From contig JAFDXR010000003.1 in assembly GCA_018267825.1 (NCBI GenBank), positions 204,952 through 268,951 on the forward strand: a stretch of 64,000 bases of DNA, in the 5' to 3' direction. This stretch comes from Bacteroidota bacterium. GTDB lineage: Bacteria > Bacteroidota > Bacteroidia > B-17B0 > Aurantibacillaceae. Position 1 is the first letter of the stretch, and each line of letters opens with the position of its first letter. The position numbers and the translations under genes are program-made. Below are positions 1-64,000 of this stretch, piece by piece. The notes beneath the pieces are model-generated. The model saw nothing but the letters and a program-made list of their open reading frames with translations, was not told where the DNA came from and made no database searches.

Positions 1-241
1 GGGCTTTTTTTATGTGCAAATAATTCCAGCCTACAATTTACTGTCGGTGATAACACCAACAGTGGCATAATAATTCCAGCCTACCATTTTCTGTTGGTGA
101 TAACACCAACAGCGGCATAACAGTGGCATAATAAATCCAGGGCTCACGAATTTGAGAAGCCCGTGTATATACGTGGGCCTTTTAGGTGCAAATAATTCCA
201 GCCTACCATTTACTGTTGGTGATAACACCAACAGTGGCATA
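1..241. repeat. Three copies of a ~50-bp hairpin-bearing repeat
   Basis: Three near-identical units lie at about 19-69, 69-119 and 191-241. Each starts AATAATTCCAGCCTAC and holds an inverted repeat CTGTTGGTG-ATAA-CACCAACAG (41-62, 91-112, 213-234). The first copy carries one C-for-T change that still gives a G-U pair in a minus-strand transcript. The sequence before copies 1 and 3 is also related: GGGC plus a T-run at 1-11, and AAGCCC...GGGCCTTTT at 158-184, so a terminator-like hairpin seems to be part of the larger repeated block. The window probably begins inside that block. No protein gene is supported here. The family is not one I can name; it behaves like a REP-type intergenic palindrome. 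Confidence 0.8.
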
Positions 242-353
242 ATTTAAAAGCTAAACCGTAATCGCGCTGACTACGCCGATGATGGGATTTTTCTGTTTTA
301 TTCTTCATAAGTTGTTTTTTGTGTCAACTTATTTCAGGACGGGACATAGCCAT

Positions 354-384
354 AAAAAAAGCCGCTCTCTAAGCGGCTTTTTTT
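354..384. terminator. Bidirectional rho-independent terminator after ftsZ
   Basis: The perfect stem GCCGCT-CTCTA-AGCGGC (361-377) is flanked by seven A residues on the left and seven T residues on the right, so it can terminate transcription from either strand. It lies 19 bp beyond the ftsZ stop codon and is the natural end of the minus-strand dcw operon. A further 8-bp inverted repeat, ATAAGTTG/CAACTTAT, at 307-332 has no clear role. Confidence 0.85.
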
Positions 385-402
385 AGTTAAAAGTAACATC
401 GA

Positions 403-1995
403 TTAATCCACGTTATCATGCAAAAACGAATTATTAGGGCGTATTTCAATTTTCTTATCGTCGCCTTCAGACAAGGTATAACGTGATACCTGTGATTCCT
501 TAGATGGCGTGGAATTATTTTCTAACTGAACATTCTTGCGTGCCCAGGCCGATTCTTTTTCCAGTTGAGCAAGGCCATCCGGTGTTTTCATTTTCAGGGT
601 CAGTTCTTTCAGTTTTTTAATACGTTCCTGAGCGAGTCTGATCTGTTCTTCACGCGTGATTGTTTCAGCCGATTTCTCTGATACGGTCTCCGTGGTTTCA
701 GCAGAAACGGTATTGAATACAAATTCCTGTTTCTCTTCTTCTTTTGCAGGCTTCACATCTTCGTTTTTCACTTCTTCCTGGCTGGTTACAGTGAAAGAGA
801 AATTGCTGGTTGTGGCAGATGATTCCACAACAGGCATTGTGTTTTCAACAGCAGGTGTTTCTTCCTTTTTGCTTACTTCTGTTGCATCTTTAATGAACAT
901 GTAAGGCTCTTCTGTTTTCACAATCTCATCGATGATATTTGTTTGCTGAGGCTCCTGTTTGGTAACAACCGGTTGTTCATCCAGTTTTACAATTTTACGT
1001 TCCTGGAATACCGGTGCTTCATAACCCGTTGTCATTTTGGTATTGAAACCGGTAGCAATGATCGTTACAGACACATTATCGCCTAGTGACGGATCAGTAC
1101 CGTAACCGGTGATCAGTTCTGCCGTACCACCAGCTGCTTCCTGTATAAAGTCGGTGATTTCACCAAACTCATCCATTTCAATATCATCGCTTCCGCTCAT
1201 GATGTTTAATAATACATGGCGTGCACCACGGATATCGTTATCGTTCAGTAACGGAGAAATCAAGGCATTTTCAACAGCGCGAAGGGCGCGTTTCTCGCCG
1301 CTTGCTACGGCAGAACCCATGATGGCTACACCGCTTTCTTTCATGACTGTTTTCACATCATTGAAGTCAACGTTCACGTGCATGTGCATGCTGATAATTT
1401 CGGCAATACTTTTGGCCGCACCAGTCAACACATTATCGGCATGTGCAAATGCCTCCGTCATTTTCAGGCTGCCATATATTTCGCGCAATTTGTCGTTACC
1501 AATTACAATAAGGGTATCAACGTATTTTTTAAGTTCTTCGAGACCCTGTTCGGCTTGCTGACGGCGTTTTTTACCTTCAAACGTAAATGGTATTGTAACA
1601 ATACCTACTGTCAGAATGCCTAATTCCTTAGCAATAGATGCGATGACAGGAGCTGCTCCCGTACCGGTTCCACCACCTAAACCTGCAGTAATAAATACCA
1701 TTTCGGTATTCTCGCTGAGGAAGTTTTTAATTTCTTCGATGCTCTCGAGGGCGGCATCGCGGCCTACTTCAGGTTTTGCCCCGGCGCCAAGTCCACGGGT
1801 TAAAGAGGTTCCAAGCTGCACTTTATTGGGAACAGGGCTTTTTCCGAGCGCCTGTTTATCGGTATTGCAAATGATAAAGTCAACACCTTTAATGCCCATA
1901 CGAAACATATGGTTTACGGCATTGCTTCCGCCGCCGCCGACACCGATCACTTTGATGATCGAGCTTTCTTCCTGAGGTAATTCAAATTGCATCAT
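403..1995 (-). CDS. ftsZ: Cell division GTPase FtsZ
   Basis: Tubulin-like GTPase that polymerises into the cytokinetic Z-ring at midcell. The tubulin signature GGGTGTG is at residues 107-113 and the T7 synergy loop (NVDFNDV) is at about 208-214. The globular domain ends near residue 330. It is followed by a long acidic, low-complexity linker of about 180 residues, and the protein ends in a short conserved-looking tail (NNSFLHDNVD) that should be the peptide binding FtsA and other partners. At 530 residues it is much longer than E. coli FtsZ (383) because of this linker, which is common in Bacteroidota. Two adjacent ATG codons mark the start. It is the last gene of the dcw operon, 41 bp after ftsA and followed by a strong terminator. 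Confidence 0.98.
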   Translation of the reverse strand: MMQFELPQEESSIIKVIGVGGGGSNAVNHMFRMGIKGVDFIICNTDKQALGKSPVPNKVQLGTSLTRGLGAGAKPEVGRDAALESIEEIKNFLSENTEMVFITAGLGGGTGTGAAPVIASIAKELGILTVGIVTIPFTFEGKKRRQQAEQGLEELKKYVDTLIVIGNDKLREIYGSLKMTEAFAHADNVLTGAAKSIAEIISMHMHVNVDFNDVKTVMKESGVAIMGSAVASGEKRALRAVENALISPLLNDNDIRGARHVLLNIMSGSDDIEMDEFGEITDFIQEAAGGTAELITGYGTDPSLGDNVSVTIIATGFNTKMTTGYEAPVFQERKIVKLDEQPVVTKQEPQQTNIIDEIVKTEEPYMFIKDATEVSKKEETPAVENTMPVVESSATTSNFSFTVTSQEEVKNEDVKPAKEEEKQEFVFNTVSAETTETVSEKSAETITREEQIRLAQERIKKLKELTLKMKTPDGLAQLEKESAWARKNVQLENNSTPSKESQVSRYTLSEGDDKKIEIRPNNSFLHDNVD

Positions 1996-2036
1996 ATCTG
2001 TTTGTGTTTGAAGGTTAAAATTTAAAAGGTTCTATT

Positions 2037-3410
2037 TTATTCGAGGTCATCACTCATCCAGTCTTTGGCTTTATTGATTAATGAATCAAAGAAGCTGCCG
2101 ATTTTCTTTTGAGAGTGTCCTGCTACTTTTTTCTCTTCTTTTTTGGAAGATGATTTCGCTTCTACGCTCACGGTTTGTTTTTCTTCCACAAACTGTTTGG
2201 CTGTATTCGTACCGCGTTTGGCTTCGCGTTCGTATTTCTCAATACCTTTCATTACGAGGCCGATACCGGTTGCATACATTGGGTTTTTGAGCTCATCGTC
2301 GGCACCCGATAAATGTTCGTTTGGTGTCCCGATGCGGCAATCCATACCTGTGGTAAGCATCACCAGCTGCGGCAAATGTTTCAGTTGTGCGCCACCGCCT
2401 GTTACCACAATACCTGCTGCGAGTTTGCGTTCGTAGCCACTGCTTTTGATCTCATAGAGTACAAACTCGAGAATTTCTTCCATACGGGCCTGGATAATCT
2501 GGGCGAGGAATTTCACAGAGATCTCTTTATGTGGACGACCGCGCAGACCAGGGATTGAAATGATTTCGTTTTCCTGGTTTTCCTGCGACAATGCCGATCC
2601 GAAACGCATTTTCAGTTGTTCGGCTTGTGTCTTAATAATACCACATCCTTCTTTGATGTCTTCGGTGATGATGTTACCACCAAATGGAATAACAGCAGTA
2701 TGACGGATGATGCCATCGTAAAAAATAGCAACGTCGGTTGTGCCACCACCAATATCGACCAATACAACACCGGCTTCTTTTTCTTCATCGCTCAGTACAG
2801 AATCCGCACTGGCTAATGGTTCCAGGTGAAGATCCACTGTTTCGAGTCCGGAGCGGCTTACGCATTTGAAAATATTTTTCACGGCAGACACCTGGCCGGT
2901 AATGATATGAAAATTTCCTTCGAGGCGGATACCTGAATGCCCGATGGGGTTACGGATACCGCTTTCGTTGTCGATGATGTATTCCTGAGGGATCACATGA
3001 ATAATTTCTTCACCCGGGCTCATTACGAGGCGGTGCATGTTATCGATGAGTTGATCCACATCGTTTTGATTTACCTCGTCTTCGAGAGAACGACGGGTAA
3101 TCATACCACGGTGCTGCATGCTTTTGATGTGCTGGCCGGCAATACCGACAATAACTTCACCTATATCGACATTTGCCTTATCAGAAGCCATTTTCACAGC
3201 TTCTTTAATAGAAGAAATGGTTTGTTCGATGTTGGCAACAACGCCACGTTGAACACCCAGGGATTCTGCTTTCCCTACGCCCAATATCTCTACTTTTCCA
3301 AATTCGTTTTTGCGACCGACAATGGCAGCAATTTTTGTTGTTCCGATATCGAGTCCAACTACCAAGTCAGAACTGAGGTCTTGAGTATTTCCGGGATGTT
3401 TATTTTCCAT
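2037..3410 (-). CDS. ftsA: Cell division protein FtsA
   Basis: Actin-like ATPase that anchors FtsZ filaments to the inner membrane and recruits later divisome proteins. The actin-family phosphate loops are visible at residues 20-26 (LDIGTTK) and 219-226 (DIGGGTTD). A long lysine-rich spacer leads to a C-terminal amphipathic segment (about 438-452, GSFFDSLINKAKDWM) that fits the membrane-targeting helix of the family. The length, 457 residues, is slightly above E. coli FtsA (420). It starts 4 bp after the ftsQ stop and lies directly before ftsZ, the canonical order. Confidence 0.97.
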   Translation of the reverse strand: MENKHPGNTQDLSSDLVVGLDIGTTKIAAIVGRKNEFGKVEILGVGKAESLGVQRGVVANIEQTISSIKEAVKMASDKANVDIGEVIVGIAGQHIKSMQHRGMITRRSLEDEVNQNDVDQLIDNMHRLVMSPGEEIIHVIPQEYIIDNESGIRNPIGHSGIRLEGNFHIITGQVSAVKNIFKCVSRSGLETVDLHLEPLASADSVLSDEEKEAGVVLVDIGGGTTDVAIFYDGIIRHTAVIPFGGNIITEDIKEGCGIIKTQAEQLKMRFGSALSQENQENEIISIPGLRGRPHKEISVKFLAQIIQARMEEILEFVLYEIKSSGYERKLAAGIVVTGGGAQLKHLPQLVMLTTGMDCRIGTPNEHLSGADDELKNPMYATGIGLVMKGIEKYEREAKRGTNTAKQFVEEKQTVSVEAKSSSKKEEKKVAGHSQKKIGSFFDSLINKAKDWMSDDLE

Positions 3411-3414
3411 AAAC

Positions 3415-4227
3415 TTATTTTTTTGTGCAAACCACCTGGTTTTTATATTTAATATTTATAATTGAATATTTATTCCAACTATCTGTTCTGTTTAATCCTT
3501 CGGTGTAAAACACTTTCAGATTATTAAATTTTTCTTCAATGTCTTTGGCCTCTCCAAAAATGATCTTGTGATCGCCAATTGAAGGATATAATTCAAATTC
3601 TTTGTCTTTGGTTACATTTATTTGCTGTACCAGGTTTGTGAGTACCGAGTCTTTACTGATAAAGGAGGCCAGTGCATATAAATCGTCGAGCACACTTACT
3701 TCTGAAAACACCTTGCTGTTGGCGATATCCGAAATACTGAGTGTATAGCGGGAGGCATAAGGTTCATGAATATAACCTGTGGCAACCAGCACACGTGCGG
3801 CATATTTATCGCTCAGCGGCATCAGCTTCTCCTGTGTATCGATGTAGTAACTTTCACCATCCATGTTAAATACGCGGAGTAAAGGTTTTCGTTGTTTCAC
3901 CTCGATATCCACATCACCATTTACATCTACCGAAATATCGGCTTGTTCGATTGCGGGGTGGGCATTGAGTGTTTTCTCAATTTTATTGACATCGACCTTA
4001 CTTTTCTCCGTATTAAGCACTGCATCTTTTTGTTCATCCAGATATGCTTTTACATCCTCTTCATCGATGAACGCATTTTCATCTGAATTGGTAATGTTTA
4101 CACTCATGTGCTCTACTTTGACTACATCTTCTTTGCTGGTAGCAAAGGCCAGTGATGCGGCCAAACCTGATAAACCAAGAATCCAAAGAACGAGAATACC
4201 TATTTTCCTAACGTCTATTTTTTTCAT
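3415..4227 (-). CDS. ftsQ: Cell division protein FtsQ/DivIB
   Basis: Bitopic divisome protein. A single N-terminal membrane helix (about residues 9-29) is preceded by a short basic cytoplasmic tail. The periplasmic part begins with a POTRA-like segment (about 36-115, with the pattern VKQRKPLLRVFN at its end) and continues into an FtsQ-type beta domain. The sequence is divergent, as usual for FtsQ, so the call rests on topology, length (270 residues) and its position between murC and ftsA. It starts 44 bp after murC and ends 4 bp before ftsA, so it is clearly part of the operon. Confidence 0.9.
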   Translation of the reverse strand: MKKIDVRKIGILVLWILGLSGLAASLAFATSKEDVVKVEHMSVNITNSDENAFIDEEDVKAYLDEQKDAVLNTEKSKVDVNKIEKTLNAHPAIEQADISVDVNGDVDIEVKQRKPLLRVFNMDGESYYIDTQEKLMPLSDKYAARVLVATGYIHEPYASRYTLSISDIANSKVFSEVSVLDDLYALASFISKDSVLTNLVQQINVTKDKEFELYPSIGDHKIIFGEAKDIEEKFNNLKVFYTEGLNRTDSWNKYSIINIKYKNQVVCTKK

Positions 4228-4271
4228 TTGTGCTTCCTTTCATCTTTTCAATCTGAAAAGACTGTTTGGAT

Positions 4272-5660
4272 TTACAGTTTCGTTTTCATCATGTCTTCGA
4301 TAGGCCGAATCAGCGTATCGATATCACCGGCGCCCAGGGTCATGACCACTTCCAGAGGTTTTAATCTGAGGTACTCTACCAGGTTTTCTTTTGCCACCAC
4401 TGCTTTTTCGTTCAGTTTTATCTTTTCGAGCAGTACCTGTGATGTGATTTCCGGCAATGGTTGCTCGCGGGCCGGGTAAATCTCAAGTAGAATACACTCA
4501 TCCAATAATCCCAGGCTTTCTGCAAAGCCATCCATAAAATCGCGTGTTCTTGAAAACAGATGCGGCTGAAACACACCGGTAATTTTTTTTCCGGGATATA
4601 GTTGTCTGGCCGCGGTGATGGCAGCCCTCAACTCTTCCGGGTGGTGGGCATAGTCATCGATGTAAACAAGATTTTTTGATTTTATCCTGTAATCAAACCG
4701 GCGTTTAACACCTTGAAAAGAACGAAGCGCTTTGTTTATGATATCGCCTTTGATGCCTATTTGCTGCGCTGCGGCAACGGCTGCAATGGAGTTTTCAACA
4801 TTATGCAAGCCCGGCAAACCAATAGCGACGGCACTTACAGACTCCAGTGGACTTTTGATATCATAACGAAATTCACCTTCTTCAATATGAACTGAATCGG
4901 CACAATATTCCGTATTTAAATTTAACGAGTAGATCAGCCGTTTACCGGTGAGCTTCAAATCGTTATCAACATTTTTTTTAACAATAAGGTAACCTCCTGG
5001 AACGACCTGTGAGGCAAATTGCTCGTAGGTTTTGAGCATGCTCTCACTATCGCCATAGATGTCGAGATGATCTGCATCAACACTGGTGATGATGGTGATG
5101 TAAGGATGTAATGTCAGAAAAGAGCGATCGTACTCATCGGCCTCCACAACCACGTAGGCGTCTTTATTGTCGGGGTTTCCCAACAGGAGATTGGTATTAT
5201 AATTTTTTGAAATACCTCCCAGGAATGCATAGCAATCGACTCCGGCTGTTTTCAGAATATGGGTAACAAGTGTGGTCGTTGTTGTTTTGCCATGGGTGCC
5301 AGCAATGGCTATGGTTCTGAACTGCTTTGTAATTTCACCAAGTACCCAGGCCCGTTTCTGCATGGTGTAGCCACCAGCCAGAATATACTCGTACTCTTTA
5401 TGACTTTTAGGTACTGCCGGCGTGTAAATAACCAGGATTTCTTCTTTTCTGTATTGGGCAAACAGTGCTTTTACCGCCTCTACATCTTCCTGATAATGCG
5501 CCGTGATGCCTTCTTTTTCGAGTTCTGCAGTCAATGCCGTGCTGGTTTTATCATAACCATATACAGATTTTCCGTAATGATTAAAATACCTGGCCAGTGC
5601 ACTCATACCAATACCACCAACACCCAGGAAATAATACAGTTTATAGTTCAGAATGGTCAT
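4272..5660 (-). CDS. murC: UDP-N-acetylmuramate--L-alanine ligase MurC
   Basis: Cytoplasmic ATP-dependent ligase adding L-Ala to UDP-MurNAc, the first peptide step of peptidoglycan synthesis. The N-terminal Rossmann domain contains GVGGIGMS (residues 13-20). The Mur-ligase P-loop GTHGKTTTTT is at 121-130, and the C-terminal domain holds the DDYAHHPEE motif that separates MurC from MurD/E/F. The length, 462 residues, is normal. It starts 6 bp after the murG stop, inside the dcw operon. Confidence 0.97.
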   Translation of the reverse strand: MTILNYKLYYFLGVGGIGMSALARYFNHYGKSVYGYDKTSTALTAELEKEGITAHYQEDVEAVKALFAQYRKEEILVIYTPAVPKSHKEYEYILAGGYTMQKRAWVLGEITKQFRTIAIAGTHGKTTTTTLVTHILKTAGVDCYAFLGGISKNYNTNLLLGNPDNKDAYVVVEADEYDRSFLTLHPYITIITSVDADHLDIYGDSESMLKTYEQFASQVVPGGYLIVKKNVDNDLKLTGKRLIYSLNLNTEYCADSVHIEEGEFRYDIKSPLESVSAVAIGLPGLHNVENSIAAVAAAQQIGIKGDIINKALRSFQGVKRRFDYRIKSKNLVYIDDYAHHPEELRAAITAARQLYPGKKITGVFQPHLFSRTRDFMDGFAESLGLLDECILLEIYPAREQPLPEITSQVLLEKIKLNEKAVVAKENLVEYLRLKPLEVVMTLGAGDIDTLIRPIEDMMKTKL

Positions 5661-5666
5661 GGGTCT

Positions 5667-6779
5667 TTATTTTAGCTGGTATTTAGCCAGTTTCAACACT
5701 TCGGTTGCAATAACATGGGCGGAATTATGAAAAGCCATCGTGGCAATATTCGATTGTAATTCTTTTTGTTTCGGCTTATCCGTAATAAGTTCCAGGGCCC
5801 GTTTCACAAGCTGTTCATGGGCGTCCTGATCTTTTACGAGTATGGCGGCCTGTTTGTTTACAAGAGCCATGGCATTCTTTGTCTGGTGGTCTTCGGCAAC
5901 ATTGGGCGAAGGCACAAGAATACAAGGCATACCTATATTACAGAGTTCCGATACCGAACTGGCACCAGCCCTGGAAATAACCACATCAGCGGCTGCATAA
6001 GCAAGATCCATCCGTGAAATAAAATCGTAGGCTGTGATATGCTGCGCCGAAAATGATGCTGTCTGCTGTTTTGCTTTTTCGAAATAACCTTTACCCGTTT
6101 GCCATATCAGCTGCACGCCTTGTTCGGCAAGCAATTGCAGATCAGCACCCATGGCTTCGTTCATGGTTCTTGCACCAAGACTCCCGCCAATGAGCAAGAT
6201 AACAGGCTTAGCAGAATCCAGTTTGAAATAACCGAGGGCTTCATCGCGTTTCGCTTTTACATTGGCAATATCCTGTCGCACCGGATTTCCGGTGAGGATG
6301 ATCTTTTCTTTTGGGAAGAAACGTTCCATGCCTTCATACGCCACACAAATCCTGTTTACTTTTTTAGACAGAATTTTGTTGGTGATTCCTGCAAATGAGT
6401 TCTGCTCCTGAATCAGTGCCGGTACGCCTTTACCAGTAGCAGCACGCAGAAGGGGTCCAGAAGCATAGCCCCCCGTACCAACAACCACATCGGGTTGAAA
6501 TTCGCGGATGATTTTTCGTGTTTTCAGAAGGCTTTTTATAATAAGAAACGGTAATTTGAAATTGGAAAGGGTGAATTTGCGTTGCAGACCCGCAATAGGT
6601 ACGCCAATAATTCTGTAACCGGCGGCAGGAACTTTTTCCATCTCCATTTTACCGAGTGCGCCCACAAATAAAATATCAGCATCCGGAACAAGTCGCTTGA
6701 TTTCATTGGCAATGGCCACAGCCGGGAAAATATGGCCTCCGGTACCACCACCACTTAATATGACTTTCAATTTTTTCAC
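5667..6779 (-). CDS. murG: UDP-GlcNAc--lipid I transferase MurG
   Basis: Peripheral inner-membrane GT-B glycosyltransferase (GT28) that converts lipid I to lipid II. The N-terminal glycine loop GGGTGGH follows KKLKVILS, and the C-terminal donor site has SRAGASSVSEL and PSPNVAEDHQ. I chose the GTG at 6779 because it gives 370 residues beginning just before the loop, as in other MurG proteins. An ATG at 6854 would add 25 lysine/asparagine-rich residues and overlap ftsW by 38 bp, and cannot be excluded. It lies between ftsW and murC, the usual order. Confidence 0.95.
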   Translation of the reverse strand: MKKLKVILSGGGTGGHIFPAVAIANEIKRLVPDADILFVGALGKMEMEKVPAAGYRIIGVPIAGLQRKFTLSNFKLPFLIIKSLLKTRKIIREFQPDVVVGTGGYASGPLLRAATGKGVPALIQEQNSFAGITNKILSKKVNRICVAYEGMERFFPKEKIILTGNPVRQDIANVKAKRDEALGYFKLDSAKPVILLIGGSLGARTMNEAMGADLQLLAEQGVQLIWQTGKGYFEKAKQQTASFSAQHITAYDFISRMDLAYAAADVVISRAGASSVSELCNIGMPCILVPSPNVAEDHQTKNAMALVNKQAAILVKDQDAHEQLVKRALELITDKPKQKELQSNIATMAFHNSAHVIATEVLKLAKYQLK

Positions 6780-6816
6780 GTTTGTATTTTGAGTGTCTTT
6801 CGAAAATGACACTTTA

Positions 6817-7965
6817 TTATTCCTGTGTAATAACTTCTTTGGTTTCGTTGGCACGACTCACACTCAGTATAACGCCAATAGAAAGGCAGGTAAACCAGAT
6901 GGATGTACCACCCATACTTACAAGCGGCAAAGGCTGACCTGTTACCGGGAACAGGTTCACCGCTACTGCCATATTAATGAGAGCCTGAAATACGAGGCTA
7001 AAGCTTAGCCCTACAGCCATGAGTCCTCCAAAAGGCTTATCCGAATCGCGCAGGATACGAATGCCCCTGAACAAAAGGATCATATATAAAAACAACATGA
7101 TGAAACCGGTAAACAATCCGTACTCCTCGATGATGATGGCATAAATAAAATCGGATGATGCCTGTGGCAGAAATGCACGCTGCGTGCTGTTTCCGGGTCC
7201 CTTGCCAATAACACCACCCGTAGCAATCGCAATTTTGGCCTGCTCGCTCTGATAATTGCTTTTGGTATCCCCGCTTCTGAAATTTTCTATCCGCGCTTTC
7301 CATGTCGGACCGCGGCCGCCGGGAATTGTTTCGGGCCAGTTCCATACCCATACAAAAAACAGGATAGCGACTACTGCACATATACCCAGTAATTTGGCAA
7401 TAAGCCCAAACCTGACACCACCCAGGAACATCAGGAACAGGCAGTTTACAAATAGTAAAGCAGCCGTTGAAAAGTTGGCCGGCAGAATCAATGCACAAAT
7501 AATACCAATGGGAACCAAAAGGTATTTGGTGAGTGATTTAAAATCGTTGAGTTCACCCTGTCTGACTGTTAGCGTGCGGGCTACAAAAATCAATAAAATG
7601 ATCTTGGCAACATCGGACGATTGAAATGTGAGGCCGATTCCGGGAACTTCGATCCAGCGCACAGCCCCCCCTGCACTCTCCCCTTTTAAGAGTGTAAAGA
7701 TGAGGAGCGGAACTACCAGGAAAATTCCCAACTGAGCAATCTTTGAAAATACCGTGTATTTCATTTTGTGCACAAAATACATGATAGCCAGACCGCCGAG
7801 AATGGTTACGGCATGCTTAATGAGGTACGCTTCGGTATTTCCCTGCTTGTATTTGTGAGCGAGGGTAACTACCGAACTGTAAACCACGAGTACCGACAAT
7901 AAAGACAACAGCAATACAATGGTCCATATAACCTTATCTCCCTTCAGATATGTGAATAGTTTCAT
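6817..7965 (-). CDS. ftsW: Lipid II glycosyltransferase FtsW (SEDS family)
   Basis: Polytopic SEDS-family peptidoglycan polymerase of the divisome, working with FtsI. The protein has about ten hydrophobic segments and the family signatures GKGPGNSTQ, FIYAIIIEEYG and PLVSMGGTS near the C-terminal half. At 382 residues it is close to E. coli FtsW (414) without the N-terminal extension. It follows the orphan MurD-like gene by 18 bp and precedes murG. Because the operon already has an ftsI, FtsW is preferred over RodA. Confidence 0.95.
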   Translation of the reverse strand: MKLFTYLKGDKVIWTIVLLLSLLSVLVVYSSVVTLAHKYKQGNTEAYLIKHAVTILGGLAIMYFVHKMKYTVFSKIAQLGIFLVVPLLIFTLLKGESAGGAVRWIEVPGIGLTFQSSDVAKIILLIFVARTLTVRQGELNDFKSLTKYLLVPIGIICALILPANFSTAALLFVNCLFLMFLGGVRFGLIAKLLGICAVVAILFFVWVWNWPETIPGGRGPTWKARIENFRSGDTKSNYQSEQAKIAIATGGVIGKGPGNSTQRAFLPQASSDFIYAIIIEEYGLFTGFIMLFLYMILLFRGIRILRDSDKPFGGLMAVGLSFSLVFQALINMAVAVNLFPVTGQPLPLVSMGGTSIWFTCLSIGVILSVSRANETKEVITQE

Positions 7966-7983
7966 TGTATCGCGTATTATGGA

Positions 7984-8460
7984 TTATTGAATGTTGCTAA
8001 GCCCTGCAATCAGTTGCTTAAACAGGTTACCCCGGTTTTTATAATTATCGAATGCATCGTAGCTCGGACATGCCGGCGAAAAAAGCACCACCTGGCCGGG
8101 CTGACCCAATGTTGTTGCAATCTGAACAGCTTCCTGTAATGACAATGCAGTCACGAAGAAACAATCCTGTTTTCCGAATAAGCGGAAAATACGTTCAGGT
8201 GTTCGTCCGGTATAAATCAATGATTTTATCTTATCCAGGCTGATGTTCAGAAACATGGTATAGTCTGTTTTTTCATCCTGACCACCTATGATCAACACAA
8301 GTTCTGCATCGATTTCATCGATTGATTTTACAGTACGCTTTATATCAATAGATGCTGAATCATTTACATAGGTCACGCCGTTTTTTTCGGCAACAAACTC
8401 CATGTGATGTTCATTATCCCGTGTTGAAGATAAAGTCCTGTTTGCTAAAAGTGTTTTCAT
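7984..8460 (-). CDS. Orphan MurD-like C-terminal domain protein
   Basis: A 158-residue protein that aligns along its length with residues 308-447 of the MurD encoded immediately upstream in the operon. Shared landmarks are EFVAEKNGVTYVNDS (with EFVASINGIEFINDS), IIGGQDEKTDY (with IVGGQDKGNDY) and SPACPSYDAFDNYKNRG (with SPACASFDLFQNYEDRG). The Rossmann and ATPase domains are absent, so it cannot be a ligase alone. In the NDSKATN segment it reads NDSASID, losing the Lys and Thr, and the HR pair before EFVA is HH. The frame is intact with its own ATG. It lies 1 bp after murD and 18 bp before ftsW. It looks like a duplication that was kept; a substrate-binding, regulatory or scaffold role is speculation. 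Confidence 0.85.
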   Translation of the reverse strand: MKTLLANRTLSSTRDNEHHMEFVAEKNGVTYVNDSASIDIKRTVKSIDEIDAELVLIIGGQDEKTDYTMFLNISLDKIKSLIYTGRTPERIFRLFGKQDCFFVTALSLQEAVQIATTLGQPGQVVLFSPACPSYDAFDNYKNRGNLFKQLIAGLSNIQ

Positions 8461-8461
8461 T

Positions 8462-9805
8462 TTACAAACCTCTTACTGCACCTTTAAATTGCATTCCTCT
8501 GTCTTCGTAGTTTTGAAACAGGTCAAAACTGGCGCAGGCAGGCGATAACAGAACAACATCACCTTTTTTTCCAAGCCTGTAAGATGCGTCTACAGCTTCC
8601 TTGGCAGATTGCGTTTCCACAATTGTGTCGATCACACCACTGAAGGCTTTGATGATTTTGGAGTTGTCAACACCAAGACATACAATGGCTTTTACTTTCT
8701 CTTTCACGAGATCAATCAGTTCATTGTAGTCGTTGCCTTTATCCTGGCCACCAACGATCCAAACTACAGGTTTTTGCATGCTTTCGAGTGCATACCATGC
8801 CGAGTTTACATTGGTTGCTTTGGAATCGTTGATAAATTCGATGCCATTGATAGAGGCGACAAATTCCAGGCGGTGTTCAACATTTACGAAGTCCTGAAGA
8901 CTTTCGCGGATGATATCTTTCCGGATATCAACAATTCGGGCTGCCATGGAGGCCGCCATTGAGTTGTAAACGTTGTGTTTACCTTGCAGAGCTAGCTGTT
9001 CTAGGGTCATAATTAAGGGATTTTGGTTATAATTAAGGGTTATTTGGGTTTCGTTTTCTAAATAAGCGCTATCGCCTTCGAGTGTCTGTTTGATGCTGAA
9101 AGGGATCCGCTTTGCTTTTACATCTGCCTTCTCTATGTATTCCATAATCACAGGATCATCGGCACAATAAATAAAGAAGTCAGACGGTGTCTGGTTTTGT
9201 GTAATGCGAAACTTTGATTTCGCATAGTTTTCAAATTTGTATTCGTAGCGATCAAGATGATCGGGTGTAATATTTAACAACACTGCCACATCCGCTTTAA
9301 ACTCATACATATCGTCGAGCTGAAAGCTGCTCAGTTCCAGTACATAGTAATCAAACTGCGAAGTAGCTACCTGCCAGGCGAAACTCTTGCCGACATTACC
9401 TCCAAGTCCAACACGATACCCGGCTTTCTGCAGGATGTGGTAGGTCAGCATGGTCGTTGTTGTTTTACCATTACTTCCGGTTATGCAGATTTTCTTTGCC
9501 TGAGTATAGCGTCCTGCAAATTCAATCTCTGAGATAACCGGAATATTCTTCTCGTGCGCTTTCTTAATCAACACTACAGTCGACGGTATTCCGGGGCTTT
9601 TGATGATCTCATCTGCATTCAGAATCAGGTCTTCTGTATGCGTGCCATCTTCGAAAGCAATGTTGTGATCCTGCAATACCGATTTGTATTTATCCTTGAT
9701 GATTCCCTTGTCGGATACGAACACGTCGAATCCCTTAGCCTGCGCCAGGATAGCACTGCCAACACCACTTTCTCCACTGCCGAGTATGACGATTCGTTTG
9801 TTCAC
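8462..9805 (-). CDS. murD: UDP-MurNAc-L-Ala--D-Glu ligase MurD
   Basis: Cytoplasmic ligase adding D-glutamate to UDP-MurNAc-L-Ala. It has the three standard domains: a UDP-binding Rossmann fold with GSGESGVGSA (residues 9-18), an ATPase with GSNGKTTTT (110-118), and a C-terminal ligase domain (about 308-447) with NDSKATN (326-332) and SPACASFD (421-428). The length, 447 residues, matches E. coli MurD (438). It lies 2 bp after the mraY stop, and its C-terminal domain is duplicated as the next gene. Confidence 0.97.
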   Translation of the reverse strand: MNKRIVILGSGESGVGSAILAQAKGFDVFVSDKGIIKDKYKSVLQDHNIAFEDGTHTEDLILNADEIIKSPGIPSTVVLIKKAHEKNIPVISEIEFAGRYTQAKKICITGSNGKTTTTMLTYHILQKAGYRVGLGGNVGKSFAWQVATSQFDYYVLELSSFQLDDMYEFKADVAVLLNITPDHLDRYEYKFENYAKSKFRITQNQTPSDFFIYCADDPVIMEYIEKADVKAKRIPFSIKQTLEGDSAYLENETQITLNYNQNPLIMTLEQLALQGKHNVYNSMAASMAARIVDIRKDIIRESLQDFVNVEHRLEFVASINGIEFINDSKATNVNSAWYALESMQKPVVWIVGGQDKGNDYNELIDLVKEKVKAIVCLGVDNSKIIKAFSGVIDTIVETQSAKEAVDASYRLGKKGDVVLLSPACASFDLFQNYEDRGMQFKGAVRGL

Positions 9806-9807
9806 GT

Positions 9808-11064
9808 TTAGCGTAATTTCAGGGTTACAAAGGTTAATACTGCCAGCATGATGCCGATGATAAAGAAGCGCATCACAATTTTGGATTCATGAAAACCAAC
9901 TTTCTGGTAATGATGGTGCAATGGAGCCATTTTAAAGAGGCGGTTCTCTTTCGCATACTCCAGGCCACGCTTACGTTTCTGGTATTTGAAATAATATACC
10001 TGCATGATCACAGAAATATTTTCGACCAGGAAAATCCCACAGAGAATAGGAATCAATAGTTCTTTACGAATAGCGATGGCGTATACCGCAATAATACCGC
10101 CTATAGCCAGACTTCCTGTATCGCCCATGAATACCTGCGCCGGGAAGGCATTGTACCAGAGAAAACCAACACAGGCTCCCACAAAGGCAGCAATAAATAC
10201 CACAAGTTCGCCCGTATTCGGGATGTACATAATATTGAGGTAGTCTGCAAATACAGCGTTACCAGATACGTACGCCAGGATTCCCAGAGTTGTTCCTATA
10301 ATGGCGCTTGTTCCGGCCGCCAATCCGTCAATACCATCCGTAATATTGGCACCGTTGGAAACAGCCGTGACAATCAGAATCACCATCGGAATAAAAATCA
10401 ACCAGCCCCATTTTGCACAGTCCTTGCAGCTCCATGAAATGAAACGCCCATAATCCAATTCATTGTTCTTCATGAACGGAATAGTGGTTTTGATATTTTT
10501 CACCGGAACCTCAGCATATTTTGGCGCTTTCAAGTTCTGAATCGGCGTGGTGATCGCGCCCAGGTCTTTGGATGTAGACACCACTCTTTCCTTGATAACA
10601 ACATCAGGATGAAAGTAGAGTACAGAACCTACCAGCAAACCAATACCGATCTGGCCAATGACTTTGAATTTCCCCTTGAGACCCTCTTTGTTTTTCTTGA
10701 ATACCTTGATGTAGTCGTCAAGAAACCCGATACCACCAAGCCACAGGGTCGAAATGAGCATCAGAATGATGTATACATTGTGCAGTTTGGTAAACAGCAA
10801 GGTTGGAATTACGATAGCAGCAATGATGATGAGGCCACCCATGGTTGGCGTTCCCGCTTTTTTGGTTTGCCCTTCCAGTCCCAGTTCGCGGATGGTTTCG
10901 CCGATTTGCTTTTTGCGGATAAAATTGATGATGCGTTTACCAAACACCATGGAGATCAGCAGCGAGGTGATTAAAGCAAGGGCCGCGCGGAAGGAAATGT
11001 ATTGAAACACACCGGCTCCGGGGAAGTCCATTTTGTCCAGATATTGAAATAAATAATATAGCAT
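9808..11064 (-). CDS. mraY: Phospho-MurNAc-pentapeptide transferase MraY
   Basis: Polytopic inner-membrane enzyme that transfers phospho-MurNAc-pentapeptide to undecaprenyl phosphate to make lipid I. Family motifs are present: GFLDDYIK with the Asp pair, [25 protein letters not shown] and the basic loop ending in [11 protein letters not shown]. At 418 residues it is about 60 longer than E. coli MraY. The extra residues fall roughly at 155-215, after [13 protein letters not shown], and include a CKDC pair. I believe long MraY proteins are usual in Bacteroidota. The 48 bp between mraY and murE hold no visible gene. Confidence 0.97.
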
Positions 11065-11112
11065 ATCGTTTTTATCGTTGCTCAGTCTATGCTCTGAGCG
11101 AGGTGTTTATTT

Positions 11113-12576
11113 TTAACTGTTCAGTAATTCAAAATTTTCTTTTACAATAGCGAAGTCATCAAATGGATGCTTCACCCCTTTTACTTCCTGGTATTTTTCG
11201 TGTCCCTTTCCGGCCACCAGGATGATATCGCCCGGTTTTGCAAACGACACGGCTGTTTTGATAGCTTCTTTGCGATCACTGATCCGTAGTGTTTTTTTCG
11301 CATCTGCAGGATTAATGCCTGCCTGCATCTGGTTGAGAATTTCTTCCGGATCTTCGCTTCGTGGGTTATCGCTGGTGAGAATCACGCGGTTGCTGTAATC
11401 ACAGGCGATCTGAGCCATGATCGGTCGTTTTGTTGTATCGCGATCACCGCCGCATCCTACCAGGGTAATGACCTGTTCATTGCCGTTGCGTATATCTTTA
11501 ATTGTTTCCAGTACATTTTTCAGTGCATCCGGTGTGTGTGCATAATCGACTATACCGATAATCCCCGACTTTGATTTGATGTACTGAAAACGACCCTCTA
11601 CTGAATTCAGGTTACTGAGGGCAATAAGCACCTGGCTCTTGTCCTGCTTTAATAAAACAGCTGTAGAATACACGGCCAATGCATTGTAGGCATTGAACGA
11701 ACCAATTAGTTTTACCCACACTTCCTGCCCATCGATATTGAGCAATAAGCCACCCAAATGATTTTCGATCACCTTGCATTTAAAATCGGCAACTGTCTTC
11801 AGACCATAGGTGTGACGGCTTGCTTTTGTATTTTGCATCATCACCATACCATGACGATCGTCTTTATTTACCAGAGCAAATGCATCTTCAGAGAGTAAAT
11901 CGAAAAAGCGTTTTTTTGCTTTGATGTATTCATCAAATGTTTTATGGTAATCAAGGTGGTCGTGTGTAATGTTAGAGAATACAGCACCTGTAAAATTGAT
12001 CCCGGCAATACGATTTTGCACTACAGCATGCGAGCTCACTTCCATGAATGCATACTGGCAACCTTTTTCCACCATAGCGGCCAGCAGTTCGTTCAATGCC
12101 AGGGCATCCGGTGTTGTGTGCGTGGATGGAATAATCTCATTGTTAATTTTATTCTGTACAGTTGACAGAAGTCCCACGTTATAACCCAGGGTCCGGAACA
12201 GGTTAAAGAGCAGCGTTACTGTCGTTGTTTTTCCATTTGTGCCTGTTACGCCAACCAATTTCAATTTTTCGGAAGGGTTGTCGTAATAGTTGCAGGCAAT
12301 GTATCCAAGGGCAAGGCTTGAGTCTGTAACTTTTACATAAGTCACAGCGTCCTTACGGTCAACCGGCAAATCTTCGCACACAATAGCGACGGCACCAGCC
12401 TCAATCGCTTTATCAATAAAGTTATGACCATCTACAGCAGTTCCGCGCGTTGCTACAAAAAGAGAATCCTTTTTCACTTTGCGGGAGTCGAAGGTCACAG
12501 AAGAAATGGCGAGGTTAGTGGAACCGATCACTTCTTCCAGTCTTGATTTATAGAGTATGTCGCTTAACAATTTCAT
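11113..12576 (-). CDS. murE: UDP-MurNAc-tripeptide synthetase MurE (meso-DAP type)
   Basis: Cytoplasmic ligase adding the third residue of the peptidoglycan stem peptide. The P-loop GTNGKTTTV is at residues 112-120. The substrate-selecting motif reads DNPR (in TSDNPRSEDPEEI), which in this family marks meso-diaminopimelate rather than L-lysine specificity, so the organism should make DAP-type peptidoglycan. The length, 487 residues, is typical. It begins 10 bp after the ftsI stop. MurF is not in the window, although it is often in dcw clusters of other phyla. Confidence 0.97.
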   Translation of the reverse strand: MKLLSDILYKSRLEEVIGSTNLAISSVTFDSRKVKKDSLFVATRGTAVDGHNFIDKAIEAGAVAIVCEDLPVDRKDAVTYVKVTDSSLALGYIACNYYDNPSEKLKLVGVTGTNGKTTTVTLLFNLFRTLGYNVGLLSTVQNKINNEIIPSTHTTPDALALNELLAAMVEKGCQYAFMEVSSHAVVQNRIAGINFTGAVFSNITHDHLDYHKTFDEYIKAKKRFFDLLSEDAFALVNKDDRHGMVMMQNTKASRHTYGLKTVADFKCKVIENHLGGLLLNIDGQEVWVKLIGSFNAYNALAVYSTAVLLKQDKSQVLIALSNLNSVEGRFQYIKSKSGIIGIVDYAHTPDALKNVLETIKDIRNGNEQVITLVGCGGDRDTTKRPIMAQIACDYSNRVILTSDNPRSEDPEEILNQMQAGINPADAKKTLRISDRKEAIKTAVSFAKPGDIILVAGKGHEKYQEVKGVKHPFDDFAIVKENFELLNS

Positions 12577-12586
12577 ACTTTCTGCT

Positions 12587-14710
12587 TTAGCTGAGGATCA
12601 ATACAATTTTATCTCCTTTGTTATATTTCTGCCCGGCTTCGATAGACTGCTTTTTCACAGTACCCATGCCATAGAGTTTCACATGAATACCATTGTTCTC
12701 CAGGAGAAACAGGGCATCTTTGGCCGATAACCCCTGGAGATTTGGAATAATGCCTTTCTTAAGCTGTCCTTCCAGATTCACCGGAGTAAGTGTAATCCTT
12801 GAAGAATCGGCCATGTTGCGTGTCACATAGGTATTTTCATTCGACTCAGATCCCACTTTCACACCAAAAGATTTACCAACAGTCACCAATTCGTTATTCA
12901 TGGTTTTGATGGTTGCAGGGGCTTTGGTGAGTAATGGTTGTTTGATGTTTACCGGTTCAATGAAATCGAGACTGCTGGAATACACCTTCTCTGCAATTTC
13001 CTTGAATACCGGACCGGCTACCAACCCACCATAATAAATACCATTGCTCGGTGAGTTGATGATCACAATGCAGGTATACAGTGGCTTATCTGCCGGGAAA
13101 TACCCAACGAACGAAGCCTGGTAGGTAGTACCGTTTTTCTTATAATCGCCGTCTTTGGCAATCTGTGCAGTACCTGTTTTACCGGCTACTTTAAACGCTG
13201 TAATATTCAATGCTTTCCCGGTTCCATTCGACACAACACCTTCCATGAGTTTTTTTGCTTTTTCAATGGTCTGTGGTTTCACCAATTGCTCCGACATCAC
13301 TTCCGGTTCAAATGTCTTCAGCACATTACCATTGCGGCGGATCTCCTGCACAAAACGCGGTTTCACCATTTTTCCATTATTTGCTACAGCATTATATAAA
13401 GCCAATGTCTGGAGCGGGGTGATCAAACTCTCATAACCAATACTGATCCATGGCAATGAAGTACCATACCAGTCTTTATCTTTCACTTGTTTAATTCTTG
13501 GTCTCCCCTCACCCGGAATGGACAATCCCAATGGGACGTTCAGATGAAATGCATTCAGTTTGGCGATAAACGCTTTCGGGTTCTTGGTAAAATATTTTGT
13601 CACCAGTTTGCTCGTCCCAACATTCGATGATGTTTCGAAAACGCGCTGTGCTGTGAGAACTGAAGTTTCAGGAGCATGCGAATCTTTCATGTGCCGGTCG
13701 AAATACATGCACTCGCCATTACCGACATTTACTTTTTCATCGAGGTTGATATTGTATTCATCAATCAAAGCGAGAAAAGAAGCCAGTTTAAAAGTGGAAC
13801 CCGGTTCTGTCGGATAACCTAAAGCATAATTAAGGTTTTCGGTGTATTGCGAAGAATCGGTACGCGTGAGGTTTGCAATGGCTTTAATGGCACCTGTTTT
13901 CACTTCCATCAGCACCACACAGCCATGTGATGCATCATTCTTCACCAGTGCTTTCAATAAGGCATTTTCAGCCACATCCTGAATATTGATATCAATAGTA
14001 GTATAAAGATCGCTTCCGTCTTTTGGCTCTACCTCATTCTCATCATTGATCGGGCGCCATACATCACCGGCAATTTTCTGCATTAATCGTTTTCCGCTCA
14101 CGCCCATCAGGGTTGTATCGAAGGCCCCTTCCAGTCCCACCTTCAATGTATCGCGACGCTGATACTGCACATACCCAATAGAACGGGCAGCCAGCATCTG
14201 AAAAGGCCTTTCGCGTTTGTTGGTTTGGAGGGTAACAAGACCGCCGCGCTTTCCTTTTCTGAAGATCGGGAAGGTCTTGAGGATCTGCAGGTCTTTATAA
14301 GACACATTGCGTTTCAATACCACATAACGATCTTTATCACGGCGCGCTTTACGTAAAAGTTTTGTGTAGGTCTTTTGCGATTTATCCTTAAACAAACCGG
14401 CGAGACAAGCTCCCAGGGAATCAACTTTATCGTTGAATAGTTTTTTGTCAATGGATGGCGCATTGATATCCACTCCAATTTCATAATATGGCAGTGAGGT
14501 CGCCAATAGGTTACCATTCACATCAAAAATATTTCCACGCACAGCTTCAATTTCAAACACCTTGGTGGTGAATGCCTGTGCTTTGGCTCTCCACATATCC
14601 CCTTCACTGAACTGGATCATGCAGATCTTAAACAGAATGGTCAGCGCGAATACACATAAGAGTATATACACAAGATACATCCGGGATAATATGTCTTTTT
14701 TATTTTCCAC
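12587..14710 (-). CDS. ftsI: Penicillin-binding protein FtsI (class B PBP) with PASTA domain
   Basis: Divisome D,D-transpeptidase cross-linking septal peptidoglycan. A short cytoplasmic tail and one membrane helix (about residues 12-30) precede the PBP dimerisation region. The transpeptidase domain carries the catalytic STFK (305-308), SSN (361-363) and KTGT (511-514). The last ~60 residues (IIPNLQGLSAKDALFLLE to the end) form one PASTA domain, which Proteobacterial FtsI lacks but Bacteroidota and Gram-positive homologues often have. The length is 707 residues. The ftsL-like gene ends 1 bp before its start. Confidence 0.97.
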   Translation of the reverse strand: MENKKDILSRMYLVYILLCVFALTILFKICMIQFSEGDMWRAKAQAFTTKVFEIEAVRGNIFDVNGNLLATSLPYYEIGVDINAPSIDKKLFNDKVDSLGACLAGLFKDKSQKTYTKLLRKARRDKDRYVVLKRNVSYKDLQILKTFPIFRKGKRGGLVTLQTNKRERPFQMLAARSIGYVQYQRRDTLKVGLEGAFDTTLMGVSGKRLMQKIAGDVWRPINDENEVEPKDGSDLYTTIDINIQDVAENALLKALVKNDASHGCVVLMEVKTGAIKAIANLTRTDSSQYTENLNYALGYPTEPGSTFKLASFLALIDEYNINLDEKVNVGNGECMYFDRHMKDSHAPETSVLTAQRVFETSSNVGTSKLVTKYFTKNPKAFIAKLNAFHLNVPLGLSIPGEGRPRIKQVKDKDWYGTSLPWISIGYESLITPLQTLALYNAVANNGKMVKPRFVQEIRRNGNVLKTFEPEVMSEQLVKPQTIEKAKKLMEGVVSNGTGKALNITAFKVAGKTGTAQIAKDGDYKKNGTTYQASFVGYFPADKPLYTCIVIINSPSNGIYYGGLVAGPVFKEIAEKVYSSSLDFIEPVNIKQPLLTKAPATIKTMNNELVTVGKSFGVKVGSESNENTYVTRNMADSSRITLTPVNLEGQLKKGIIPNLQGLSAKDALFLLENNGIHVKLYGMGTVKKQSIEAGQKYNKGDKIVLILS

Positions 14711-14711
14711 T

Positions 14712-15176
14712 TCAGTTCTTAGCAGACGTCGTTTTTACAGTATCGATTTCAATTTTCATCGGAGGCACTACGGGTTCTTTCAAACCAAGTGGCTCCACAG
14801 CTTTAGCAACCTCACTTTGTTTGCTTACAAACATGAGGTCTGATTTCACAGTAATATATTCGGTACGGGATTCCTTAATCTGATTGCTGAGTTTATTCAC
14901 CTCGCGGATTTTATCATCGGCGTAGTATCCGTTGGCGATATACAGGATGGCGATAAATGCCAGGAATAAAACAAAAGGAACGTGTTTAATGGTTTTATCG
15001 TTCGTTAAGAACGATCCACTGAATACAGCCGACAGACCCTTGGCGAGTACACCCTTTTTACGGGGCCTGGCAGAAGACGGAGAAGCCGGCGACGATTCCC
15101 CGGATTGTTCATCAACAATCTCTTCGAGTTCTTCGATCTCCTCCAGTTTTGGAACTTCTCTGAATTTATTTGCCAT
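14712..15176 (-). CDS. FtsL-like cell division protein
   Basis: Small bitopic protein of 154 residues. The first ~75 residues are acidic and then Ser/Pro/Lys-rich and probably cytoplasmic. One membrane helix follows (about 77-96, VPFVLFLAFIAILYIANGYY). The remainder is a heptad-like periplasmic segment (IREVNKLSNQIKESRTEY) ending in EPLGLKEPVVPP. The topology and the position between rsmH and ftsI match FtsL, which forms a coiled-coil complex with FtsB and FtsQ. Sequence conservation in FtsL is too low to claim more. The cytoplasmic tail is longer than in E. coli FtsL. Confidence 0.85.
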   Translation of the reverse strand: MANKFREVPKLEEIEELEEIVDEQSGESSPASPSSARPRKKGVLAKGLSAVFSGSFLTNDKTIKHVPFVLFLAFIAILYIANGYYADDKIREVNKLSNQIKESRTEYITVKSDLMFVSKQSEVAKAVEPLGLKEPVVPPMKIEIDTVKTTSAKN

Positions 15177-15191
15177 TCGCTATGTCTGTAC

Positions 15192-16112
15192 TTATATTTT
15201 TTCGGCTACTCTCAATTTTGCGCTGCGGGCTCTGCTGTTTAGAGCAATCTCCTCTTCTGCAGGCACAATTGGTTTACCTGTAATGATTTTAAAATGTTTT
15301 TTTACGTTACCGTATACAAAATCTTTTTCTTCTTTACCTTCTATATTGCCTGTTTTCATGAGGTTCTTCACGAGTCTGTCTTCGAGACTGTGATACGACA
15401 TGATAACCAGTCTGCCACCCGGATTCAACAGATCTTCACACTGCGATAAACATTCTTTCAGCACTTCCATTTCACCATTCACCTCAATTCGCAGGGCCTG
15501 GAAAACTTTTGCCAGGTAGCGGCTTTCTTCGTACCTGGGCGTACATGGTTTTATGATCTCTTTAAATTCGCTGATCGTTTCAATCTGTTTTTCGATCCTG
15601 GCTTCTGTTACCAGTTTCACCAGGCGGTATGCATTATCTACTTCACCGTATTCTTTCAGAATAGCTATCAGTTTCTTTTCATCGTAGGTGTTCAGCACTT
15701 TCTTTGCCGTCAGTGGGCTTTGCTGATTCATACGCATATCGAGGTCTGCATCAAATCGGGTTGAGAACCCGCGTTCGGCTTTATCGAACTGATGAGAAGA
15801 AACACCCAGATCTCCCAGAATACCATCGACCCTGGTGACACCATACAGTCGGAGGTAGTTTTTAATAAACCTGAAATTCTGCGGAATGAAAGTCAGACGC
15901 ATATCATCCGGAACATTGCGGGCCGCATCAGCATCCTGATCGAATGCGTAAAGTTTTCCCTGTGGTCCCAGATGTTTCAGTATTTCTTTTGAATGTCCGC
16001 CACCACCAAAGGTGATGTCGACATAAACACCGTCGGGCTTAATGTTAAGATGATCTATACAGGCTTGTAAAAGAACGGGGATGTGATAATGATTACTCAT
16101 CGTCTCCATCAT
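15192..16112 (-). CDS. rsmH: 16S rRNA (cytosine-N4) methyltransferase RsmH (MraW)
   Basis: SAM-dependent methyltransferase acting on C1402 of 16S rRNA. The N-terminus HIPVLLQACIDHL, the SAM site ITFGGGGHSKEIL, the motif GDLGVSSHQFD and the C-terminal SYHSLEDRLVK are all family signatures. The length, 306 residues, is normal. Its start overlaps the mraZ stop by 20 bp. An internal ATG at 16100, giving MSNHYHIPVLL, would reduce the overlap to 8 bp and is equally plausible. Confidence 0.97.
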   Translation of the reverse strand: MMETMSNHYHIPVLLQACIDHLNIKPDGVYVDITFGGGGHSKEILKHLGPQGKLYAFDQDADAARNVPDDMRLTFIPQNFRFIKNYLRLYGVTRVDGILGDLGVSSHQFDKAERGFSTRFDADLDMRMNQQSPLTAKKVLNTYDEKKLIAILKEYGEVDNAYRLVKLVTEARIEKQIETISEFKEIIKPCTPRYEESRYLAKVFQALRIEVNGEMEVLKECLSQCEDLLNPGGRLVIMSYHSLEDRLVKNLMKTGNIEGKEEKDFVYGNVKKHFKIITGKPIVPAEEEIALNSRARSAKLRVAEKI

Positions 16113-16563
16113 TAAAGTTTACGCCACCGAGCACATCTTCAGCCAGTTTTTCTATATCAATATCCTGGTTTAAGAAATCGCTGTAGAGTTTCTTATCCCA
16201 GATCTCGATCACATTATTACTTCCCAATACTTTAATGTCTGTTTTAATATCAGCGTACTCTACCAATGACTTCGGAAGCAATACCCTGCCTGTATTATCG
16301 GCATCAGCGGCTGTAGCACCACCTGTGAATTTTCTCACAAATACATCGTTTGCTTTGATGAGGCGGTTCAGCTTGCTCAATTTTTTATTGAGCTTATTCC
16401 ACTCAGCTATCGGGTAAAGCACGAGGCATTTCTGGTGCAGGTTCCGGTTAATCACAAATCCTTTTTCAAATACGTCTTCCAGCTGCTTCCTGAGGCTAAC
16501 AGGAAACATGAAGCGGCCTTTCGCATCAACTTTACAATCGTATTCTCCTATAAGGCTTGTCAT
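16093..16563 (-). CDS. mraZ: Transcriptional regulator MraZ
   Basis: First gene of the dcw operon. It has two SpoVT/AbrB-like beta-barrel repeats with the signature pattern DAKGRFMFPVSLR (about residues 11-23) and DNTGRVLLPKSL (about 89-100). MraZ is known in E. coli and Mycoplasma to bind short direct repeats just upstream of its own gene and to control the operon. Here matching direct repeats are seen at 16607-16646. The protein has 156 residues, with a C-terminal tail rich in Asp/Asn. Confidence 0.95.
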   Translation of the reverse strand: MTSLIGEYDCKVDAKGRFMFPVSLRKQLEDVFEKGFVINRNLHQKCLVLYPIAEWNKLNKKLSKLNRLIKANDVFVRKFTGGATAADADNTGRVLLPKSLVEYADIKTDIKVLGSNNVIEIWDKKLYSDFLNQDIDIEKLAEDVLGGVNFNDGDDE

Positions 16564-16587
16564 TACTGGGTTTCAAAAGATTTGGTT

Positions 16588-16595
16588 CAAAAATA
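16588..16595 (-). promoter_or_regulatory. Probable -7 element of the dcw (mraZ) promoter
   Basis: The minus strand reads TATTTTTG, a full match to the Bacteroidota -7 consensus TAnnTTTG, 25 bp upstream of the mraZ ATG. No TTG/TTTG -33 element is seen at the usual 19-21 bp distance; that position is occupied by the MraZ-type boxes. Transcription would start near 16581. Confidence 0.55.
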
Positions 16596-16606
16596 CCGAA
16601 AATATT

Positions 16607-16646
16607 ACCACTTTTTACCACTTTATGCCATTTTTTACCACTTTTG
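16607..16646 (-). promoter_or_regulatory. MraZ-type operator: four direct repeats at 10-bp period
   Basis: Four boxes begin exactly 10 bp apart (plus-strand 16607, 16617, 16627, 16637). Three read ACCAC and one GCCAT, so the minus strand shows GTGGT, ATGGC, GTGGT, GTGGT, each separated by A/T-rich 5-bp spacers. In E. coli and Mycoplasma MraZ binds three or four short G-rich direct repeats with a similar ~10-bp spacing at the same location. The array would cover the -33 region of the mraZ promoter, which would suit autoregulation. Binding itself is inferred. Confidence 0.75.
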
Positions 16647-16676
16647 TTGAAAACTCAAAACCTGTTAATAATTTTG
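16647..16676 (+). promoter_or_regulatory. Probable promoter of the acyltransferase gene
   Basis: TTG at 16647-16649, a 19-bp spacer and TAATTTTG at 16669-16676 match the Bacteroidota promoter pattern TTG-N19-TAnnTTTG. It points away from the dcw operon towards the acyltransferase, and its -33 end touches the outermost MraZ-type box. The leader to the chosen start would be about 105 nt. Confidence 0.5.
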
Positions 16677-16789
16677 AAAGCGTTTTTTTGATAAATAAAG
16701 CGATTGCAAAATGGCCGAAACACCAATAAAATAAGGTCATTCGGAAAACGATCCATCGTTCGGAAATCCAATTCCGGGGAAAAATAAAG

Positions 16790-17686
16790 GTGGGAGATAT
16801 TAACAGCTTTAGTTACTTTTGGAACCAGGATATGGAATTCATCAAATTCATCGATTCGGAGCGGATTATTCGTGAAAAATCTCCGACTCTCTATAAATGG
16901 TTACCAAAATTTGTGCTTCGCTGGCTTAAAAGAAAGCTGCACGAGGATGAATTGAACGCTGCCATGAACAGGCACCTCGATAAATTCGGACTCGAATATA
17001 ATATTGCTGCTATTTCCGAGTTCGGTATCCGCCCCGAAATCCGTCATGCCGAAAATGTTCCTGCCAACGGCGGGGTTATTATCGCCGCCAATCACCCCCT
17101 GGGTGGACTAGACGGTATTGCCCTCATTTATGCTGTGGGCCAGATCAGACCCGATGTACGTTTTCTTGTTAACGATATCCTTCGCAATATTAAAAACTAT
17201 GGTGATGTTTTTGTAGGTGTGAATAAAGTCGGTGCTACAACACGCGATGCGCTTAAAGTAATTGAAGATGTATACGCTTCAGACGCTGCAGTATTGGTAT
17301 TTCCGGCCGGACTGGTATCGAGGAAACAGAATGGCGGGATTAAAGATCTTGAATGGAATAAGAGTTTTGTGAGCAAAGCCCTGAAATACAACAAGCCTAT
17401 ACTGCCAGTATTTATTGAAGGGAAAAATTCAAACTTCTTTTATAACTTCTCCATGTGGCGCAAACGCCTCGGAATCAAAGGCAATATCGAAATGCTCTTT
17501 TTACCGGATGAAATGTTTAAACAGAAGGATCAGACCATACGTATTCATTTCGGAAAACCCTTTGATGCCTCCATGCTCGATAACTCGAAAGACCAGGCAC
17601 AATGGGCCAGGGAGATCAAGTCCTATGTATACTCCGATGCCATTAAGCAGGGCAAAACATTCGAAGAATTTCTGAAAAACAACTAG
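16790..17686 (+). CDS. PlsC-like 1-acyl-glycerol-3-phosphate acyltransferase family protein
   Basis: Membrane-associated lipid acyltransferase of the PlsC/LPLAT superfamily, probably transferring an acyl chain to a lysophospholipid or related acceptor. The catalytic H-x4-D motif is seen as NHPLGGLDG near residue 103, and a downstream FPAG motif (VLVFPAGLVSRKQNG) fits acceptor binding. The closest-looking relatives are proteins often annotated as putative hemolysin/acyltransferase, with 298 residues here. The GTG at 16790 is the longest start; an ATG at 16832 (MEFIKFIDSERII) is at least as likely and would remove 14 residues. It is divergent from mraZ, and its substrate is unknown. Confidence 0.85.
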   Translation: MGDINSFSYFWNQDMEFIKFIDSERIIREKSPTLYKWLPKFVLRWLKRKLHEDELNAAMNRHLDKFGLEYNIAAISEFGIRPEIRHAENVPANGGVIIAANHPLGGLDGIALIYAVGQIRPDVRFLVNDILRNIKNYGDVFVGVNKVGATTRDALKVIEDVYASDAAVLVFPAGLVSRKQNGGIKDLEWNKSFVSKALKYNKPILPVFIEGKNSNFFYNFSMWRKRLGIKGNIEMLFLPDEMFKQKDQTIRIHFGKPFDASMLDNSKDQAQWAREIKSYVYSDAIKQGKTFEEFLKNN

Positions 17687-17690
17687 TTGT

Positions 17691-18191
17691 TTAAGGGATA
17701 ACGCGCCTGCCGACAATGATCAGCCCGCGTTCTGCATCCTTCATATCGGCAATCCGCGGAAGATGTGCCCATTTTTCAAAACCCATTTTATAAAAGAGTT
17801 GGAGGCTCGGTTCATTATGATCGAAAATAAAGCCGAGTAATGTCTTTACCTGAAGTTCATAACAGGCTTCAAATGCCTTTTCCAGGCAGGCTTTTCCAAC
17901 GCCCTTTCCGCGACAGTTCTCTTCGAGATAAATGCTTACCTCTACGGTTCCATCATAGGCCGGCCGACCATAAAAGGAATTAAAACTCATCCAGCCCGCA
18001 TAAAGTCCATCGTATTCTACAATCCAGAGTGGCCGGCGGTGCGGAGTATGTGCGTCAAACCAGGCTTGCTTGTCGGCAACAGTCACGGGGCTCAAATCTG
18101 CAGTAACCAGCCTGGACGCAATGGTTGAGTTATACGTATCAACTATTCTTGTAAGATCCGTAGTATGTGCGTGATGAAATTGAACAGGCAT
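17691..18191 (-). CDS. GNAT-family N-acetyltransferase (phosphinothricin-acetyltransferase-like)
   Basis: Cytoplasmic acetyl-CoA-dependent N-acetyltransferase of 166 residues. The family pattern is clear: an N-terminal strand-helix (HAHTTDLTRIVDTYNSTIAS), the Pat-like PLWIVEYDGLYAGWMSF and RPAYDGTVEVSIYL, and the acetyl-CoA loop CRGKGVGKACLE. The C-terminus FYKMGFEKWAHLP is also typical. Relatives act on phosphinothricin, methionine sulfone or similar amines, but the natural substrate cannot be told from sequence. It ends 4 bp from the convergent acyltransferase. TAAATTTG on the minus strand at 18196-18203 resembles a -7 element, but it would make the mRNA nearly leaderless. Confidence 0.88.
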   Translation of the reverse strand: MPVQFHHAHTTDLTRIVDTYNSTIASRLVTADLSPVTVADKQAWFDAHTPHRRPLWIVEYDGLYAGWMSFNSFYGRPAYDGTVEVSIYLEENCRGKGVGKACLEKAFEACYELQVKTLLGFIFDHNEPSLQLFYKMGFEKWAHLPRIADMKDAERGLIIVGRRVIP

Positions 18192-18270
18192 GAACCAAAT
18201 TTAAATAATTTTCCGGATTGTGGTATAAAATGAGATACTTCTGTTTGCCATTGTGGGATACGACTGCTCA

Positions 18271-18555
18271 TCATTGCGAGTGTTCCTTTACGAAGCAATC
18301 TCAACCATGAATTATGGAGGCATTAAAACCGAGATTCCTTCGCTATGTTCGGAATGACGTACTATCCGTCATTGCGAGTGTTCCTTTACGAAGCAATCTC
18401 ACTAACGGATTATGCGGAACTGCAGAATTGAGATTCCTTCGCTGGGCTCGGAATGACGGGCAATACGGCATCGCGAGTGTTCAGTTACGCCGCGATCTCA
18501 ATTCGTGATATAGAATCACTGGCGCAGAAACTCCACCGCTCTAAAAGCAATGACA
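18271..18555. repeat. Palindromic repeat array A (99-bp period)
   Basis: Two full ~92-bp units (about 18271-18359 and 18367-18458) are followed by a diverged terminal unit beginning at 18466. Each unit runs from CATTGCGAGTGTTCC through CGAAGCAATCTC, a variable ~30-bp middle, GAGATTCCTTCG, to CGGAATGACG. The ends CGTCATT/AATGACG and the inner arms CGAAGCAATCTC/GAGATTCCTTCG are complementary, so each unit can fold as a long imperfect hairpin. A constant 7-bp spacer separates units (TACTATC, then GGCAATA before the terminal unit). The region 18192-18270 holds nothing else I can identify. Confidence 0.88.
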
Positions 18556-18563
18556 GATCTCAT

Positions 18564-18866
18564 TTAATCTTCATATCCAATACTATAAGATAAATCCTCC
18601 CATTTGGGGTTCATTGTATTGATCAGGGCTTCTTTCTTTTTTCTGCTTCCAGCCTTAATCTGCTTCTCACGTGCGATAGCGTCTTCTATATGCGTGAAAA
18701 TTTCATAATACACAAGTTTTGTTACATTGTATCTATTTGAAAAACTGTACTTGTATTTACCCGTTTTATGCTCATGCATTCTTCTAAGCAGGTTCGATGT
18801 GACCCCGGTATACAAAGTTGTGTTATTCTGATTGGCCAGAATATATATAGCTCCTCCTTTTTTCAT
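18564..18866 (-). CDS. Single-domain GIY-YIG nuclease family protein
   Basis: A 100-residue protein consisting of one GIY-YIG domain. Visible motifs are AIY (residues 6-8), YTG (19-21), the Arg-containing helix SNLLRRMHEHK (24-34), and the helix AIAREKQIKAGSR with the likely catalytic Glu67, ending in the family tail MNPKWEDLS. The first Gly of GIY is Ala here. Small proteins of this kind are widespread and mostly uncharacterised; UvrC- and Slx1-type domains cut DNA with one metal ion. The gene lies alone between two arrays of the same palindromic repeat, with its stop 9 bp from array A and its start 65 bp from array B. A link between the nuclease and the repeat is inference. Confidence 0.88.
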   Translation of the reverse strand: MKKGGAIYILANQNNTTLYTGVTSNLLRRMHEHKTGKYKYSFSNRYNVTKLVYYEIFTHIEDAIAREKQIKAGSRKKKEALINTMNPKWEDLSYSIGYED

Positions 18867-18930
18867 TCTATTTGAATTAAGGGGAGTTACGCTAAGATAA
18901 GCAAAACCAAGTTACTATTTCCGGGTTCTT

Positions 18931-19320
18931 CGGAGGGGAATGACGGGCAATTCGTCATTGCAAGTCTTCCTTTACGAAGCAATCTCATTGACGGATTATG
19001 GGAACAGCAGAACTGAGATTCCTTCGCTATGCTCGGAATGACGTACTATCCGTTATTGCGAGTGTTCCTTTACGAAGCAATCTCAATCACAGATTACGGG
19101 GAACAGTAGAACTGAGATTCCTTTGCCAGGCTCGGAATGACGTGCTATCCGTTATTGCGAGTGTTCCTTTACGAAGCAATCTCAATCACAGATTATGGGG
19201 AACAGTAGAACTGAGATTCCTTTGCCAGGCTCGGAATGACGGGCAATACGGCATCGCGAGGTCCGGTTATGACGCGAACTCAACACATGATATAGAGATG
19301 CTTGCAAAGAGGTTTCGTCG
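18931..19320. repeat. Palindromic repeat array B (99-bp period)
   Basis: A truncated right end (about 18931-18945) is followed by three full units at 18953-19043, 19051-19142 and 19150-19241, then a diverged terminal unit from 19249. Spacers are 7 bp throughout (GGCAATT, TACTATC, TGCTATC, GGCAATA). The order and orientation match array A, including the same GGCAATA spacer before the terminal unit, whose middle (TGATATAGA) is shared by both arrays. In units 5 and 6 the arm changes CGTTATT and CCTTTG keep pairing through G-U wobbles. The period is a multiple of three, which explains long spurious reading frames across it. Confidence 0.88.
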
Positions 19321-19329
19321 CTTGTGGAA

Positions 19330-20529
19330 CTAATAGAGCATGTTATTATAGGGATAGCGCTTCACGTGTATTTCCTTGACTTTGTTATACACGATCTCTT
19401 TGAACTCATCAATGTTAATCTTCTTTTGTGCGCTGATAAAGATGCAATCCTGGTGCAGGTCTTTCATCCAGGTATTCTTCACCATTTCCAGCGACATATT
19501 TTCTTTTGTCATTGGCGTGAGGTCATCCTCTTCTTTAGGCACATACTTATAAGCATCGATTTTATTAAACACCAGTATGGTCGGGATCTCCGATGCCTTA
19601 ATATCGTGCAGTGTCTGACGTACCACTTCCAGCTGATCTTCAAAGTTCGGATGCGATATATCTACTACATGCAACAACAAGTCTGCTTCGCGAACCTCAT
19701 CAAGTGTAGATTTAAAACTCTCAACGAGTTGTGTCGGAAGTTTGCGGATAAAACCAACGGTATCGCTCAATAGGAAAAACAAATTACCAATAGTCACTTT
19801 CCGAACCGTTGTATCAAGTGTTGCAAAGAGTTTATTTTCGGCGAACACTTCACTTTTACTGATCAGGTTCATGATGGTTGATTTCCCCACATTCGTATAG
19901 CCAACCAGGGCCACACGCACCATCTCACCACGGTTCTTGCGTTGCGTGGCCATTTGCTTATCAATTTCTTTCAGGCGTTCTTTCAGTGCGGCTATTTTAT
20001 CGCGCACAATACGCCTGTCAGTCTCAATCTCTTTTTCACCGGCCCCGCCGCGGGTTCCGGTGCCACCGCGCTGCCGTTCAAGGTGGGTCCACATACCCGT
20101 GAGGCGTGGGAGTAAATATTGTAATTGCGCCAGCTGCACCTGTGTTTTGGCATGAGCCGTTTGTGCGCGCTGCGAAAATATTTCAAGAATCAGTGTGGTA
20201 CGGTCCAGAATTTTTTTGCCGATTTCTTTCTCAAGATTCCGTTGCTGGGATGGCGATAGTTCATCATCAAAAATGACAATATCAATCGGGTGCTCTTTGA
20301 TATAGGCTTTCACATCCTGCAGTTTACCTTTACCGATAAATGTGGCCTTATCGGGCTTTTCCAGTTTCTGGGTAAATACACGTTGTGTGATACAGCCATG
20401 TGTTTCGGCCAGGAAAGCGAGTTCTTCGAGGTATTCTTTAGCCAGGGCCTCATCCTGCTTTTTATTGATAACGCCGATAAGCACCGTGTTTGGTGCCTGC
20501 CGTGCAGTTGAGACTGGTTCTGGTTTCAT
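19330..20529 (-). CDS. hflX: Ribosome-associated GTPase HflX
   Basis: GTPase that binds the large ribosomal subunit and splits stalled or stress-damaged ribosomes in characterised species. The N-terminal HflX domain (about residues 15-110, with FIGKGKL at 64-70) is followed by the family signature GGTGTRGGAGEKEIETDRR (156-174), a coiled segment, and the G domain with G1 GYTNVGKST (210-218), a DTVGFIRKLP switch II and NKID. The length is 399 residues. Its stop lies 10 bp from repeat array B. TATTTTTG on the minus strand at 20552-20559 is a possible -7 element. Confidence 0.96.
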   Translation of the reverse strand: MKPEPVSTARQAPNTVLIGVINKKQDEALAKEYLEELAFLAETHGCITQRVFTQKLEKPDKATFIGKGKLQDVKAYIKEHPIDIVIFDDELSPSQQRNLEKEIGKKILDRTTLILEIFSQRAQTAHAKTQVQLAQLQYLLPRLTGMWTHLERQRGGTGTRGGAGEKEIETDRRIVRDKIAALKERLKEIDKQMATQRKNRGEMVRVALVGYTNVGKSTIMNLISKSEVFAENKLFATLDTTVRKVTIGNLFFLLSDTVGFIRKLPTQLVESFKSTLDEVREADLLLHVVDISHPNFEDQLEVVRQTLHDIKASEIPTILVFNKIDAYKYVPKEEDDLTPMTKENMSLEMVKNTWMKDLHQDCIFISAQKKINIDEFKEIVYNKVKEIHVKRYPYNNMLY

Positions 20530-20601
20530 AAGGTGCGATAAAAAAACGGAACAAAAATACAGATTTTATGCTTCCGATCCGATATTTCGTGAAGTGTGCT
20601 T

Positions 20602-22908
20602 TTAACGCACAAGGGTTACGTGACCTACATACGTTTTGGGCAGACTCCGGGTTGGTCCATGCACAGGTGTACAATTGATCTTGTATACATACACCCCTTT
20701 TTCGCAAGGTGTCCCGCCATATTTCCCGTCCCAGCCCTTTGTAGCGTCGTTGGTTTCATATATTTTTTGTCCCCAGCGGTTGAAGATCATCATGTGGAAA
20801 TCATAGAAATCAATACCTGACACCATGAACACATCGTTGATCCCATCGGCCTGTCCGGGTGTGAAAGCATTCGGAATGTAGATCGTTGAAATATCATTGA
20901 TCTTCACCGGTAACTTCAAACTATCATAACATCCATAAACATTCGATACAATAAGGTTTACCTGGAAAATTCCTGTGTCCTGGTAAAAATGCGAAGGGTT
21001 ATCGACATACCCTAACGTGTGTCCATCCCCGAAATCCCAGTTAACAGTGGCTCCTGCATTGGTAGATGTATTCACGAAATCAACTTCCGGCTCCAGGATA
21101 TTACTATCGAACGGTGGATTATAATAAAAAGCTGCATGAGGCACAGGGTAAGCTGTGATGTAAGCGTTTTTAGTGATAGAGTTCACACATCCACTATCGG
21201 AGGTGGCCTGCAGGCTTACATTAAAACTACCTGCATAGGTATATGTGAGGGCAGGTGACTGCAAGGTGGATGTAGTCCCATTACCCAGGTTCCACAACCA
21301 GCTGGTTACAGGAGGAGAAGCTGCCGTGAGGTTTGTAAACTTAACATCGAGTCTTACACAGCCACTTGTATTGTCGGCACTGAAATCAACATTCGGCAGT
21401 GCATTTACATTTATTTTTGCGGTATCTGCTTTTGGCGGACAGTTATTCTTGTCCGTCATACTCAGCCAATAGGTGGTTGGCGCCGAAGGGTGATAAGATG
21501 CTACCGTCGAATTTGTGGTTACACCGGCTGTAAACGTTCCTGTACTCGAAATTAAAGTATAAGGTTTTGTACCTCCCGAAAAGTTGGCTGTAAGTACCAG
21601 CGGATCGCCGTTACAAATAGAATAGTCGTTGGCTGTGAGGCTCATGGCAAAAGCTGCAGGTTCATCTACACGCACATTCAGCAGCGTGTCTTTACATCCC
21701 ATCACATCTTCTGCAATAATGGTATAGGTACCGGCCGTCAATGTATTTCGGATTGTATCGGGGCTACTCGCACCATTCCAGTAATATGTATTGATACCAT
21801 AACCCTGATTGGTGGTAAACTGGATCAGACCATTGCTTTGTCCGTTACATACAACACTATCAACATTCAGTAATTGCATTTGCAGATTCTTGTACTCTCC
21901 CAGCGTAAATGGTCCATAACTGGTCCCTGATGGAAATGTGAATTCGTTAGCTACCGTATTTTCCGCACCCGCCTGATGTGTCCAGCCACCGCTATAATAC
22001 CAGCCATCGAGCATGGGTTCCTGAATTGTATTGGTGCTTCCGGCTGTGGGATCCCATTCAGGGTCCTGATAAGTCATTTTCTTGGTTGTTACGGGATTGC
22101 TTGCATAGTTCCCTGCATTTACAACCCAGAATCTGTCGAGCATACGGGCGGCATGTTCTGTCTGGCAATTATTATTCAGATCGGCCACGCCGGTTGGCAG
22201 CGGGCGGTTATTCACCGCAGGCGATGTCACCGTTGGATACGTGCAGGCACTTATATAGCCCGTACCGGCCTGGACACCTGACGTTGTTACATTATTGGTA
22301 AAAGGAATATATGCCGCTGCAGCTGTTCCGAACGGATATATATATGTTCCTGTATTATTGCCGATATTCCATTGTATGGTACCGTAGCCGGGAACGGGCG
22401 CTGTTTCACTGATGATGTAACCTGTGGATCTCGTAATAGCGCCCGGAACAGGATTGGTTACAAATAGTGTGTTGCTATTCAGATCCATCGGCAGAGAACC
22501 CAGTGATAATACACCTGTGTTTCCACCGACATACGTATTTACCATCAGGGTTTTTACGCCGCTGCCAAGAAGATTCATGTTATTGAATGTGCTTGGTTGT
22601 GTGCCTTTTATATTCTGATTTGCTCCCAGTAATTCAACAAGTCCTGTTGATGCATTCAATGCGCCGGATGTTGAATTATTAGTCCAGTCGCCGCTCAGAT
22701 CGATGGTACCCGAATTATTGATGAGCCCGATATTTGCACCATTGTTGGTATTGATCACTTCGCCCTGCACATAAATCAATGCGCCAGGCTGAACCGTAAC
22801 ACCACTGCCATTGTTGTAAAACTCGTTTTGCGCAAATGTAACAACAGGCCATGCCAGGCCGGCCATGATGGCCAACCCTTTAAGAACATATTTTCGTTGC
22901 TTGTTCAT
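20602..22908 (-). CDS. Secreted PKD/SprB-repeat protein with gliding-motility/T9SS C-terminal domain
   Basis: Large surface or secreted protein, 768 residues from the ATG at 22908, which directly precedes a signal peptide (MNKQRKYVLKGLAIMAG to VVTFAQ). An upstream in-frame start would put 13 non-hydrophobic residues before it. The middle contains a SprB-type repeat (VDSVVCNGQSNGLIQF to DVMGCKDTL), and two PKD-like beta-sandwiches follow (DFSADNTSGCVRLDVKFTN and VNWDFGDGHTLGY). The C-terminal ~85 residues (IPNAFTPGQADGINDVF, FNRWGQKIYE, WDGKYGG, GVYVYKI) match the CHU_C/gliding-motility-associated module that directs type IX secretion. Its role, adhesion or motility, is inferred from the family. 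Confidence 0.92.
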   Translation of the reverse strand: MNKQRKYVLKGLAIMAGLAWPVVTFAQNEFYNNGSGVTVQPGALIYVQGEVINTNNGANIGLINNSGTIDLSGDWTNNSTSGALNASTGLVELLGANQNIKGTQPSTFNNMNLLGSGVKTLMVNTYVGGNTGVLSLGSLPMDLNSNTLFVTNPVPGAITRSTGYIISETAPVPGYGTIQWNIGNNTGTYIYPFGTAAAAYIPFTNNVTTSGVQAGTGYISACTYPTVTSPAVNNRPLPTGVADLNNNCQTEHAARMLDRFWVVNAGNYASNPVTTKKMTYQDPEWDPTAGSTNTIQEPMLDGWYYSGGWTHQAGAENTVANEFTFPSGTSYGPFTLGEYKNLQMQLLNVDSVVCNGQSNGLIQFTTNQGYGINTYYWNGASSPDTIRNTLTAGTYTIIAEDVMGCKDTLLNVRVDEPAAFAMSLTANDYSICNGDPLVLTANFSGGTKPYTLISSTGTFTAGVTTNSTVASYHPSAPTTYWLSMTDKNNCPPKADTAKINVNALPNVDFSADNTSGCVRLDVKFTNLTAASPPVTSWLWNLGNGTTSTLQSPALTYTYAGSFNVSLQATSDSGCVNSITKNAYITAYPVPHAAFYYNPPFDSNILEPEVDFVNTSTNAGATVNWDFGDGHTLGYVDNPSHFYQDTGIFQVNLIVSNVYGCYDSLKLPVKINDISTIYIPNAFTPGQADGINDVFMVSGIDFYDFHMMIFNRWGQKIYETNDATKGWDGKYGGTPCEKGVYVYKINCTPVHGPTRSLPKTYVGHVTLVR

Positions 22909-22925
22909 GACGTTTCCTGTTTTAT

Positions 22926-24800
22926 TTATTTGACACGCATAATCCAAATCACACTCATGTTGGTTGGACGGGTTTCAGTGCCTCCGGTTGTTGATGTTGT
23001 AAATGTATGACTATGGCTACCATCTGTACTGATGGCATGTGTGTGATCCAGCTGATCGATGGTGGTCAGGAAATTTCCAACGGTAGCCAAACCGTTCCAT
23101 GGCAGACCGCCCGGTGCCGGTGTATTACCCAGGGCGCCGGTGTTTGCTGCATTCATCTGATTCTGGCTGAAATTATCATCCCATGGTACCACACGTCCAT
23201 TGGTTGAGTTCACACTACCCGTGCTCCCGGTGTGATTATGGGCCCCGTCTGTGCTGGTAGTACCCGTGTGGTTGTGTGAACCGATCGCATCTGTCTGCAT
23301 AGTTCCACTGGTAACATCACCACGCAGAAATTTTTGTGTATTATTCAGATCAGGAATAGTCTGTCCATTGTACGGCGATTCAGGATCTGCCAGTACCTGT
23401 CCGTTACATTCTACCCAACCCCATGGTAATGTTGGTGTAGCAGCCATGTTCTTATGAAATGCTTCGATCGTTCCGATAGGATCGCCACCAACTTCCTGCC
23501 AGCGGGTTCCATTGAAACTCATCAGGATATTGGCTGTTACGTCGTATACCATCAGTCCAACAGCCGGTGCGACAATAGCCTGGCGCTGTGCCGTAGTCAT
23601 GCTTGGAAACATAACACCCTTGGTTGTTGAAACGATCTGTAAAAGTGCCGAAGCCTGCGGGGCATTGGTTCCAATACCTACCTGTCCGTTTCCTAATGCG
23701 GAGAGGATACTTGGTCCGGCAGTACCCTGAGCACCTGAAGATACATCGAATGCCACATTCGAAGCATTGGTACCGGCTACTTTCACAGCAAGACCATCTG
23801 CGCCGGGTGTTGTACCTGCGTTGTAAAGCAAGCCTGCATAACCTGTATTATTTAATGTCCAGGCAATAGACGATTGTGCGCCCACATTCCATCCCTGGCC
23901 GTCGGAGCCAATGATATTTGAGCCTGTGTTTGCAAAAATGCCGTTGCTGAATAAGCGCATGTGTTCCACGCCATTGGTTTTAAAAACCAGGTCCTGTGCA
24001 TCTGTTGTACCCAGGAAATTAACAGCGCTGTTTGTTCCTGCATTTCCATTGGTAAGCCATGCATCGGCAGATGAAGGCACCAGGATCACATCCCCGTTCA
24101 CATCCACCGATAATGATTTACCGTTGCTGGTTACAGTATTGGATGCAGAGGTCAGGTTAGTGAAACGAAGGCCGGATAAATTCGCCGCTGAAGATGTGAT
24201 TTCCACCCGGTTGTTCGGCGTTGTATTTCCAATACCCACATTTCCGATAGAGTTGATATACATGTGTGAAGCCGGAACACTTCCGCCTGAAAAAATCAGT
24301 GCAGAAACACCCGCAGTACCATCCGTATAAACACGTCCTTTTTCCAGACCGCTCGCTTCCATAAAAATAAGGTCGCCCGCATCGGTGGTCGACGACTTAA
24401 TGGAGATACCATCGCCGCCATCTGCAATAACCTGGAATTTGGTGCTTGGTGCCGGTGTACCGATTCCAAACTGACCGGTGCTGATCAGGCGCATCCATTC
24501 GGTATTATTTGTTTTAAAGATGATGGGTTGCGCATTTGTTGTACCTAAAAAATTAGCCGGTGTAATATTCGAATTACCATTAATTTCCCAGTTAAGTGTA
24601 GAAGGCACAACGAGGCTGTCGTATATACGGCCATTTGGCGCGGCAAATAAGCTGCGCACTCCGGGACCTATGAGGGTATCGCTTCGGATACAACCCGCCA
24701 CGTGTAATTTAGACAATGGATTATTTGTTCCAATACCAACATTTTGTGCAAAAGCTTTTGCAAAGCTCAATACAAGTGCCAACCATACAATCTTTTTCAT
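22926..24800 (-). CDS. Exported tail-fibre-like protein with tail-collar-type C-terminus
   Basis: A 624-residue protein with a signal peptide (MKKIVWLALVLSFAKAFA; ATG at 24800, with a GTG two codons earlier). The body has repeats of the pattern GN(a/s)..NFLGTT(N/D)AQ..(I/V)FKTN.xE..R, typical of Bacteroidota fibre-like surface proteins. From about residue 455 (IGTIEAFHKNMAATPTLP) it changes to a phage tail-collar-like module with GWVECNGQ, TIPDLNNTQKFLRGD and several His/Thr-rich HNHTG/HSHT motifs. The motifs resemble His clusters that bind metal in phage fibre tips. The first ~100 residues are nearly identical to those of the next gene upstream in the operon, whose C-terminus is unrelated. 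Confidence 0.8.
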   Translation of the reverse strand: MKKIVWLALVLSFAKAFAQNVGIGTNNPLSKLHVAGCIRSDTLIGPGVRSLFAAPNGRIYDSLVVPSTLNWEINGNSNITPANFLGTTNAQPIIFKTNNTEWMRLISTGQFGIGTPAPSTKFQVIADGGDGISIKSSTTDAGDLIFMEASGLEKGRVYTDGTAGVSALIFSGGSVPASHMYINSIGNVGIGNTTPNNRVEITSSAANLSGLRFTNLTSASNTVTSNGKSLSVDVNGDVILVPSSADAWLTNGNAGTNSAVNFLGTTDAQDLVFKTNGVEHMRLFSNGIFANTGSNIIGSDGQGWNVGAQSSIAWTLNNTGYAGLLYNAGTTPGADGLAVKVAGTNASNVAFDVSSGAQGTAGPSILSALGNGQVGIGTNAPQASALLQIVSTTKGVMFPSMTTAQRQAIVAPAVGLMVYDVTANILMSFNGTRWQEVGGDPIGTIEAFHKNMAATPTLPWGWVECNGQVLADPESPYNGQTIPDLNNTQKFLRGDVTSGTMQTDAIGSHNHTGTTSTDGAHNHTGSTGSVNSTNGRVVPWDDNFSQNQMNAANTGALGNTPAPGGLPWNGLATVGNFLTTIDQLDHTHAISTDGSHSHTFTTSTTGGTETRPTNMSVIWIMRVK

Positions 24801-24815
24801 ACTCACCGCGTTTAA

Positions 24816-27056
24816 TTATTTTTTACTTTCCAATAAACTATTCAATGCATTCTCCAGTTTCTGAATCCGTTCCTCCTGCGATTCTATAACCTTTTGTTGT
24901 TCCTGCAATGCTTTTGTAAGCATGACCGAAAGCCTCGCATAGTCTACAGACCAGAGTTCCTTTGATTCATTCTTTGGTCTATACACCAGTTCCGGAAATA
25001 TTTTATAGACATCCTGAGCGATAAAACCGAAGTCCTGTATCGAAGGGCCAGCTTGGTTTACCACAATATTACCGGAGGCATCATAGGTAGATGCATGTTT
25101 GGTATATGTACTTGGCTGAAGTTGCATCAGTTTCTGCAGAATATTATTTTCAAAAGGTTTCACATCTGTTTTTAGGCGTTGGTCGGAGGTAAAGTAATTC
25201 GTGCCTGCAATTGTCAGGTTCCCCTGTCCATTGAGAGTCATCAGCAGGTTCTCGACACTGCTACCGGCCACAAAATTAAAATTACGCCAGTTAAAGCCCC
25301 GGTCTGTTGGGCCAAGTGCTGCTGCTCCGTTACCGGGATCCGTTACATTCCAGAAATCCACATTACTGGTTCCTGCCTGGCGATTCATCCCCAGCACAAG
25401 CGAACCTACACCATTAATCCATGTACGATCAGGTGCCGCCGGAATAATAGCAGGATCTGAGTTATAATTTCCGAACGATGAATAACCACCCATCACCGCA
25501 AACTTCACATTGGCTACATCGTTGGCTGTGGCAACGCCACCGCTCTGTGAATTAAAAAACTGATTGCCGATACGCATATTGCCTGTACCATTTACAACCA
25601 CCTTGGCTAAGCCGTTAGATACAATATTCATCAGGTTTGTACCATAACTACCCAGGCTCACATTATCTTTCTGTACAAAGTAAACACCTGTATTTGTATA
25701 AGCTGCATCAATGCCTCCGATGAAACCCGCATCGCTATTGGCAATACCATTGAAGTTGCGTATGGCATACAATGCAGCATTCGCATCCGAACTTATTTCC
25801 AGTTTTTTGGAGGGCACGCCGACACTGATTCCTACATTGCCGTTTTCCATGATCTTAATCCCTGAATTGATATTCGGATTTCCCGCAGTTGTCCAGGGTC
25901 CAATCAGCAGGCCTGTATTATCGGAAACGGAAGGATTATTATCGTTCGTAAAAATAAAAGACTTATCACCGGTTTGTGTTAACCCATTCCAGTCGGAGGC
26001 TGCAGCACCCGAAAAAAAGCTAAGCCATCCCAGTGAGCCTGTCCCTACACGCGAGAAGCGGCTGATGGACGCAGCTGTCGTATTACTGGTAAGTACCACT
26101 TCCAGCTGAGCACCAGGCCCCGGTGTTCCTATTCCGACAAAACCATTACTTGCCAGTGTGCGTATATGTTCTGTATTATTTGTTTTAAATACAAGATCCT
26201 GTGCATCGGTTGTCCCCAGAAAATTAGTACCTGCTGTTGTTCCGGCATTCCCATTCAGAAGCCATGCATTGGCTGATGACGGTGTCAGAATCACATCGCC
26301 GTTTACATCAACCGATAAGGCAGCCCCGTTTGACGCCACAGTAGGTGAAGCCGAAGTGAGGTTGGTGAACCGAAGTCCTGAAGTGTTTGCTGTGGCAGAA
26401 GTTATCTCGAGTCGGTTTGCAGGCGTATTTGTACCAATGCCTGTATTACCATTGCCAAGCACTGTGAACAAATCTGTTCCTGATAATAAGGCACCGGCAT
26501 TTACGGTAAATGCTTTTGAGTTGGACGTATTATCCGTTATTTTCACTAAAACCCCGCTTGAACCGGCAGTTGCTCCCGAATTATAAAAACTCGATACATA
26601 GCCCATGGCATTGGCGTTCCAGTCCATCCCCATGGCTACCTGTGTTCCAAGGCCCGACTGGTCGCCGGAATGAAGCGCACTGTTGGTAAATAACACAGAA
26701 GGTGCCGTCGTATTGATCCCGATATTTCCGCCAGATAAGATACGGGCACGTTCAATATTATTGGTTTTAAAAATGACGTCATTGGCATTCGTGGTTCCGA
26801 GAAAATTAGCTGGTGTAATATTGGAGTTTCCGCCAATCTCCCAGTTAATGGTGGCAGGTACTACCAGGCTATCATAGATACGGCCATTAGGAGCCGCAAA
26901 CAGGTTGCGGACACCAATACCGATCAGTGTGTCGCTTCGGATACAACCGGCCACATGAAGCTTGGATTGAGGACTATTGGTACCGATTCCAACGTTTTGT
27001 GCGAATGCTGAAAAAGATAAAACAGATACAACAATGAAAAGGCAGACCTTACTCAT
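24816..27056 (-). CDS. Exported tail-fibre-like protein with S74 intramolecular chaperone domain
   Basis: A 746-residue protein with a signal peptide (MSKVCLFIVVSVLSFSAFA) and the start QNVGIGTNSPQSKLHVAG. It has the same NFLGTT...FKTNN repeats as its downstream neighbour. The C-terminal ~125 residues form a Peptidase S74/endosialidase-type intramolecular chaperone: TSDQRLKTDVKPFENN, FGFIAQDVYKIFPELV and a terminal coiled coil (LQEQQKVIESQEERIQKLE). In phage fibres this domain drives trimer assembly and then cleaves itself off at the Ser of the SDxRLK motif, which is present. The gene ends 15 bp before the next start, so the two are probably co-transcribed. Confidence 0.85.
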   Translation of the reverse strand: MSKVCLFIVVSVLSFSAFAQNVGIGTNSPQSKLHVAGCIRSDTLIGIGVRNLFAAPNGRIYDSLVVPATINWEIGGNSNITPANFLGTTNANDVIFKTNNIERARILSGGNIGINTTAPSVLFTNSALHSGDQSGLGTQVAMGMDWNANAMGYVSSFYNSGATAGSSGVLVKITDNTSNSKAFTVNAGALLSGTDLFTVLGNGNTGIGTNTPANRLEITSATANTSGLRFTNLTSASPTVASNGAALSVDVNGDVILTPSSANAWLLNGNAGTTAGTNFLGTTDAQDLVFKTNNTEHIRTLASNGFVGIGTPGPGAQLEVVLTSNTTAASISRFSRVGTGSLGWLSFFSGAAASDWNGLTQTGDKSFIFTNDNNPSVSDNTGLLIGPWTTAGNPNINSGIKIMENGNVGISVGVPSKKLEISSDANAALYAIRNFNGIANSDAGFIGGIDAAYTNTGVYFVQKDNVSLGSYGTNLMNIVSNGLAKVVVNGTGNMRIGNQFFNSQSGGVATANDVANVKFAVMGGYSSFGNYNSDPAIIPAAPDRTWINGVGSLVLGMNRQAGTSNVDFWNVTDPGNGAAALGPTDRGFNWRNFNFVAGSSVENLLMTLNGQGNLTIAGTNYFTSDQRLKTDVKPFENNILQKLMQLQPSTYTKHASTYDASGNIVVNQAGPSIQDFGFIAQDVYKIFPELVYRPKNESKELWSVDYARLSVMLTKALQEQQKVIESQEERIQKLENALNSLLESKK

Positions 27057-27113
27057 AATCCGGGAATTTGAATGATAATATTTTAAAGATAGTAAAAGGA
27101 AGTCTAAGGGGCG

Positions 27114-27737
27114 TTATTTTCCCTTAATGTTCACAGAAACATAATCAGCGATAGCCGCTGCCTGCTCATTGGTTACAGCCTGAGGAAGCATCATGGTGCC
27201 TTCTTTACCTTTCAGGATGATTTGAGCCATAGCAGTGTTGTCGAGGGCTGTTTTGCTGAGATCACTGGCTCCGGAAGCTCCGGCTTTGCCATCATTACCA
27301 TGACAGCTCACGCATAATTGAGTATAGAGTTCCTTGCCGTCGATGTTCGAAGCGGCTACACTGGTTTCTGCAGAAGCCTTCTCCCGCTTGGCTTTGCTGG
27401 CTTCAGCTATACCATAGGAGGCTGTAATTAACAACAATGAGAGGGCCGCCAGGCCTTTATTCGATTTCTTAAAGCCGATGACAGCCACAGGGATAGAGAG
27501 CAGTACCAGGCCAATCTTGATCCACATCAGGATATTGATAGACGGCAGTGTGGTCAGGAGATAAACACCTGTAACCAGGAATGCGGCACTCACAATCATT
27601 TCAGGCACTTTCACTATTTTGGTGAAACGTTGCAGCAACTCCTGTTTATTGCTGAGCAGCAATACAGTCTTGATCACATAAATGAGAAAGAAAAGTGTTA
27701 CAACAATCTGATGTGTAATGAGAAAACCTTTATACAT
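27114..27737 (-). CDS. Membrane-anchored c-type cytochrome
   Basis: A 207-residue protein with four hydrophobic helices in the first ~112 residues (starting MYKGFLITHQIVVTLFFLIY) and a C-terminal cytochrome c domain. The haem-binding motif CVSCH is at 142-146 and a likely axial Met lies in GTMMLPQ (about 181-187). The haem domain should face the periplasm. It probably carries electrons in a respiratory or redox chain, but no oxidase or reductase gene is next to it, so the partner is unknown. It is divergent from the amidohydrolase operon and 57 bp from the tail-fibre-like gene. Confidence 0.88.
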   Translation of the reverse strand: MYKGFLITHQIVVTLFFLIYVIKTVLLLSNKQELLQRFTKIVKVPEMIVSAAFLVTGVYLLTTLPSINILMWIKIGLVLLSIPVAVIGFKKSNKGLAALSLLLITASYGIAEASKAKREKASAETSVAASNIDGKELYTQLCVSCHGNDGKAGASGASDLSKTALDNTAMAQIILKGKEGTMMLPQAVTNEQAAAIADYVSVNIKGK

Positions 27738-27801
27738 GGCGTCTTTTTTTTAACCGAAACAAAATTAACAATTAATCCTTAATTAAAAGGATGAACGGCA
27801 T

Positions 27802-27831
27802 TTTGTTACATAAAGCATAATGTTAATTTTG
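27802..27831 (+). promoter_or_regulatory. Probable promoter of the amidohydrolase-ade operon
   Basis: TTTG at 27802-27805, an 18-bp gap and TAATTTTG at 27824-27831 match the Bacteroidota pattern TTTG-N18/21-TAnnTTTG. Transcription would begin near 27838. An in-frame ATG at 27820 lies inside this promoter, which supports the ATG at 27850 as the true start. A small palindrome, ATCCTT-AATTAA-AAGGAT (27775-27792), lies just upstream. Confidence 0.6.
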
Positions 27832-27849
27832 TTTGATATCGCAGATAAT

Positions 27850-30800
27850 ATGAAGAGACTTGTTTTTATGACTTTAGTGCTTTGTTCGGGATTAAGACTC
27901 CTGGCGCAAACCACCTTTCCCAGTAATGGCGCCCCCAATCCCGATCATACAACCTATGCATTTATCAATGCCACCATTCACATGAATGAGGATGTCACCA
28001 TCAGTCATGGCAGCATGGTGATCAAAGATGGCAAAGTATTACTGGTTGGCGAAAAAGTGGCCATTCCGGCAGAAGCCGTAGTATACGATCTTAGGGGAAA
28101 ACACCTTTATCCCGGTTTCATTGACCTGTACAGCGATTACGGGATGCCTGAGGTAAAACGCGGCGAAAGAGGCGATGGCCCTCAGATGGAGAGCAATGCA
28201 AAAGGCCCTTATGGCTGGAACCAGGCTATTAAAGCCGATGTGGATGCTTTCCGGAATTTCACCAATAACCCGCAGAAAGCCGATGAACTCAAAAAACTGG
28301 GCTTTACTACGGTGCTCACCCATCAGAAAGATGGCATCGTGCGCGGCAGCGGCACACTGGTTTCTCTGACAAACCAGCGCGAAAATGAAAATATCATCGT
28401 AGACCGTGCCGCAGGCTTCTATTCTTTCAACAAAGGTACTTCTACGCAGGACTACCCGGGCTCATTAATGGGTGCTGTAGCCCTTCTGCGCCAAACCTAT
28501 TACGACGCCGACTGGTATAAATCCAATCAGAACAAAACCGAGTATAACATTTCCCTGGAGGCTTTCAACAAATTGCGGGAATTACCTGCCATTTTTGAAG
28601 GAAACGACAAATACAACGACCTGCGCGGCGATAAGGTCGGTAAAGAATTTAAAGTGAAATACATTATAAAAGGCGGCGGCAATGAATACCAGCGCCTGGC
28701 CGATATCCAGGCTACCTTTGCCAGGCTCATCATTCCGGTAAATTACCCTGAAGCGATGGATGTGGAAGATCCCTATGATGCCGAACAGGTGTCACTGAGC
28801 GAGCTGAAACACTGGGAAATGGCCCCAGCCAATGCTTCTTTCCTCGAAAAAAATGTGATCCCATTCTGCTTTACAAGTGCCGATCTCAAAGATAAAAGCC
28901 AGTTCCTGAAAAATGTCCGCAAAGCTATTAAATACGGACTTTCCGAGAAAACAGCCCTGAGAGCCCTCACTTCAAACCCTGCCATGTTTATTGGCGCACA
29001 GGACAAAGTGGGAAGCCTGAAAGCCGGCATGATCGCCAGTTTTTTCATTGCCTCCAAAAACATTTTCGAAGATGATGCGATTATATATGAAACATGGTCG
29101 GCCGGACAACCCTCCCGGTACAACGATCTGATGGCACCATCCATCGAAGGGAAATATACTTTGCAGGCAGGCAATGCCAGCTATCGCATGGAAATCAGCA
29201 GAGACCAGGACGCATACGCAGGTACCGTATTTCTGAAAGACAGCCTGAAAGCCAAAGCCAGCCTGAACTTCCGCAATAACATGCTCTCCGCCAGTTTCCT
29301 GTACGATACTGTCAACTACATGCGCCTGAGCATGAACTATACCGAAGCAACCAAAAAATTTGACGGTAAAGGCCAACTCGCCGACGGAACCTGGGCCGAT
29401 GCAACCCTGACCTACAATGCACCCCTCGATACAGCCAAAACCCCCGCCAAAAACACTACTCCCAAAAAACAGGACTTCGGAAAAATCTTCTACCCGTTTG
29501 TTGCCTTCGGTGAGCCCATTCCCGATGATGACGGAATTATAAAAGATACCTGGAAAAAATTCAAAAACCGTTACGATGCCATCCTTATTAAGGACGTGAC
29601 GATCTGGACCAACGAAAGTGATTCTATCCTGAAAGATTATGATGTATACATCACGGAAGGAAAAATCGTACGCATTGCACCAAACATCGACGCCCCCAAA
29701 CTGGCATTTGCCAAGGTTATCGACGGTAAGGGAAAACACCTGACCCCGGGCATTATTGATGAACACTCACATATTGCCCTGTTCAGCGTAAATGAAGGCA
29801 CAGAGGCCAGCAGCTCCGAAGTACGCATGGGTGACGTTGTAAACCCGGAAGATATTAATATATACCGGCAGTTGGCAGGGGGTGTTACAAGCGCCCAGTT
29901 ACTGCATGGTTCGGCCAACCCCATTGGCGGCCAGAGCTGCCTCATTAAATTACGCTGGGGCAAAGGACCCGAAGAGATGAAATATGAAAAGGCTGACCCC
30001 TTCATCAAATTTGCACTTGGCGAAAACGTAAAACAGGCTAACTGGGGTGATAATAATGTGGTGCGTTTCCCGCAAACCCGTATGGGTGTTGAACAGGTTT
30101 ACTACGACTACTTCATCCGTGCAAAGGCCTACAAACAACAAATGGAAGGCTTTGGTAAAATGAGCCCGAAACAGGTTGAGAAAGACAAAATAGCTTCGCC
30201 ACGCCGCGACCTGCAACTGGAGGCCATTGCCGAAATCCTTGACAACAAGCGCTTCATTACCTGCCATAGTTATGTGCAAAGCGAATTAAACATGCTCATG
30301 CACGTGGCCGATAGCATGAAATTCAAGGTCAATACATTTACACACATTCTCGAAGGTTATAAAGTTGCCGATAAAATGAAAGCCCATGGCATCAATGCAT
30401 CTACCTTTGCCGACTGGTGGGCTTACAAAATGGAAGTGATGGAAGCCATTCCATACAATGCCGCTATCCTGACACGCGAAGGTGTAAACACGGCCATTAA
30501 CTCCGACGATGCCGAAATGGGACGCCGCCTGAACCAGGAAGCTGCCAAAGCTGTAAAATACGGTCACCTGTCAGAAATCCAGGCATTAAAACTCGTAACA
30601 CTCAATCCTGCAAAAATGCTCCACATCGACGATAAAACCGGCAGTGTCAAAGTAGGGAAATCGGCTGACCTTGTTTTATGGACTGATAACCCGTTGAGTA
30701 TTTATGCCAGAGTAGACAAAACTATTATCGACGGACAGGTTTATTTTGATGCGGAAGAAGACGCCAAATTGCGCGAAGATCTGCGAAAAGAACGTGCACG

Positions 30801-30918
30801 CATTATCAGCAAACTTGTGGCCGAAAAACACAAGGGCGAGAAAGTGGTGAAACCGCAGCCGAAGAAACAAAATTATTTTCACTGCGACAGTGAAGAAACA
30901 GGAATCATTCAAAACTAA
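27850..30918 (+). CDS. Exported double amidohydrolase-domain protein
   Basis: A 1022-residue protein from the ATG at 27850, starting with a signal peptide (MKRLVFMTLVLCSGLRLLAQ). It holds two amidohydrolase-superfamily (imidazolonepropionase-like) modules. In the first, the metal-binding HxH after PGFID is replaced (PGFIDLYSDYG, residues 88-98). In the second, PGIIDEHSH keeps His639 and His641, and later metal/catalytic candidates are present (CHSYVQSE, FTHILEG, NSDDAEMG). Only the second module is therefore likely to be catalytic. The substrate is unknown; relatives hydrolyse cyclic amides, dipeptides or ureides. The next gene begins 12 bp later. Confidence 0.88.
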   Translation: MKRLVFMTLVLCSGLRLLAQTTFPSNGAPNPDHTTYAFINATIHMNEDVTISHGSMVIKDGKVLLVGEKVAIPAEAVVYDLRGKHLYPGFIDLYSDYGMPEVKRGERGDGPQMESNAKGPYGWNQAIKADVDAFRNFTNNPQKADELKKLGFTTVLTHQKDGIVRGSGTLVSLTNQRENENIIVDRAAGFYSFNKGTSTQDYPGSLMGAVALLRQTYYDADWYKSNQNKTEYNISLEAFNKLRELPAIFEGNDKYNDLRGDKVGKEFKVKYIIKGGGNEYQRLADIQATFARLIIPVNYPEAMDVEDPYDAEQVSLSELKHWEMAPANASFLEKNVIPFCFTSADLKDKSQFLKNVRKAIKYGLSEKTALRALTSNPAMFIGAQDKVGSLKAGMIASFFIASKNIFEDDAIIYETWSAGQPSRYNDLMAPSIEGKYTLQAGNASYRMEISRDQDAYAGTVFLKDSLKAKASLNFRNNMLSASFLYDTVNYMRLSMNYTEATKKFDGKGQLADGTWADATLTYNAPLDTAKTPAKNTTPKKQDFGKIFYPFVAFGEPIPDDDGIIKDTWKKFKNRYDAILIKDVTIWTNESDSILKDYDVYITEGKIVRIAPNIDAPKLAFAKVIDGKGKHLTPGIIDEHSHIALFSVNEGTEASSSEVRMGDVVNPEDINIYRQLAGGVTSAQLLHGSANPIGGQSCLIKLRWGKGPEEMKYEKADPFIKFALGENVKQANWGDNNVVRFPQTRMGVEQVYYDYFIRAKAYKQQMEGFGKMSPKQVEKDKIASPRRDLQLEAIAEILDNKRFITCHSYVQSELNMLMHVADSMKFKVNTFTHILEGYKVADKMKAHGINASTFADWWAYKMEVMEAIPYNAAILTREGVNTAINSDDAEMGRRLNQEAAKAVKYGHLSEIQALKLVTLNPAKMLHIDDKTGSVKVGKSADLVLWTDNPLSIYARVDKTIIDGQVYFDAEEDAKLREDLRKERARIISKLVAEKHKGEKVVKPQPKKQNYFHCDSEETGIIQN

Positions 30919-30930
30919 TTACCCGACAGT

Positions 30931-32226
30931 ATGAAACACTTGAACAAACCGCTGAATATAGCCCTGCTCCTGCTCTCTATGGCAGGGCTGGCACAGAATA
31001 AGAAGCACATACTGCTGTCAAATGGCATTGCACATGTTGGCAACGGGCAGGTTGTTGAAAACAGCCTCGTGAGTTTTAAAGATGGAAAAATTGAAATGGT
31101 GGCCGACGCACGCGTTACCAAAATAGATATCAGCAGCTTCGACACCGTGATCAATGTAGCCGGCAAACATATTTATCCGGCACTGATCGCGCCCAATTGC
31201 ATCCTTGGATTGCAGGAGGCCGAAGCCGTGAGAGCTACCAGCGATTTTTCTGAAGTGGGCGGCTACAATCCTCATGTCAGAAGTGTGATTGCCTACAATA
31301 CCGACAGTAAAATACTGCCGACTATTCGTTGCAACGGTGTACTTTATACACAAGCCACGCCACGCTCCGGCGTTATCAGCGGCAGTTCATCGGTGCTCGC
31401 AACCGATGGCTGGAACTGGGAAGACGCGCTACTGAAAGCCGACGATGGCATCCATGTCAATTTCCCGAAAAGCATTCAGAAAAACGGTTGGTGGACCGAA
31501 CCTCAGCCCAGCAATACCAATTCGCGGTATACCGAGCAACTCAATGACCTCGTTACATTTTTTGAACACGCTTCCGGTTATTGCAAATCGACTTCAGTTA
31601 CCGAAACCAACCTGCGTTATGAAGCCATGCGCGGTGTTTTCAATGGCACACAAAACCTATACCTCCATGCCGATTATGTAAAAGACATCATCAGTGCAGT
31701 AAACATGGCCAAACAGTTCGGCATCAAAAAACCGGTGATTGTAGGTGGCAAAGAAAGTTATAAGGTTACCAAACTCCTTCGCGAAAATCATGTACCGGTT
31801 ATGATCAACCGTTTGCACGATCTGCCTGACCTGGCAGAAGATGATGTGGACGCTGTTTACAAACTGCCATTCCTGCTCCAGAAAGACAGCGTACTCTTCT
31901 GCCTGCAGAACCAGGGCGATATGGAAGCCATGAATGCCCGTAACATTCCTTTCCTGGCAGGTACGGCAGCTACCTATGGCCTTAGCAAAGAAGAAGCTCT
32001 GCAAAGCATAACGCTCAGCAGCGCAAAGATTCTGGGCGTCGACAACCTCATCGGAAGTCTCGAAAATGGCAAACTGGCTTCCGTGGTTGTATCGGAAGGC
32101 GATATCCTGGACATGCGTACCAGCCAGGTTATCCTCGCTTTTATAAACGGCCGCCTGGTTCAGCTTGATAACTTTCAGAAAGCCTTGTACACAAAATACA
32201 TGAATAAGTACGGACTTAAAGAATAA
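30931..32226 (+). CDS. Exported amidohydrolase-like protein lacking HxH
   Basis: A 431-residue protein with a signal peptide (MKHLNKPLNIALLLLSMAGLAQ) and the fold landmarks of an amidohydrolase: an N-terminal beta domain (GIAHVGNGQVVENSLVSFKDGKI region) and a C-terminal AAATYGLSKEEALQSIT / VDNLIGSLENGKLASVVV segment. The motif that should read PGxIDxHxH is PALIAPNCILG, so the metal-binding histidines are gone. It resembles the first, also degenerate, module of the gene just upstream. It may be a non-catalytic partner of that enzyme; a different reaction cannot be excluded. It lies 8 bp before ade. Confidence 0.8.
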   Translation: MKHLNKPLNIALLLLSMAGLAQNKKHILLSNGIAHVGNGQVVENSLVSFKDGKIEMVADARVTKIDISSFDTVINVAGKHIYPALIAPNCILGLQEAEAVRATSDFSEVGGYNPHVRSVIAYNTDSKILPTIRCNGVLYTQATPRSGVISGSSSVLATDGWNWEDALLKADDGIHVNFPKSIQKNGWWTEPQPSNTNSRYTEQLNDLVTFFEHASGYCKSTSVTETNLRYEAMRGVFNGTQNLYLHADYVKDIISAVNMAKQFGIKKPVIVGGKESYKVTKLLRENHVPVMINRLHDLPDLAEDDVDAVYKLPFLLQKDSVLFCLQNQGDMEAMNARNIPFLAGTAATYGLSKEEALQSITLSSAKILGVDNLIGSLENGKLASVVVSEGDILDMRTSQVILAFINGRLVQLDNFQKALYTKYMNKYGLKE

Positions 32227-32233
32227 GCACCGC

Positions 32234-33862
32234 ATGAATTTCTCGCTCCGCGCCAACCTCGTTGACCTTGTTAGCAAAACCATTTACCCCGCCGAAATAC
32301 AGGTGGAAGATGGTCGTATCAAATCCGTTGTGCCTATAGCCGAAACCCAAAGCACCTATATAATGCCGGGATTTATTGATGCACATGTGCATGTGGAAAG
32401 CAGCATGCTGGTGCCTTCGGAGTTTGCTTCGCTGGCGGTGCTGCACGGTACTGTAGCAACCATTTCCGATCCGCATGAGATTGCCAATGTACTTGGCATG
32501 GCCGGTGTTGAGTATATGATCGACAACGGGCGACAGGTGCCCTTTCATTTCTTTTTCGGAGCCCCTTCGTGTGTGCCGGCCACAAACTTTGAGACAGCAG
32601 GAGCCGTGATTGATGCCAAAGATGTGAAAACACTTCTGCAAAAACCCGAGATCGTTTACCTGGCCGAAATGATGAACTTTCCCGGCGTTATACACCGCGA
32701 TCCCGAAGTAATGCGGAAACTGGAGGCTGCGAAGGAAGCCGGAAAACCGATTGACGGACATGCACCGGGCCTGATGGGTGCAGACATGAAAACCTATTTT
32801 GATGCGGGTATCAGTACAGACCACGAATGTTTTATGTATGATGAGGCCCTCGAAAAGCTGAAACATGGCGTAAACATTATGATCCGCGAAGGCAGTGCTG
32901 CCAAAAATTTCAACACGCTCATTCCGCTTCTGAAACTATTCCCCGAACAGATCATGTTCTGCTGCGATGATAAGCATCCCGACAGCCTCATCGAGAATCA
33001 CATCAACCAGCACGTAAAACGGGCCCTTGCTTTGGGTCATGATCTGTTTGATGTATTAAGAGCATCGTCTTACAATGTTATAAAACATTACAAATTGCCG
33101 GTGGGACTATTGCAGCCGGGCGATTCTGCTGACTTTATAGAAGTAAATAACCTGGAAGAGCTCCGCGTTTTGAAAACCTATATCAAAGGGCAGCTGGTGG
33201 CTGAAGCTGGCTTATCAAAGCTTCCATCCGCAGAGGCACCTGTCGTCAATAATTTTAACTGCTCTCCGAAATCACCTGAAGATTTCAGGCTGCGTGCCAC
33301 AGGCAGCAATATCCGTATCATCGAAGCTTTAGACGGGCAACTGATCACACATGAAATAACAGACCGTGTTTTGCAGGTAAACGGTTATGCCGAAGCAGAT
33401 CCTTCGCGCGATATATTGAAAATGGCCGTAGTTAACCGTTATGAGGATGCCCCTGTAAGTATAGCATTCATTAAAAATGTGGGACTGAAACAGGGCGCTA
33501 TTGCCAGTTGTGTGGCACACGACTGCCATAACATCGTGGTGGTAGGAACAAACGATGACGATATATGCCGCGCCGTAAACCTGATTATACAAGCCCGGGG
33601 TGGTGTATCCCTGGCCAATGGCGAAGACCGGCAGGTAATCGAATTACCGATAGCAGGGATCATGACCAATAAACCGGCCCGGGAAATTGCCGATGCCTAC
33701 ATCCGGATTGATAAAGCGGCCAAAGCATTGGGCAGCAAGCTGGGTGCGCCTTACATGACCTTGTCCTTTATGGCACTGCTGGTCATTCCCGAATTAAAAC
33801 TGAGCGATCGCGGACTTTTCAATGGTAAAAGCTTCACCTTTACCGACGTCTTTACCGCATAA
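32234..33862 (+). CDS. ade: Adenine deaminase
   Basis: Cytoplasmic purine-salvage enzyme converting adenine to hypoxanthine and ammonia. The metal-binding motif PGFIDAHVHVESS is intact (His51, His53), followed by the Ade-type ISDPHEIANVLG, the glutamate-containing LAEMMNFPGV, DGHAPG, and CCDDKHPDSL. The C-terminal adenine-deaminase domain (from about residue 370) is complete, and the length, 542 residues, is normal. No signal peptide is seen, unlike the two amidohydrolases before it in the same operon. It is convergent with the repeat-protein gene, 5 bp away. Confidence 0.95.
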   Translation: MNFSLRANLVDLVSKTIYPAEIQVEDGRIKSVVPIAETQSTYIMPGFIDAHVHVESSMLVPSEFASLAVLHGTVATISDPHEIANVLGMAGVEYMIDNGRQVPFHFFFGAPSCVPATNFETAGAVIDAKDVKTLLQKPEIVYLAEMMNFPGVIHRDPEVMRKLEAAKEAGKPIDGHAPGLMGADMKTYFDAGISTDHECFMYDEALEKLKHGVNIMIREGSAAKNFNTLIPLLKLFPEQIMFCCDDKHPDSLIENHINQHVKRALALGHDLFDVLRASSYNVIKHYKLPVGLLQPGDSADFIEVNNLEELRVLKTYIKGQLVAEAGLSKLPSAEAPVVNNFNCSPKSPEDFRLRATGSNIRIIEALDGQLITHEITDRVLQVNGYAEADPSRDILKMAVVNRYEDAPVSIAFIKNVGLKQGAIASCVAHDCHNIVVVGTNDDDICRAVNLIIQARGGVSLANGEDRQVIELPIAGIMTNKPAREIADAYIRIDKAAKALGSKLGAPYMTLSFMALLVIPELKLSDRGLFNGKSFTFTDVFTA

Positions 33863-33867
33863 GAACA

Positions 33868-34260
33868 TTACTTCCAGTAAAAGTAGAAAAACAGGATGAC
33901 CTGCAGTTTTGTGAGACCATCGGCTCTCCCTTTTTGCGCGCCGGAAGCGTCGTAGATATAGTTTCCATCGAGTCGTCCGAGCTGGCTGCCGGAGGCATTG
34001 TAAAGGTAATTGCCATCGATACGCCCAAGCTGGGAACCGGAAGCATTGTAGAGATAGTCGCCATCTATGCGTCCGAGCTGACTACCCGATGCATCATAAA
34101 CATAGTTACCGTCTATGCGACCGAACTGACTGCCGGAGGCATTATAGAAGTAATTTCCATCAACCCGCCCGATCTGCGCACCTGACGCATTATACAAATA
34201 CTGGCTGAAGCCGGGAGAAAATATTAAAAGGAAAAAGGCGATGGCAAGAAACTGTTTCAT
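33868..34260 (-). CDS. Secreted 16-residue-repeat protein (beta-flower-like)
   Basis: A 130-residue protein with a signal peptide (about residues 1-19, MKQFLAIAFFLLIFSPGFS) followed by six tandem 16-residue repeats (about 20-115). The consensus is (N/D)Y(L/I/V)Y(N/D)ASGxQxGR(I/V/L)DG. The protein ends in an unusually aromatic tail (VILFFYFYWK). The DNA shows the same 48-bp periodicity. Similar small proteins in Bacteroidota have, as I recall, been described as a 5-fold beta-flower fold; this one has six units. The function is unknown. It is convergent with ade and has no close co-directional partner. Confidence 0.8.
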   Translation of the reverse strand: MKQFLAIAFFLLIFSPGFSQYLYNASGAQIGRVDGNYFYNASGSQFGRIDGNYVYDASGSQLGRIDGDYLYNASGSQLGRIDGNYLYNASGSQLGRLDGNYIYDASGAQKGRADGLTKLQVILFFYFYWK

Positions 34261-34424
34261 GATAAATGGGTTTGGGATTATATTACCTAAGTTAAATGAA
34301 ATATTGAACGATTCGGAGAAACCGGATGTAAATTGTTTGCTTTATCGGGCAAAATGAAAGTGGCTGTTCATAAAAAATTTGGTCATTCGTCGATAAATTC
34401 CGCTGACCGGTCAATTTAGCCCAA

Positions 34425-34455
34425 TAAAAAAACCCTTCTTGTTCAGGGAAGGGTT
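34425..34455 (-). terminator. Rho-independent terminator of the RRM gene
   Basis: The stem AACCCTTC (34431-34438) / GAAGGGTT (34448-34455) is followed on the minus strand by a run of T residues (A-tract at 34425-34432 on the plus strand). It begins 24 bp beyond the stop codon of the RNA-binding protein gene. The rest of 34261-34479 shows no gene. Confidence 0.85.
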
Positions 34456-34479
34456 CACTAGTATATTTTCAGTAAAAAA

Positions 34480-34743
34480 TTACGCAGCCGGCTCTCTGGT
34501 TTCTTTACCTTTTGCCTCTGTAACTACAATGTTTCTTTCGTAATGACTTGTTCCGTTTAATGAATCGATAGCACGTTTTGCGTCGTCATCATTAGCCATT
34601 TCAACGAAGCCAAAACCACGACTACGTTTAGTTTCTTTGTCTTTAATGATTCGAACGGAGGTAACTTCGCCGAATTGGGAAAATAGTTCGCTGAGTGCTT
34701 GTTCTCTGACCTTAAAGCTGATATTGCTTACAAAAATGTTCAT
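34480..34743 (-). CDS. RRM-type RNA-binding protein
   Basis: An 87-residue protein made of a single RNA recognition motif. RNP2 is IFVSNI (residues 3-8) and RNP1 is RGFGFVEM (about 42-49), both with the aromatic residues that stack on RNA bases. The C-terminal strand NIVVTEAKGKE is followed by a short tail. Such small RRM proteins are common in Bacteroidota and Cyanobacteria and are thought to bind mRNA post-transcriptionally, sometimes in response to cold. It is monocistronic, with its own terminator and an A/T-rich upstream region. Confidence 0.93.
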   Translation of the reverse strand: MNIFVSNISFKVREQALSELFSQFGEVTSVRIIKDKETKRSRGFGFVEMANDDDAKRAIDSLNGTSHYERNIVVTEAKGKETREPAA

Positions 34744-34823
34744 ATAAAATAATTAAATAGTTTTAAGTAAAAGTAAAACAATTTTTTATATAAACAAATT
34801 TTTTGACGAAAAATCAGGAAAAT

Positions 34824-35204
34824 CTAAAAAACTTTAGCTTCTACACTGATTTCTACATTGGCATCTTTCGGAAGCCGGTCGGCCTGGATGGTAGCACGTG
34901 CCGGAAAGTCCTTTTTGAAGTAGCCGCTATATACCTCATTTACATGCACAAAATTGTTCATATCAGCCAGGAAAATGGTTGTTTTCACGATATTATCGTA
35001 GGTTAACCCGGCTTCTTTGAGGATGGCACCGAGGTAATCCATCACAATTTTGGTTTCCTCCTTAATGTTGGTTTTAATCAACTGTTTGGAGTTCAGATCC
35101 ATAGCAATAGTTCCTGATACATATACACTATCACCAACCTGAACAGCCTGGTTATAGGGTCCGATCGGAGAAGGAGCATTGGTTGTATTAATGATCTTTT
35201 TCAT
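34824..35204 (-). CDS. RidA family enamine/imine deaminase
   Basis: Small cytoplasmic protein that hydrolyses reactive 2-aminoacrylate and related enamines formed by PLP enzymes. I chose the ATG at 35204, giving 126 residues starting KKIINTTNAPSPIGPYNQAV, the family start. A longer frame from 35258 would run through the terminator of the neighbouring gene. The conserved region PARATIQADRLPKDANVEI contains the substrate-binding Arg. It is co-directional with the zinc peptidase but separated from it by a terminator. Confidence 0.93.
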   Translation of the reverse strand: MKKIINTTNAPSPIGPYNQAVQVGDSVYVSGTIAMDLNSKQLIKTNIKEETKIVMDYLGAILKEAGLTYDNIVKTTIFLADMNNFVHVNEVYSGYFKKDFPARATIQADRLPKDANVEISVEAKVF

Positions 35205-35251
35205 AAAGGGATAGTTTATTCGGTTATTAGCTAATGCAAAAATAAATAAAA

Positions 35252-35280
35252 AAGCCACTTAAAAAAGTGGCTTCAGGAAG
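35252..35280 (-). terminator. Rho-independent terminator of the zinc peptidase gene
   Basis: The stem AAGCCACTT (35252-35260) / AAGTGGCTT (35265-35273) is followed on the minus strand by a T-rich run (plus-strand A/T tract 35236-35252). It lies 31 bp past the peptidase stop and separates that gene from ridA. Confidence 0.8.
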
Positions 35281-35304
35281 ATCGCTTCAATTATTCACCA
35301 TCTC

Positions 35305-36012
35305 TTAATCTTCGCGGTTATTTCCCATAAAACGCATGATGAAATAAATGAGTGTGGCTACCGAGGCAAGGGCTGACACCACATAAGTATAAGCTGCCCA
35401 TTTCAATGCATCTTTCGCATCTGCCTGTTCCTGGCCATAGGTAATTCCGGCTCTGTCGAGCCACACGAGGGCACGTCTGCTGGCATCGATTTCAACCGGC
35501 AGGGTAATGAGGCTGAATAACGTAATCATTCCCTGCAGGGCAATAAAAATCAGCAACAGGGTATTGGTCATAGACGGGGTCATATAAGCCAGAAAAGCCA
35601 GTCCAAATGTCAGGAAGCTCATGGCCATGGAACTGATCTGAACCACGGGTACCAGTTTGCTGCGCATGGTGAGCCACTGGTAGGCACTGGCATGCTGCAC
35701 CGCGTGTCCGCATTCGTGAGCCGCCACCGCAGCAGCAGCAACGTGTCTGCCGCTATACACGTCTTCACTCAGGTTCACGGTTTTATCAGCCGGATTATAG
35801 TGATCGGTAAGTTGTCCCTGCACCGACATTACTTTTACATCGTAAATACCATTGTCGCGCAGCATTTTCTCGGCCACTTCCTTACCGCTCAGGCCGGAGC
35901 GCATACCCTCCCGCGAATAACGGGCAAACTTGCCTTTAAGCGTGCTGCTTACAAGAATCCCCACACCCATAAATACGAGTGTCAGGATCAATAAAATAGG
36001 ATCGTAGATCAT
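35305..36012 (-). CDS. Membrane zinc metallopeptidase (YugP-like)
   Basis: Integral-membrane protease of 235 residues. An N-terminal membrane helix (ILLILTLVFMGVGILVSS) is followed by a soluble part with the zinc motif HECGH in AAHECGHAVQHA (about residues 98-109), and two or three helices follow. This layout matches the neutral zinc metallopeptidase family that includes Bacillus YugP. Its substrates are unknown, and a role in membrane protein quality control is a guess. It is divergent from surE, and the 183 bp between them hold no visible gene. Confidence 0.9.
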   Translation of the reverse strand: MIYDPILLILTLVFMGVGILVSSTLKGKFARYSREGMRSGLSGKEVAEKMLRDNGIYDVKVMSVQGQLTDHYNPADKTVNLSEDVYSGRHVAAAAVAAHECGHAVQHASAYQWLTMRSKLVPVVQISSMAMSFLTFGLAFLAYMTPSMTNTLLLIFIALQGMITLFSLITLPVEIDASRRALVWLDRAGITYGQEQADAKDALKWAAYTYVVSALASVATLIYFIMRFMGNNRED

Positions 36013-36195
36013 GTTAGTTGTTTATTGTATGTGATGCATCCTTTTCAAATTGCGTACCCAGTCCGAAAAGCGGCCATAAGCCTGCCATTATTGCAAAAAA
36101 ACCGCACAAATGGCGCAAATTATTTAACAGCCCGATATTAGTAAGTATAAATGCAGCGCTTACGTGGTAAAGGATTAAATTTTAGTTTTACGCCA

Positions 36196-36969
36196 ATGGA
36201 CAAAAAGCCCCTGATATTAGTAACCAACGACGACGGTGTAAGTGCGCCCGGCATCCGTTTCCTGGCTGAAATTGCGGCCCGCTACGGCGAAGTATATGTT
36301 GTAGCACCCGACAAACCGCAATCCGGAATGGGGCATGCCATTACCATTAATTCGACCATCCGGCTCAATAAGTCAAATTACCATCCGGCTGCCGAAGCTG
36401 AATACAATTGTTCGGGCACTCCGGTCGATTGCGTGAAAATGGCTGTGAACAAGCTCCTTCCGCGCCTCCCCGACCTCGTATTGTCGGGTATTAATCATGG
36501 AAGTAATAGTTCCATCAATGTGATATACTCCGGCACCATGTCGGCCGCCATTGAAGGTGCTCTCGAAAGTGCCGCCTCTATTGGTTTTTCACTGTGTGAT
36601 TATGGCATTGATGCTGATTTTGAACCGACCCGCCAGTTTGTGGAACAGATCATTGCTTCATGTCTCGAAAATAAAATGCCCAAAGGTGTTTGCCTGAATG
36701 TGAATTTTCCGAAACTGAAAGCCGACGAGATCAAGGGAATAAAAGTATGCCGCCAGGCCAAAGCCAACTGGGTGGAGGAATTTGAAGAAAGACATGATCC
36801 CTACGGAAGGCCCTATTACTGGCTTACCGGTAAGTTTGTGAATTTTGAACCCGAAAGTACCGATACCGACGAATGGGCACTTAAACACGGCTATGTGTCG
36901 GTGGTACCTATACAGCACGATCTTACAGCGCATAGTCAACTCCAGTTTTTCAAAGATACTTTAGCCTAA
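36196..36969 (+). CDS. surE: 5'/3'-nucleotidase SurE
   Basis: Metal-dependent phosphatase acting on nucleoside monophosphates, linked to stationary-phase survival. From the ATG at 36196 it is 257 residues and begins KKPLILVTNDDGVSAPG, with the metal-binding NDDG at 10-13 as in the family; a start at 36151 would add 15 unrelated residues. Other family motifs are APDKPQSGMGHAIT, GTPVDCVKMA and SGINHGSN. It is followed 4 bp later by a small membrane protein gene and then lpxB, so it probably heads this operon. Confidence 0.95.
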   Translation: MDKKPLILVTNDDGVSAPGIRFLAEIAARYGEVYVVAPDKPQSGMGHAITINSTIRLNKSNYHPAAEAEYNCSGTPVDCVKMAVNKLLPRLPDLVLSGINHGSNSSINVIYSGTMSAAIEGALESAASIGFSLCDYGIDADFEPTRQFVEQIIASCLENKMPKGVCLNVNFPKLKADEIKGIKVCRQAKANWVEEFEERHDPYGRPYYWLTGKFVNFEPESTDTDEWALKHGYVSVVPIQHDLTAHSQLQFFKDTLA

Positions 36970-36973
36970 ATAC

Positions 36974-37294
36974 ATGGAACCTGTAAAACTAAGATATAAC
37001 AATACCTGGCTGGGCGTCGTCGTAGGTGTCCTGTTCCCGATTTTTGGTTTGTTCTGTTACTGGCTGTTTGTGCACAGTGAAATGGGATTCCCGCGGAACT
37101 TTATCCGTTACCTGCTCATTATGGAGATGCTTGGCAATACGCTTATTCTCTGCACGGTTGCCAACATGGGTGTATTTTATTTATTTCTGAACCGTAAGCG
37201 CAACGACACAGCCAGGGGCATTATTTATGGCTCGCTGGTCTATGTCGCCATTATTCTTTACCTCATGCTGTTTGTTGAAACAACCGCCGGATAA
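36974..37294 (+). CDS. Small membrane protein of unknown function
   Basis: A 106-residue protein with three hydrophobic segments (about residues 12-32, 43-72 and 83-103) and no motif I recognise. It lies 4 bp after surE and 10 bp before lpxB in the same direction, so it is very likely translated as part of the operon. That placement suggests a link with envelope or lipid A biogenesis, but nothing in the sequence proves it. Confidence 0.8.
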   Translation: MEPVKLRYNNTWLGVVVGVLFPIFGLFCYWLFVHSEMGFPRNFIRYLLIMEMLGNTLILCTVANMGVFYLFLNRKRNDTARGIIYGSLVYVAIILYLMLFVETTAG

Positions 37295-37304
37295 CCGATC
37301 ATCT

Positions 37305-38438
37305 ATGAAAAAATGCTACATCATATCCGGTGAACCTTCCGGCGACCTTCATGCCTCGAACATGCTGCGCGAGCTGAAACTGATCGATCCCGATTTCGAA
37401 TTCCGTTATTGGGGTGGCGACCTGATGGAACAGCAAATTGGCCACAAGCCTGTAAAACACATCCGCGACCTGGCTTTTATGGGGTTTGTAGAAGTTGCCA
37501 AAAACCTGCGGACGATTCTCAATAATATCAAATTCTGTAAACAGGATATCCTGGATTTCAAACCCGATGTATTACTGCTTGTGGATTATCCGGGCTTCAA
37601 CCTACGCATTGCCGAATGGGCCAAAAAACAGGGCATCACGGTGTATTATTATATTTCGCCAACGATCTGGGCCTGGAAAGAAAACCGTGTGGAGATCATT
37701 AAACGCAGTGTCGATAAATTCTTTGTGATCCTTCCGTTCGAGGTAGATGTGTACAAAAAACACAATTACCATGTGGATTATGTAGGGCATCCGCTGCTGG
37801 ATGCCATTGAACAACAAAAGCCGACATTGCCGTCGCGGGCCGATTTTCTGGCAAAGAATAAGCTGGCCGACAAGCCTATTGTAGCTGTGCTGCCAGGCAG
37901 CCGACGTCAGGAGATTGATAAAATGCTGGGCGTGATGCTCAACGTGATTAAAACCTACAAAGACTACCAGTTTGTGATTGCCGGAACCAATAACCTTCCG
38001 AAAGAAGCTTATCAAAGGGCTTTTGATATGGGAATCTCGGTTATTTTCAATCAGACTTATCCGCTGATGTACCATGCCTATGCAGGCATTATTAAATCAG
38101 GCACCTCCACCTTGGAGGCTGCATTATTCAGCTTACCACAGGTTATCTGCTATAAAGGCGGTGCGGTTTCTTATGCTATTGCCAAAGCTGTTGTCGGTGG
38201 TCGTTTAAAATACATCGGACTTCCGAATCTCATTATGGACCGGCCCGTGGTGAAAGAGCTGGTGCAGGAAGCCCTTACAGAGAAGAACCTCAGTGATGAA
38301 CTGAATTTATTGTTTGATCAGAAAGAACGTGAAAGAATTCTGAGTGATTATAAAGACCTTCAGGTGTTACTCGGCAACAGCGGGGCATCCAAAAAAGCAG
38401 CCGGATTATTTGTAAAATATCTTCATGAAAGTAAGTAG
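37305..38438 (+). CDS. lpxB: Lipid-A-disaccharide synthase LpxB
   Basis: Inner-membrane-associated GT19 glycosyltransferase condensing UDP-diacylglucosamine with lipid X in lipid A synthesis. From the ATG at 37305 it is 377 residues and begins MKKCYIISGEPSGDLHASN, the characteristic start; the in-frame start at 37227 lies inside the preceding gene. Later motifs are YYISPTIWAWKENR, LPGSRRQEI and KSGTSTLEAALF. Its presence indicates an LPS-bearing outer membrane. Its last 14 bp overlap the next gene. Confidence 0.96.
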   Translation: MKKCYIISGEPSGDLHASNMLRELKLIDPDFEFRYWGGDLMEQQIGHKPVKHIRDLAFMGFVEVAKNLRTILNNIKFCKQDILDFKPDVLLLVDYPGFNLRIAEWAKKQGITVYYYISPTIWAWKENRVEIIKRSVDKFFVILPFEVDVYKKHNYHVDYVGHPLLDAIEQQKPTLPSRADFLAKNKLADKPIVAVLPGSRRQEIDKMLGVMLNVIKTYKDYQFVIAGTNNLPKEAYQRAFDMGISVIFNQTYPLMYHAYAGIIKSGTSTLEAALFSLPQVICYKGGAVSYAIAKAVVGGRLKYIGLPNLIMDRPVVKELVQEALTEKNLSDELNLLFDQKERERILSDYKDLQVLLGNSGASKKAAGLFVKYLHESK

Positions 38439-39675
38439 TTTCATCATCCTCGGTTTATTGGTTTTCTTCCGCACACTCAGCGGAGGCGATCATGCACGTG
38501 GACTTGAGCTCAAACCTGCAAAGCACATCAAAGGTCCCGGAGGTCCTAATTACAATTTCAAATCATCGACCGAAGAGATTGTTCTGATCCGGATCCTGGC
38601 GCATCTGAATGTGCAGTCGCTAACGATCAGCCCTGACCTGGAAGTATATGAAGTATTCGGCGATGGCAAGCGCCTGTTCAACACCAATGAACATCCCCTG
38701 CTGAAACTAAGCTATTCGGGCGACAGCATTGAGGTAAAAACTTTTGAAATAAATTTCGGACGTTTCAAAACCGTGAAAGTGAGCGGTACGGAAGCTAACC
38801 GTTCGTTTAAACTGAAGCTGAATAGTCCCGATCGTAAAGCCAGGACATATCAGGACAATCTGATTGCCACTGTTGAAAACGGAAACCTGAAACTCCTGAA
38901 CGACATTACACTCGACAATTATATTTCCGGAGTTGTTCAGGCTGAGGCCGGCCGGAAATCGCATCTCGAATTTTACAAAGTTCAATCGATACTGGCACGC
39001 ACTTTTGCCTTGTCGCATTTACAGAAACATGTAGCCGAGGGATTTTCACTTTGCGATCAGACCCATTGCCAGGCTTATTTTGGAAAAACCACGGAAGTGG
39101 AGATTAACAAGGCGGTTTCGGAAACACGCGATATTGTGGTGGTAGACGAAAACCTGAACCTGATTGATGCAGCCTTTCACAGCAACAGCGGCGGCGAAAC
39201 CGTAAACTCGGAAGATGTATGGGGGCGTAAGCTTACGTACCTGCGCAGTGTGAACGACAGTTTCAGTGTGAAGATGCCGAATGCCCGCTGGGAGCGCAAA
39301 ATGGCCAAGGAAGACTGGCTGAGTTATCTGAAGCTCAAACATAATTACCCGGTGCAGGACAGTAATGCACGCTGGAAAGCCATTACATTTACACAGGAAA
39401 CCCGCAAACCATACCTGGAAGCAAACAATGTGCGGGTGCCTTTGAAAAATGTAAGAACCGATTTTCAGTTAAAATCCACATTTTTCACCATCATTCCGCA
39501 GGGAGATAGTCTTTTATTCAAGGGCCGCGGATTTGGCCATGGTGTGGGCATGTGCCAGGAAGGCGCTATGCGCATGGCGAAACTGGGTTATAAATACACG
39601 GATGTGATCCGCTTTTACTACCAGAACATCCAGCTTATTGACCTGCATAAGCTCAATTTTTTCAAGGACGAATAA
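38425..39675 (+). CDS. SpoIID/LytB-domain protein (putative peptidoglycan lytic enzyme)
   Basis: A 416-residue protein with an N-terminal hydrophobic export signal (VSSFIILGLLVFFRTLSG). The SpoIID-type core runs from about residue 165 (LDNYISGVVQAEAG, where the Glu is the presumed catalytic residue) through ALSHLQKH and NSGGETVNSEDVWG to the C-terminal GRGFGHGVGMCQEGAM. In Bacillus SpoIID degrades septal peptidoglycan as a lytic transglycosylase; homologues in non-sporulating bacteria are thought to remodel the wall. It overlaps lpxB by 14 bp, which implies coupled translation. Confidence 0.9.
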   Translation: MKVSSFIILGLLVFFRTLSGGDHARGLELKPAKHIKGPGGPNYNFKSSTEEIVLIRILAHLNVQSLTISPDLEVYEVFGDGKRLFNTNEHPLLKLSYSGDSIEVKTFEINFGRFKTVKVSGTEANRSFKLKLNSPDRKARTYQDNLIATVENGNLKLLNDITLDNYISGVVQAEAGRKSHLEFYKVQSILARTFALSHLQKHVAEGFSLCDQTHCQAYFGKTTEVEINKAVSETRDIVVVDENLNLIDAAFHSNSGGETVNSEDVWGRKLTYLRSVNDSFSVKMPNARWERKMAKEDWLSYLKLKHNYPVQDSNARWKAITFTQETRKPYLEANNVRVPLKNVRTDFQLKSTFFTIIPQGDSLLFKGRGFGHGVGMCQEGAMRMAKLGYKYTDVIRFYYQNIQLIDLHKLNFFKDE

Positions 39676-39719
39676 CTGTCCTGTTAATAGATTCCTTTAT
39701 TTTTTCGGGGGCTTTGCAT

Positions 39720-39727
39720 TACCTTTG
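39720..39727 (+). promoter_or_regulatory. Probable -7 promoter element of the purM-type gene
   Basis: TACCTTTG matches the Bacteroidota -7 consensus TAnnTTTG, 17 bp upstream of the ATG. The -33 region (about 39695-39700) is T-rich without a clear TTG. Transcription would start near 39734, giving a very short leader. Confidence 0.45.
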
Positions 39728-39744
39728 GGTTTTATTTTTCGTCT

Positions 39745-40944
39745 ATGTCTGATTTAAAATATAATCTCCGCGGTGTATCTGCTTCCAAGGAAGATGTACA
39801 CCATGCGATTGCCAATATTGATAAAGGTTTATTTCCACATGCATTTTGCAAAATTGTACCGGATCATTTAACCGGCAGTGCCGATCATTGCGTAATTATG
39901 CATGCCGATGGTGCCGGCACCAAATCGTCGCTGGCTTATGTTTACTGGAAAGAAACCGGCGACATCAGTGTATGGAAAGGCATTGCACAGGACGCCGTGA
40001 TCATGAACATAGACGACCTGATCTGCGTAGGTGCTACCGAAAACATTTTATTATCATCGACCATAGGCCGCAACAAAGGCCTTATTCCGGGCGAGGTGAT
40101 TTCCGCTATTATAAATGGTACGGAAGAAGTGCTTGAAAACCTTCGAAAAAACGGGATTGACATCCGCTCCACCGGTGGAGAAACCGCAGATGTGGGCGAC
40201 CTTGTGAGAACTGTGATTGTTGACAGTACCGTGGTGTGCCGTATGCCACGTCGTGACGTTATTTCAAACGACCATATCCGTGAAGGAGATGTTATTGTTG
40301 GCCTCGCCTCTTACGGGCAGGCAACCTATGAAAGCGAATACAATGGTGGCATGGGCAGCAACGGACTTACCAGCGCCCGACACGATGTATTCAGTAAGCA
40401 CATGGCCGAAAAATATCCGGAGTCGTTCGATGGTGCCCTGCCTGCTTCCGTAACATACTGCGGGCAAATGAAGCCAACGGATAAAGTGGAAGTGACATAC
40501 CGCAAACCTTCCGGAGACATGGTGACAGAGAAAATAGATGCAGGCAAGCTCGTTCTTTCACCGACCCGCACCTATGCCCCGGTTGTAAAAGCCATACTAA
40601 AGGATCTGCACCCGCACATTCATGGCATTGTGCATTGCAGTGGCGGTGCGCAAACCAAGGTTCTGCACTTTGTAAACAACGTGCATATTATTAAGGATAA
40701 TTTATTCCCGTTACCACCCCTGTTCCGCCTCATTCATGAGCAGAGCAAAACCGATTACAAGGAAATGTACAAGGTTTTCAATATGGGACACCGTCTTGAA
40801 ATATACCTTCCGAAAGAAGCGGCTGAACAAGTCATCGCTATTTCAAAATCATTCAACATTGATGCCCAGATCATTGGCCGTGTAGAAGCTTTTGAAGGCA
40901 AGAAAGTGACTGTGAAATCTGAGTTTGGCACCTTTGAGTATTAA
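39745..40944 (+). CDS. purM: Phosphoribosylformylglycinamidine cyclo-ligase (AIR synthase, PurM)
   Basis: ATP-dependent cytoplasmic enzyme of purine synthesis that makes aminoimidazole ribonucleotide. The AIR-synthase N-domain shows HADGAGTKSSLAY and the metal/ATP site NIDDLICVGA, then STGGETADVGDLVRT and GLASYGQATYE. The C-domain includes HGIVHCSGGAQTKV and FNMGHRLEIYLP. At 399 residues it is longer than E. coli PurM (345) and its central region differs, so it is probably the variant common in Bacteroidota. No other purine-synthesis gene is adjacent. Confidence 0.9.
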   Translation: MSDLKYNLRGVSASKEDVHHAIANIDKGLFPHAFCKIVPDHLTGSADHCVIMHADGAGTKSSLAYVYWKETGDISVWKGIAQDAVIMNIDDLICVGATENILLSSTIGRNKGLIPGEVISAIINGTEEVLENLRKNGIDIRSTGGETADVGDLVRTVIVDSTVVCRMPRRDVISNDHIREGDVIVGLASYGQATYESEYNGGMGSNGLTSARHDVFSKHMAEKYPESFDGALPASVTYCGQMKPTDKVEVTYRKPSGDMVTEKIDAGKLVLSPTRTYAPVVKAILKDLHPHIHGIVHCSGGAQTKVLHFVNNVHIIKDNLFPLPPLFRLIHEQSKTDYKEMYKVFNMGHRLEIYLPKEAAEQVIAISKSFNIDAQIIGRVEAFEGKKVTVKSEFGTFEY

Positions 40945-40970
40945 ATACCAATACCTCTTTTATAAAGAAA

Positions 40971-40995
40971 AAATCCCTGGTTAAGCCAGGGATTT
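40971..40995. terminator. Bidirectional terminator between purM and the ddl fusion
   Basis: The perfect 10-bp stem AAATCCCTGG-TTAAG-CCAGGGATTT is flanked by an A-tract on the left and TTTTTGTTTTT on the right. It serves purM on the plus strand. On the minus strand it overlaps the last codons and the stop codon (40981-40983) of the ligase fusion, so the hairpin there includes coding sequence. Confidence 0.85.
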
Positions 40996-43704
40996 TTGTT
41001 TTTCAAAATTCTTCTTCCCAAAATCGAGAATACTGTCTATAAACTCATAGGGTTTGTAATGGTTGATGGCCGCCTGGTGATAAATGCAGGTAGCGGGCGT
41101 CATACCCGGCAAGGAGTTTACTTCAATAAACACAACCTCAATGTGGTTGGCATCAAAAATGCGCACAAAAGCATCTATACGGCAATAACCAATAACCTGT
41201 AATACTTTAGCGGCTGCACCGAGTGTTTCTTTTACCTTATCCGAAATAAGTTGTCGTTCCTTCGGATCGCGGGAGTAGCGCGCAGGCGTAATGTTCTGCC
41301 CCTGCCCTGCCAGGAATTTCTCTTCGAGGCTAAGTACATCACCTTCGGCCAATGCTTCGCTGGCTTCAAACACTTCGTATTCGACCTCACCTTTTGCATT
41401 GAAACGTGTGAGCATGCCACCCGTGATTTCGAGGAAGTGTTTTGCGCCGTTTTTTGAAATCAGTTCTTCCACAAGGATTACGGTCTTTTGCGGAAACTCT
41501 TCTTTTGGCTTAATATGCAATACGTCCGCTGCTTTTAAATCGAGTTCTTCGGTAGGCCGGAACATCAGTGTAGCAAAGGCTTCGAACTCTTCGAATGTTT
41601 TTATTTTCTTTACCGCACTGCTGCAGCCATCGTCCACCGGTTTGGCAATGAAAGGATATTTGTATTCATTTTTGAGAATCTCTTTCAGTCCGTTTTTGTT
41701 TGATTTCCAGTCGTCGGCTGTAATGAGCATGTGGCGGGCTACGAGGAAACCGTGCTTCAAGAGTATTTCGTTTGTTCTGTATTTATCGATGGTGATCGAA
41801 GAGCTTTCTTTACCCGAACCATTGTACGATAAACCAACCCGCTCGAGCTGTTGCTGCACGGCGCCATCTTCACCGGGTCTTCCATGAAGGGCGATAAAAA
41901 CCTGTTTTACCTGTGAGGCCAGTTCTTCGTATGTCCATGCCTGCGGGGCCTGCAGACTGCCTGAAGATGAATACCTATTGGTGATGAGCTTACATTCGGC
42001 AATGATCTGATTGATCACCGGGTGTATTTTCCAATGATAGATTTTTTCCTTGATATCGTCGGCATTATCCTTCAGCAGCAGGTTTACCGGGATTTTATAC
42101 AGTTCGTGTTTATCATTGCTCCCTGTCAGGAAAACCGGCACAGGTTCATACTTTTCGGAAGATGCCAGTTTTTCGTAAATATTGCGGCCGCTCTCTACGG
42201 ATATGTGGCGTTCAGAGGAATAGCCTCCCAACACCACTGCTACCGGCACTTTGCCGGATTGAGCCGTTTTCTGGTGCTCCATCGCATCATCCAGTTTTTT
42301 GAGCAGGTGATCGTAAGTGAAAGCACCTTTTGACTGACGAATCCGTTTTGCCAGGGAGGTGCGGATAATGAATGTGAGGAACTGCGATGGATTCAGACCG
42401 ATTTCAGCAGCCTGGTGAAAAAAGAAGGAAGATGGCATCATGCCGGATGTTGTATTCGGATCGTTCAGGAAAATTTTCCCGTCTTTGCTTAAAAACCCAT
42501 CAATACGGGCATACACGTCGAAATGAAGCTCAGAGAACAACTGTTCACAGGCCTTGCGTATGGCATTGATCTGATCATCGGGCAGGTCGATCGGTGTGAT
42601 TTTGCGCGATAATCCAGGCAGGTATTTACTGCGGTAATCGAACAGCTCCTTGCCTTTACGGATCTCCGTAGGCGGCAGCGCAATGGCTTTGGCAGTGCCC
42701 TGCTCCATCGAGTCCATATCTTCCACCACGATACAACTGAACTCCTTGCCCTCAATAAATCCTTCGATCAGCACGGTGCTTTCGCCATCGGTGCTTTCCA
42801 GTACAAAACCCTCTGTCGTTTTGCAGTGACTGTCCAGAAATTCAATCAGGCGATACGGGTTATAAAACACAGTCGTTATGCCCGCATGTGTAATGGCTAC
42901 AGGCATGCCGATACCTTCACGGATATCGGACAGACTACGCACAAAATCTGTTTTTTGTGCATCGCTGAGCTTATTCCAGGCAGCGCTATCGAGCCATTTG
43001 GTAAACAGTGCTTTCTCAACGGCTGCCATAAACTGATGTTCGTTGTCTTCAGCAAGGATGGTGACGCCGATGGATGAGCCCTGGTTGGCAGGCTTAATAA
43101 CCATGGGAAATCCGATCTTCGCTTTAGCCTGTGTCCAGGCATTTTTAACGGTTCCTGCAATCCAGGCCTGGCGGTCGATGGTGAAGAAATCAGGTGAATT
43201 GAACCCAGCCTGAACCATCAGTTTTTTCTGCACACTTTTGTCGATGCCGATCGATGAAGGTAAAATGCCGGAGCCTGAATATGGAATCTGCAGGTACTCG
43301 AAAAGTCCCTGGATACGGCCGTCTTCGCCATAAGGTCCGTGCAGGCAAAGGAAGGCGAAATCCATAAGTGTACTGAGTTCGCCCGGGTTAACCTTCTTAC
43401 CGATTTTGCTGATCATAGCGTCCTGTTCTGTAACGGTGAGCGGTCCCAGGTTTTCGGCGTAGTATTGATAGTCGGTATTGGAAGCCGGAATAAATTCAAC
43501 CGGTGGATAAAAATCGCGGATCGTTCCTTTATACACAAAGTTCCAGTCGAGTAATACAAAATTTCCGAATGAATCCACAAAAAGCGGGATCGCTTCGAAA
43601 AGTGATTTATTGAGGTTATCATAAACGGTACGACCGCCGGCAAATGAGATTTCACGCTCTTTGGAGCGGCCACCAAAAATAATTCCAATCTTTAATTTTG
43701 TCAT
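40981..43704 (-). CDS. Fused double D-alanine--D-alanine ligase
   Basis: A 907-residue protein with two full-length ATP-grasp D-Ala-D-Ala ligase modules (about residues 1-455 and 485-907). Module 1 has GGRSKEREIS with the catalytic Glu, LHGPYGEDG and a normal phosphate loop (KPANQGSSIGV), but the metal-binding ExN reads DPN (NDPNTTSGM, about 414-422). Module 2 has GGYSSERHIS, LHGRPGEDG and a canonical metal site (Asp844, Glu861, Asn863 in IEVNSLPGMT), but a changed loop (KPVDDGCSSAV). Cytoplasmic Ddl makes D-Ala-D-Ala for MurF and is normally a ~300-370-residue single unit. No other ddl gene is in the window. The reading frame is uninterrupted. Confidence 0.9.
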   Translation of the reverse strand: MTKLKIGIIFGGRSKEREISFAGGRTVYDNLNKSLFEAIPLFVDSFGNFVLLDWNFVYKGTIRDFYPPVEFIPASNTDYQYYAENLGPLTVTEQDAMISKIGKKVNPGELSTLMDFAFLCLHGPYGEDGRIQGLFEYLQIPYSGSGILPSSIGIDKSVQKKLMVQAGFNSPDFFTIDRQAWIAGTVKNAWTQAKAKIGFPMVIKPANQGSSIGVTILAEDNEHQFMAAVEKALFTKWLDSAAWNKLSDAQKTDFVRSLSDIREGIGMPVAITHAGITTVFYNPYRLIEFLDSHCKTTEGFVLESTDGESTVLIEGFIEGKEFSCIVVEDMDSMEQGTAKAIALPPTEIRKGKELFDYRSKYLPGLSRKITPIDLPDDQINAIRKACEQLFSELHFDVYARIDGFLSKDGKIFLNDPNTTSGMMPSSFFFHQAAEIGLNPSQFLTFIIRTSLAKRIRQSKGAFTYDHLLKKLDDAMEHQKTAQSGKVPVAVVLGGYSSERHISVESGRNIYEKLASSEKYEPVPVFLTGSNDKHELYKIPVNLLLKDNADDIKEKIYHWKIHPVINQIIAECKLITNRYSSSGSLQAPQAWTYEELASQVKQVFIALHGRPGEDGAVQQQLERVGLSYNGSGKESSSITIDKYRTNEILLKHGFLVARHMLITADDWKSNKNGLKEILKNEYKYPFIAKPVDDGCSSAVKKIKTFEEFEAFATLMFRPTEELDLKAADVLHIKPKEEFPQKTVILVEELISKNGAKHFLEITGGMLTRFNAKGEVEYEVFEASEALAEGDVLSLEEKFLAGQGQNITPARYSRDPKERQLISDKVKETLGAAAKVLQVIGYCRIDAFVRIFDANHIEVVFIEVNSLPGMTPATCIYHQAAINHYKPYEFIDSILDFGKKNFEKQKSLA

Positions 43705-43884
43705 TTTTCTAAATACCTAATTTTATACAGACTCTTAAAATTACAAGGCTTCACGCCAGTTTTCATTGGCCTGGTTCAGAATCTATGAACGGTGGTTTGT
43801 GAATAGTTTTAAGAGTGTTCTTCCTGGCAAAATCCCGATCGGGCGCCAATAATTATGTAAATTTAAGTATTCTTTTCTGATCTT

Positions 43885-44478
43885 ATGCAAAGTCCGATAT
43901 ACTGGCATCCCCTGCTTTATAAAACAGCGATGAAACTGTCGTATAAAGACCGTTTTGAGACGCGTTACAGTGCCCTTGCCAAATATATTCCGGAGGGCAG
44001 CCAGGTGCTGGAGTTGTGTATGGGCGATGCTTATTTCTATCAGAATTACCTGAAAACACGTTGTATCGATTATGCCTGTGCCGATATAAACCCTGTATTT
44101 GTAAGGCATGCACGCCAACTTGGCCTGAGGGCCGATATTATTGACATTGGTAAAGATCCTATTCCCGGAGCTGATATTATATTGCTGCACGGTAGTCTCT
44201 ACCATTTTATTCCGTTCGAAAAAAAGCTGATCGAAAAACTGCTGGCGGCCTGCAAAAGCAAGGTCATTATTTCCGAAAGTACCGAAAACCTGAGCAACGC
44301 CAGCAATGCCATGAAATCGTTTATAGGCAGTGCCTTATCAAAAGCAAAAAGCGGTCAATCCAGGATAAAATTCACCAAAGACTCTTTACGGGTGAGTCTC
44401 GCCCCTTTTGAAAAGCATATTGAAGTATGGGAAGAATCTTCGGATAACCGCGAGATCATTATTGTGCTGAAGAAGTGA
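43885..44478 (+). CDS. SAM-dependent class I methyltransferase
   Basis: A 197-residue protein with a class I methyltransferase core. Motif I is VLELCMGDAYFY, followed by the acidic DINPVFVRHAR and the motif-IV-like ADIILLHGSLYHF. The substrate is unknown; its placement at the edge of a glycan-biosynthesis region suggests, but does not prove, modification of a sugar or lipid carrier. An internal ATG at 43930 (MKLSYKDRFETRY) is an alternative start. Its 3' end overlaps the convergent membrane glycosyltransferase-like gene by 20 bp. The 180 bp upstream show no gene. Confidence 0.82.
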   Translation: MQSPIYWHPLLYKTAMKLSYKDRFETRYSALAKYIPEGSQVLELCMGDAYFYQNYLKTRCIDYACADINPVFVRHARQLGLRADIIDIGKDPIPGADIILLHGSLYHFIPFEKKLIEKLLAACKSKVIISESTENLSNASNAMKSFIGSALSKAKSGQSRIKFTKDSLRVSLAPFEKHIEVWEESSDNREIIIVLKK

Positions 44479-45919
44479 ACCACTTGTTTTTATAATAAAA
44501 AACCAGGTAACAGGCACTCACTACCATAAAGGGATAGGCAGGCACCATGTAGCGGTATTCTGAAAATCTGAAAACAAACGGAAACAGGATAAAGGTGTAT
44601 AACACCGGCAGAAAGAAAATCAACATCCGCAGACGATATGGAAAAAACACAATGCCTGCCACGCAAAGCAGGGCGATGAGTTTATAGAACCCTTCATAAA
44701 AAAAACGGACACACACTTTCAACACATTCAATTGCCTGAAAGGTTCATTGAACAGGTTATAGGTACCATTGCTGAAAACAAAGCGGTAAGCGGCTTTCAG
44801 GCGTGATGTAACGTAATAAAGTTCGGGTCTTTCTGCCTTCAGGGATTGTTCGTAGCGGCGGCATGTCGCGCCGATACCCTCATTGATTTTCCGTTCTTCT
44901 TCCGGCGAAAATTTTCCGCTTTCCGCTTCTGTAATTCTTTTCTTCAGGTTCAGCAGGCTATCCCGGTTGAACTGAGAGGTGTATATATTCTCCGGTAATT
45001 CCGGGGGCCGGGATGATTCTATATGAATAGCGTCTTTCCTGAAATTAAACCAACGGATTTCGGCATCAGGATCCCAAAAGTACATATTGCCGCCAAAGGC
45101 TGTAACAAATTCCGAAAGCGGCTCCAGGTAGTCGTTGTTGGCTGTTTCATAATACACCGCTTTTTGCAAAGGAATGATGCGGGCGTACTTTCCATAGTTC
45201 CTTGTAATCCAGCAGGAGTCTACAAGGATAAATCCGGATGAGAAAACCAAAAGAGTTGCTAAAGACTTGCTCAAAGTTATTTTTTTGATATTAGGCAGTA
45301 TGCATACTGCGCCCATAAATAAAGGCAGTAAGGCATAAGGTGGTCTCAGAAAAACAAGCCAGCAAAAAAACAGTCCCGAAATAAATAAGTTACCGAGGCG
45401 CCTGCTGACATAGTATTTTACCAGGAAATACATAAAAAAAATGGTGGCTGATGTAGCCAGGCTATCGGGCAGGAAATAGTAATCGTAAAGGTTGGCATAT
45501 GAACTCAGGAGTAATACATAAAAGGTGAGATAAAATAACAACCGGGATTTTGAGATAAGAAATACGGATTTAGCCAGGAAGAAAACAGACAATGATGCCA
45601 TGATCCATTGCACGACGAGCACTGCATTCTGAGCATTGGTATATGATAAAACTTCCCTGAACAACAGATACAGCGGGGCCATTCCCGGCATCCGGAAATC
45701 AGGCATGTATACACCGGTTTTATACCATTGTTCCATTGGCTGGAGGTAATAAAACGTATCGCCTCCATAGGCTCCTATAAATCCTGGATGTGCCGTGGCG
45801 CCAAACTCGCGGAGACCATTCAGAAAAAAAAGTAATTTAACAACCAGGCCAAGGCCAATCCAGAACCCTGTATTTTCAACAGGTTTCAGAAAGAACTGTA
45901 TTGACCTGCGGATGCTCAT
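44459..45919 (-). CDS. Polytopic GT-C-like glycosyltransferase (GT39/ArnT type)
   Basis: A 486-residue inner-membrane protein with about ten to twelve hydrophobic helices. The first periplasmic loop contains the acidic segment GAYGGDTFYYLQPMEQW, in the position where GT-C enzymes such as ArnT and PMT carry their catalytic Asp. A large soluble loop (about residues 240-360) separates the helices. Such enzymes use polyprenyl-phosphate sugars to glycosylate lipids or proteins in the periplasm; the acceptor is unknown. Its start overlaps the rdgB stop by 4 bp, so the two are translationally coupled. Confidence 0.75.
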   Translation of the reverse strand: MSIRRSIQFFLKPVENTGFWIGLGLVVKLLFFLNGLREFGATAHPGFIGAYGGDTFYYLQPMEQWYKTGVYMPDFRMPGMAPLYLLFREVLSYTNAQNAVLVVQWIMASLSVFFLAKSVFLISKSRLLFYLTFYVLLLSSYANLYDYYFLPDSLATSATIFFMYFLVKYYVSRRLGNLFISGLFFCWLVFLRPPYALLPLFMGAVCILPNIKKITLSKSLATLLVFSSGFILVDSCWITRNYGKYARIIPLQKAVYYETANNDYLEPLSEFVTAFGGNMYFWDPDAEIRWFNFRKDAIHIESSRPPELPENIYTSQFNRDSLLNLKKRITEAESGKFSPEEERKINEGIGATCRRYEQSLKAERPELYYVTSRLKAAYRFVFSNGTYNLFNEPFRQLNVLKVCVRFFYEGFYKLIALLCVAGIVFFPYRLRMLIFFLPVLYTFILFPFVFRFSEYRYMVPAYPFMVVSACYLVFYYKNKWFTSSAQ

Positions 45920-46500
45920 GAACGAAAGGTTTCATTCAGGTAGTCTGTGAGTTTCCTGGTGGCAAGAGCGCGGTGAGAGATGCTGTTTTTTTCAGCGAGT
46001 GTCATTTGTGCGAATGTGACCTCATGGTTTTCGGGGATAAACACAGGATCATAGCCGAAACCATGGTTGCCATGACGTTCTGTTGTAATGGTACCTTGTA
46101 TGATTCCTTCAAAAAGGGTTTCATGGCCATTCACAATCAACGCAATAACTGTGCGGAACCTGGCCTTACGGTTGGAATGCCCTTGCAGTTCACGTAACAA
46201 TTTATCGATGTTTGCTTCATCGCTTTTGGTTTCGCCGGCATACCTGGCAGAATATACGCCCGGTGCGCCATCCAGGGCTTCCACTTCCAGGCCACTGTCG
46301 TCGGCCAAACAATTAACACCAGTTTTTTGATAAATGGTTCTTGCTTTAAGAAGTGCGTTACCTTCCAGTGTGGTGGCGGTTTCGGGAATTTCGTCGTGCA
46401 TAGCAACATCGCTAAGCCCAAGCAGATCAAGCGTTTCAGGAATTAGGCTTTTCACCTCCTGTAATTTATTTTTGTTGTGTGTTGCAAATAGCAATTTCAT
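45916..46500 (-). CDS. rdgB: dITP/XTP pyrophosphatase RdgB (HAM1 family)
   Basis: House-cleaning enzyme that hydrolyses non-canonical purine NTPs (dITP, XTP) to monophosphates, keeping them out of DNA and RNA. The N-terminus MKLLFATHNKNKLQEVKSL, the central ADDSGLEVEALDGAPGVYSARYAG region, the GFGYDPVF loop and the C-terminal SHRALATRKL are all signatures. The length, 194 residues, is normal. It is divergent from the flippase gene. TAATTTTG on the minus strand at 46517-46524 is a possible -7 element. Confidence 0.96.
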   Translation of the reverse strand: MKLLFATHNKNKLQEVKSLIPETLDLLGLSDVAMHDEIPETATTLEGNALLKARTIYQKTGVNCLADDSGLEVEALDGAPGVYSARYAGETKSDEANIDKLLRELQGHSNRKARFRTVIALIVNGHETLFEGIIQGTITTERHGNHGFGYDPVFIPENHEVTFAQMTLAEKNSISHRALATRKLTDYLNETFRS

Positions 46501-46568
46501 ATCCTTGAATATAGCACAAAATTAGGACAAAAGCTGTAACTTACCTTTTTATTACCCCGCATCCGGAC

Positions 46569-47912
46569 ATGAAGAAAAGCGTTTTAGGTACATATGGACT
46601 GCAAATAGCGAATGTTATTTTCAGTTTTTTCATGTCCATTGCTATTGCCCGGATTCTAGGTGCCAGTGAACGCGGGGAACTGGTTATCTTTCTGACCTCT
46701 ACAAACTTCATGAGTACGCTTCTGGAGTTTTGCCTGGGGAGTGCCATTACCTATTTTATTGCATCGGGAAAACTACCCATTGGCGAAACCTTCAACACGG
46801 TTATTTACTGGACCTTTGTCGGCCTTATTATATCCGTGATCCTGGTATTTGCCGGGCCATTCCTCCACCTGGGTCAATTTCTCTTTTCCAGGGATGATAC
46901 AACGCTCTACATCAAAACCATTTTTATACTTGTGACTGTATTGGGCGTATTTAATACGCTGCTGGCCGCTTTCTTTTCGGCAAAAAAGCTTTTCAAAATC
47001 ATCAATCTGCTTTCGCTGGGTGTTATCCTGGCTACCTGCCTTACCTATGGCGTACTCTGGTACCTGAGCCGTTATGGCCACCAGAAATACACATCCGAAA
47101 CCATCATGCTTGTTACCAACGTGATTCTCATTATAAAAACGATCACAGCGGTTATCCTGTATAACAAGTTTGTTTCGATTCCGGCCAGCAAAAAAATTCT
47201 GGACCGCGAATCCTTGAAATCCTTGTTTTCGCTATCATCTATCAATTACATCAGCAACATTGTACAGTTCCTGACATACAGAATGGATTTCTGGTTTGTG
47301 GATTATTATGCCGGCAATAAAACGCTGGGGATATATTCTTTATCTGCAAACCTTGCCCAGCTTTTCTGGATGCTACCTCATTCTGTGGGGGCCGTTTTAT
47401 TTCCGAATATTGCCTCGATGGATTATGAGAAGGCGCTTAGTTACACCCGTATGCTCTGCCGAATGATTTTCACATTTACCTGCCTGATGGGTATAGCCGG
47501 CGGCATTACACTGGGTCTGCTGATTCCTTACATTTATGGTATTGAATTTTCTTCTGCCACAAAACTCTTCTTCATCCTGCTGCTTGGCATTCTGCCCTTC
47601 TCTATTAAAATCATCATTGCTTCGTATTATGCCGGGGTGAAAAAAAACAGGATCGACATGATCTCCTCCATGATCAGTTTTATTGTTTGCCTCGTGCTCG
47701 ACATTATACTGATACCGAAATACGGAAGTATAGGCGCTGCCATTGCGTCGGTGCTGGCATATACCTGCAATACGGTTTTTATGATTTTCACATTCTCACA
47801 GTTAACAAAATCAAGTCTCTCGTCGTTTCTCATTATTAAAAAACACGATATTCAACTCTTAAAAGAACACCTGCTTCAATGGAGGCAAGCCAGATCGCAT
47901 GATCCGGAATAA
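46569..47912 (+). CDS. Polysaccharide flippase-like membrane protein (Wzx family)
   Basis: A 447-residue polytopic protein with about twelve to fourteen membrane helices, beginning KSVLGTYGLQIANVIFSFF and containing ARILGASERGEL, the pattern seen in oligosaccharide transporters of the MOP/Wzx family. These flip lipid-linked glycan units across the inner membrane. It opens a plus-strand series of glycosyltransferase and amidotransferase genes, so it probably exports the unit those genes assemble. The next gene begins 32 bp later. Confidence 0.88.
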   Translation: MKKSVLGTYGLQIANVIFSFFMSIAIARILGASERGELVIFLTSTNFMSTLLEFCLGSAITYFIASGKLPIGETFNTVIYWTFVGLIISVILVFAGPFLHLGQFLFSRDDTTLYIKTIFILVTVLGVFNTLLAAFFSAKKLFKIINLLSLGVILATCLTYGVLWYLSRYGHQKYTSETIMLVTNVILIIKTITAVILYNKFVSIPASKKILDRESLKSLFSLSSINYISNIVQFLTYRMDFWFVDYYAGNKTLGIYSLSANLAQLFWMLPHSVGAVLFPNIASMDYEKALSYTRMLCRMIFTFTCLMGIAGGITLGLLIPYIYGIEFSSATKLFFILLLGILPFSIKIIIASYYAGVKKNRIDMISSMISFIVCLVLDIILIPKYGSIGAAIASVLAYTCNTVFMIFTFSQLTKSSLSSFLIIKKHDIQLLKEHLLQWRQARSHDPE

Positions 47913-47944
47913 AACGCTATTTTGAAATGCTATCCGCAAGCACC

Positions 47945-49078
47945 ATGCAGAAAAAAATTCTGATACTTTCATACTCTCACCTTAAAAGTGATCCGAGAGT
48001 GATGCGGCAAATTGAGGCCCTTCGCGGATTATACACGGTTGAGACCTGCGGCTTAAGCAGTTCTGAAGCAGACGGGATTGTACATCATGCCATCTACCAG
48101 ATTCCGCCTTTTTCACTGTTCAGGAAAATAAAACGTGTACTCTTCTTTTACTTCCGGCTTTACGATTTGTATTACTGGGATGATATGAGAAAAGAGCTGG
48201 CTGCCACGTTTCAAAAAAACGACTATACGGCAATTATTGCAAACGATATTCAGACACTTCCGCTGGCTTTACTGATTTCGGCAGGAAAGGAAAATGTTTA
48301 TTTTGATGCGCATGAGTATCACCCGAAAGAGTTTGAAGACAATACCTCATGGCGGCTCTTTCATAAGCCTTATGTGAGCTACCTGTGTAAAAAATATATT
48401 CCCCGGGCAGCAGCGTTTTCGACGGTTGCGGAAGGAATAGCTAAACAGTATGAAAAATTCATCGGAAAAAAACCAGAGCTTATAACAAATGCTACGCGTT
48501 TTCACCCGCTAAATCCGAACCCGGTAAACCCGGAACATATTAAACTGATCCATCACGGTGCAGCGATCCGTTCGCGGAAAATAGAATGCATGATTGATAT
48601 GGCCAATCTCCTGGATAAGCGCTTCAGCATGGATTTTATGCTCGTCGGCAATGATCGCGAATACACCGATATACTAAAGCAGCGCGCCGGAAAAAATCCT
48701 GGAATACGGTTTATCGAACCGGTTTCTTCTTCTGACATCTGCCCTTTTACAAATGCCTATGATCTTGGCATTTTTTTACTGCCTCCGACAAATTTCAATT
48801 ACCTGCATGCCCTCCCAAATAAGCTATTTGAATTTCTGCAGGCCCGCTTAGGTATTGTTGTTTCCCCGAATCCGGAAATGGCTGCATTCGTAAATACTTC
48901 GAGGCTGGGTATTGTCAGCAGTGATTATACTCCGGAGGCAATGGCAGATGCAATTAATAAACTGACAACCGCACAAATTACAGCATTTAAGCAACAGGCA
49001 CATGCTATTGCCCAACAGGAATCGGCAGAAGCAAACATCAGAAGAATACAAGCTATAATCGGGTGGATAAGTCATTAA
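47945..49078 (+). CDS. Glycosyltransferase (GT-B fold, GT4-like)
   Basis: A 377-residue protein starting MQKKILILSYSHLKSDPRVMRQ from the ATG at 47945; an in-frame ATG at 47927 adds six residues with no homology. The opening is the usual one for a GT4-type acceptor domain. The C-terminal half has the donor-site pattern DLGIFLLPPTNFNYLHALPNKLFE. Family members transfer a sugar from a nucleotide donor to a lipid-linked glycan at the inner membrane. Donor and acceptor cannot be told from sequence. Confidence 0.85.
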   Translation: MQKKILILSYSHLKSDPRVMRQIEALRGLYTVETCGLSSSEADGIVHHAIYQIPPFSLFRKIKRVLFFYFRLYDLYYWDDMRKELAATFQKNDYTAIIANDIQTLPLALLISAGKENVYFDAHEYHPKEFEDNTSWRLFHKPYVSYLCKKYIPRAAAFSTVAEGIAKQYEKFIGKKPELITNATRFHPLNPNPVNPEHIKLIHHGAAIRSRKIECMIDMANLLDKRFSMDFMLVGNDREYTDILKQRAGKNPGIRFIEPVSSSDICPFTNAYDLGIFLLPPTNFNYLHALPNKLFEFLQARLGIVVSPNPEMAAFVNTSRLGIVSSDYTPEAMADAINKLTTAQITAFKQQAHAIAQQESAEANIRRIQAIIGWISH

Positions 49079-49207
49079 GCCAAAAAATAATACGGCAACC
49101 AGGCAGGATGTGCGGATCATCTGCAAACAACGGCCACAAAATTTACATGTTTCTATTCCATTAATCCGTCAGAGTAAGTATCTTTATCCGTAATCTAACT
49201 TGTCTAT

Positions 49208-51034
49208 ATGTGCGGTATTGCAGGACTTTTCTCTTTTCAAAAACCATTAGACCAACGAATTATTAAGGACATGACCGATGCCCTGATTCATCGTGGTCCG
49301 GATGGTGAAGGGCAATGGGTAAATCCTGAGGGGACCGTTGGTCTTGGGCATCGAAGGCTTTCGATCCTCGACCTGAGTGAAGCAGGTGCTCAACCTATGC
49401 ATTATGCAGACGGACGTTACACAATCACTTTTAACGGCGAAATTTATAATTACCTCGAGTTAAAATCATTTCTTCAACAAAAAGGATATTCATTTCGTTC
49501 TGAAAGCGACACAGAAGTATTACTCGCTTTATATGACCTGAAACGCGAACAGGCTCTGCAGGATCTGGATGGCATGTTTGCATTTGCCATTTGGGATAGC
49601 CGGGAACAAACACTGTTCTGCGCCCGCGATCGTTTTGGCGAAAAACCATTTTTCTATACGCTTGACAAAACGAGATTTGCTTTTGCTTCTGAAATAAAGG
49701 CCCTGTTGCGTATGGGAGTAGATGCAAGCAAGAATCTCAAAAAAATATACAATTACATTCTTTTTACTGCATTGGATTTACCCAATGGAGATACCGAAAC
49801 TTTTTTTGAAAATGTACTTCAATTAGAACCAGCTCATTACCTGGTTGTAAAAAAAGGAGGTGCAGTTACCAAAAAACAATACTGGGACCTCGACCCTGAA
49901 AAGAAAACAGAACTCCCGGAAAAAGCCTGTCTCGAAAAATATACTGAACTGCTTAACATATCCATCGAAAGGCGTCTGCGCAGCGACGTTCCCGTAGGCA
50001 GCAGCCTTTCCGGGGGGCTTGACTCATCATCTATAGTCATGCTTATTGATCGCATGAAACGAAAAGATCGTCTTCAGAAGACGTTTTCTGCGCGTTTCAA
50101 AAATTTTGAGCGCGACGAAGGAAAGTATATGAATCTTGTGATTGAAAAGTGCCAGGCAGAACCGCATTTTGTATACCCCGATATTAATTCCGCATTCGGG
50201 AATCTTGAAAAGATCTTGTATCACCAGGAAGGCCCCATCGGCAGTGCCAGTATCCTGGCTCAGTACGAGGTTATGAAACTGGCGCGTGAAAACAATATTA
50301 TTGTATTGCTTGATGGTCAGGGTGCCGATGAAATGATGGCCGGTTATGAACCTTATTGGTACACCTATTTTTTGCAACTCTACAGGCATAACAAAACAAA
50401 ATTTCATGAACAGGAAAAAGCCTTTTTTGATGTACATCAGAAAAAAGCCTTTACGCTGGACCGTGAATTTAAAACACGGGCCTATTTCCCGAATATTCAA
50501 AGAAACATAGGAGATTTTCAGCGAAAATTCATTCCTGCATCTTCCCCTTATTTTGTGGGCATTCATGAGGACCTGGTAAATGCCTGTAAAAGTGGTTTAA
50601 ACCCAATCTGGAAGTTCAATTCGTTGAAAAAAAACCTGTATTATTCAACCATGCAAAGGGGTCTGAGTGATCTGCTCCGGTATGCCGACCGTAATGCCAT
50701 GGCTCATTCTGTTGAAGTGCGTTTGCCATTCCTGTACCATGAACTGGCAGAATTCGTATTCTCGGTGCCCGACGATATGCTTATGCGAAATGGCTGGACG
50801 AAGTACATTCTGAGACAAAGCATGAAAGATATTCTGCCAACGGAAATTACCTGGAGAAAAGATAAAATAGGCTATGAACCGCCACAAAATCAGTGGCTCA
50901 ATATGCCTGAATTCAAATCGTATTACCAGGAGGCTGTGAATTTTCTGCTTAAAGAAAAAATCATCGCTAAAGAAGTGCCTTCGCTGACCTGGAATTACAT
51001 TACACTTTACGCATTTTACAACGCATTCTCATAA
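49208..51034 (+). CDS. Asparagine synthase (glutamine-hydrolysing) family protein, copy 1
   Basis: A 608-residue two-domain amidotransferase. The catalytic Cys2 of the glutaminase domain is in MCGIAGLF, with HRGPDGEG and GHRRLSILDLS following. The synthetase domain carries the PP-loop SGGLDSSS and LLDGQGADEMMAGY. Standard AsnB makes asparagine, but members lying in polysaccharide clusters are often thought to amidate sugar carboxylates. The position among glycosyltransferases and the presence of a second copy 5 kb away favour a glycan role here. The next gene starts 1 bp after its stop. Confidence 0.92.
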   Translation: MCGIAGLFSFQKPLDQRIIKDMTDALIHRGPDGEGQWVNPEGTVGLGHRRLSILDLSEAGAQPMHYADGRYTITFNGEIYNYLELKSFLQQKGYSFRSESDTEVLLALYDLKREQALQDLDGMFAFAIWDSREQTLFCARDRFGEKPFFYTLDKTRFAFASEIKALLRMGVDASKNLKKIYNYILFTALDLPNGDTETFFENVLQLEPAHYLVVKKGGAVTKKQYWDLDPEKKTELPEKACLEKYTELLNISIERRLRSDVPVGSSLSGGLDSSSIVMLIDRMKRKDRLQKTFSARFKNFERDEGKYMNLVIEKCQAEPHFVYPDINSAFGNLEKILYHQEGPIGSASILAQYEVMKLARENNIIVLLDGQGADEMMAGYEPYWYTYFLQLYRHNKTKFHEQEKAFFDVHQKKAFTLDREFKTRAYFPNIQRNIGDFQRKFIPASSPYFVGIHEDLVNACKSGLNPIWKFNSLKKNLYYSTMQRGLSDLLRYADRNAMAHSVEVRLPFLYHELAEFVFSVPDDMLMRNGWTKYILRQSMKDILPTEITWRKDKIGYEPPQNQWLNMPEFKSYYQEAVNFLLKEKIIAKEVPSLTWNYITLYAFYNAFS

Positions 51035-51035
51035 A

Positions 51036-52148
51036 TTGTCCAGGCCAAAAAAAATATTATTTGCAGCCGTTGATGTGGGATACAGAATAGAACTCTATTC
51101 CAAATTCATCCGTGAAACCCTTTCAGATAAACTGGAGGCAGAGTCTCTATCCATCTATGTACTTCCATCAAAGCATTATAAAACGTCCTATACTTACGAA
51201 TTCAACTTCTACCAGAAAAACGCTTTATATCGCTGGCACAGATCGTTTGTAAACTTTTTCTTCTGTCTTTTCCGCTTCGATATTTTTCATTTCATTTCGG
51301 GTGAAACCCTGCTTACCAGAAGGTTTCAGGGCTTCGAACTATTCATCTATAAATTATTGGGCAAGCGTGTTGTTATGCATTTTGTAGGGAGTGACATCCG
51401 GAGTGTTCCTTATTCGCAATGGAAAGAAAAAAACATCCGTGCATATTTAAACGGGAACCGTGATTTTCCGATAACCACACCCTGGCAGAAAAAGCTTATA
51501 CAGCGGGCCAACCGTTATGCCGATTGCATTCTTGTATCGACTCCCGACCTCAAAGAAATTATTCCGCAAGCCATTTATTATCCTGTGGTTCTCGATCTTG
51601 AAAAATACCAGGCCGAATTAAATGCCATTCCTGAACCAACGAAAACAGACAAGGAGATTGTTATTCTGCATTCGCCTTCCAACAAAAAAATACACATCAA
51701 GGGCACAGAATATATCAATGAAGTATTATATAAACTGGCTGCAAATCCAAGGTTTAAAATCAAACTGATTCTACCTGCAGAAGAGCGTAAAGACAGACCG
51801 ACAAATTATTCAGCGACGCGCTATGAGCTTTTCTCTCATTTCAAAGAAGCAGATATAGTCATAGATCAGATGACTATAGGATGGTACGGCTTGCTGAGTG
51901 TTGAGGCTATAGCAGCGGGCAAACAGGTAATTTGTTATATTGAAGATAGTCTGAAAACCTACCTGTATGAAGATTGCCCGATCCTAAACGCTGATGTAAA
52001 TACGCTTGAGCAAAAGCTGATTGCATGTATAGAAGACATGCTGAAACATCGCAATAACAGGCTAAAGCAGCAGCAGGAATGGGTTATGAAACACCACACC
52101 ATCGGGAGTAATCATGAACCGCTGCTTCAGGCATGGGGGATTAAATAA
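51036..52148 (+). CDS. Putative glycosyltransferase (GT-B type)
   Basis: A 370-residue protein that begins at a TTG codon 1 bp after the preceding stop; no ATG is available near this point, and the N-terminus KKILFAAVDVGYRIELYSKF is typical. The pattern VVMHFVGSDIR, the sentence-like VILHSPSNKKIHIKG linker and the C-terminal WYGLLSVEAIAAGKQVICYI match the donor-binding half of GT4-like enzymes. Sugar specificity is unknown. It is convergent with the methyltransferase gene, 5 bp apart. Confidence 0.75.
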   Translation: MSRPKKILFAAVDVGYRIELYSKFIRETLSDKLEAESLSIYVLPSKHYKTSYTYEFNFYQKNALYRWHRSFVNFFFCLFRFDIFHFISGETLLTRRFQGFELFIYKLLGKRVVMHFVGSDIRSVPYSQWKEKNIRAYLNGNRDFPITTPWQKKLIQRANRYADCILVSTPDLKEIIPQAIYYPVVLDLEKYQAELNAIPEPTKTDKEIVILHSPSNKKIHIKGTEYINEVLYKLAANPRFKIKLILPAEERKDRPTNYSATRYELFSHFKEADIVIDQMTIGWYGLLSVEAIAAGKQVICYIEDSLKTYLYEDCPILNADVNTLEQKLIACIEDMLKHRNNRLKQQQEWVMKHHTIGSNHEPLLQAWGIK

Positions 52149-52153
52149 GGTGC

Positions 52154-53056
52154 TTATTTCTCGTCAAATTTCCTGAAATGTTTCGCGTCAATGTTTCCGA
52201 GATCCCTGGTCACAATCTTCTCTTTGTAAAACAGATCATAAACATTGCGAAGGAAAATCCGCAATCGCTTTGGCAATAATTTCCGGTAGTTTTGTTTTGC
52301 TTTTGACTCGGTGGAAGTTCCCTGGACCTGCTCCGAGCCACTATTGATCCAGGTACTGACATAATCGCTTTGATGGGGCATCTCTTTAAATGCACCAAAT
52401 GACCCTGTCTTTTCAGCCAGCACAAGAATATAGGTTGGTGTATTATTCACCAGCACAACTCTTTCCTTAATTGCTTTCGGATCACTCACTTCATACCAAT
52501 CCTCAATGGTTCCTTCAGGGGTGTTGGCAGCCACGAACATTTTTTTGACACGAAAACCATTCTCTTCGCTGAATACCCTGTAAAACAATTCAGGACTATA
52601 TTGGTAAAATCCATGTCCCATCAGGTTATTGCAGGGTGTTATACCGATAAAATGTCCTCCCGGTTTAAGCAGCTTCATACAATTCTCGATGCATACCGGG
52701 AAATTAAATACATGCTCAATGGTTCCACCATCAAACACGACAGAGAACTTATTATGTAAGGCTTCGGGAATTGGTTTATTGAGATCGTGAATGATTGAGG
52801 CCCCTTCATAATCAGAAAAATCCAGGCTGTTTACCTCTTTTGCACCCAGCAGTTTGAAAAGCGGTTCGGAATACTCATCCTTAAAAACCAGTTCATCAAT
52901 GGCCTTTGTCGATATGTCGTTGACGCCGGCATGTGCTTTGAGATCTTCCTTTGTAGCATAAAGAAGCATTCTGCCAAGCATCAAAGCGTTTTCAAAAGAA
53001 GCACCGTGTTTCCTGGCGTAAAACAGAAATCTGGCGCAATTCGAGGTAATAGCCAT
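52154..53056 (-). CDS. SAM-dependent methyltransferase in glycan region
   Basis: A 300-residue protein. The central part has the class I methyltransferase signature VVFDGGTIEHVFNFP followed by CMKLLKPGGHFIGITPCNN, the usual motif IV-VI stretch of type-11/12 methyltransferases. The N-terminal ~85 residues resemble an extra helical domain and the C-terminal ~80 are basic. It is the only minus-strand gene in the run from 46569 to 57953. TATCTTTG on the minus strand at 53072-53079 could be its -7 element. The substrate is unknown. Confidence 0.72.
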   Translation of the reverse strand: MAITSNCARFLFYARKHGASFENALMLGRMLLYATKEDLKAHAGVNDISTKAIDELVFKDEYSEPLFKLLGAKEVNSLDFSDYEGASIIHDLNKPIPEALHNKFSVVFDGGTIEHVFNFPVCIENCMKLLKPGGHFIGITPCNNLMGHGFYQYSPELFYRVFSEENGFRVKKMFVAANTPEGTIEDWYEVSDPKAIKERVVLVNNTPTYILVLAEKTGSFGAFKEMPHQSDYVSTWINSGSEQVQGTSTESKAKQNYRKLLPKRLRIFLRNVYDLFYKEKIVTRDLGNIDAKHFRKFDEK

Positions 53057-53195
53057 ATTTTTTTATTCTTACAAAGATAATATTTAAATTTAGAAGTTAA
53101 CACGAACAACCGGTGGTTATAAGCATGTGTTATAGCTGAAATCTCAGGTCGTCACTCATTATTAAACATATATTTCTTTTTAAACCTTTATTCGT

Positions 53196-54053
53196 TTGTC
53201 ACTCGGGAAGATCATACGAAATACCATCCGGCTAACTCAATTGGATCGCATTCTATGCCACTTTACACAAGGACACAATGTTCATTCTGCCCTTGGAAAG
53301 TTTGCTCCTGAGTTTGAGGATTACCCCGTCAAAACAATCCGTAAAGTAACACGGGATGGCTCACATTTTGAGCTCGACATTTCGGATTACCAGGAATGGC
53401 TTATCTACTATGGCTTTACAAACGACAAGCCGGAAGGACTATTTGAGCTGATTAAACCACATTACAATATTCTGGATATTGGTGCAAACATCGGGCAAAC
53501 GAGCATTGCTTTTGCAAAACACATCAACTCGTCGTCTAAAATATGGGCCTTTGAACCCGAGCCTCTCAATTATAAAAAATGCCTTACCAATATCAATCTG
53601 AATACCATTCAGAATATCGAATTGATTCAGGCAGGACTCGGAAGCTACGAGCACGAAGCTTATATGGATCCGCAGATGAGCCGCAACCGTGGAGGAAGCC
53701 ATGTTCAGGAAACCAAAGGAAACGGCCACTCCATACGTATTATAACGCTCGATACTTTCGTCCGGGAAAGAAAAATAAAGGTCGACCTGGTAAAAATGGA
53801 TGTAGAGGGTTATGAATATGAAGTTCTGAAAGGTGCGCGGGAGTTTCTCAGCGACCAGCATCCCATCCTATTTATAGAGGTGGATGAACAACATTTAAAA
53901 AAACAAAACAGCACACCGGCTATGATAATGGATTACCTGAACGAGCTCCATTACACGGTCTACCATGCCACAAACCATGTGGTAGTGACTAAAGCCTACG
54001 ATTTTTCAAATTGTCATTTTGATGTGTTTGCAATACATGCAAAAACCACATGA
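53196..54053 (+). CDS. FkbM-family methyltransferase
   Basis: A 285-residue protein of the FkbM class, which methylates hydroxyl groups on sugars or polyketides. Recognisable segments are NILDIGANIGQTSIAFAKH, VWAFEPEP-like IWAFEPEPLNYKKC, and DLVKMDVEGYEYEVLKGA, the last being the FkbM hallmark. The chosen start is TTG; no upstream ATG is in frame within the short gap. Its last 4 bp overlap the next gene (ATGA), so translation is probably coupled to the following glycosyltransferases. Confidence 0.88.
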   Translation: MSLGKIIRNTIRLTQLDRILCHFTQGHNVHSALGKFAPEFEDYPVKTIRKVTRDGSHFELDISDYQEWLIYYGFTNDKPEGLFELIKPHYNILDIGANIGQTSIAFAKHINSSSKIWAFEPEPLNYKKCLTNINLNTIQNIELIQAGLGSYEHEAYMDPQMSRNRGGSHVQETKGNGHSIRIITLDTFVRERKIKVDLVKMDVEGYEYEVLKGAREFLSDQHPILFIEVDEQHLKKQNSTPAMIMDYLNELHYTVYHATNHVVVTKAYDFSNCHFDVFAIHAKTT

Positions 54054-55162
54054 GAACGAAAGTCACATACATAATTTCCAACATCAACAAAGCCATTGCA
54101 TTCGAATGGATTGCCACTCATATCGATGCTCAGAAAACAGAGCTGAGTTTTATACTACTGAACCCCACTGAACCGTATCTGTTTCGTTTCCTAAAAGAAC
54201 ATAACATCGAAACATATTACATCCCGTTTCACGGCAAAAAGGAGATACCAGCGGCTACATGGAAATGCTACAGGCTATTGTCCAAAATAAAGCCAGCTGC
54301 CGTACACTGTCATCTCTTTGAAGCCAATATCATTGGGCTCACAGCCGCTAAACTGGCCGGCATCAGGAAAAGAATTTACACGCGCCACCATTCCACCTTT
54401 CATCATGAGTATTTTCCGAAGGCGGTCAAATGGGATAAATACAGCAATCGCCTGGCTACACATATTGTGGCTATTTCCGAAACAGTAAAACAGGTGCTTT
54501 TAAAAGAAAAGGCCCGGCCGGAGAAAATCACAATTATACACCACGGTTTTGATCTGAAAGCTTTTGAAACCCCTGATCCTGCATCGATCACGGTCCTGTC
54601 TTCCAAACATAACCCTGCCGGCATGCACCCGGTTATCGGTGTGATCTCGAGGTTTGTAGACTGGAAAGGCGTACAATACATCATTCCGGCTTTTACCAGG
54701 CTTCGCGCATCCTATCCCAACGCCCGGCTTTTATTATTCAATGCCAGTGGAAATTTCGAGCCTGTGATTTCGTCACAGCTTGCAGGTCTTCCCGAAAACG
54801 CTTACCAGAAAATTGTTTTCGAACCGGATATTGCTTCTCTGTATCATATTTTCGACCTGTTTATTCATGTGCCGGTAAATGAGCAGATTGAGGCCTTCGG
54901 ACAAACCTACATAGAATGTATGGCTTCCGGTATCCCCCTGATTGCAACACGTTCGGGCATAGGCTTCGAAATACTCAACGATAAAGTCAACAGCCTCGTG
55001 GTGCCGCACAAAAACAGTGATGCCATTTTTGAAGCGATGCATTTCATGCTTCAATCACCCGACGTGGCAGCATCCATGAGCAGATCGGCGATGTCTTCTG
55101 TTCACGAAAATTTTACCATCGAAAAAATGGTTCAGCGTTTAGAACACTTATATTTACAGTAA
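54050..55162 (+). CDS. Glycosyltransferase family 4 protein
   Basis: A 370-residue GT-B enzyme. The acceptor half includes HCHLFEANIIGLTAAKLAG and YTRHHSTFHHEYFPK; the donor half has VIGVISRFVDWKGVQYII, FEPDIASLYHIFD and the EX7E-like EAFGQTYIECMASG. It probably adds one sugar to the lipid-linked unit at the cytoplasmic side of the inner membrane. It overlaps the FkbM gene by 4 bp and the next gene by 1 bp. Confidence 0.9.
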   Translation: MRTKVTYIISNINKAIAFEWIATHIDAQKTELSFILLNPTEPYLFRFLKEHNIETYYIPFHGKKEIPAATWKCYRLLSKIKPAAVHCHLFEANIIGLTAAKLAGIRKRIYTRHHSTFHHEYFPKAVKWDKYSNRLATHIVAISETVKQVLLKEKARPEKITIIHHGFDLKAFETPDPASITVLSSKHNPAGMHPVIGVISRFVDWKGVQYIIPAFTRLRASYPNARLLLFNASGNFEPVISSQLAGLPENAYQKIVFEPDIASLYHIFDLFIHVPVNEQIEAFGQTYIECMASGIPLIATRSGIGFEILNDKVNSLVVPHKNSDAIFEAMHFMLQSPDVAASMSRSAMSSVHENFTIEKMVQRLEHLYLQ

Positions 55163-56055
55163 TGTTTTTCAGTATAGTGATTCCGACATATAACCGGTCA
55201 AAACTCATTACAGGCACCATACAAAGTGTGCTTATGCAATCGTACCCTCATTTTGAGATTCTGGTTATTGATGATGGAAGTACGGATAATACTGAAGAAG
55301 TTGTTAACAGCATTTCCGATAAACGAATCCGTTATTTCAAAAAAGCCAATGAGGAACGCGCGGCCGCCAGAAATTACGGAACCATGCGGGCCAAAGGGCA
55401 TTACATTACATTCCTTGATTCGGACGACATACTTTCGCCCAACTTCCTGAAAGAAGCGTTGGCTATGTGTGATCGGGAAAATAATCCCGAGTGGTTCCAC
55501 ATCCGTTATATGATTACCGATGACATGGACAATGTCCTGGCACGTAAACATATCTATAATAACAATGACCCCAACAAGCGCCTGTTTTATGAAGGAAATT
55601 TCATAAGCTGTATCGGCGTATTCCTCCGAAAAGACATTGCCCTTGAAAACCTTTTTAATGAAGACCGGCGCTTAACTATTTCGGAAGATCACGAGCTATG
55701 GATGCGCCTGGCAATTAAATATCCCCTGAAAATAAACAAACTGGTATCTGCTAAACTTATTCAGCACGATCACCGGAGTGTTGGCAACAGGGATGTAAGC
55801 GGATTGATTTTGTGTAAGGAAATTTCCCTCGAAATTGTATTTTCAAATCCGGCAAGCCGTGAATATATCCGGGGGCACGAAGGCCAGGTTATTGCCAGCT
55901 CCTATAGTTATATATCGCTCCACATGGCATTAACGGGTCAGCTCAAATTACAGGCCATTTCATACACTCTGAAAGCGATTAAGAGCGACCCGGCATACCT
56001 GTTCACCCGGCGTTTTCTGGCAACAATAAAGCACCTTTTATTTACCTATTCCTGA
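55162..56055 (+). CDS. Glycosyltransferase family 2 protein
   Basis: A 297-residue GT-A enzyme. The nucleotide-sugar site reads SIVIPTYNRSKLI, ILVIDDGSTDNTEE, and the metal-binding DxD is in FLDSDDILSPNF (Asp93/Asp95 region). The later SEDHELWMRLA matches the typical GT2 catalytic-base region. It is joined to both neighbours by 1-bp stop/start overlaps (TAATG and TGATG), a strong sign of a translationally coupled operon. Confidence 0.92.
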   Translation: MFFSIVIPTYNRSKLITGTIQSVLMQSYPHFEILVIDDGSTDNTEEVVNSISDKRIRYFKKANEERAAARNYGTMRAKGHYITFLDSDDILSPNFLKEALAMCDRENNPEWFHIRYMITDDMDNVLARKHIYNNNDPNKRLFYEGNFISCIGVFLRKDIALENLFNEDRRLTISEDHELWMRLAIKYPLKINKLVSAKLIQHDHRSVGNRDVSGLILCKEISLEIVFSNPASREYIRGHEGQVIASSYSYISLHMALTGQLKLQAISYTLKAIKSDPAYLFTRRFLATIKHLLFTYS

Positions 56056-57953
56056 TGTGTGGTATAAGCGGATATTTTGCCCCGGGCAATTTTTTTTCAG
56101 AAGAAGATCTGAACATCATGGTTCGTGCCCAAAATCACAGGGGGCCCGACAGTAATGGAATTTACACACATGGCCAGGTTGGTCTTGGTCATAATCGTTT
56201 AAGCATTATCGATTTGTCTGAACGCGGAGCACAGCCCATGCACTCTTCCGACAATCGCTATGCTGTTGTATATAACGGCGAGGTCTATAATTTCAATGAG
56301 GTTGCGTCTGAACTGAAAAGCAAATTCGATCCGTCATTCCATTTCCGGTCCTCTACAGATACAGAAGTTATCCTGCAGGCCTTTGCCTTGTATGGTATAG
56401 AATTTGTCCACAAACTCAATGGCATGTTTGCGATTGCCATCTATGACAAAAAAGATGAAGTACTCTATATTTTCAGAGACCGGCTCGGCATAAAGCCTGT
56501 ATACTACTACTGGGATCTCGAAAATTTTGCCTTTGCTTCTGAAATCAAGGCACTTAAAAAATTAGAAAAACTCAAGCTCCAGGTAAACTACAGCGTTATT
56601 CCGCAATATCTAAACCTGGGCTACATCCCTTCACCTTACAGCATTTATAACCACTGTTATAAACTTGAGCCGGGTCATTATCTCAAAATAAGCAAACAGG
56701 AGTTTGAGAAAAAGGCCTACTGGAAAGCAAGCGAGGCATTGAAAGAACAAACTATCAGCGACGAAAAACAGGCTACGGTCCTTATCTCCGACCTGATCGG
56801 CAGTTCGGTTCAGTATCAGCTCAAAAGCGATGTACCCTATGGTGTTTTCCTGAGTGGCGGAATAGACTCCAGCCTCGTAACGGCAAATGCAGCAAAAGCA
56901 GCCGGCACAACGATAAACACGTTCTCCATCGGTTTCGAAAACCAGGCCTACAATGAAGCTGTGCATGCCAAAAAAATTGCAGCATACCTCGGCACAAACC
57001 ATCATGAATTCACCGTTACAACAAATGATGCACTCGAAACACTCGACGACTACATGGATGCCTATGGTGAGCCATTTGCAGACTCATCCGGAATCCCTAC
57101 TCTATTGGTATCCAGGCTCGCCCGGAAATATGTTACCGTAACCTTATCGGGCGAAGGCGGCGATGAGCTCTTTCATGGCTATGGGGCCTACCGATGGGCT
57201 GCACGCCTGGATAATATCTTTATATACCGGAACCGCCATATAATTGCCAGGCTCCTGAGAATGAGCTCTTCCAACAGGAACAGACGTGCTGCCGATATGT
57301 TTAATTTCGAAAACAAGGAATCCATTCACTCGCATATTTTTTCGCAGGAACAATACTTTTTTTCAATTGGCGAAATAGATACATTATTAATTAAACGGTA
57401 CCTGTCGCCGGTTCTGATCAGTGAAATTCTGAAATATACCGACGAAACTTTTGAAGCGTTTCTGTCTGAAAAAAATCCGAAACGCCATTTGTTCCCACAG
57501 GAATCACAGGCCCTCTATGATCTGCAATTTTATCTGCCCGACAACCTGCTGGTAAAAGTCGACAGAGCCAGTATGCACCATTCGCTCGAAACCAGGGTGC
57601 CCTTTCTGGATCATCGCATTGTAGAGCAGGCGATCAACATTCACAAAAACCTTAAAAACACACCGACTTCAAAATATTTGCTCAAAGAAATATTGTATCA
57701 GCATATTCCACGCGAATATTTCAACAGGCCGAAACAGGGTTTTTCTATCCCATTGAAATACTGGTTAAAAAAAGAAATGAAATTCCTGATCGACGACTTT
57801 CTCAATAAAGCCGTGGTTGATAAGGTAGGCGTAGTACAATATGATGCTGTAAAAAATCTGAAAGACCGCTTTGAAAAAGGGGAAGATTTTTTATCGCAGC
57901 GTTTATGGCTACTCATTAATCTTCACCGCTGGTTCATTAAAAACGTAGTTTAA
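56055..57953 (+). CDS. Asparagine synthase (glutamine-hydrolysing) family protein, copy 2
   Basis: A 632-residue amidotransferase with Cys2 in MCGISGYF, NHRGPDSNG, GHNRLSIIDLS and the synthetase PP-loop SGGIDSSLV followed by SGEGGDELFHGYG. It differs throughout from the copy at 49208, so the pair is not a recent duplication. Copies with the GEGGDELF form are typical of exopolysaccharide clusters. It overlaps the preceding GT2 by 1 bp. Its last 17 bp overlap the convergent membrane protein gene. Confidence 0.92.
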   Translation: MCGISGYFAPGNFFSEEDLNIMVRAQNHRGPDSNGIYTHGQVGLGHNRLSIIDLSERGAQPMHSSDNRYAVVYNGEVYNFNEVASELKSKFDPSFHFRSSTDTEVILQAFALYGIEFVHKLNGMFAIAIYDKKDEVLYIFRDRLGIKPVYYYWDLENFAFASEIKALKKLEKLKLQVNYSVIPQYLNLGYIPSPYSIYNHCYKLEPGHYLKISKQEFEKKAYWKASEALKEQTISDEKQATVLISDLIGSSVQYQLKSDVPYGVFLSGGIDSSLVTANAAKAAGTTINTFSIGFENQAYNEAVHAKKIAAYLGTNHHEFTVTTNDALETLDDYMDAYGEPFADSSGIPTLLVSRLARKYVTVTLSGEGGDELFHGYGAYRWAARLDNIFIYRNRHIIARLLRMSSSNRNRRAADMFNFENKESIHSHIFSQEQYFFSIGEIDTLLIKRYLSPVLISEILKYTDETFEAFLSEKNPKRHLFPQESQALYDLQFYLPDNLLVKVDRASMHHSLETRVPFLDHRIVEQAINIHKNLKNTPTSKYLLKEILYQHIPREYFNRPKQGFSIPLKYWLKKEMKFLIDDFLNKAVVDKVGVVQYDAVKNLKDRFEKGEDFLSQRLWLLINLHRWFIKNVV

Positions 57954-59280
57954 CGTTATGCTTCTGCTCATACAGGTGGCGCAGAATAAACAATCCTCCC
58001 ACAAAAAAAGGAAGTTCCGGAATCCGTAAGCGCACGAGGGAGCCGAAGTTTGCAACTGTCAACCCAACAGAAAACGCAAAGAATAAAGAAAACAGCATTA
58101 CAAATAACAACAACGGGTTTTTGCGGATCATTGAAAAGAAGCCGAAAAATTTAAGTTTTATAAGAAGGAAAATTGTGAGTAACAGCAGGTATGTATTTTC
58201 AAGTGAGGAAACAAACATAACCACGTTTCTTACGTCCCAGATCCCTGGCCTGAAAATACCGGCAAAAATGGCCATCGGGGCCTTTAAGGCAATGCCTGCA
58301 ACACTCGCATCAAAGGTACCGATATCAAATGTTTTTCCGCCATAGTAATCTGCTTTCATATCCTGCTGAACAATAACCGCACGATCCAGTACACTGTCTA
58401 TTTTGTACAATCCAAGTGCACCTCCCATTTGATTAAGCACAAGGTAACCCAGCCCACCACCAAATGCCAGCAAAACAGGTGTAGCAAGAAAACGAAGTGT
58501 TGAATTATTTATTTTCTTGATCTGCTGATTGCTAAGCCACAAGATAGCTCCAGGCAATAGTGCAAAGAAAATATATGGTTTAATGGAAAGTATTATAAAC
58601 GCCGCTACCAGCATTTCGACCACAAACATGATACGACGTCGTTTCTTGATGAAATAAAAATAAAAAGCGTATGTAAACCATCCCACTGCCGATAATGTAA
58701 AGGAATCTTTCATAAGTCCTGATCCCCAAAACACACAGGATGGAATAAAAAGCACGGCGATTGCAAACTCTTTCTGTAACATGGGAAATTCTTCCAGAAA
58801 TGTTTTATAAAGTTTCCATATACCTGTATAAGCAATACAGGCCGTCAATACGGCACAGGTGAAGTAAGAATTAAAACTCAGCGCCATCAATGGGATCAGC
58901 AATCTGACAACAAAAAAAGAATTGGGATCCCGGTGATGGTATACGGGATATCCCGTGGTTTCATCAAAATAAAAGTAATCCGTATGCATATCAAAACCAA
59001 GCCAACCGTCCATAAAATCGGCTTGATTCTTAAAAAACAGATTCACATAAGCCCGTGATGTTTCAAAATAATTAACCGTATCGCCACCATCGTAATAATA
59101 AAAATAAACCAATCCCAGACAAATAGCCCCGATGATTTTAACCAGCAGACCACTGATAAAATAACGATATTCCGGCTGTGTTTTTATGTGCTTCTTTTTA
59201 ATCACATAAGCCACAAATAGCGCGATCAGAATATATATCGGCGGCAGTAAAAGATCAAAAACAGATAGATTTTCGCGCAT
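57937..59280 (-). CDS. Polytopic membrane protein of glycan cluster
   Basis: A 447-residue protein with about ten hydrophobic helices. The first external loop contains YYDGGDTVNYFETSRAYVN, which recalls the GGDT segment of the GT-C-like protein at 44459. That similarity makes a GT-C-type glycosyltransferase or a glycan polymerase possible, but no diagnostic motif is present and I do not assign a function. The gene opposes all its neighbours: it overlaps asnB copy 2 by 17 bp at its 3' end and lies 32 bp from the divergent glycosyltransferase. Confidence 0.7.
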   Translation of the reverse strand: MRENLSVFDLLLPPIYILIALFVAYVIKKKHIKTQPEYRYFISGLLVKIIGAICLGLVYFYYYDGGDTVNYFETSRAYVNLFFKNQADFMDGWLGFDMHTDYFYFDETTGYPVYHHRDPNSFFVVRLLIPLMALSFNSYFTCAVLTACIAYTGIWKLYKTFLEEFPMLQKEFAIAVLFIPSCVFWGSGLMKDSFTLSAVGWFTYAFYFYFIKKRRRIMFVVEMLVAAFIILSIKPYIFFALLPGAILWLSNQQIKKINNSTLRFLATPVLLAFGGGLGYLVLNQMGGALGLYKIDSVLDRAVIVQQDMKADYYGGKTFDIGTFDASVAGIALKAPMAIFAGIFRPGIWDVRNVVMFVSSLENTYLLLLTIFLLIKLKFFGFFSMIRKNPLLLFVMLFSLFFAFSVGLTVANFGSLVRLRIPELPFFVGGLFILRHLYEQKHNVKLRF

Positions 59281-59312
59281 ACTAGCATAAAAATAGTAAT
59301 TTTAAAGCAGAT

Positions 59313-60545
59313 ATGCCTTCCTTAAAAACCGCATTATTTATATCCATTGATGGCATTACCGATCAGCTTGGTCAGTCGCAGATTTTACCTTACCTGGCCG
59401 GTCTCTCCGATTCGGGTTTCCGGGTAGAGATTATCAGCTGTGAGAAAAAACAGAATTTCGAAAAAAACAGGCAAACCGTAGAGGCGGTGATGCAAAAACA
59501 TCATATTCACTGGAGCTATTGCTTTTATGATAATCATACGCCTTTGCTGTCGCAGTTCACCAATTACCGGAACCTCCGGAACCTGGCCGAATCGCGGATC
59601 CTGTTCCACAAGGGTAACGTGTTCCTGCATTGCCGCAGTTATCTTCCCGGCCTTATAGGACTTCGTATGAACAAAAAACACGGAACACCTTTTGTGTTTG
59701 ATATGCGCGGATTCTGGGCCGATGAGCGCGTGGATGGTAATATCTGGAACCTGAAATCACCTGTACAGAATTACCTCTACAGGTTTTTCAAACGCCGTGA
59801 AAAGGAAATGATCACACATGCCGCTTATGTTGTAACACTGACCGAAACAGCCCGCGAAGAAATTCAAAGCTGGCAACTTACCGGCCTTCCACCCATGGAA
59901 GTCATCCCATGCTGTGCCGACCTTGAACATTTTCACATTAACCGGGATACCGAAAAAGAAGCAACCCGCGCCAGCTTCGGAATCAGCCCGCAGACCCGTG
60001 TTCTCGGGTATCTTGGCTCCCTGGGCACCTGGTATATGATGGACGAAATGCTGGATTTTTTCAGTGAATTCAGAAAAACATATCCCGACAGTAAGTTCTT
60101 CTTTGTCACAAACGATGCTCCGGAAACTATATTCAGCGCAGCTTCGCAAAAAGGCATTCCCGAAAATACCATTATTGTGAGGGAAGCGCGCCGCGGTGAA
60201 GTACCGGCATTTATTTCCTGCTTCGATATAGGGATCTTTTTTATCAAACCGTTGTATTCCAAAAAAGGTTCATCGCCTACCAAACTGGCAGAATTACTGG
60301 CTTGTGGCATACCCTTTATTACGAATTCAGGCATTGGCGACATGGACCGCTTTGTTCAAAAAACCGGCAGTGGCCTTGTGATCAAAAACTTTTCCAAAGA
60401 AAGCTATCACGAAATTTCTGACATGGCAGAAACGCTGCTTCATAAACCCAAATCGGATTACCGCACTATCGCTGAACTTCATTTTTCCTTAACCTACGGC
60501 ATTCAAAAATATCAGAAAATATATTCGTATCTTTCTGTTTTGTAA
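59313..60545 (+). CDS. Glycosyltransferase (GT4-like)
   Basis: A 410-residue GT-B protein. The N-terminus has ISIDGITDQLGQSQILPYL, typical of a group of Bacteroidota glycosyltransferases, followed by HCRSYLPGLIGL and FVFDMRGFWADERVDG. The donor half has VLGYLGSLGTWYMMDEML and KGSSPTKLAELLACGIPFI. The sugar transferred is unknown. It is followed 4 bp later by galE and probably shares its transcript. Confidence 0.88.
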   Translation: MPSLKTALFISIDGITDQLGQSQILPYLAGLSDSGFRVEIISCEKKQNFEKNRQTVEAVMQKHHIHWSYCFYDNHTPLLSQFTNYRNLRNLAESRILFHKGNVFLHCRSYLPGLIGLRMNKKHGTPFVFDMRGFWADERVDGNIWNLKSPVQNYLYRFFKRREKEMITHAAYVVTLTETAREEIQSWQLTGLPPMEVIPCCADLEHFHINRDTEKEATRASFGISPQTRVLGYLGSLGTWYMMDEMLDFFSEFRKTYPDSKFFFVTNDAPETIFSAASQKGIPENTIIVREARRGEVPAFISCFDIGIFFIKPLYSKKGSSPTKLAELLACGIPFITNSGIGDMDRFVQKTGSGLVIKNFSKESYHEISDMAETLLHKPKSDYRTIAELHFSLTYGIQKYQKIYSYLSVL

Positions 60546-60549
60546 TTCT

Positions 60550-61596
60550 ATGCCTGCCACCAATACTATCATCATTACCGGCGGCGCCGGTTATATAGGC
60601 TCGCACACAATTATCGAATTCCTTTCTGTAGAAGGATATGAAATTGTGTCGATCGATAATTTTTCAAATTCAACAGAAAACACCTATAAACGCATTCAGG
60701 AAATTACAGGTAAACAGATAAAGCAACATCAACTCGATATCTGTAACCTGGATCTGCTTCGTCAAACACTGAAACAATACCCCAATATTTCTGGGGTTAT
60801 TCATTTTGCAGCCTATAAATCCGTTCCTGAATCGGTAGCCCAACCGCTGCTCTATTATCACAACAATATCACCTCGCTTACCAACATGCTGCAGCTCTGC
60901 CAGGAGTTGAAAATTCCGAATTTCATTTTCTCATCATCCTGCTCCGTCTATGGCAACGTCGATCATTTGCCGGTTACAGAATCAACACCGTTTGGCCATG
61001 CCGAGTCGCCTTATGCACATACCAAGCAGATCGGTGAAGACATTGTGCGCAACTTCACGAAAAGCCAGGACGGTTTTCAATCGGTATTGCTGCGTTACTT
61101 CAACCCCGTAGGCGGACATGAAACCGGGCTGAATGGTGAACTTCCAAGAAACAGACCCAACAACCTCGTGCCTTTTATTACGCAAACAGCAGCCGGAATT
61201 TTCCCGAAACTGACCGTATTTGGTGGCGACTACGATACCCGCGACGGATCCTGTATCCGCGATTATATTCATGTGAGCGATATAGCCGAAGCACATGTGA
61301 AAGCCATGATGTATCTCATTCATGGCAAGAATAAATCCAAAACCACTGTTTTCAATCTCGGCACCGGTAATGGTGTTACAGTACTTGAAGCCATTCACTC
61401 CTTTGAAAAAGTATCGGGGCTCAAACTGAATTACGAAATAGGTCCCCGACGCGAAGGCGACGTTATTGCGATTTATGCCAACAACAACCTGGCCACTGCT
61501 GAACTGAACTGGAAACCCAAGCATAATCTGGATAGCATGATGCTCTCTGCCTGGAAATGGCAGCAACATCTCGCCAAAGAACCCCTCCAATGTTGA
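60550..61596 (+). CDS. galE: UDP-glucose 4-epimerase GalE
   Basis: NAD-dependent short-chain-dehydrogenase-type enzyme that interconverts UDP-glucose and UDP-galactose (or their N-acetyl forms), supplying sugars to the glycan genes upstream. The dinucleotide loop GGAGYIGSHT is at residues 11-20, the catalytic YxxxK is in SPYAHTKQIGED, and RYFNPVGGHETG, RDGSCIRDYIHVSDIAEAH and the C-terminal RRxGD (RREGDV) are family hallmarks. The length is 348 residues. It closes the glycan region; the AAA+ gene starts 18 bp later. Confidence 0.95.
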   Translation: MPATNTIIITGGAGYIGSHTIIEFLSVEGYEIVSIDNFSNSTENTYKRIQEITGKQIKQHQLDICNLDLLRQTLKQYPNISGVIHFAAYKSVPESVAQPLLYYHNNITSLTNMLQLCQELKIPNFIFSSSCSVYGNVDHLPVTESTPFGHAESPYAHTKQIGEDIVRNFTKSQDGFQSVLLRYFNPVGGHETGLNGELPRNRPNNLVPFITQTAAGIFPKLTVFGGDYDTRDGSCIRDYIHVSDIAEAHVKAMMYLIHGKNKSKTTVFNLGTGNGVTVLEAIHSFEKVSGLKLNYEIGPRREGDVIAIYANNNLATAELNWKPKHNLDSMMLSAWKWQQHLAKEPLQC

Positions 61597-61614
61597 TTTT
61601 TTAGACAATTTACC

Positions 61615-64000
61615 ATGGAAAAGCGATTCAAATTTAAAAGCCTTTCGGTGTATTCATCCGATGAATGGATGGCCAACTCATCCAAACGTTACCGGACTGT
61701 TTTTGATAAAGCCGAAACAACCTATATACGTTGTGAACTGGCGATATACAACAAACTCTTCGACGAAGAAGACTGGGAGGGAAAAATATCGCTCAAATGC
61801 GTGGAAACTGTGCCGGGTAAAGAAACCGAAATCTGCCATCTGGAAAACGAACTGAAAGTAAGCAAAGAAGAAAATATTGCTTATGTGCGTGATGGCTGGG
61901 GCAATGCAACACCTGGCATATTCTGGAAAAAAGGAAATTACAAATGGATTGCATTCATTGATGGTGTTCAGGTAGGGGAACAGCAATTTCATATTGAAGA
62001 TGTAGGACTTGTTACAAACCAAAGCAACCCATACTTCACCCTCGAATACATTAAATTATATACAGGTGGCCAGGATGGCTGGAACCAGCGTCAGCGCAAG
62101 TACCTCAAGACCTTCGATAAAAACACCACGCAATATGTGTGGGCCGAGTTCAAAATAAAAGTCCTCACCACCAGCGATTTCAATTACGAAATCTTCCTGA
62201 ACTATTACGACGATGCCGGCCAGCCCAAAGCCCACCAGGTGAAAAGCGGCTACATCGATCGCGACAAAAAAGAATACAGCTACACCTTCGATCTGGGCTG
62301 GGGCCATACAACGCCCGGTTCCTGGAAAGATGATAAATACTCGCTCGAGATTGTGTTCATGGACGCACTGATCGGGGCCGTTACATTCGAATGCAAGGAT
62401 GCAGAAGAAGAAGGCACGCCTGAACTGATCTCCAACATTGAGCAAACCATGGCCCTGGGCTCCGGACAAAGTCAGGGCCAGGCAAACAACACAACATTAC
62501 CACCCGAAAAAACGCTGGATGAATTGCTTACCGAAATGGATGCACTCATCGGACTCGACGGGGTGAAACAGAGTATCCGCGAAAACATCACTTACCTCAA
62601 CTTCATGAAACTCCGCAAGGAAAAAGGCTTTGAAGAAGGAGGCAAATCGTCGATGCACTCTGTATTTACCGGAAATCCCGGCACCGGCAAAACTACAGTG
62701 GTGAAAATGCTCGGAAAAATATACCAGAAAATGGGTGTATTGAGCAAAGGCCATGTACTCGAAGCCGACCGCGCATCACTCGTCGGCGAGTACATCGGTC
62801 AAACCGCCCCGAAAGTAAAAAAGGCTATAGAAGAAGCCCGTGGCGGTATTCTTTTCATTGATGAAGCATACTCCCTGGCCCGCTCCGGCGAAGACAGCAA
62901 AGACTTCGGAAAAGAAGTTATTGAAATTCTGCTGAAAGAAATGAGTGATGGCGCAGGCGATATCGCCATTATTGCAGCCGGCTATCCGCAGGAGATGCAA
63001 ACATTTATCGACAGTAATCCCGGTCTGAAATCACGCTTCGCACACTATTTCAACTTCGATGACTATTTTCCGGAAGAACTTTTCCAGATCGCAGAATACG
63101 CCGCTGCCAACAAACAGGTAACGCTTGCTCCCGATGCCTGCGAATACCTGAAAATACAGCTTACCGAAGCCTACCGTAAACGCGACCGCAGTTTTGGTAA
63201 TGCCCGTTTTGCAAACGGCATCATTGAAGAAGCCCGTGAAAATATGGCACTCCGCCTGATGAAAACCACCGAAACTGACAAACTTACCAAAGAAGATCTG
63301 TCGACCATTACCGTCGAAGACCTTCGCCAGGTATTTGGTGGCAGCGAGAAGAAAAAACTGAAACTCGGCATCAACGAAAAAGACCTGCAACTGGCCCTCG
63401 AGGAATTGCATAGTATGGTGGGCATGGACAATATTAAACAGGATGTCAGTGAACTTGTAAAACTCATTAAGTTCTACAACGAAATTGGCAAAGACGTTGT
63501 CAATAAATTCTCGCTTCACTCTGTTTTTACCGGTAATCCCGGCACGGGAAAAACCACACTGGCCCGTATTATTGCCAATATTTACAAGGCACTTGGCCTG
63601 CTTGAGCGGGGGCATGTGGTAGAAGTTGACCGCGAAGGACTTGTGGCCGGTTATGTGGGACAGACCGCCATTAAAACGCAGGAGCGTATTGGCGCAGCCA
63701 TGGGGGGAATTCTCTTTATAGATGAAGCTTATGCGCTGGCTGAAAACGGCGGTCAAAACGATTTCGGGAAAGAGGCCATTGAAGTGCTGCTGAAACGTAT
63801 GGAAGACAACCGTGGCGAATTTGGTGTGATCGTAGCCGGCTATCCCGACAACATGATCAACTTCATCCAGATGAATCCCGGCCTGAAATCGCGCTTCGAC
63901 AAAACATACCAGTTCTACGATTACACACCGGAGCAATTATTACTCATCGGTGAAAGCCTCCTGAAAAAAGAAGGACTAACACCAACCCCGGAAGCCCGCG
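61615..64000 (+). CDS. Double CbbX/SpoVK-type AAA+ ATPase with duplicated N-terminal module (3' partial)
   Basis: The frame opened by the ATG at 61615 stays open to the window end (795 complete codons); the 3' end is missing. Two AAA+ modules of the CbbX/CfxQ type follow each other: Walker A GNPGTGKT at residues 353-360 and 640-647, Walker B ending ILFIDEAYSLA (Asp416, Glu417) and ILFIDEAYALA (Asp703, Glu704). The first ~290 residues hold two related segments, each ending GWGNATPG/GWGHTTPG and then F(I/M)D...VG/IG. They look like a duplicated beta-rich domain I cannot name. A Gly/Gln/Ser linker precedes the first AAA module. CbbX relatives remodel protein complexes as hexamers; the client here is unknown. 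Confidence 0.9.
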   Translation, partial: MEKRFKFKSLSVYSSDEWMANSSKRYRTVFDKAETTYIRCELAIYNKLFDEEDWEGKISLKCVETVPGKETEICHLENELKVSKEENIAYVRDGWGNATPGIFWKKGNYKWIAFIDGVQVGEQQFHIEDVGLVTNQSNPYFTLEYIKLYTGGQDGWNQRQRKYLKTFDKNTTQYVWAEFKIKVLTTSDFNYEIFLNYYDDAGQPKAHQVKSGYIDRDKKEYSYTFDLGWGHTTPGSWKDDKYSLEIVFMDALIGAVTFECKDAEEEGTPELISNIEQTMALGSGQSQGQANNTTLPPEKTLDELLTEMDALIGLDGVKQSIRENITYLNFMKLRKEKGFEEGGKSSMHSVFTGNPGTGKTTVVKMLGKIYQKMGVLSKGHVLEADRASLVGEYIGQTAPKVKKAIEEARGGILFIDEAYSLARSGEDSKDFGKEVIEILLKEMSDGAGDIAIIAAGYPQEMQTFIDSNPGLKSRFAHYFNFDDYFPEELFQIAEYAAANKQVTLAPDACEYLKIQLTEAYRKRDRSFGNARFANGIIEEARENMALRLMKTTETDKLTKEDLSTITVEDLRQVFGGSEKKKLKLGINEKDLQLALEELHSMVGMDNIKQDVSELVKLIKFYNEIGKDVVNKFSLHSVFTGNPGTGKTTLARIIANIYKALGLLERGHVVEVDREGLVAGYVGQTAIKTQERIGAAMGGILFIDEAYALAENGGQNDFGKEAIEVLLKRMEDNRGEFGVIVAGYPDNMINFIQMNPGLKSRFDKTYQFYDYTPEQLLLIGESLLKKEGLTPTPEAR

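Follow-up and report, generated by a model that had tools for sequence, protein, structure and literature searches.

A free-standing MurD C-terminal domain gene between murD and ftsW in the dcw cluster of a Bacteroidota bacterium

The dcw cluster of a Bacteroidota bacterium, contained in a 64,000-nucleotide stretch of DNA (the window), carries an additional gene between murD and ftsW that encodes a MurD C-terminal domain on its own. With a probability of about 0.5, this gene is a pseudo-domain that arose once and, without itself catalysing a reaction, serves the cytoplasmic peptidoglycan machinery as an adaptor or modulator. It apparently belongs to a new gene family confined to the window's class, and searches of open-access texts, which leave subscription papers outside their scope, did not find a gene of this kind described. 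Few bacterial gene clusters have been studied as thoroughly as dcw, yet here it holds an ancient, selected extra gene. The features of the locus are listed in Table 1.

Table 1. Positions in the window of the gene, its neighbours and its conserved segments
Feature	Position	Strand	Remarks
Free-standing MurD C-terminal domain gene	7984..8460	(-)	158 aa + stop; ordered domain approximately residues 19-152
murD, complete three-domain ligase, parent paralogue	8462..9805	(-)	Upstream neighbour
ftsW	6817..7965	(-)	Downstream neighbour in all inspected loci with complete region
HxxE motif (H18, E21)	8398..8409	(-)	Invariant in window clade; MurD R302 replaced by H19
NDSASID, counterpart of MurD NDSKATN	8344..8364	(-)	K319 and T321 lost; N and S kept
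GGQDEKTDY, counterpart of MurD GGQDKGNDY	8260..8286	(-)	K348 lost
FSPACPSYDAFDNYKNRGNLFK	8017..8082	(-)	Segment with the highest conservation in the family; clade signature F127/D138/K141/N142, charge reversal relative to MurD

The reading frame is intact, its ATG start lying 1 bp past the murD stop codon and its end 18 bp ahead of the ftsW start, in agreement with the coordinates of the initial annotation. The 158-aa product scores 29.6 bits against Pfam PF02875 (Mur_ligase_C; gathering cut-off 28.4), and this is its only Pfam domain, in place of the three-domain architecture of MurD; here the domain forms a protein by itself. The murD model TIGR01087 is matched over positions 296-439 only, at 125 bits against a cut-off of 212, and residues 310-447 of the adjacent MurD are aligned with 36% identity (E=1e-31). 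An AlphaFold2 model built with ten homologues has a pLDDT of 77.5 and a pTM of 0.76, with low confidence for residues 1-18. When this predicted model was searched with Foldseek, the best 33 PDB matches were all MurD (TM up to 0.76); weak fold matches to plastid RNA polymerase chains had an rmsd of 6-8 Å. Pfam, PDB sequence search, predicted fold and BLAST agree in identifying the product as a MurD C-terminal domain and no other part of MurD, as had been proposed. It resembles the MurD ligase in sequence, in predicted fold and in the retained S415 and aromatic F422 position, and differs from it in the missing N-terminal and ATP-binding domains and in the loss of four ligand residues. The middle-domain coding region of murD contains a 20-bp tandem repeat (2.2 copies, window 9004-9050). 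Elsewhere in the window, a GIY-YIG-like ORF (18564-18866) is flanked by two related tandem arrays, one with 3.3 copies of a 99-bp unit (18937-19260; 89% matches) and the other with 2.3 copies (18271-18501).

A second match to the MurD C-terminal domain was found in about 80 of 395 genomes of the window's class, representing about 20 of 78 families; these figures come from a hand count of genomes with at least two matches, some of which may be a MurD split over contigs, and verification was confined to the genomes that were fetched. The other classes of the phylum, sampled with 82 genomes, showed no tandem copy. Genome G432, from another class, has two MurD C-domain matches on two contigs, as would result from a split MurD. 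Nine further loci were taken from public Bacteroidota MAG contigs. A search for the gene between murD and ftsW in related genomes had been proposed as a check, and there it recurs: it follows murD in all 70 inspected loci (which include some contigs seen twice and yield 65 different proteins), ftsW comes next wherever the fetched stretch reaches, and the frames are intact and of similar length everywhere. In the 50 full dcw loci that carry the gene, the order of the remaining cluster is as usual. The gap between murD and ftsW measures 2-138 bp in the 31 loci in which the tandem gene was not detected, save two with longer gaps. In loci L004 (JABDAO010000078.1) and L041 (genome G369), apparently one contig present in both collections, murD lies in two frames, probably through an assembly frameshift.

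R302, D317 and K319 are taken here to be ligand contacts of the MurD C-terminal domain; residues are numbered on E. coli MurD, where the gene number equals the literature number plus one. The roles of K348, T321, S415 and F422 have been described, K348 being the contact of the D-Glu alpha-carboxylate (PMC3527612). Among R302, D317, K319, T321, K348 and S415, only D317 and S415 are kept in the window protein. Both R302 and K348 are lost, the latter being replaced by E63, a change on which the initial annotation was silent, and the Lys and Thr of NDSKATN (K319 and T321 in literature numbering) are gone, as the initial annotation had observed. It had also correctly noted that the SPAC...F segment is kept: S415 is retained as S133 and the aromatic of F422 as Y140. 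Across the 65 products, R302 occurs in 29, D317 in 53, K319 in 41, T321 in 49, K348 in 15 and S415 in 60, all six together being found only in the ten sequences of family f12. The 30-member clade of the window contains R302 in no member and K348 in two; 11 other MurD-invariant residues (H301, E304, N316, S318, R425 and six more) are present in all 30. This clade preserves the fold core and the FxNYxxRGxxF segment. Its four signature residues have, in order, L, E/K/Q, E and D as their MurD counterparts, and the charge reversal takes the form of E434K in 28/30 and D435N in 24/30 members. To judge from these alignments, the gene product would no longer be able to act as an enzyme in most lineages, its catalytic contacts having been lost.

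With K348 gone in 28/30 members of its clade, the window protein is unlikely to sense D-Glu, one of the roles suggested at the outset. A broader version, in which the product would bind D-Glu, UDP-MurNAc-peptide or a nucleotide and thereby regulate MurD or FtsW, draws on the frequent retention of S415 and on the D317/K319/T321 region, which is kept in many clades. Family f12 also favours it: as all six ligand residues are kept there, a ligand role is possible in that family, and the gene products of L120 and L121 are 97% identical where their MurDs are 74% identical. The scarcity of K348 and R302 among the 65 products, the complete absence of R302 from the window clade and the forms in family f34 that lack the NDSK and SPAC segments all speak against sensing, which is on balance an unlikely function for the family.

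That ligand contacts are lost while the fold and a re-charged terminal helix are retained points to protein binding rather than chemistry, as in the proposed adaptor or modulator. The gene would have arisen once, early in the window's class, when the 3′ third of murD was duplicated in tandem. Its product would adopt the fold of MurD's mobile C-terminal domain, serve as a protein-binding module and belong to the cytoplasmic peptidoglycan complex centred on MurD, MurG/MraY and FtsW, with which it shares an operon, where it would hold or tune the ligases instead of ligating. The likeliest contact surface would be the constrained, charge-reversed FDNYKNRG helix. Enzyme ancestry, lost catalytic residues and purifying selection, the marks of a non-catalytic operon paralogue that works like a pseudoenzyme, are found together here, the selection having been measured in relatives. 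Its loss from many relatives suggests that the gene would be beneficial yet dispensable. The product may hold MurD or MurG or modulate FtsW, as had been suggested; a more tentative extension is that across much of the class it couples the septal polymerase FtsW to precursor synthesis by MurD and its fellow ligases.

The adaptor model has precedents in a partner by which MurD is bound and inhibited (PMC12208494) and in MurG, a scaffold to which MurD, MurE and MurF bind (PMC6420597). The job proposed for the window gene product would resemble that of MurG, which is to gather the soluble Mur enzymes at the membrane, but the two proteins are unrelated. PAP11/MurE-like of the plant plastid RNA polymerase is likewise a Mur-ligase relative that has become a subunit of a non-peptidoglycan complex, but it is a full-length MurE relative and belongs to another complex (PMC9456514). 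If the gene tunes or scaffolds Mur ligases, it would offer a genetic handle on whether the cytoplasmic peptidoglycan enzymes form a complex.

Evolutionary-rate covariation, computed for the gene against 14 partitions of the dcw cluster, recovered known pairs, namely FtsZ-FtsA (0.55) and MurC-MurG. It gave no coupling of the gene with MurD (0.00 for the C-terminal part, -0.17 for the N-terminal and middle part) or FtsW (-0.06), and the best value, with MurE (0.29, p=0.007 of 14 tests), was not significant after correction. A column comparison of MurD, FtsW, MurG and MurE between genomes with and without the gene yielded no convincing marker. In 35 genomes set against gene presence, MurI was found in 35, MreB in 34 and Mpl in none, a distribution too uniform to be informative. 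In the course of these comparisons no fusion of the gene to a partner came to notice. A further reading is a decoy or competitor role, in which the product would replace MurD's own C-domain or the site of a MurD-targeting protein and so restrain or protect MurD. The product has the fold of the mobile MurD C-domain, and inhibition of MurD by a bound protein has a known case: MigC of Acinetobacter is such a partner outside the Mur ligases, although it is a COG0523 GTPase and not a MurD paralogue (PMC12208494). The missing rate coupling with MurD counts against a decoy, as does the loss of the closed-state contacts R302 and K348, through which docking in the MurD cleft would be weaker, and this role is rather improbable.

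In a tree of the 65 gene products and 65 MurD C-domains, the distinction between the two requires 2 changes, compared with 43 in shuffles. Constraining the gene products to one clade costs 3.8 log-likelihood units and is not rejected (AU p=0.41). The broad groups of the gene tree agree with a species tree from nine dcw proteins, on which presence and absence alternate within family f1 and genus g30; natural presence/absence pairs exist inside single genera. The simplest account, which the tree fits, would be one ancient partial duplication of murD followed by vertical inheritance and many losses. Family f12 is the uncertain branch, since the unconstrained tree groups its copies with MurD sequences (84/73 support). 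This placement, with the full set of ligand residues in f12, could mean that the 3′ end of murD was duplicated several times independently, a rival on history and not on function. The small cost of a single clade and the same position and similar length everywhere oppose it, and f12 could also have come from gene conversion with murD; repeated origins are unlikely. In f12 (L120-L126), the free-standing copy evolves more slowly than MurD itself, and FtsW is altered at otherwise near-invariant positions (window E280 to R/K, G256 to W/Y).

Absence from close relatives had been named as a sign of a recent, decaying duplication. Several genomes of the same family do lack the gene, but the tree explains this as repeated loss. 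No clear pseudogene was recognised by sequence in the intergenic gaps of gene-negative loci. The two negatives with longer gaps nevertheless turned out to contain ORFs. In family f34 (L172, L182, L183, L184), ORFs of 99-122 aa lie between murD and ftsW; three of them align with the central part of the family profile (93% probability in hhalign for the alignment of these ORFs). By this comparison they are strongly diverged copies of the gene, L172 matching weakly. A 155-aa ORF at the same site in L168 (G339, family f20) resembles the family in its N-terminal helix and its end; the similarity is weak, and it is perhaps an extreme copy. Some apparent negatives may therefore be extremely diverged copies.

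In relatives with measurable dS, pairwise comparisons give the gene a dN/dS of 0.01-0.16, against the value near 1 that had been named as a sign of decay, and of the same order as in its neighbours; relative to murD it is lower in f12 and two to three times as high in several other pairs. On the window's own branch dN/dS is unmeasurable because dS is saturated and no congener was found. With the same site occupied in some 20 families, these values sustain the earlier view that a partial paralogue has been retained because it has a real role. A recent or decaying duplication without function, for which the gene-negative close relatives and the degenerate f34 forms (pair dN/dS 0.32), probably with that of f20, might be cited, is very unlikely given the low dN/dS in most lineages, the intact frames of 70 loci and a single ancient origin that is not rejected.

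Follow-up and report, generated by a model that had tools for sequence, protein, structure and literature searches.

D-alanine-D-alanine ligase (Ddl) is an essential enzyme and a target of D-cycloserine, and is usually studied as a homodimer with identical active sites; MurF is the user of D-Ala-D-Ala. E. coli DdlB carrying the Y216F substitution gains D-Ala-D-Lac activity. Fusion of homologous catalytic modules is known from the large subunit of carbamoyl-phosphate synthetase, in which two ATP-grasp modules that arose by internal duplication divide the labour between them. In lactic acid bacteria, Phe or Tyr at the position equivalent to DdlB-216 is reported to determine depsipeptide or dipeptide activity, respectively (PMC5996685). 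Among the full-text papers on Ddl or bifunctional ligases within our coverage, which takes in few of the subscription journals, none of those listed describes a tandem Ddl. Here we report on a gene from a 64,000-nucleotide stretch of Bacteroidota DNA (the window) which encodes two fused, non-identical Ddl modules, and which takes the place of the single ddl across much of the class Bacteroidia.

Two Ddl modules in a single polypeptide

The gene opens with an ATG and encodes 907 residues with no internal stop codon (Table 1). In Pfam analysis the protein matches Ddl_N in two places and Ddl_C in four (PF01820, 163.9 bits; PF07478, 169.4 bits), and it scores above the cut-offs of the NCBIfam Ddl models TIGR01205 (349.8 against 245.65) and NF002378 (354.8 against 243). 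A sequence-only reading of the window had described two complete Ddl modules in this protein, the first (M1) combining an ordinary phosphate loop with an altered DPN metal motif and the second (M2) an ordinary metal site with an altered phosphate loop; the open reading frame, the Pfam matches and the structural matches described below all agree with this description. The motifs on which it drew are present in the translation, with QGSSIG at residues 208-213 and NDPNTTSG at 414-421 in M1, and DDGCSSAV at 691-698 and IEVNSLPG at 860-867 in M2; the further changes Y216F and S281T in M2 had been overlooked. Relative to E. coli DdlB, M1 also carries an insertion of about 74 residues, within which the consensus DIREGIGxP is conserved.

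Table 1. Features of the tandem ddl gene, in window coordinates; residue numbers are those of the 907-residue protein.
Feature	Coordinates	Strand	Basis
Gene for the tandem Ddl (907 aa), the only ddl in its genome	40981..43704	-	ORF, Pfam, genome search
Module 1 (M1), residues 1-458; complete Ddl fold with DdlB position 216 occupied by Tyr	42331..43704	-	Structural match 6u1d, alignment
M1 phosphate loop, residues 207-213, ordinary GSSIG	43066..43086	-	Alignment
M1-specific insertion, ~74 residues (232-305), after the phosphate loop and before the residue matching DdlB E180	42790..43011	-	Alignment spacing
M1 omega loop FDYRSKY, residues 355-361; K360/Y361 equivalent to DdlB K215/Y216	42622..42642	-	Alignment, consensus
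M1 metal/acceptor loop LNDPNTTSGMMPSS, residues 413-426; D415 for DdlB E270, S420 for P275	42427..42468	-	Alignment
Linker, residues 459-484, helix predicted at 465-484	42253..42330	-	AlphaFold
Module 2 (M2), residues 485-907; complete Ddl fold with DdlB position 216 occupied by Phe	40984..42252	-	Structural match 1ehi, alignment
M2 N-subdomain, residues 485-578; K545 invariant; predicted to remain as a docked stub where the rest of M2 is lost	41971..42252	-	Stub alignments, AlphaFold
M2 phosphate loop DDGCSSAV, residues 691-698; C694 for DdlB S150, A697 for G153	41611..41634	-	Alignment
M2 omega loop LSLEEKFLAG, residues 791-800; F797 for DdlB Y216	41305..41334	-	Alignment, consensus
M2 metal/acceptor loop EVNSLPGMTPAT, residues 861-872; E861/N863 ordinary, T872 for DdlB S281	41089..41124	-	Alignment

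An AlphaFold2 model of all 907 residues, built with a 72-row alignment, has a pLDDT of 90.4 and a pTM of 0.90, the latter indicating that the relative placement of M1 and M2 is predicted confidently. In this model M1 and M2, each with a complete Ddl fold, are confidently predicted to dock rigidly on one another as a pseudo-dimer, in agreement with the covalent heterodimer that the sequence-only reading had considered possible. The M1 model (residues 2-457) superposes on the Thermus Ddl (6u1d) with a Z score of 37.5 and an rmsd of 2.0 over 323 of 326 residues, and the M2 model (residues 485-907) on the Leuconostoc D-Ala:D-Lac ligase LmDdl2 (1ehi) with a Z score of 38.7 and an rmsd of 2.6 over 342 of 360; for M2, DdlA (3i12) ties with 1ehi at a Z score of 38.4.

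Each module has its own invariant active-site changes

To compare the two active sites across the family, 118 fusion frames of at least 850 residues were reduced to 100 non-redundant proteins, which include the window protein and range down to 37% identity with it; these were cut into modules and aligned with 46 single Ddls, among them E. coli DdlA and DdlB. Residues are numbered, and their catalytic roles assigned, according to E. coli DdlB. In the window protein M1 departs from DdlB by E270D, A271P, P275S and T278M, and M2 by E17H, S150C, G153A, D211S, Y212L, Y216F and S281T. The M1 changes recur throughout, with E270D, Pro271, P275S and Met or Leu at 278 in all 100 fusions; E17H, S150C, Y216F and S281T are equally constant in M2, where G153A is seen in 96 and the omega loop is rewritten (D211S in 95/100, Y212L in 96/100). 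M1 retains the ordinary Ser150, Tyr216 and Ser281 in 100/100 and M2 retains Glu270 in 100/100. The residues D270, S275, C150, F216 and T281 occur in none of the 46 single Ddls, in all of which S150, Y216, S281, E270 and P275 are invariant. Positions 270, 275, 150, 216 and 281 are occupied by the same residues in a further 15 full fusions, drawn from other families that include the distant f88 and f92.

Both modules retain E15, S19, H63, K97, K144, E180, E187, K215, R255, D257, N272 and G276 in 99-100 of the 100 proteins, and K97, K144, E180, E187, K215, R255, D257 and N272 are without exception in either module. The mean pairwise identity over 1500 random pairs is 0.58 for M1 and 0.60 for M2; the two modules therefore evolve at an equally slow rate, and neither is decaying. 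Judged from these alignments, the asymmetry between the two active sites is fixed and is neither chance nor error, and the substitutions in M2 are conservative in kind (S to C, Y to F and S to T).

The fusion is the only Ddl of its genome

The source assembly comprises 4.82 Mb in 33 contigs and has a reported completeness of 100%. A search of the whole assembly for the Ddl N-domain returned two matches, both within the 907-residue protein. The corresponding search for the C-domain gave seven further matches in other frames, the best with 45.8 bits against 76.5 for the fusion, and none of these seven frames has an N-domain match. Since the N-domain matches are confined to the 907-residue protein, the fusion is the only Ddl of this genome; the separate ddl gene that the sequence-only reading had suggested looking for was sought and not found in this assembly.

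MurF is present in the source genome and in 149 of 149 class genomes, which implies that a D-Ala-D-X dipeptide is needed throughout. The source genome has two strong MurF matches (C27:201523-202773 and C32:420916-422184) in frames of 449 and 827 residues, the longer having the size of a MurF-alanine racemase fusion. We considered whether two MurF enzymes might account for two Ddl sites and rejected the idea, as two matches are usual class-wide regardless of Ddl type. By hand count a single MurF match is found in 5 of 70 fusion genomes against 14 of 79 others, which is a weak association and not an explanation.

Distribution of the fusion

In the family of the source organism 59 of 61 genomes match the 907-residue protein, mostly as a single open frame of about 900 residues, and in the order all 65 genomes of at least 90% completeness match it. 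By hand count, a sample of the class has the fusion in 70 of 149 genomes and 32 of 63 family codes, 66 of the 70 mainly in one frame and four split at contig ends; the search for other fused Ddl proteins that had been proposed from the sequence thus reveals a widespread architecture. Two Ddl_N matches are found in 68 of these 70 genomes and three in the remaining two (G131 and G135, where the genes are split in the assembly). Among the 79 non-fusion genomes of the class, 75 have one match, three have two weak matches (G096, G136 and G142) and G100 has none. Of the 396 genomes in a second sample of the class, about 164 contain an M1-type match by hand count, that is, 278 matches with an E value of 1e-15 or better less 114 weak single-type rows. 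Named relatives (n=18) are metagenome assemblies labelled Bacteroidetes, Bacteroidota or Bacteroidia. Taken at the level of sequence, about half of the sampled Bacteroidia seem to make an essential cell-wall building block by means of two fused, differently tuned copies of Ddl, of which other bacteria have a single copy.

Outside the class, none of the 111 genomes of other classes in a phylum sample carries the fusion; the only frame of more than 900 residues among the other-class loci (L115) was set aside as an ordinary Ddl with a chance open frame ahead of it. A search of 392 phylum genomes with M2 as the query (E 1e-18) gave five matches, all within full fusions, and so no M2 separate from M1. 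Genomes with the fusion and genomes with a single Ddl coexist within families f42, f51, f59 and f61, which suggests repeated replacement or transfer of the ddl type and indicates that one ordinary Ddl can replace the double enzyme, or vice versa. The single ordinary ddl of these mixed families was seen in G155 (f42), G501 (f59), G137 and G169 (f51), and G207 (f61).

Relatives that lack the ATP-grasp part of M2

Four near-complete genomes of family f90 encode relatives of the fusion of 551-590 residues, and Bernardetia sp. Wsw4-3y2 (Cytophagales) encodes one of 623 residues on a plasmid. These stub proteins consist of a complete M1, the linker and, in degenerate form, the N-subdomain of M2; the ATP-grasp part of M2 is missing. 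The Ddl N-domain count is one in each of the f90 genomes, and an M1-type module is therefore the sole Ddl in 4/4. Its metal motif reads HDPNTLPG or HDPNTIPG; in Bernardetia, where the plasmid sequence alone was covered, the motif is IDINTLPG. The presence of DPN in the sole Ddl of these four genomes indicates that Asp270 and the Pro that follows are compatible with an enzyme that supplies the dipeptide. We accordingly reject the view of DPN as a dead metal site and regard the motif, from comparative sequence evidence, as compatible with catalysis. The Bernardetia gene (L187:3998-5869) lies on a plasmid of 602 kb, and a possibly essential wall gene may thus occupy a secondary replicon.

A model of an f90 stub protein has a pLDDT of 92.4 and a pTM of 0.91, with values of 91-97 by block in the stub region, and the M2 remnant is confidently predicted to be folded and docked on M1. 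Lys545 of the window protein, which lies in the M2 N-subdomain, is invariant in the five stub proteins and in the 45 fusions co-aligned with them. In a tree the stub proteins and the full fusions are sister clades, moderately supported (stubs 97, fusions 86); a later gain of the full M2 would be a less simple history than its loss. Since the f90 genomes and the single-Ddl genomes G155 and G501 live without M2, its product is not generally essential.

Origin and genomic neighbourhood

A quick tree of 150 rows resolves M1, M2 and the single Ddls as three groups, with M1 as one clade and M2 as another and the position of the root among the three undecided. M1 and M2 have in common several residues that are rare in single Ddls (H430/H876, P439/P885 and K59/K545), a pattern which fits one internal duplication; we propose that a single ancestral Ddl was duplicated in tandem and that the copies then fused.

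A PASTA membrane protein is encoded directly downstream of the fusion in 22 of 45 loci, and no such neighbour lies beside the fusion in the window. The gene was considered as a conserved partner of M2 and rejected as such, for it also lies within 150 bp of the single ddl in 8 of 44 loci, 25 of which have just 1.5-kb flanks, and it instead marks the ancestral ddl site. In one genome of family f61 (G490, L222:2751-6344) a frame of 1197 residues joins M1 and M2 to a hydrophobic stretch (about 945-970), probably transmembrane, and PASTA domains, an arrangement which would tether the ligase, an enzyme of the cytoplasm, to a domain that binds the wall in the periplasm.

Discussion

Our preferred reading, which we advance tentatively, is of a covalent heterodimer in which M1 would make D-Ala-D-Ala and M2 would provide a second ATP-grasp site with a Phe-type pocket. 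M1 is very probably the housekeeping enzyme that supplies MurF with D-Ala-D-Ala, with the Glu-to-Asp exchange of its metal ligand as a tolerated variant. M1 is highly likely to be active as a ligase, and the status of the fusion as sole Ddl, together with the presence of MurF, suggests that it makes D-Ala-D-Ala. M2 would bind ATP and Mg2+ with its catalytic set intact and with an acceptor pocket retuned by C150, F216, T281 and H17. It keeps the residues required for binding ATP and two Mg2+ and for acyl phosphate formation, which makes the binding of nucleotide and metal likely; that it is a second site of ligation, with an acceptor specificity that is altered or relaxed, is a more tentative proposal, and its N-subdomain may double as a structural partner of M1. 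Against altered specificity in M2 stands S150C, which to our knowledge is not found in D-Ala-D-Lac ligases. The NCBIfam models for D-Lac and D-Ser ligases also count against it, as the protein falls far under their cut-offs (197.4 bits against 550 for the D_ala_D_lac equivalog, over the whole 907 residues), as do the stub and single-Ddl genomes, which manage without M2. An extended form of the proposal, with M1 making D-Ala-D-Ala and M2 a different dipeptide or depsipeptide, or an extension of the first, would have many Bacteroidia produce two peptidoglycan precursor tails, in the manner of carbamoyl-phosphate synthetase, whose fused ATP-grasp halves share out two ATP steps; we consider it possible but doubtful.

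The sequence-only reading had presented the two sites as complementary. The fixed asymmetry behind this idea is real; the idea that one half would want for metal binding and the other for a phosphate loop is unsupported, given DPN in the sole Ddl of four genomes and the catalytic Lys, Arg, Asp, Glu and Asn kept by M2.

The strongest alternative is that M2 is a non-ligating regulatory half, an allosteric subunit within the same chain, which would bind ATP, Mg2+ and either D-Ala or D-Ala-D-Ala and modulate M1 across the interface between them. Every M2 change sits in the phosphate loop, the omega loop or the acceptor pocket and spares the metal ligands, and the retained ATP, metal and substrate residues would fit a sensor site too; moreover, the ATP-grasp part can be lost while the N-subdomain is predicted to stay docked on M1, and one ordinary Ddl can substitute for the entire protein. 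However, the retention of K215, R255, D257, E270 and N272 in 100/100 goes beyond the need of a binding-only site, and the conservative nature of the substitutions also speaks against this alternative, which we hold to be possible though rather unlikely.

It is less probable still that both halves make D-Ala-D-Ala, the fusion being a device for dosage or stability and the fixed differences tuning kinetics only. The complete catalytic Lys/Arg/Asp/Asn sets of the two modules and the equal constraint upon them are in keeping with such redundancy, as is structure 1iow, whose title shows that the Y216F variant of E. coli DdlB can still be obtained as a complex with ADP and a phosphoryl phosphinate. 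A redundant copy would not, however, need an asymmetry that is invariant over 37-100% identity, at positions (S150, Y216, S281, E270 and P275) at which none of the 46 single Ddls varies. For M2, our order of preference therefore runs from a ligase of altered specificity, through a sensor, to a redundant D-Ala-D-Ala site.

The reverse assignment, in which ligation falls to M2 with its ordinary Glu-x-Asn while the DPN-bearing M1 is inactive or structural, draws on the replacement in every M1 of a Glu270 that is invariant in 46/46 single Ddls. We think it very improbable, as the four near-complete f90 genomes have a DPN-type M1 only, M1 retains E15, S150, K215, Y216, R255 and S281, and the sequence of M1 is nearer than that of M2 to single Ddls (4.1e-40 against 2.7e-16 for the respective best PDB matches). 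The joining of two adjacent ddl genes by an assembly or sequencing error at the junction, which the sequence-only reading had raised as a concern, is refuted by the independent genomes of the family (59/61) and class (70/149) that carry the fusion.

The fusion represents a natural, little-explored form of a well-studied antibiotic target. It comprises an obligate heterodimer with two invariant, unlike sites, and a clade in which one site is kept beside a docked remnant of the other. How subunits communicate, what the metal-bridging Glu270 does and how the Tyr/Phe switch sets specificity thus become directly testable in a single family of proteins. Should M2 make another product, the peptidoglycan of many uncultured Bacteroidia would depart from its textbook form.

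Comparison with known systems

The MurC-Ddl fusion of Chlamydia, described by NF011171, likewise joins Ddl to another module; the 907-residue protein scores 170 bits against the cut-off of 1015 for this model and has no Mur ligase domain among its Pfam matches up to an E value of 0.1. The Phe-type D-Ala-D-Lac ligases (Leuconostoc LmDdl2 and those of lactobacilli) resemble M2 in the Phe at the DdlB-216 position, present in 100/100, and one of them is the top structural match of the predicted M2 model, tied with DdlA; M2 differs from them in its additional Cys150 and Thr281 and in its omega loop. Carbamoyl-phosphate synthetase belongs to another family and acts on other substrates, and is an analogy to the fusion only in the way that it works. 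The closest relatives are the single-module, homodimeric Ddls (E. coli DdlA and DdlB, Thermus and S. aureus), which share with the fusion their Pfam domains, fold, catalytic residues and status as sole Ddl, and from which it is set apart by two non-identical modules per chain with invariant site changes absent from the 46 singles. By its domains and most of its catalytic features, as judged from sequence, the fusion is a member of the Ddl superfamily, and it departs from an ordinary Ddl in three respects: the single module, Glu270 in M1, and Ser150/Tyr216/Ser281 in M2.
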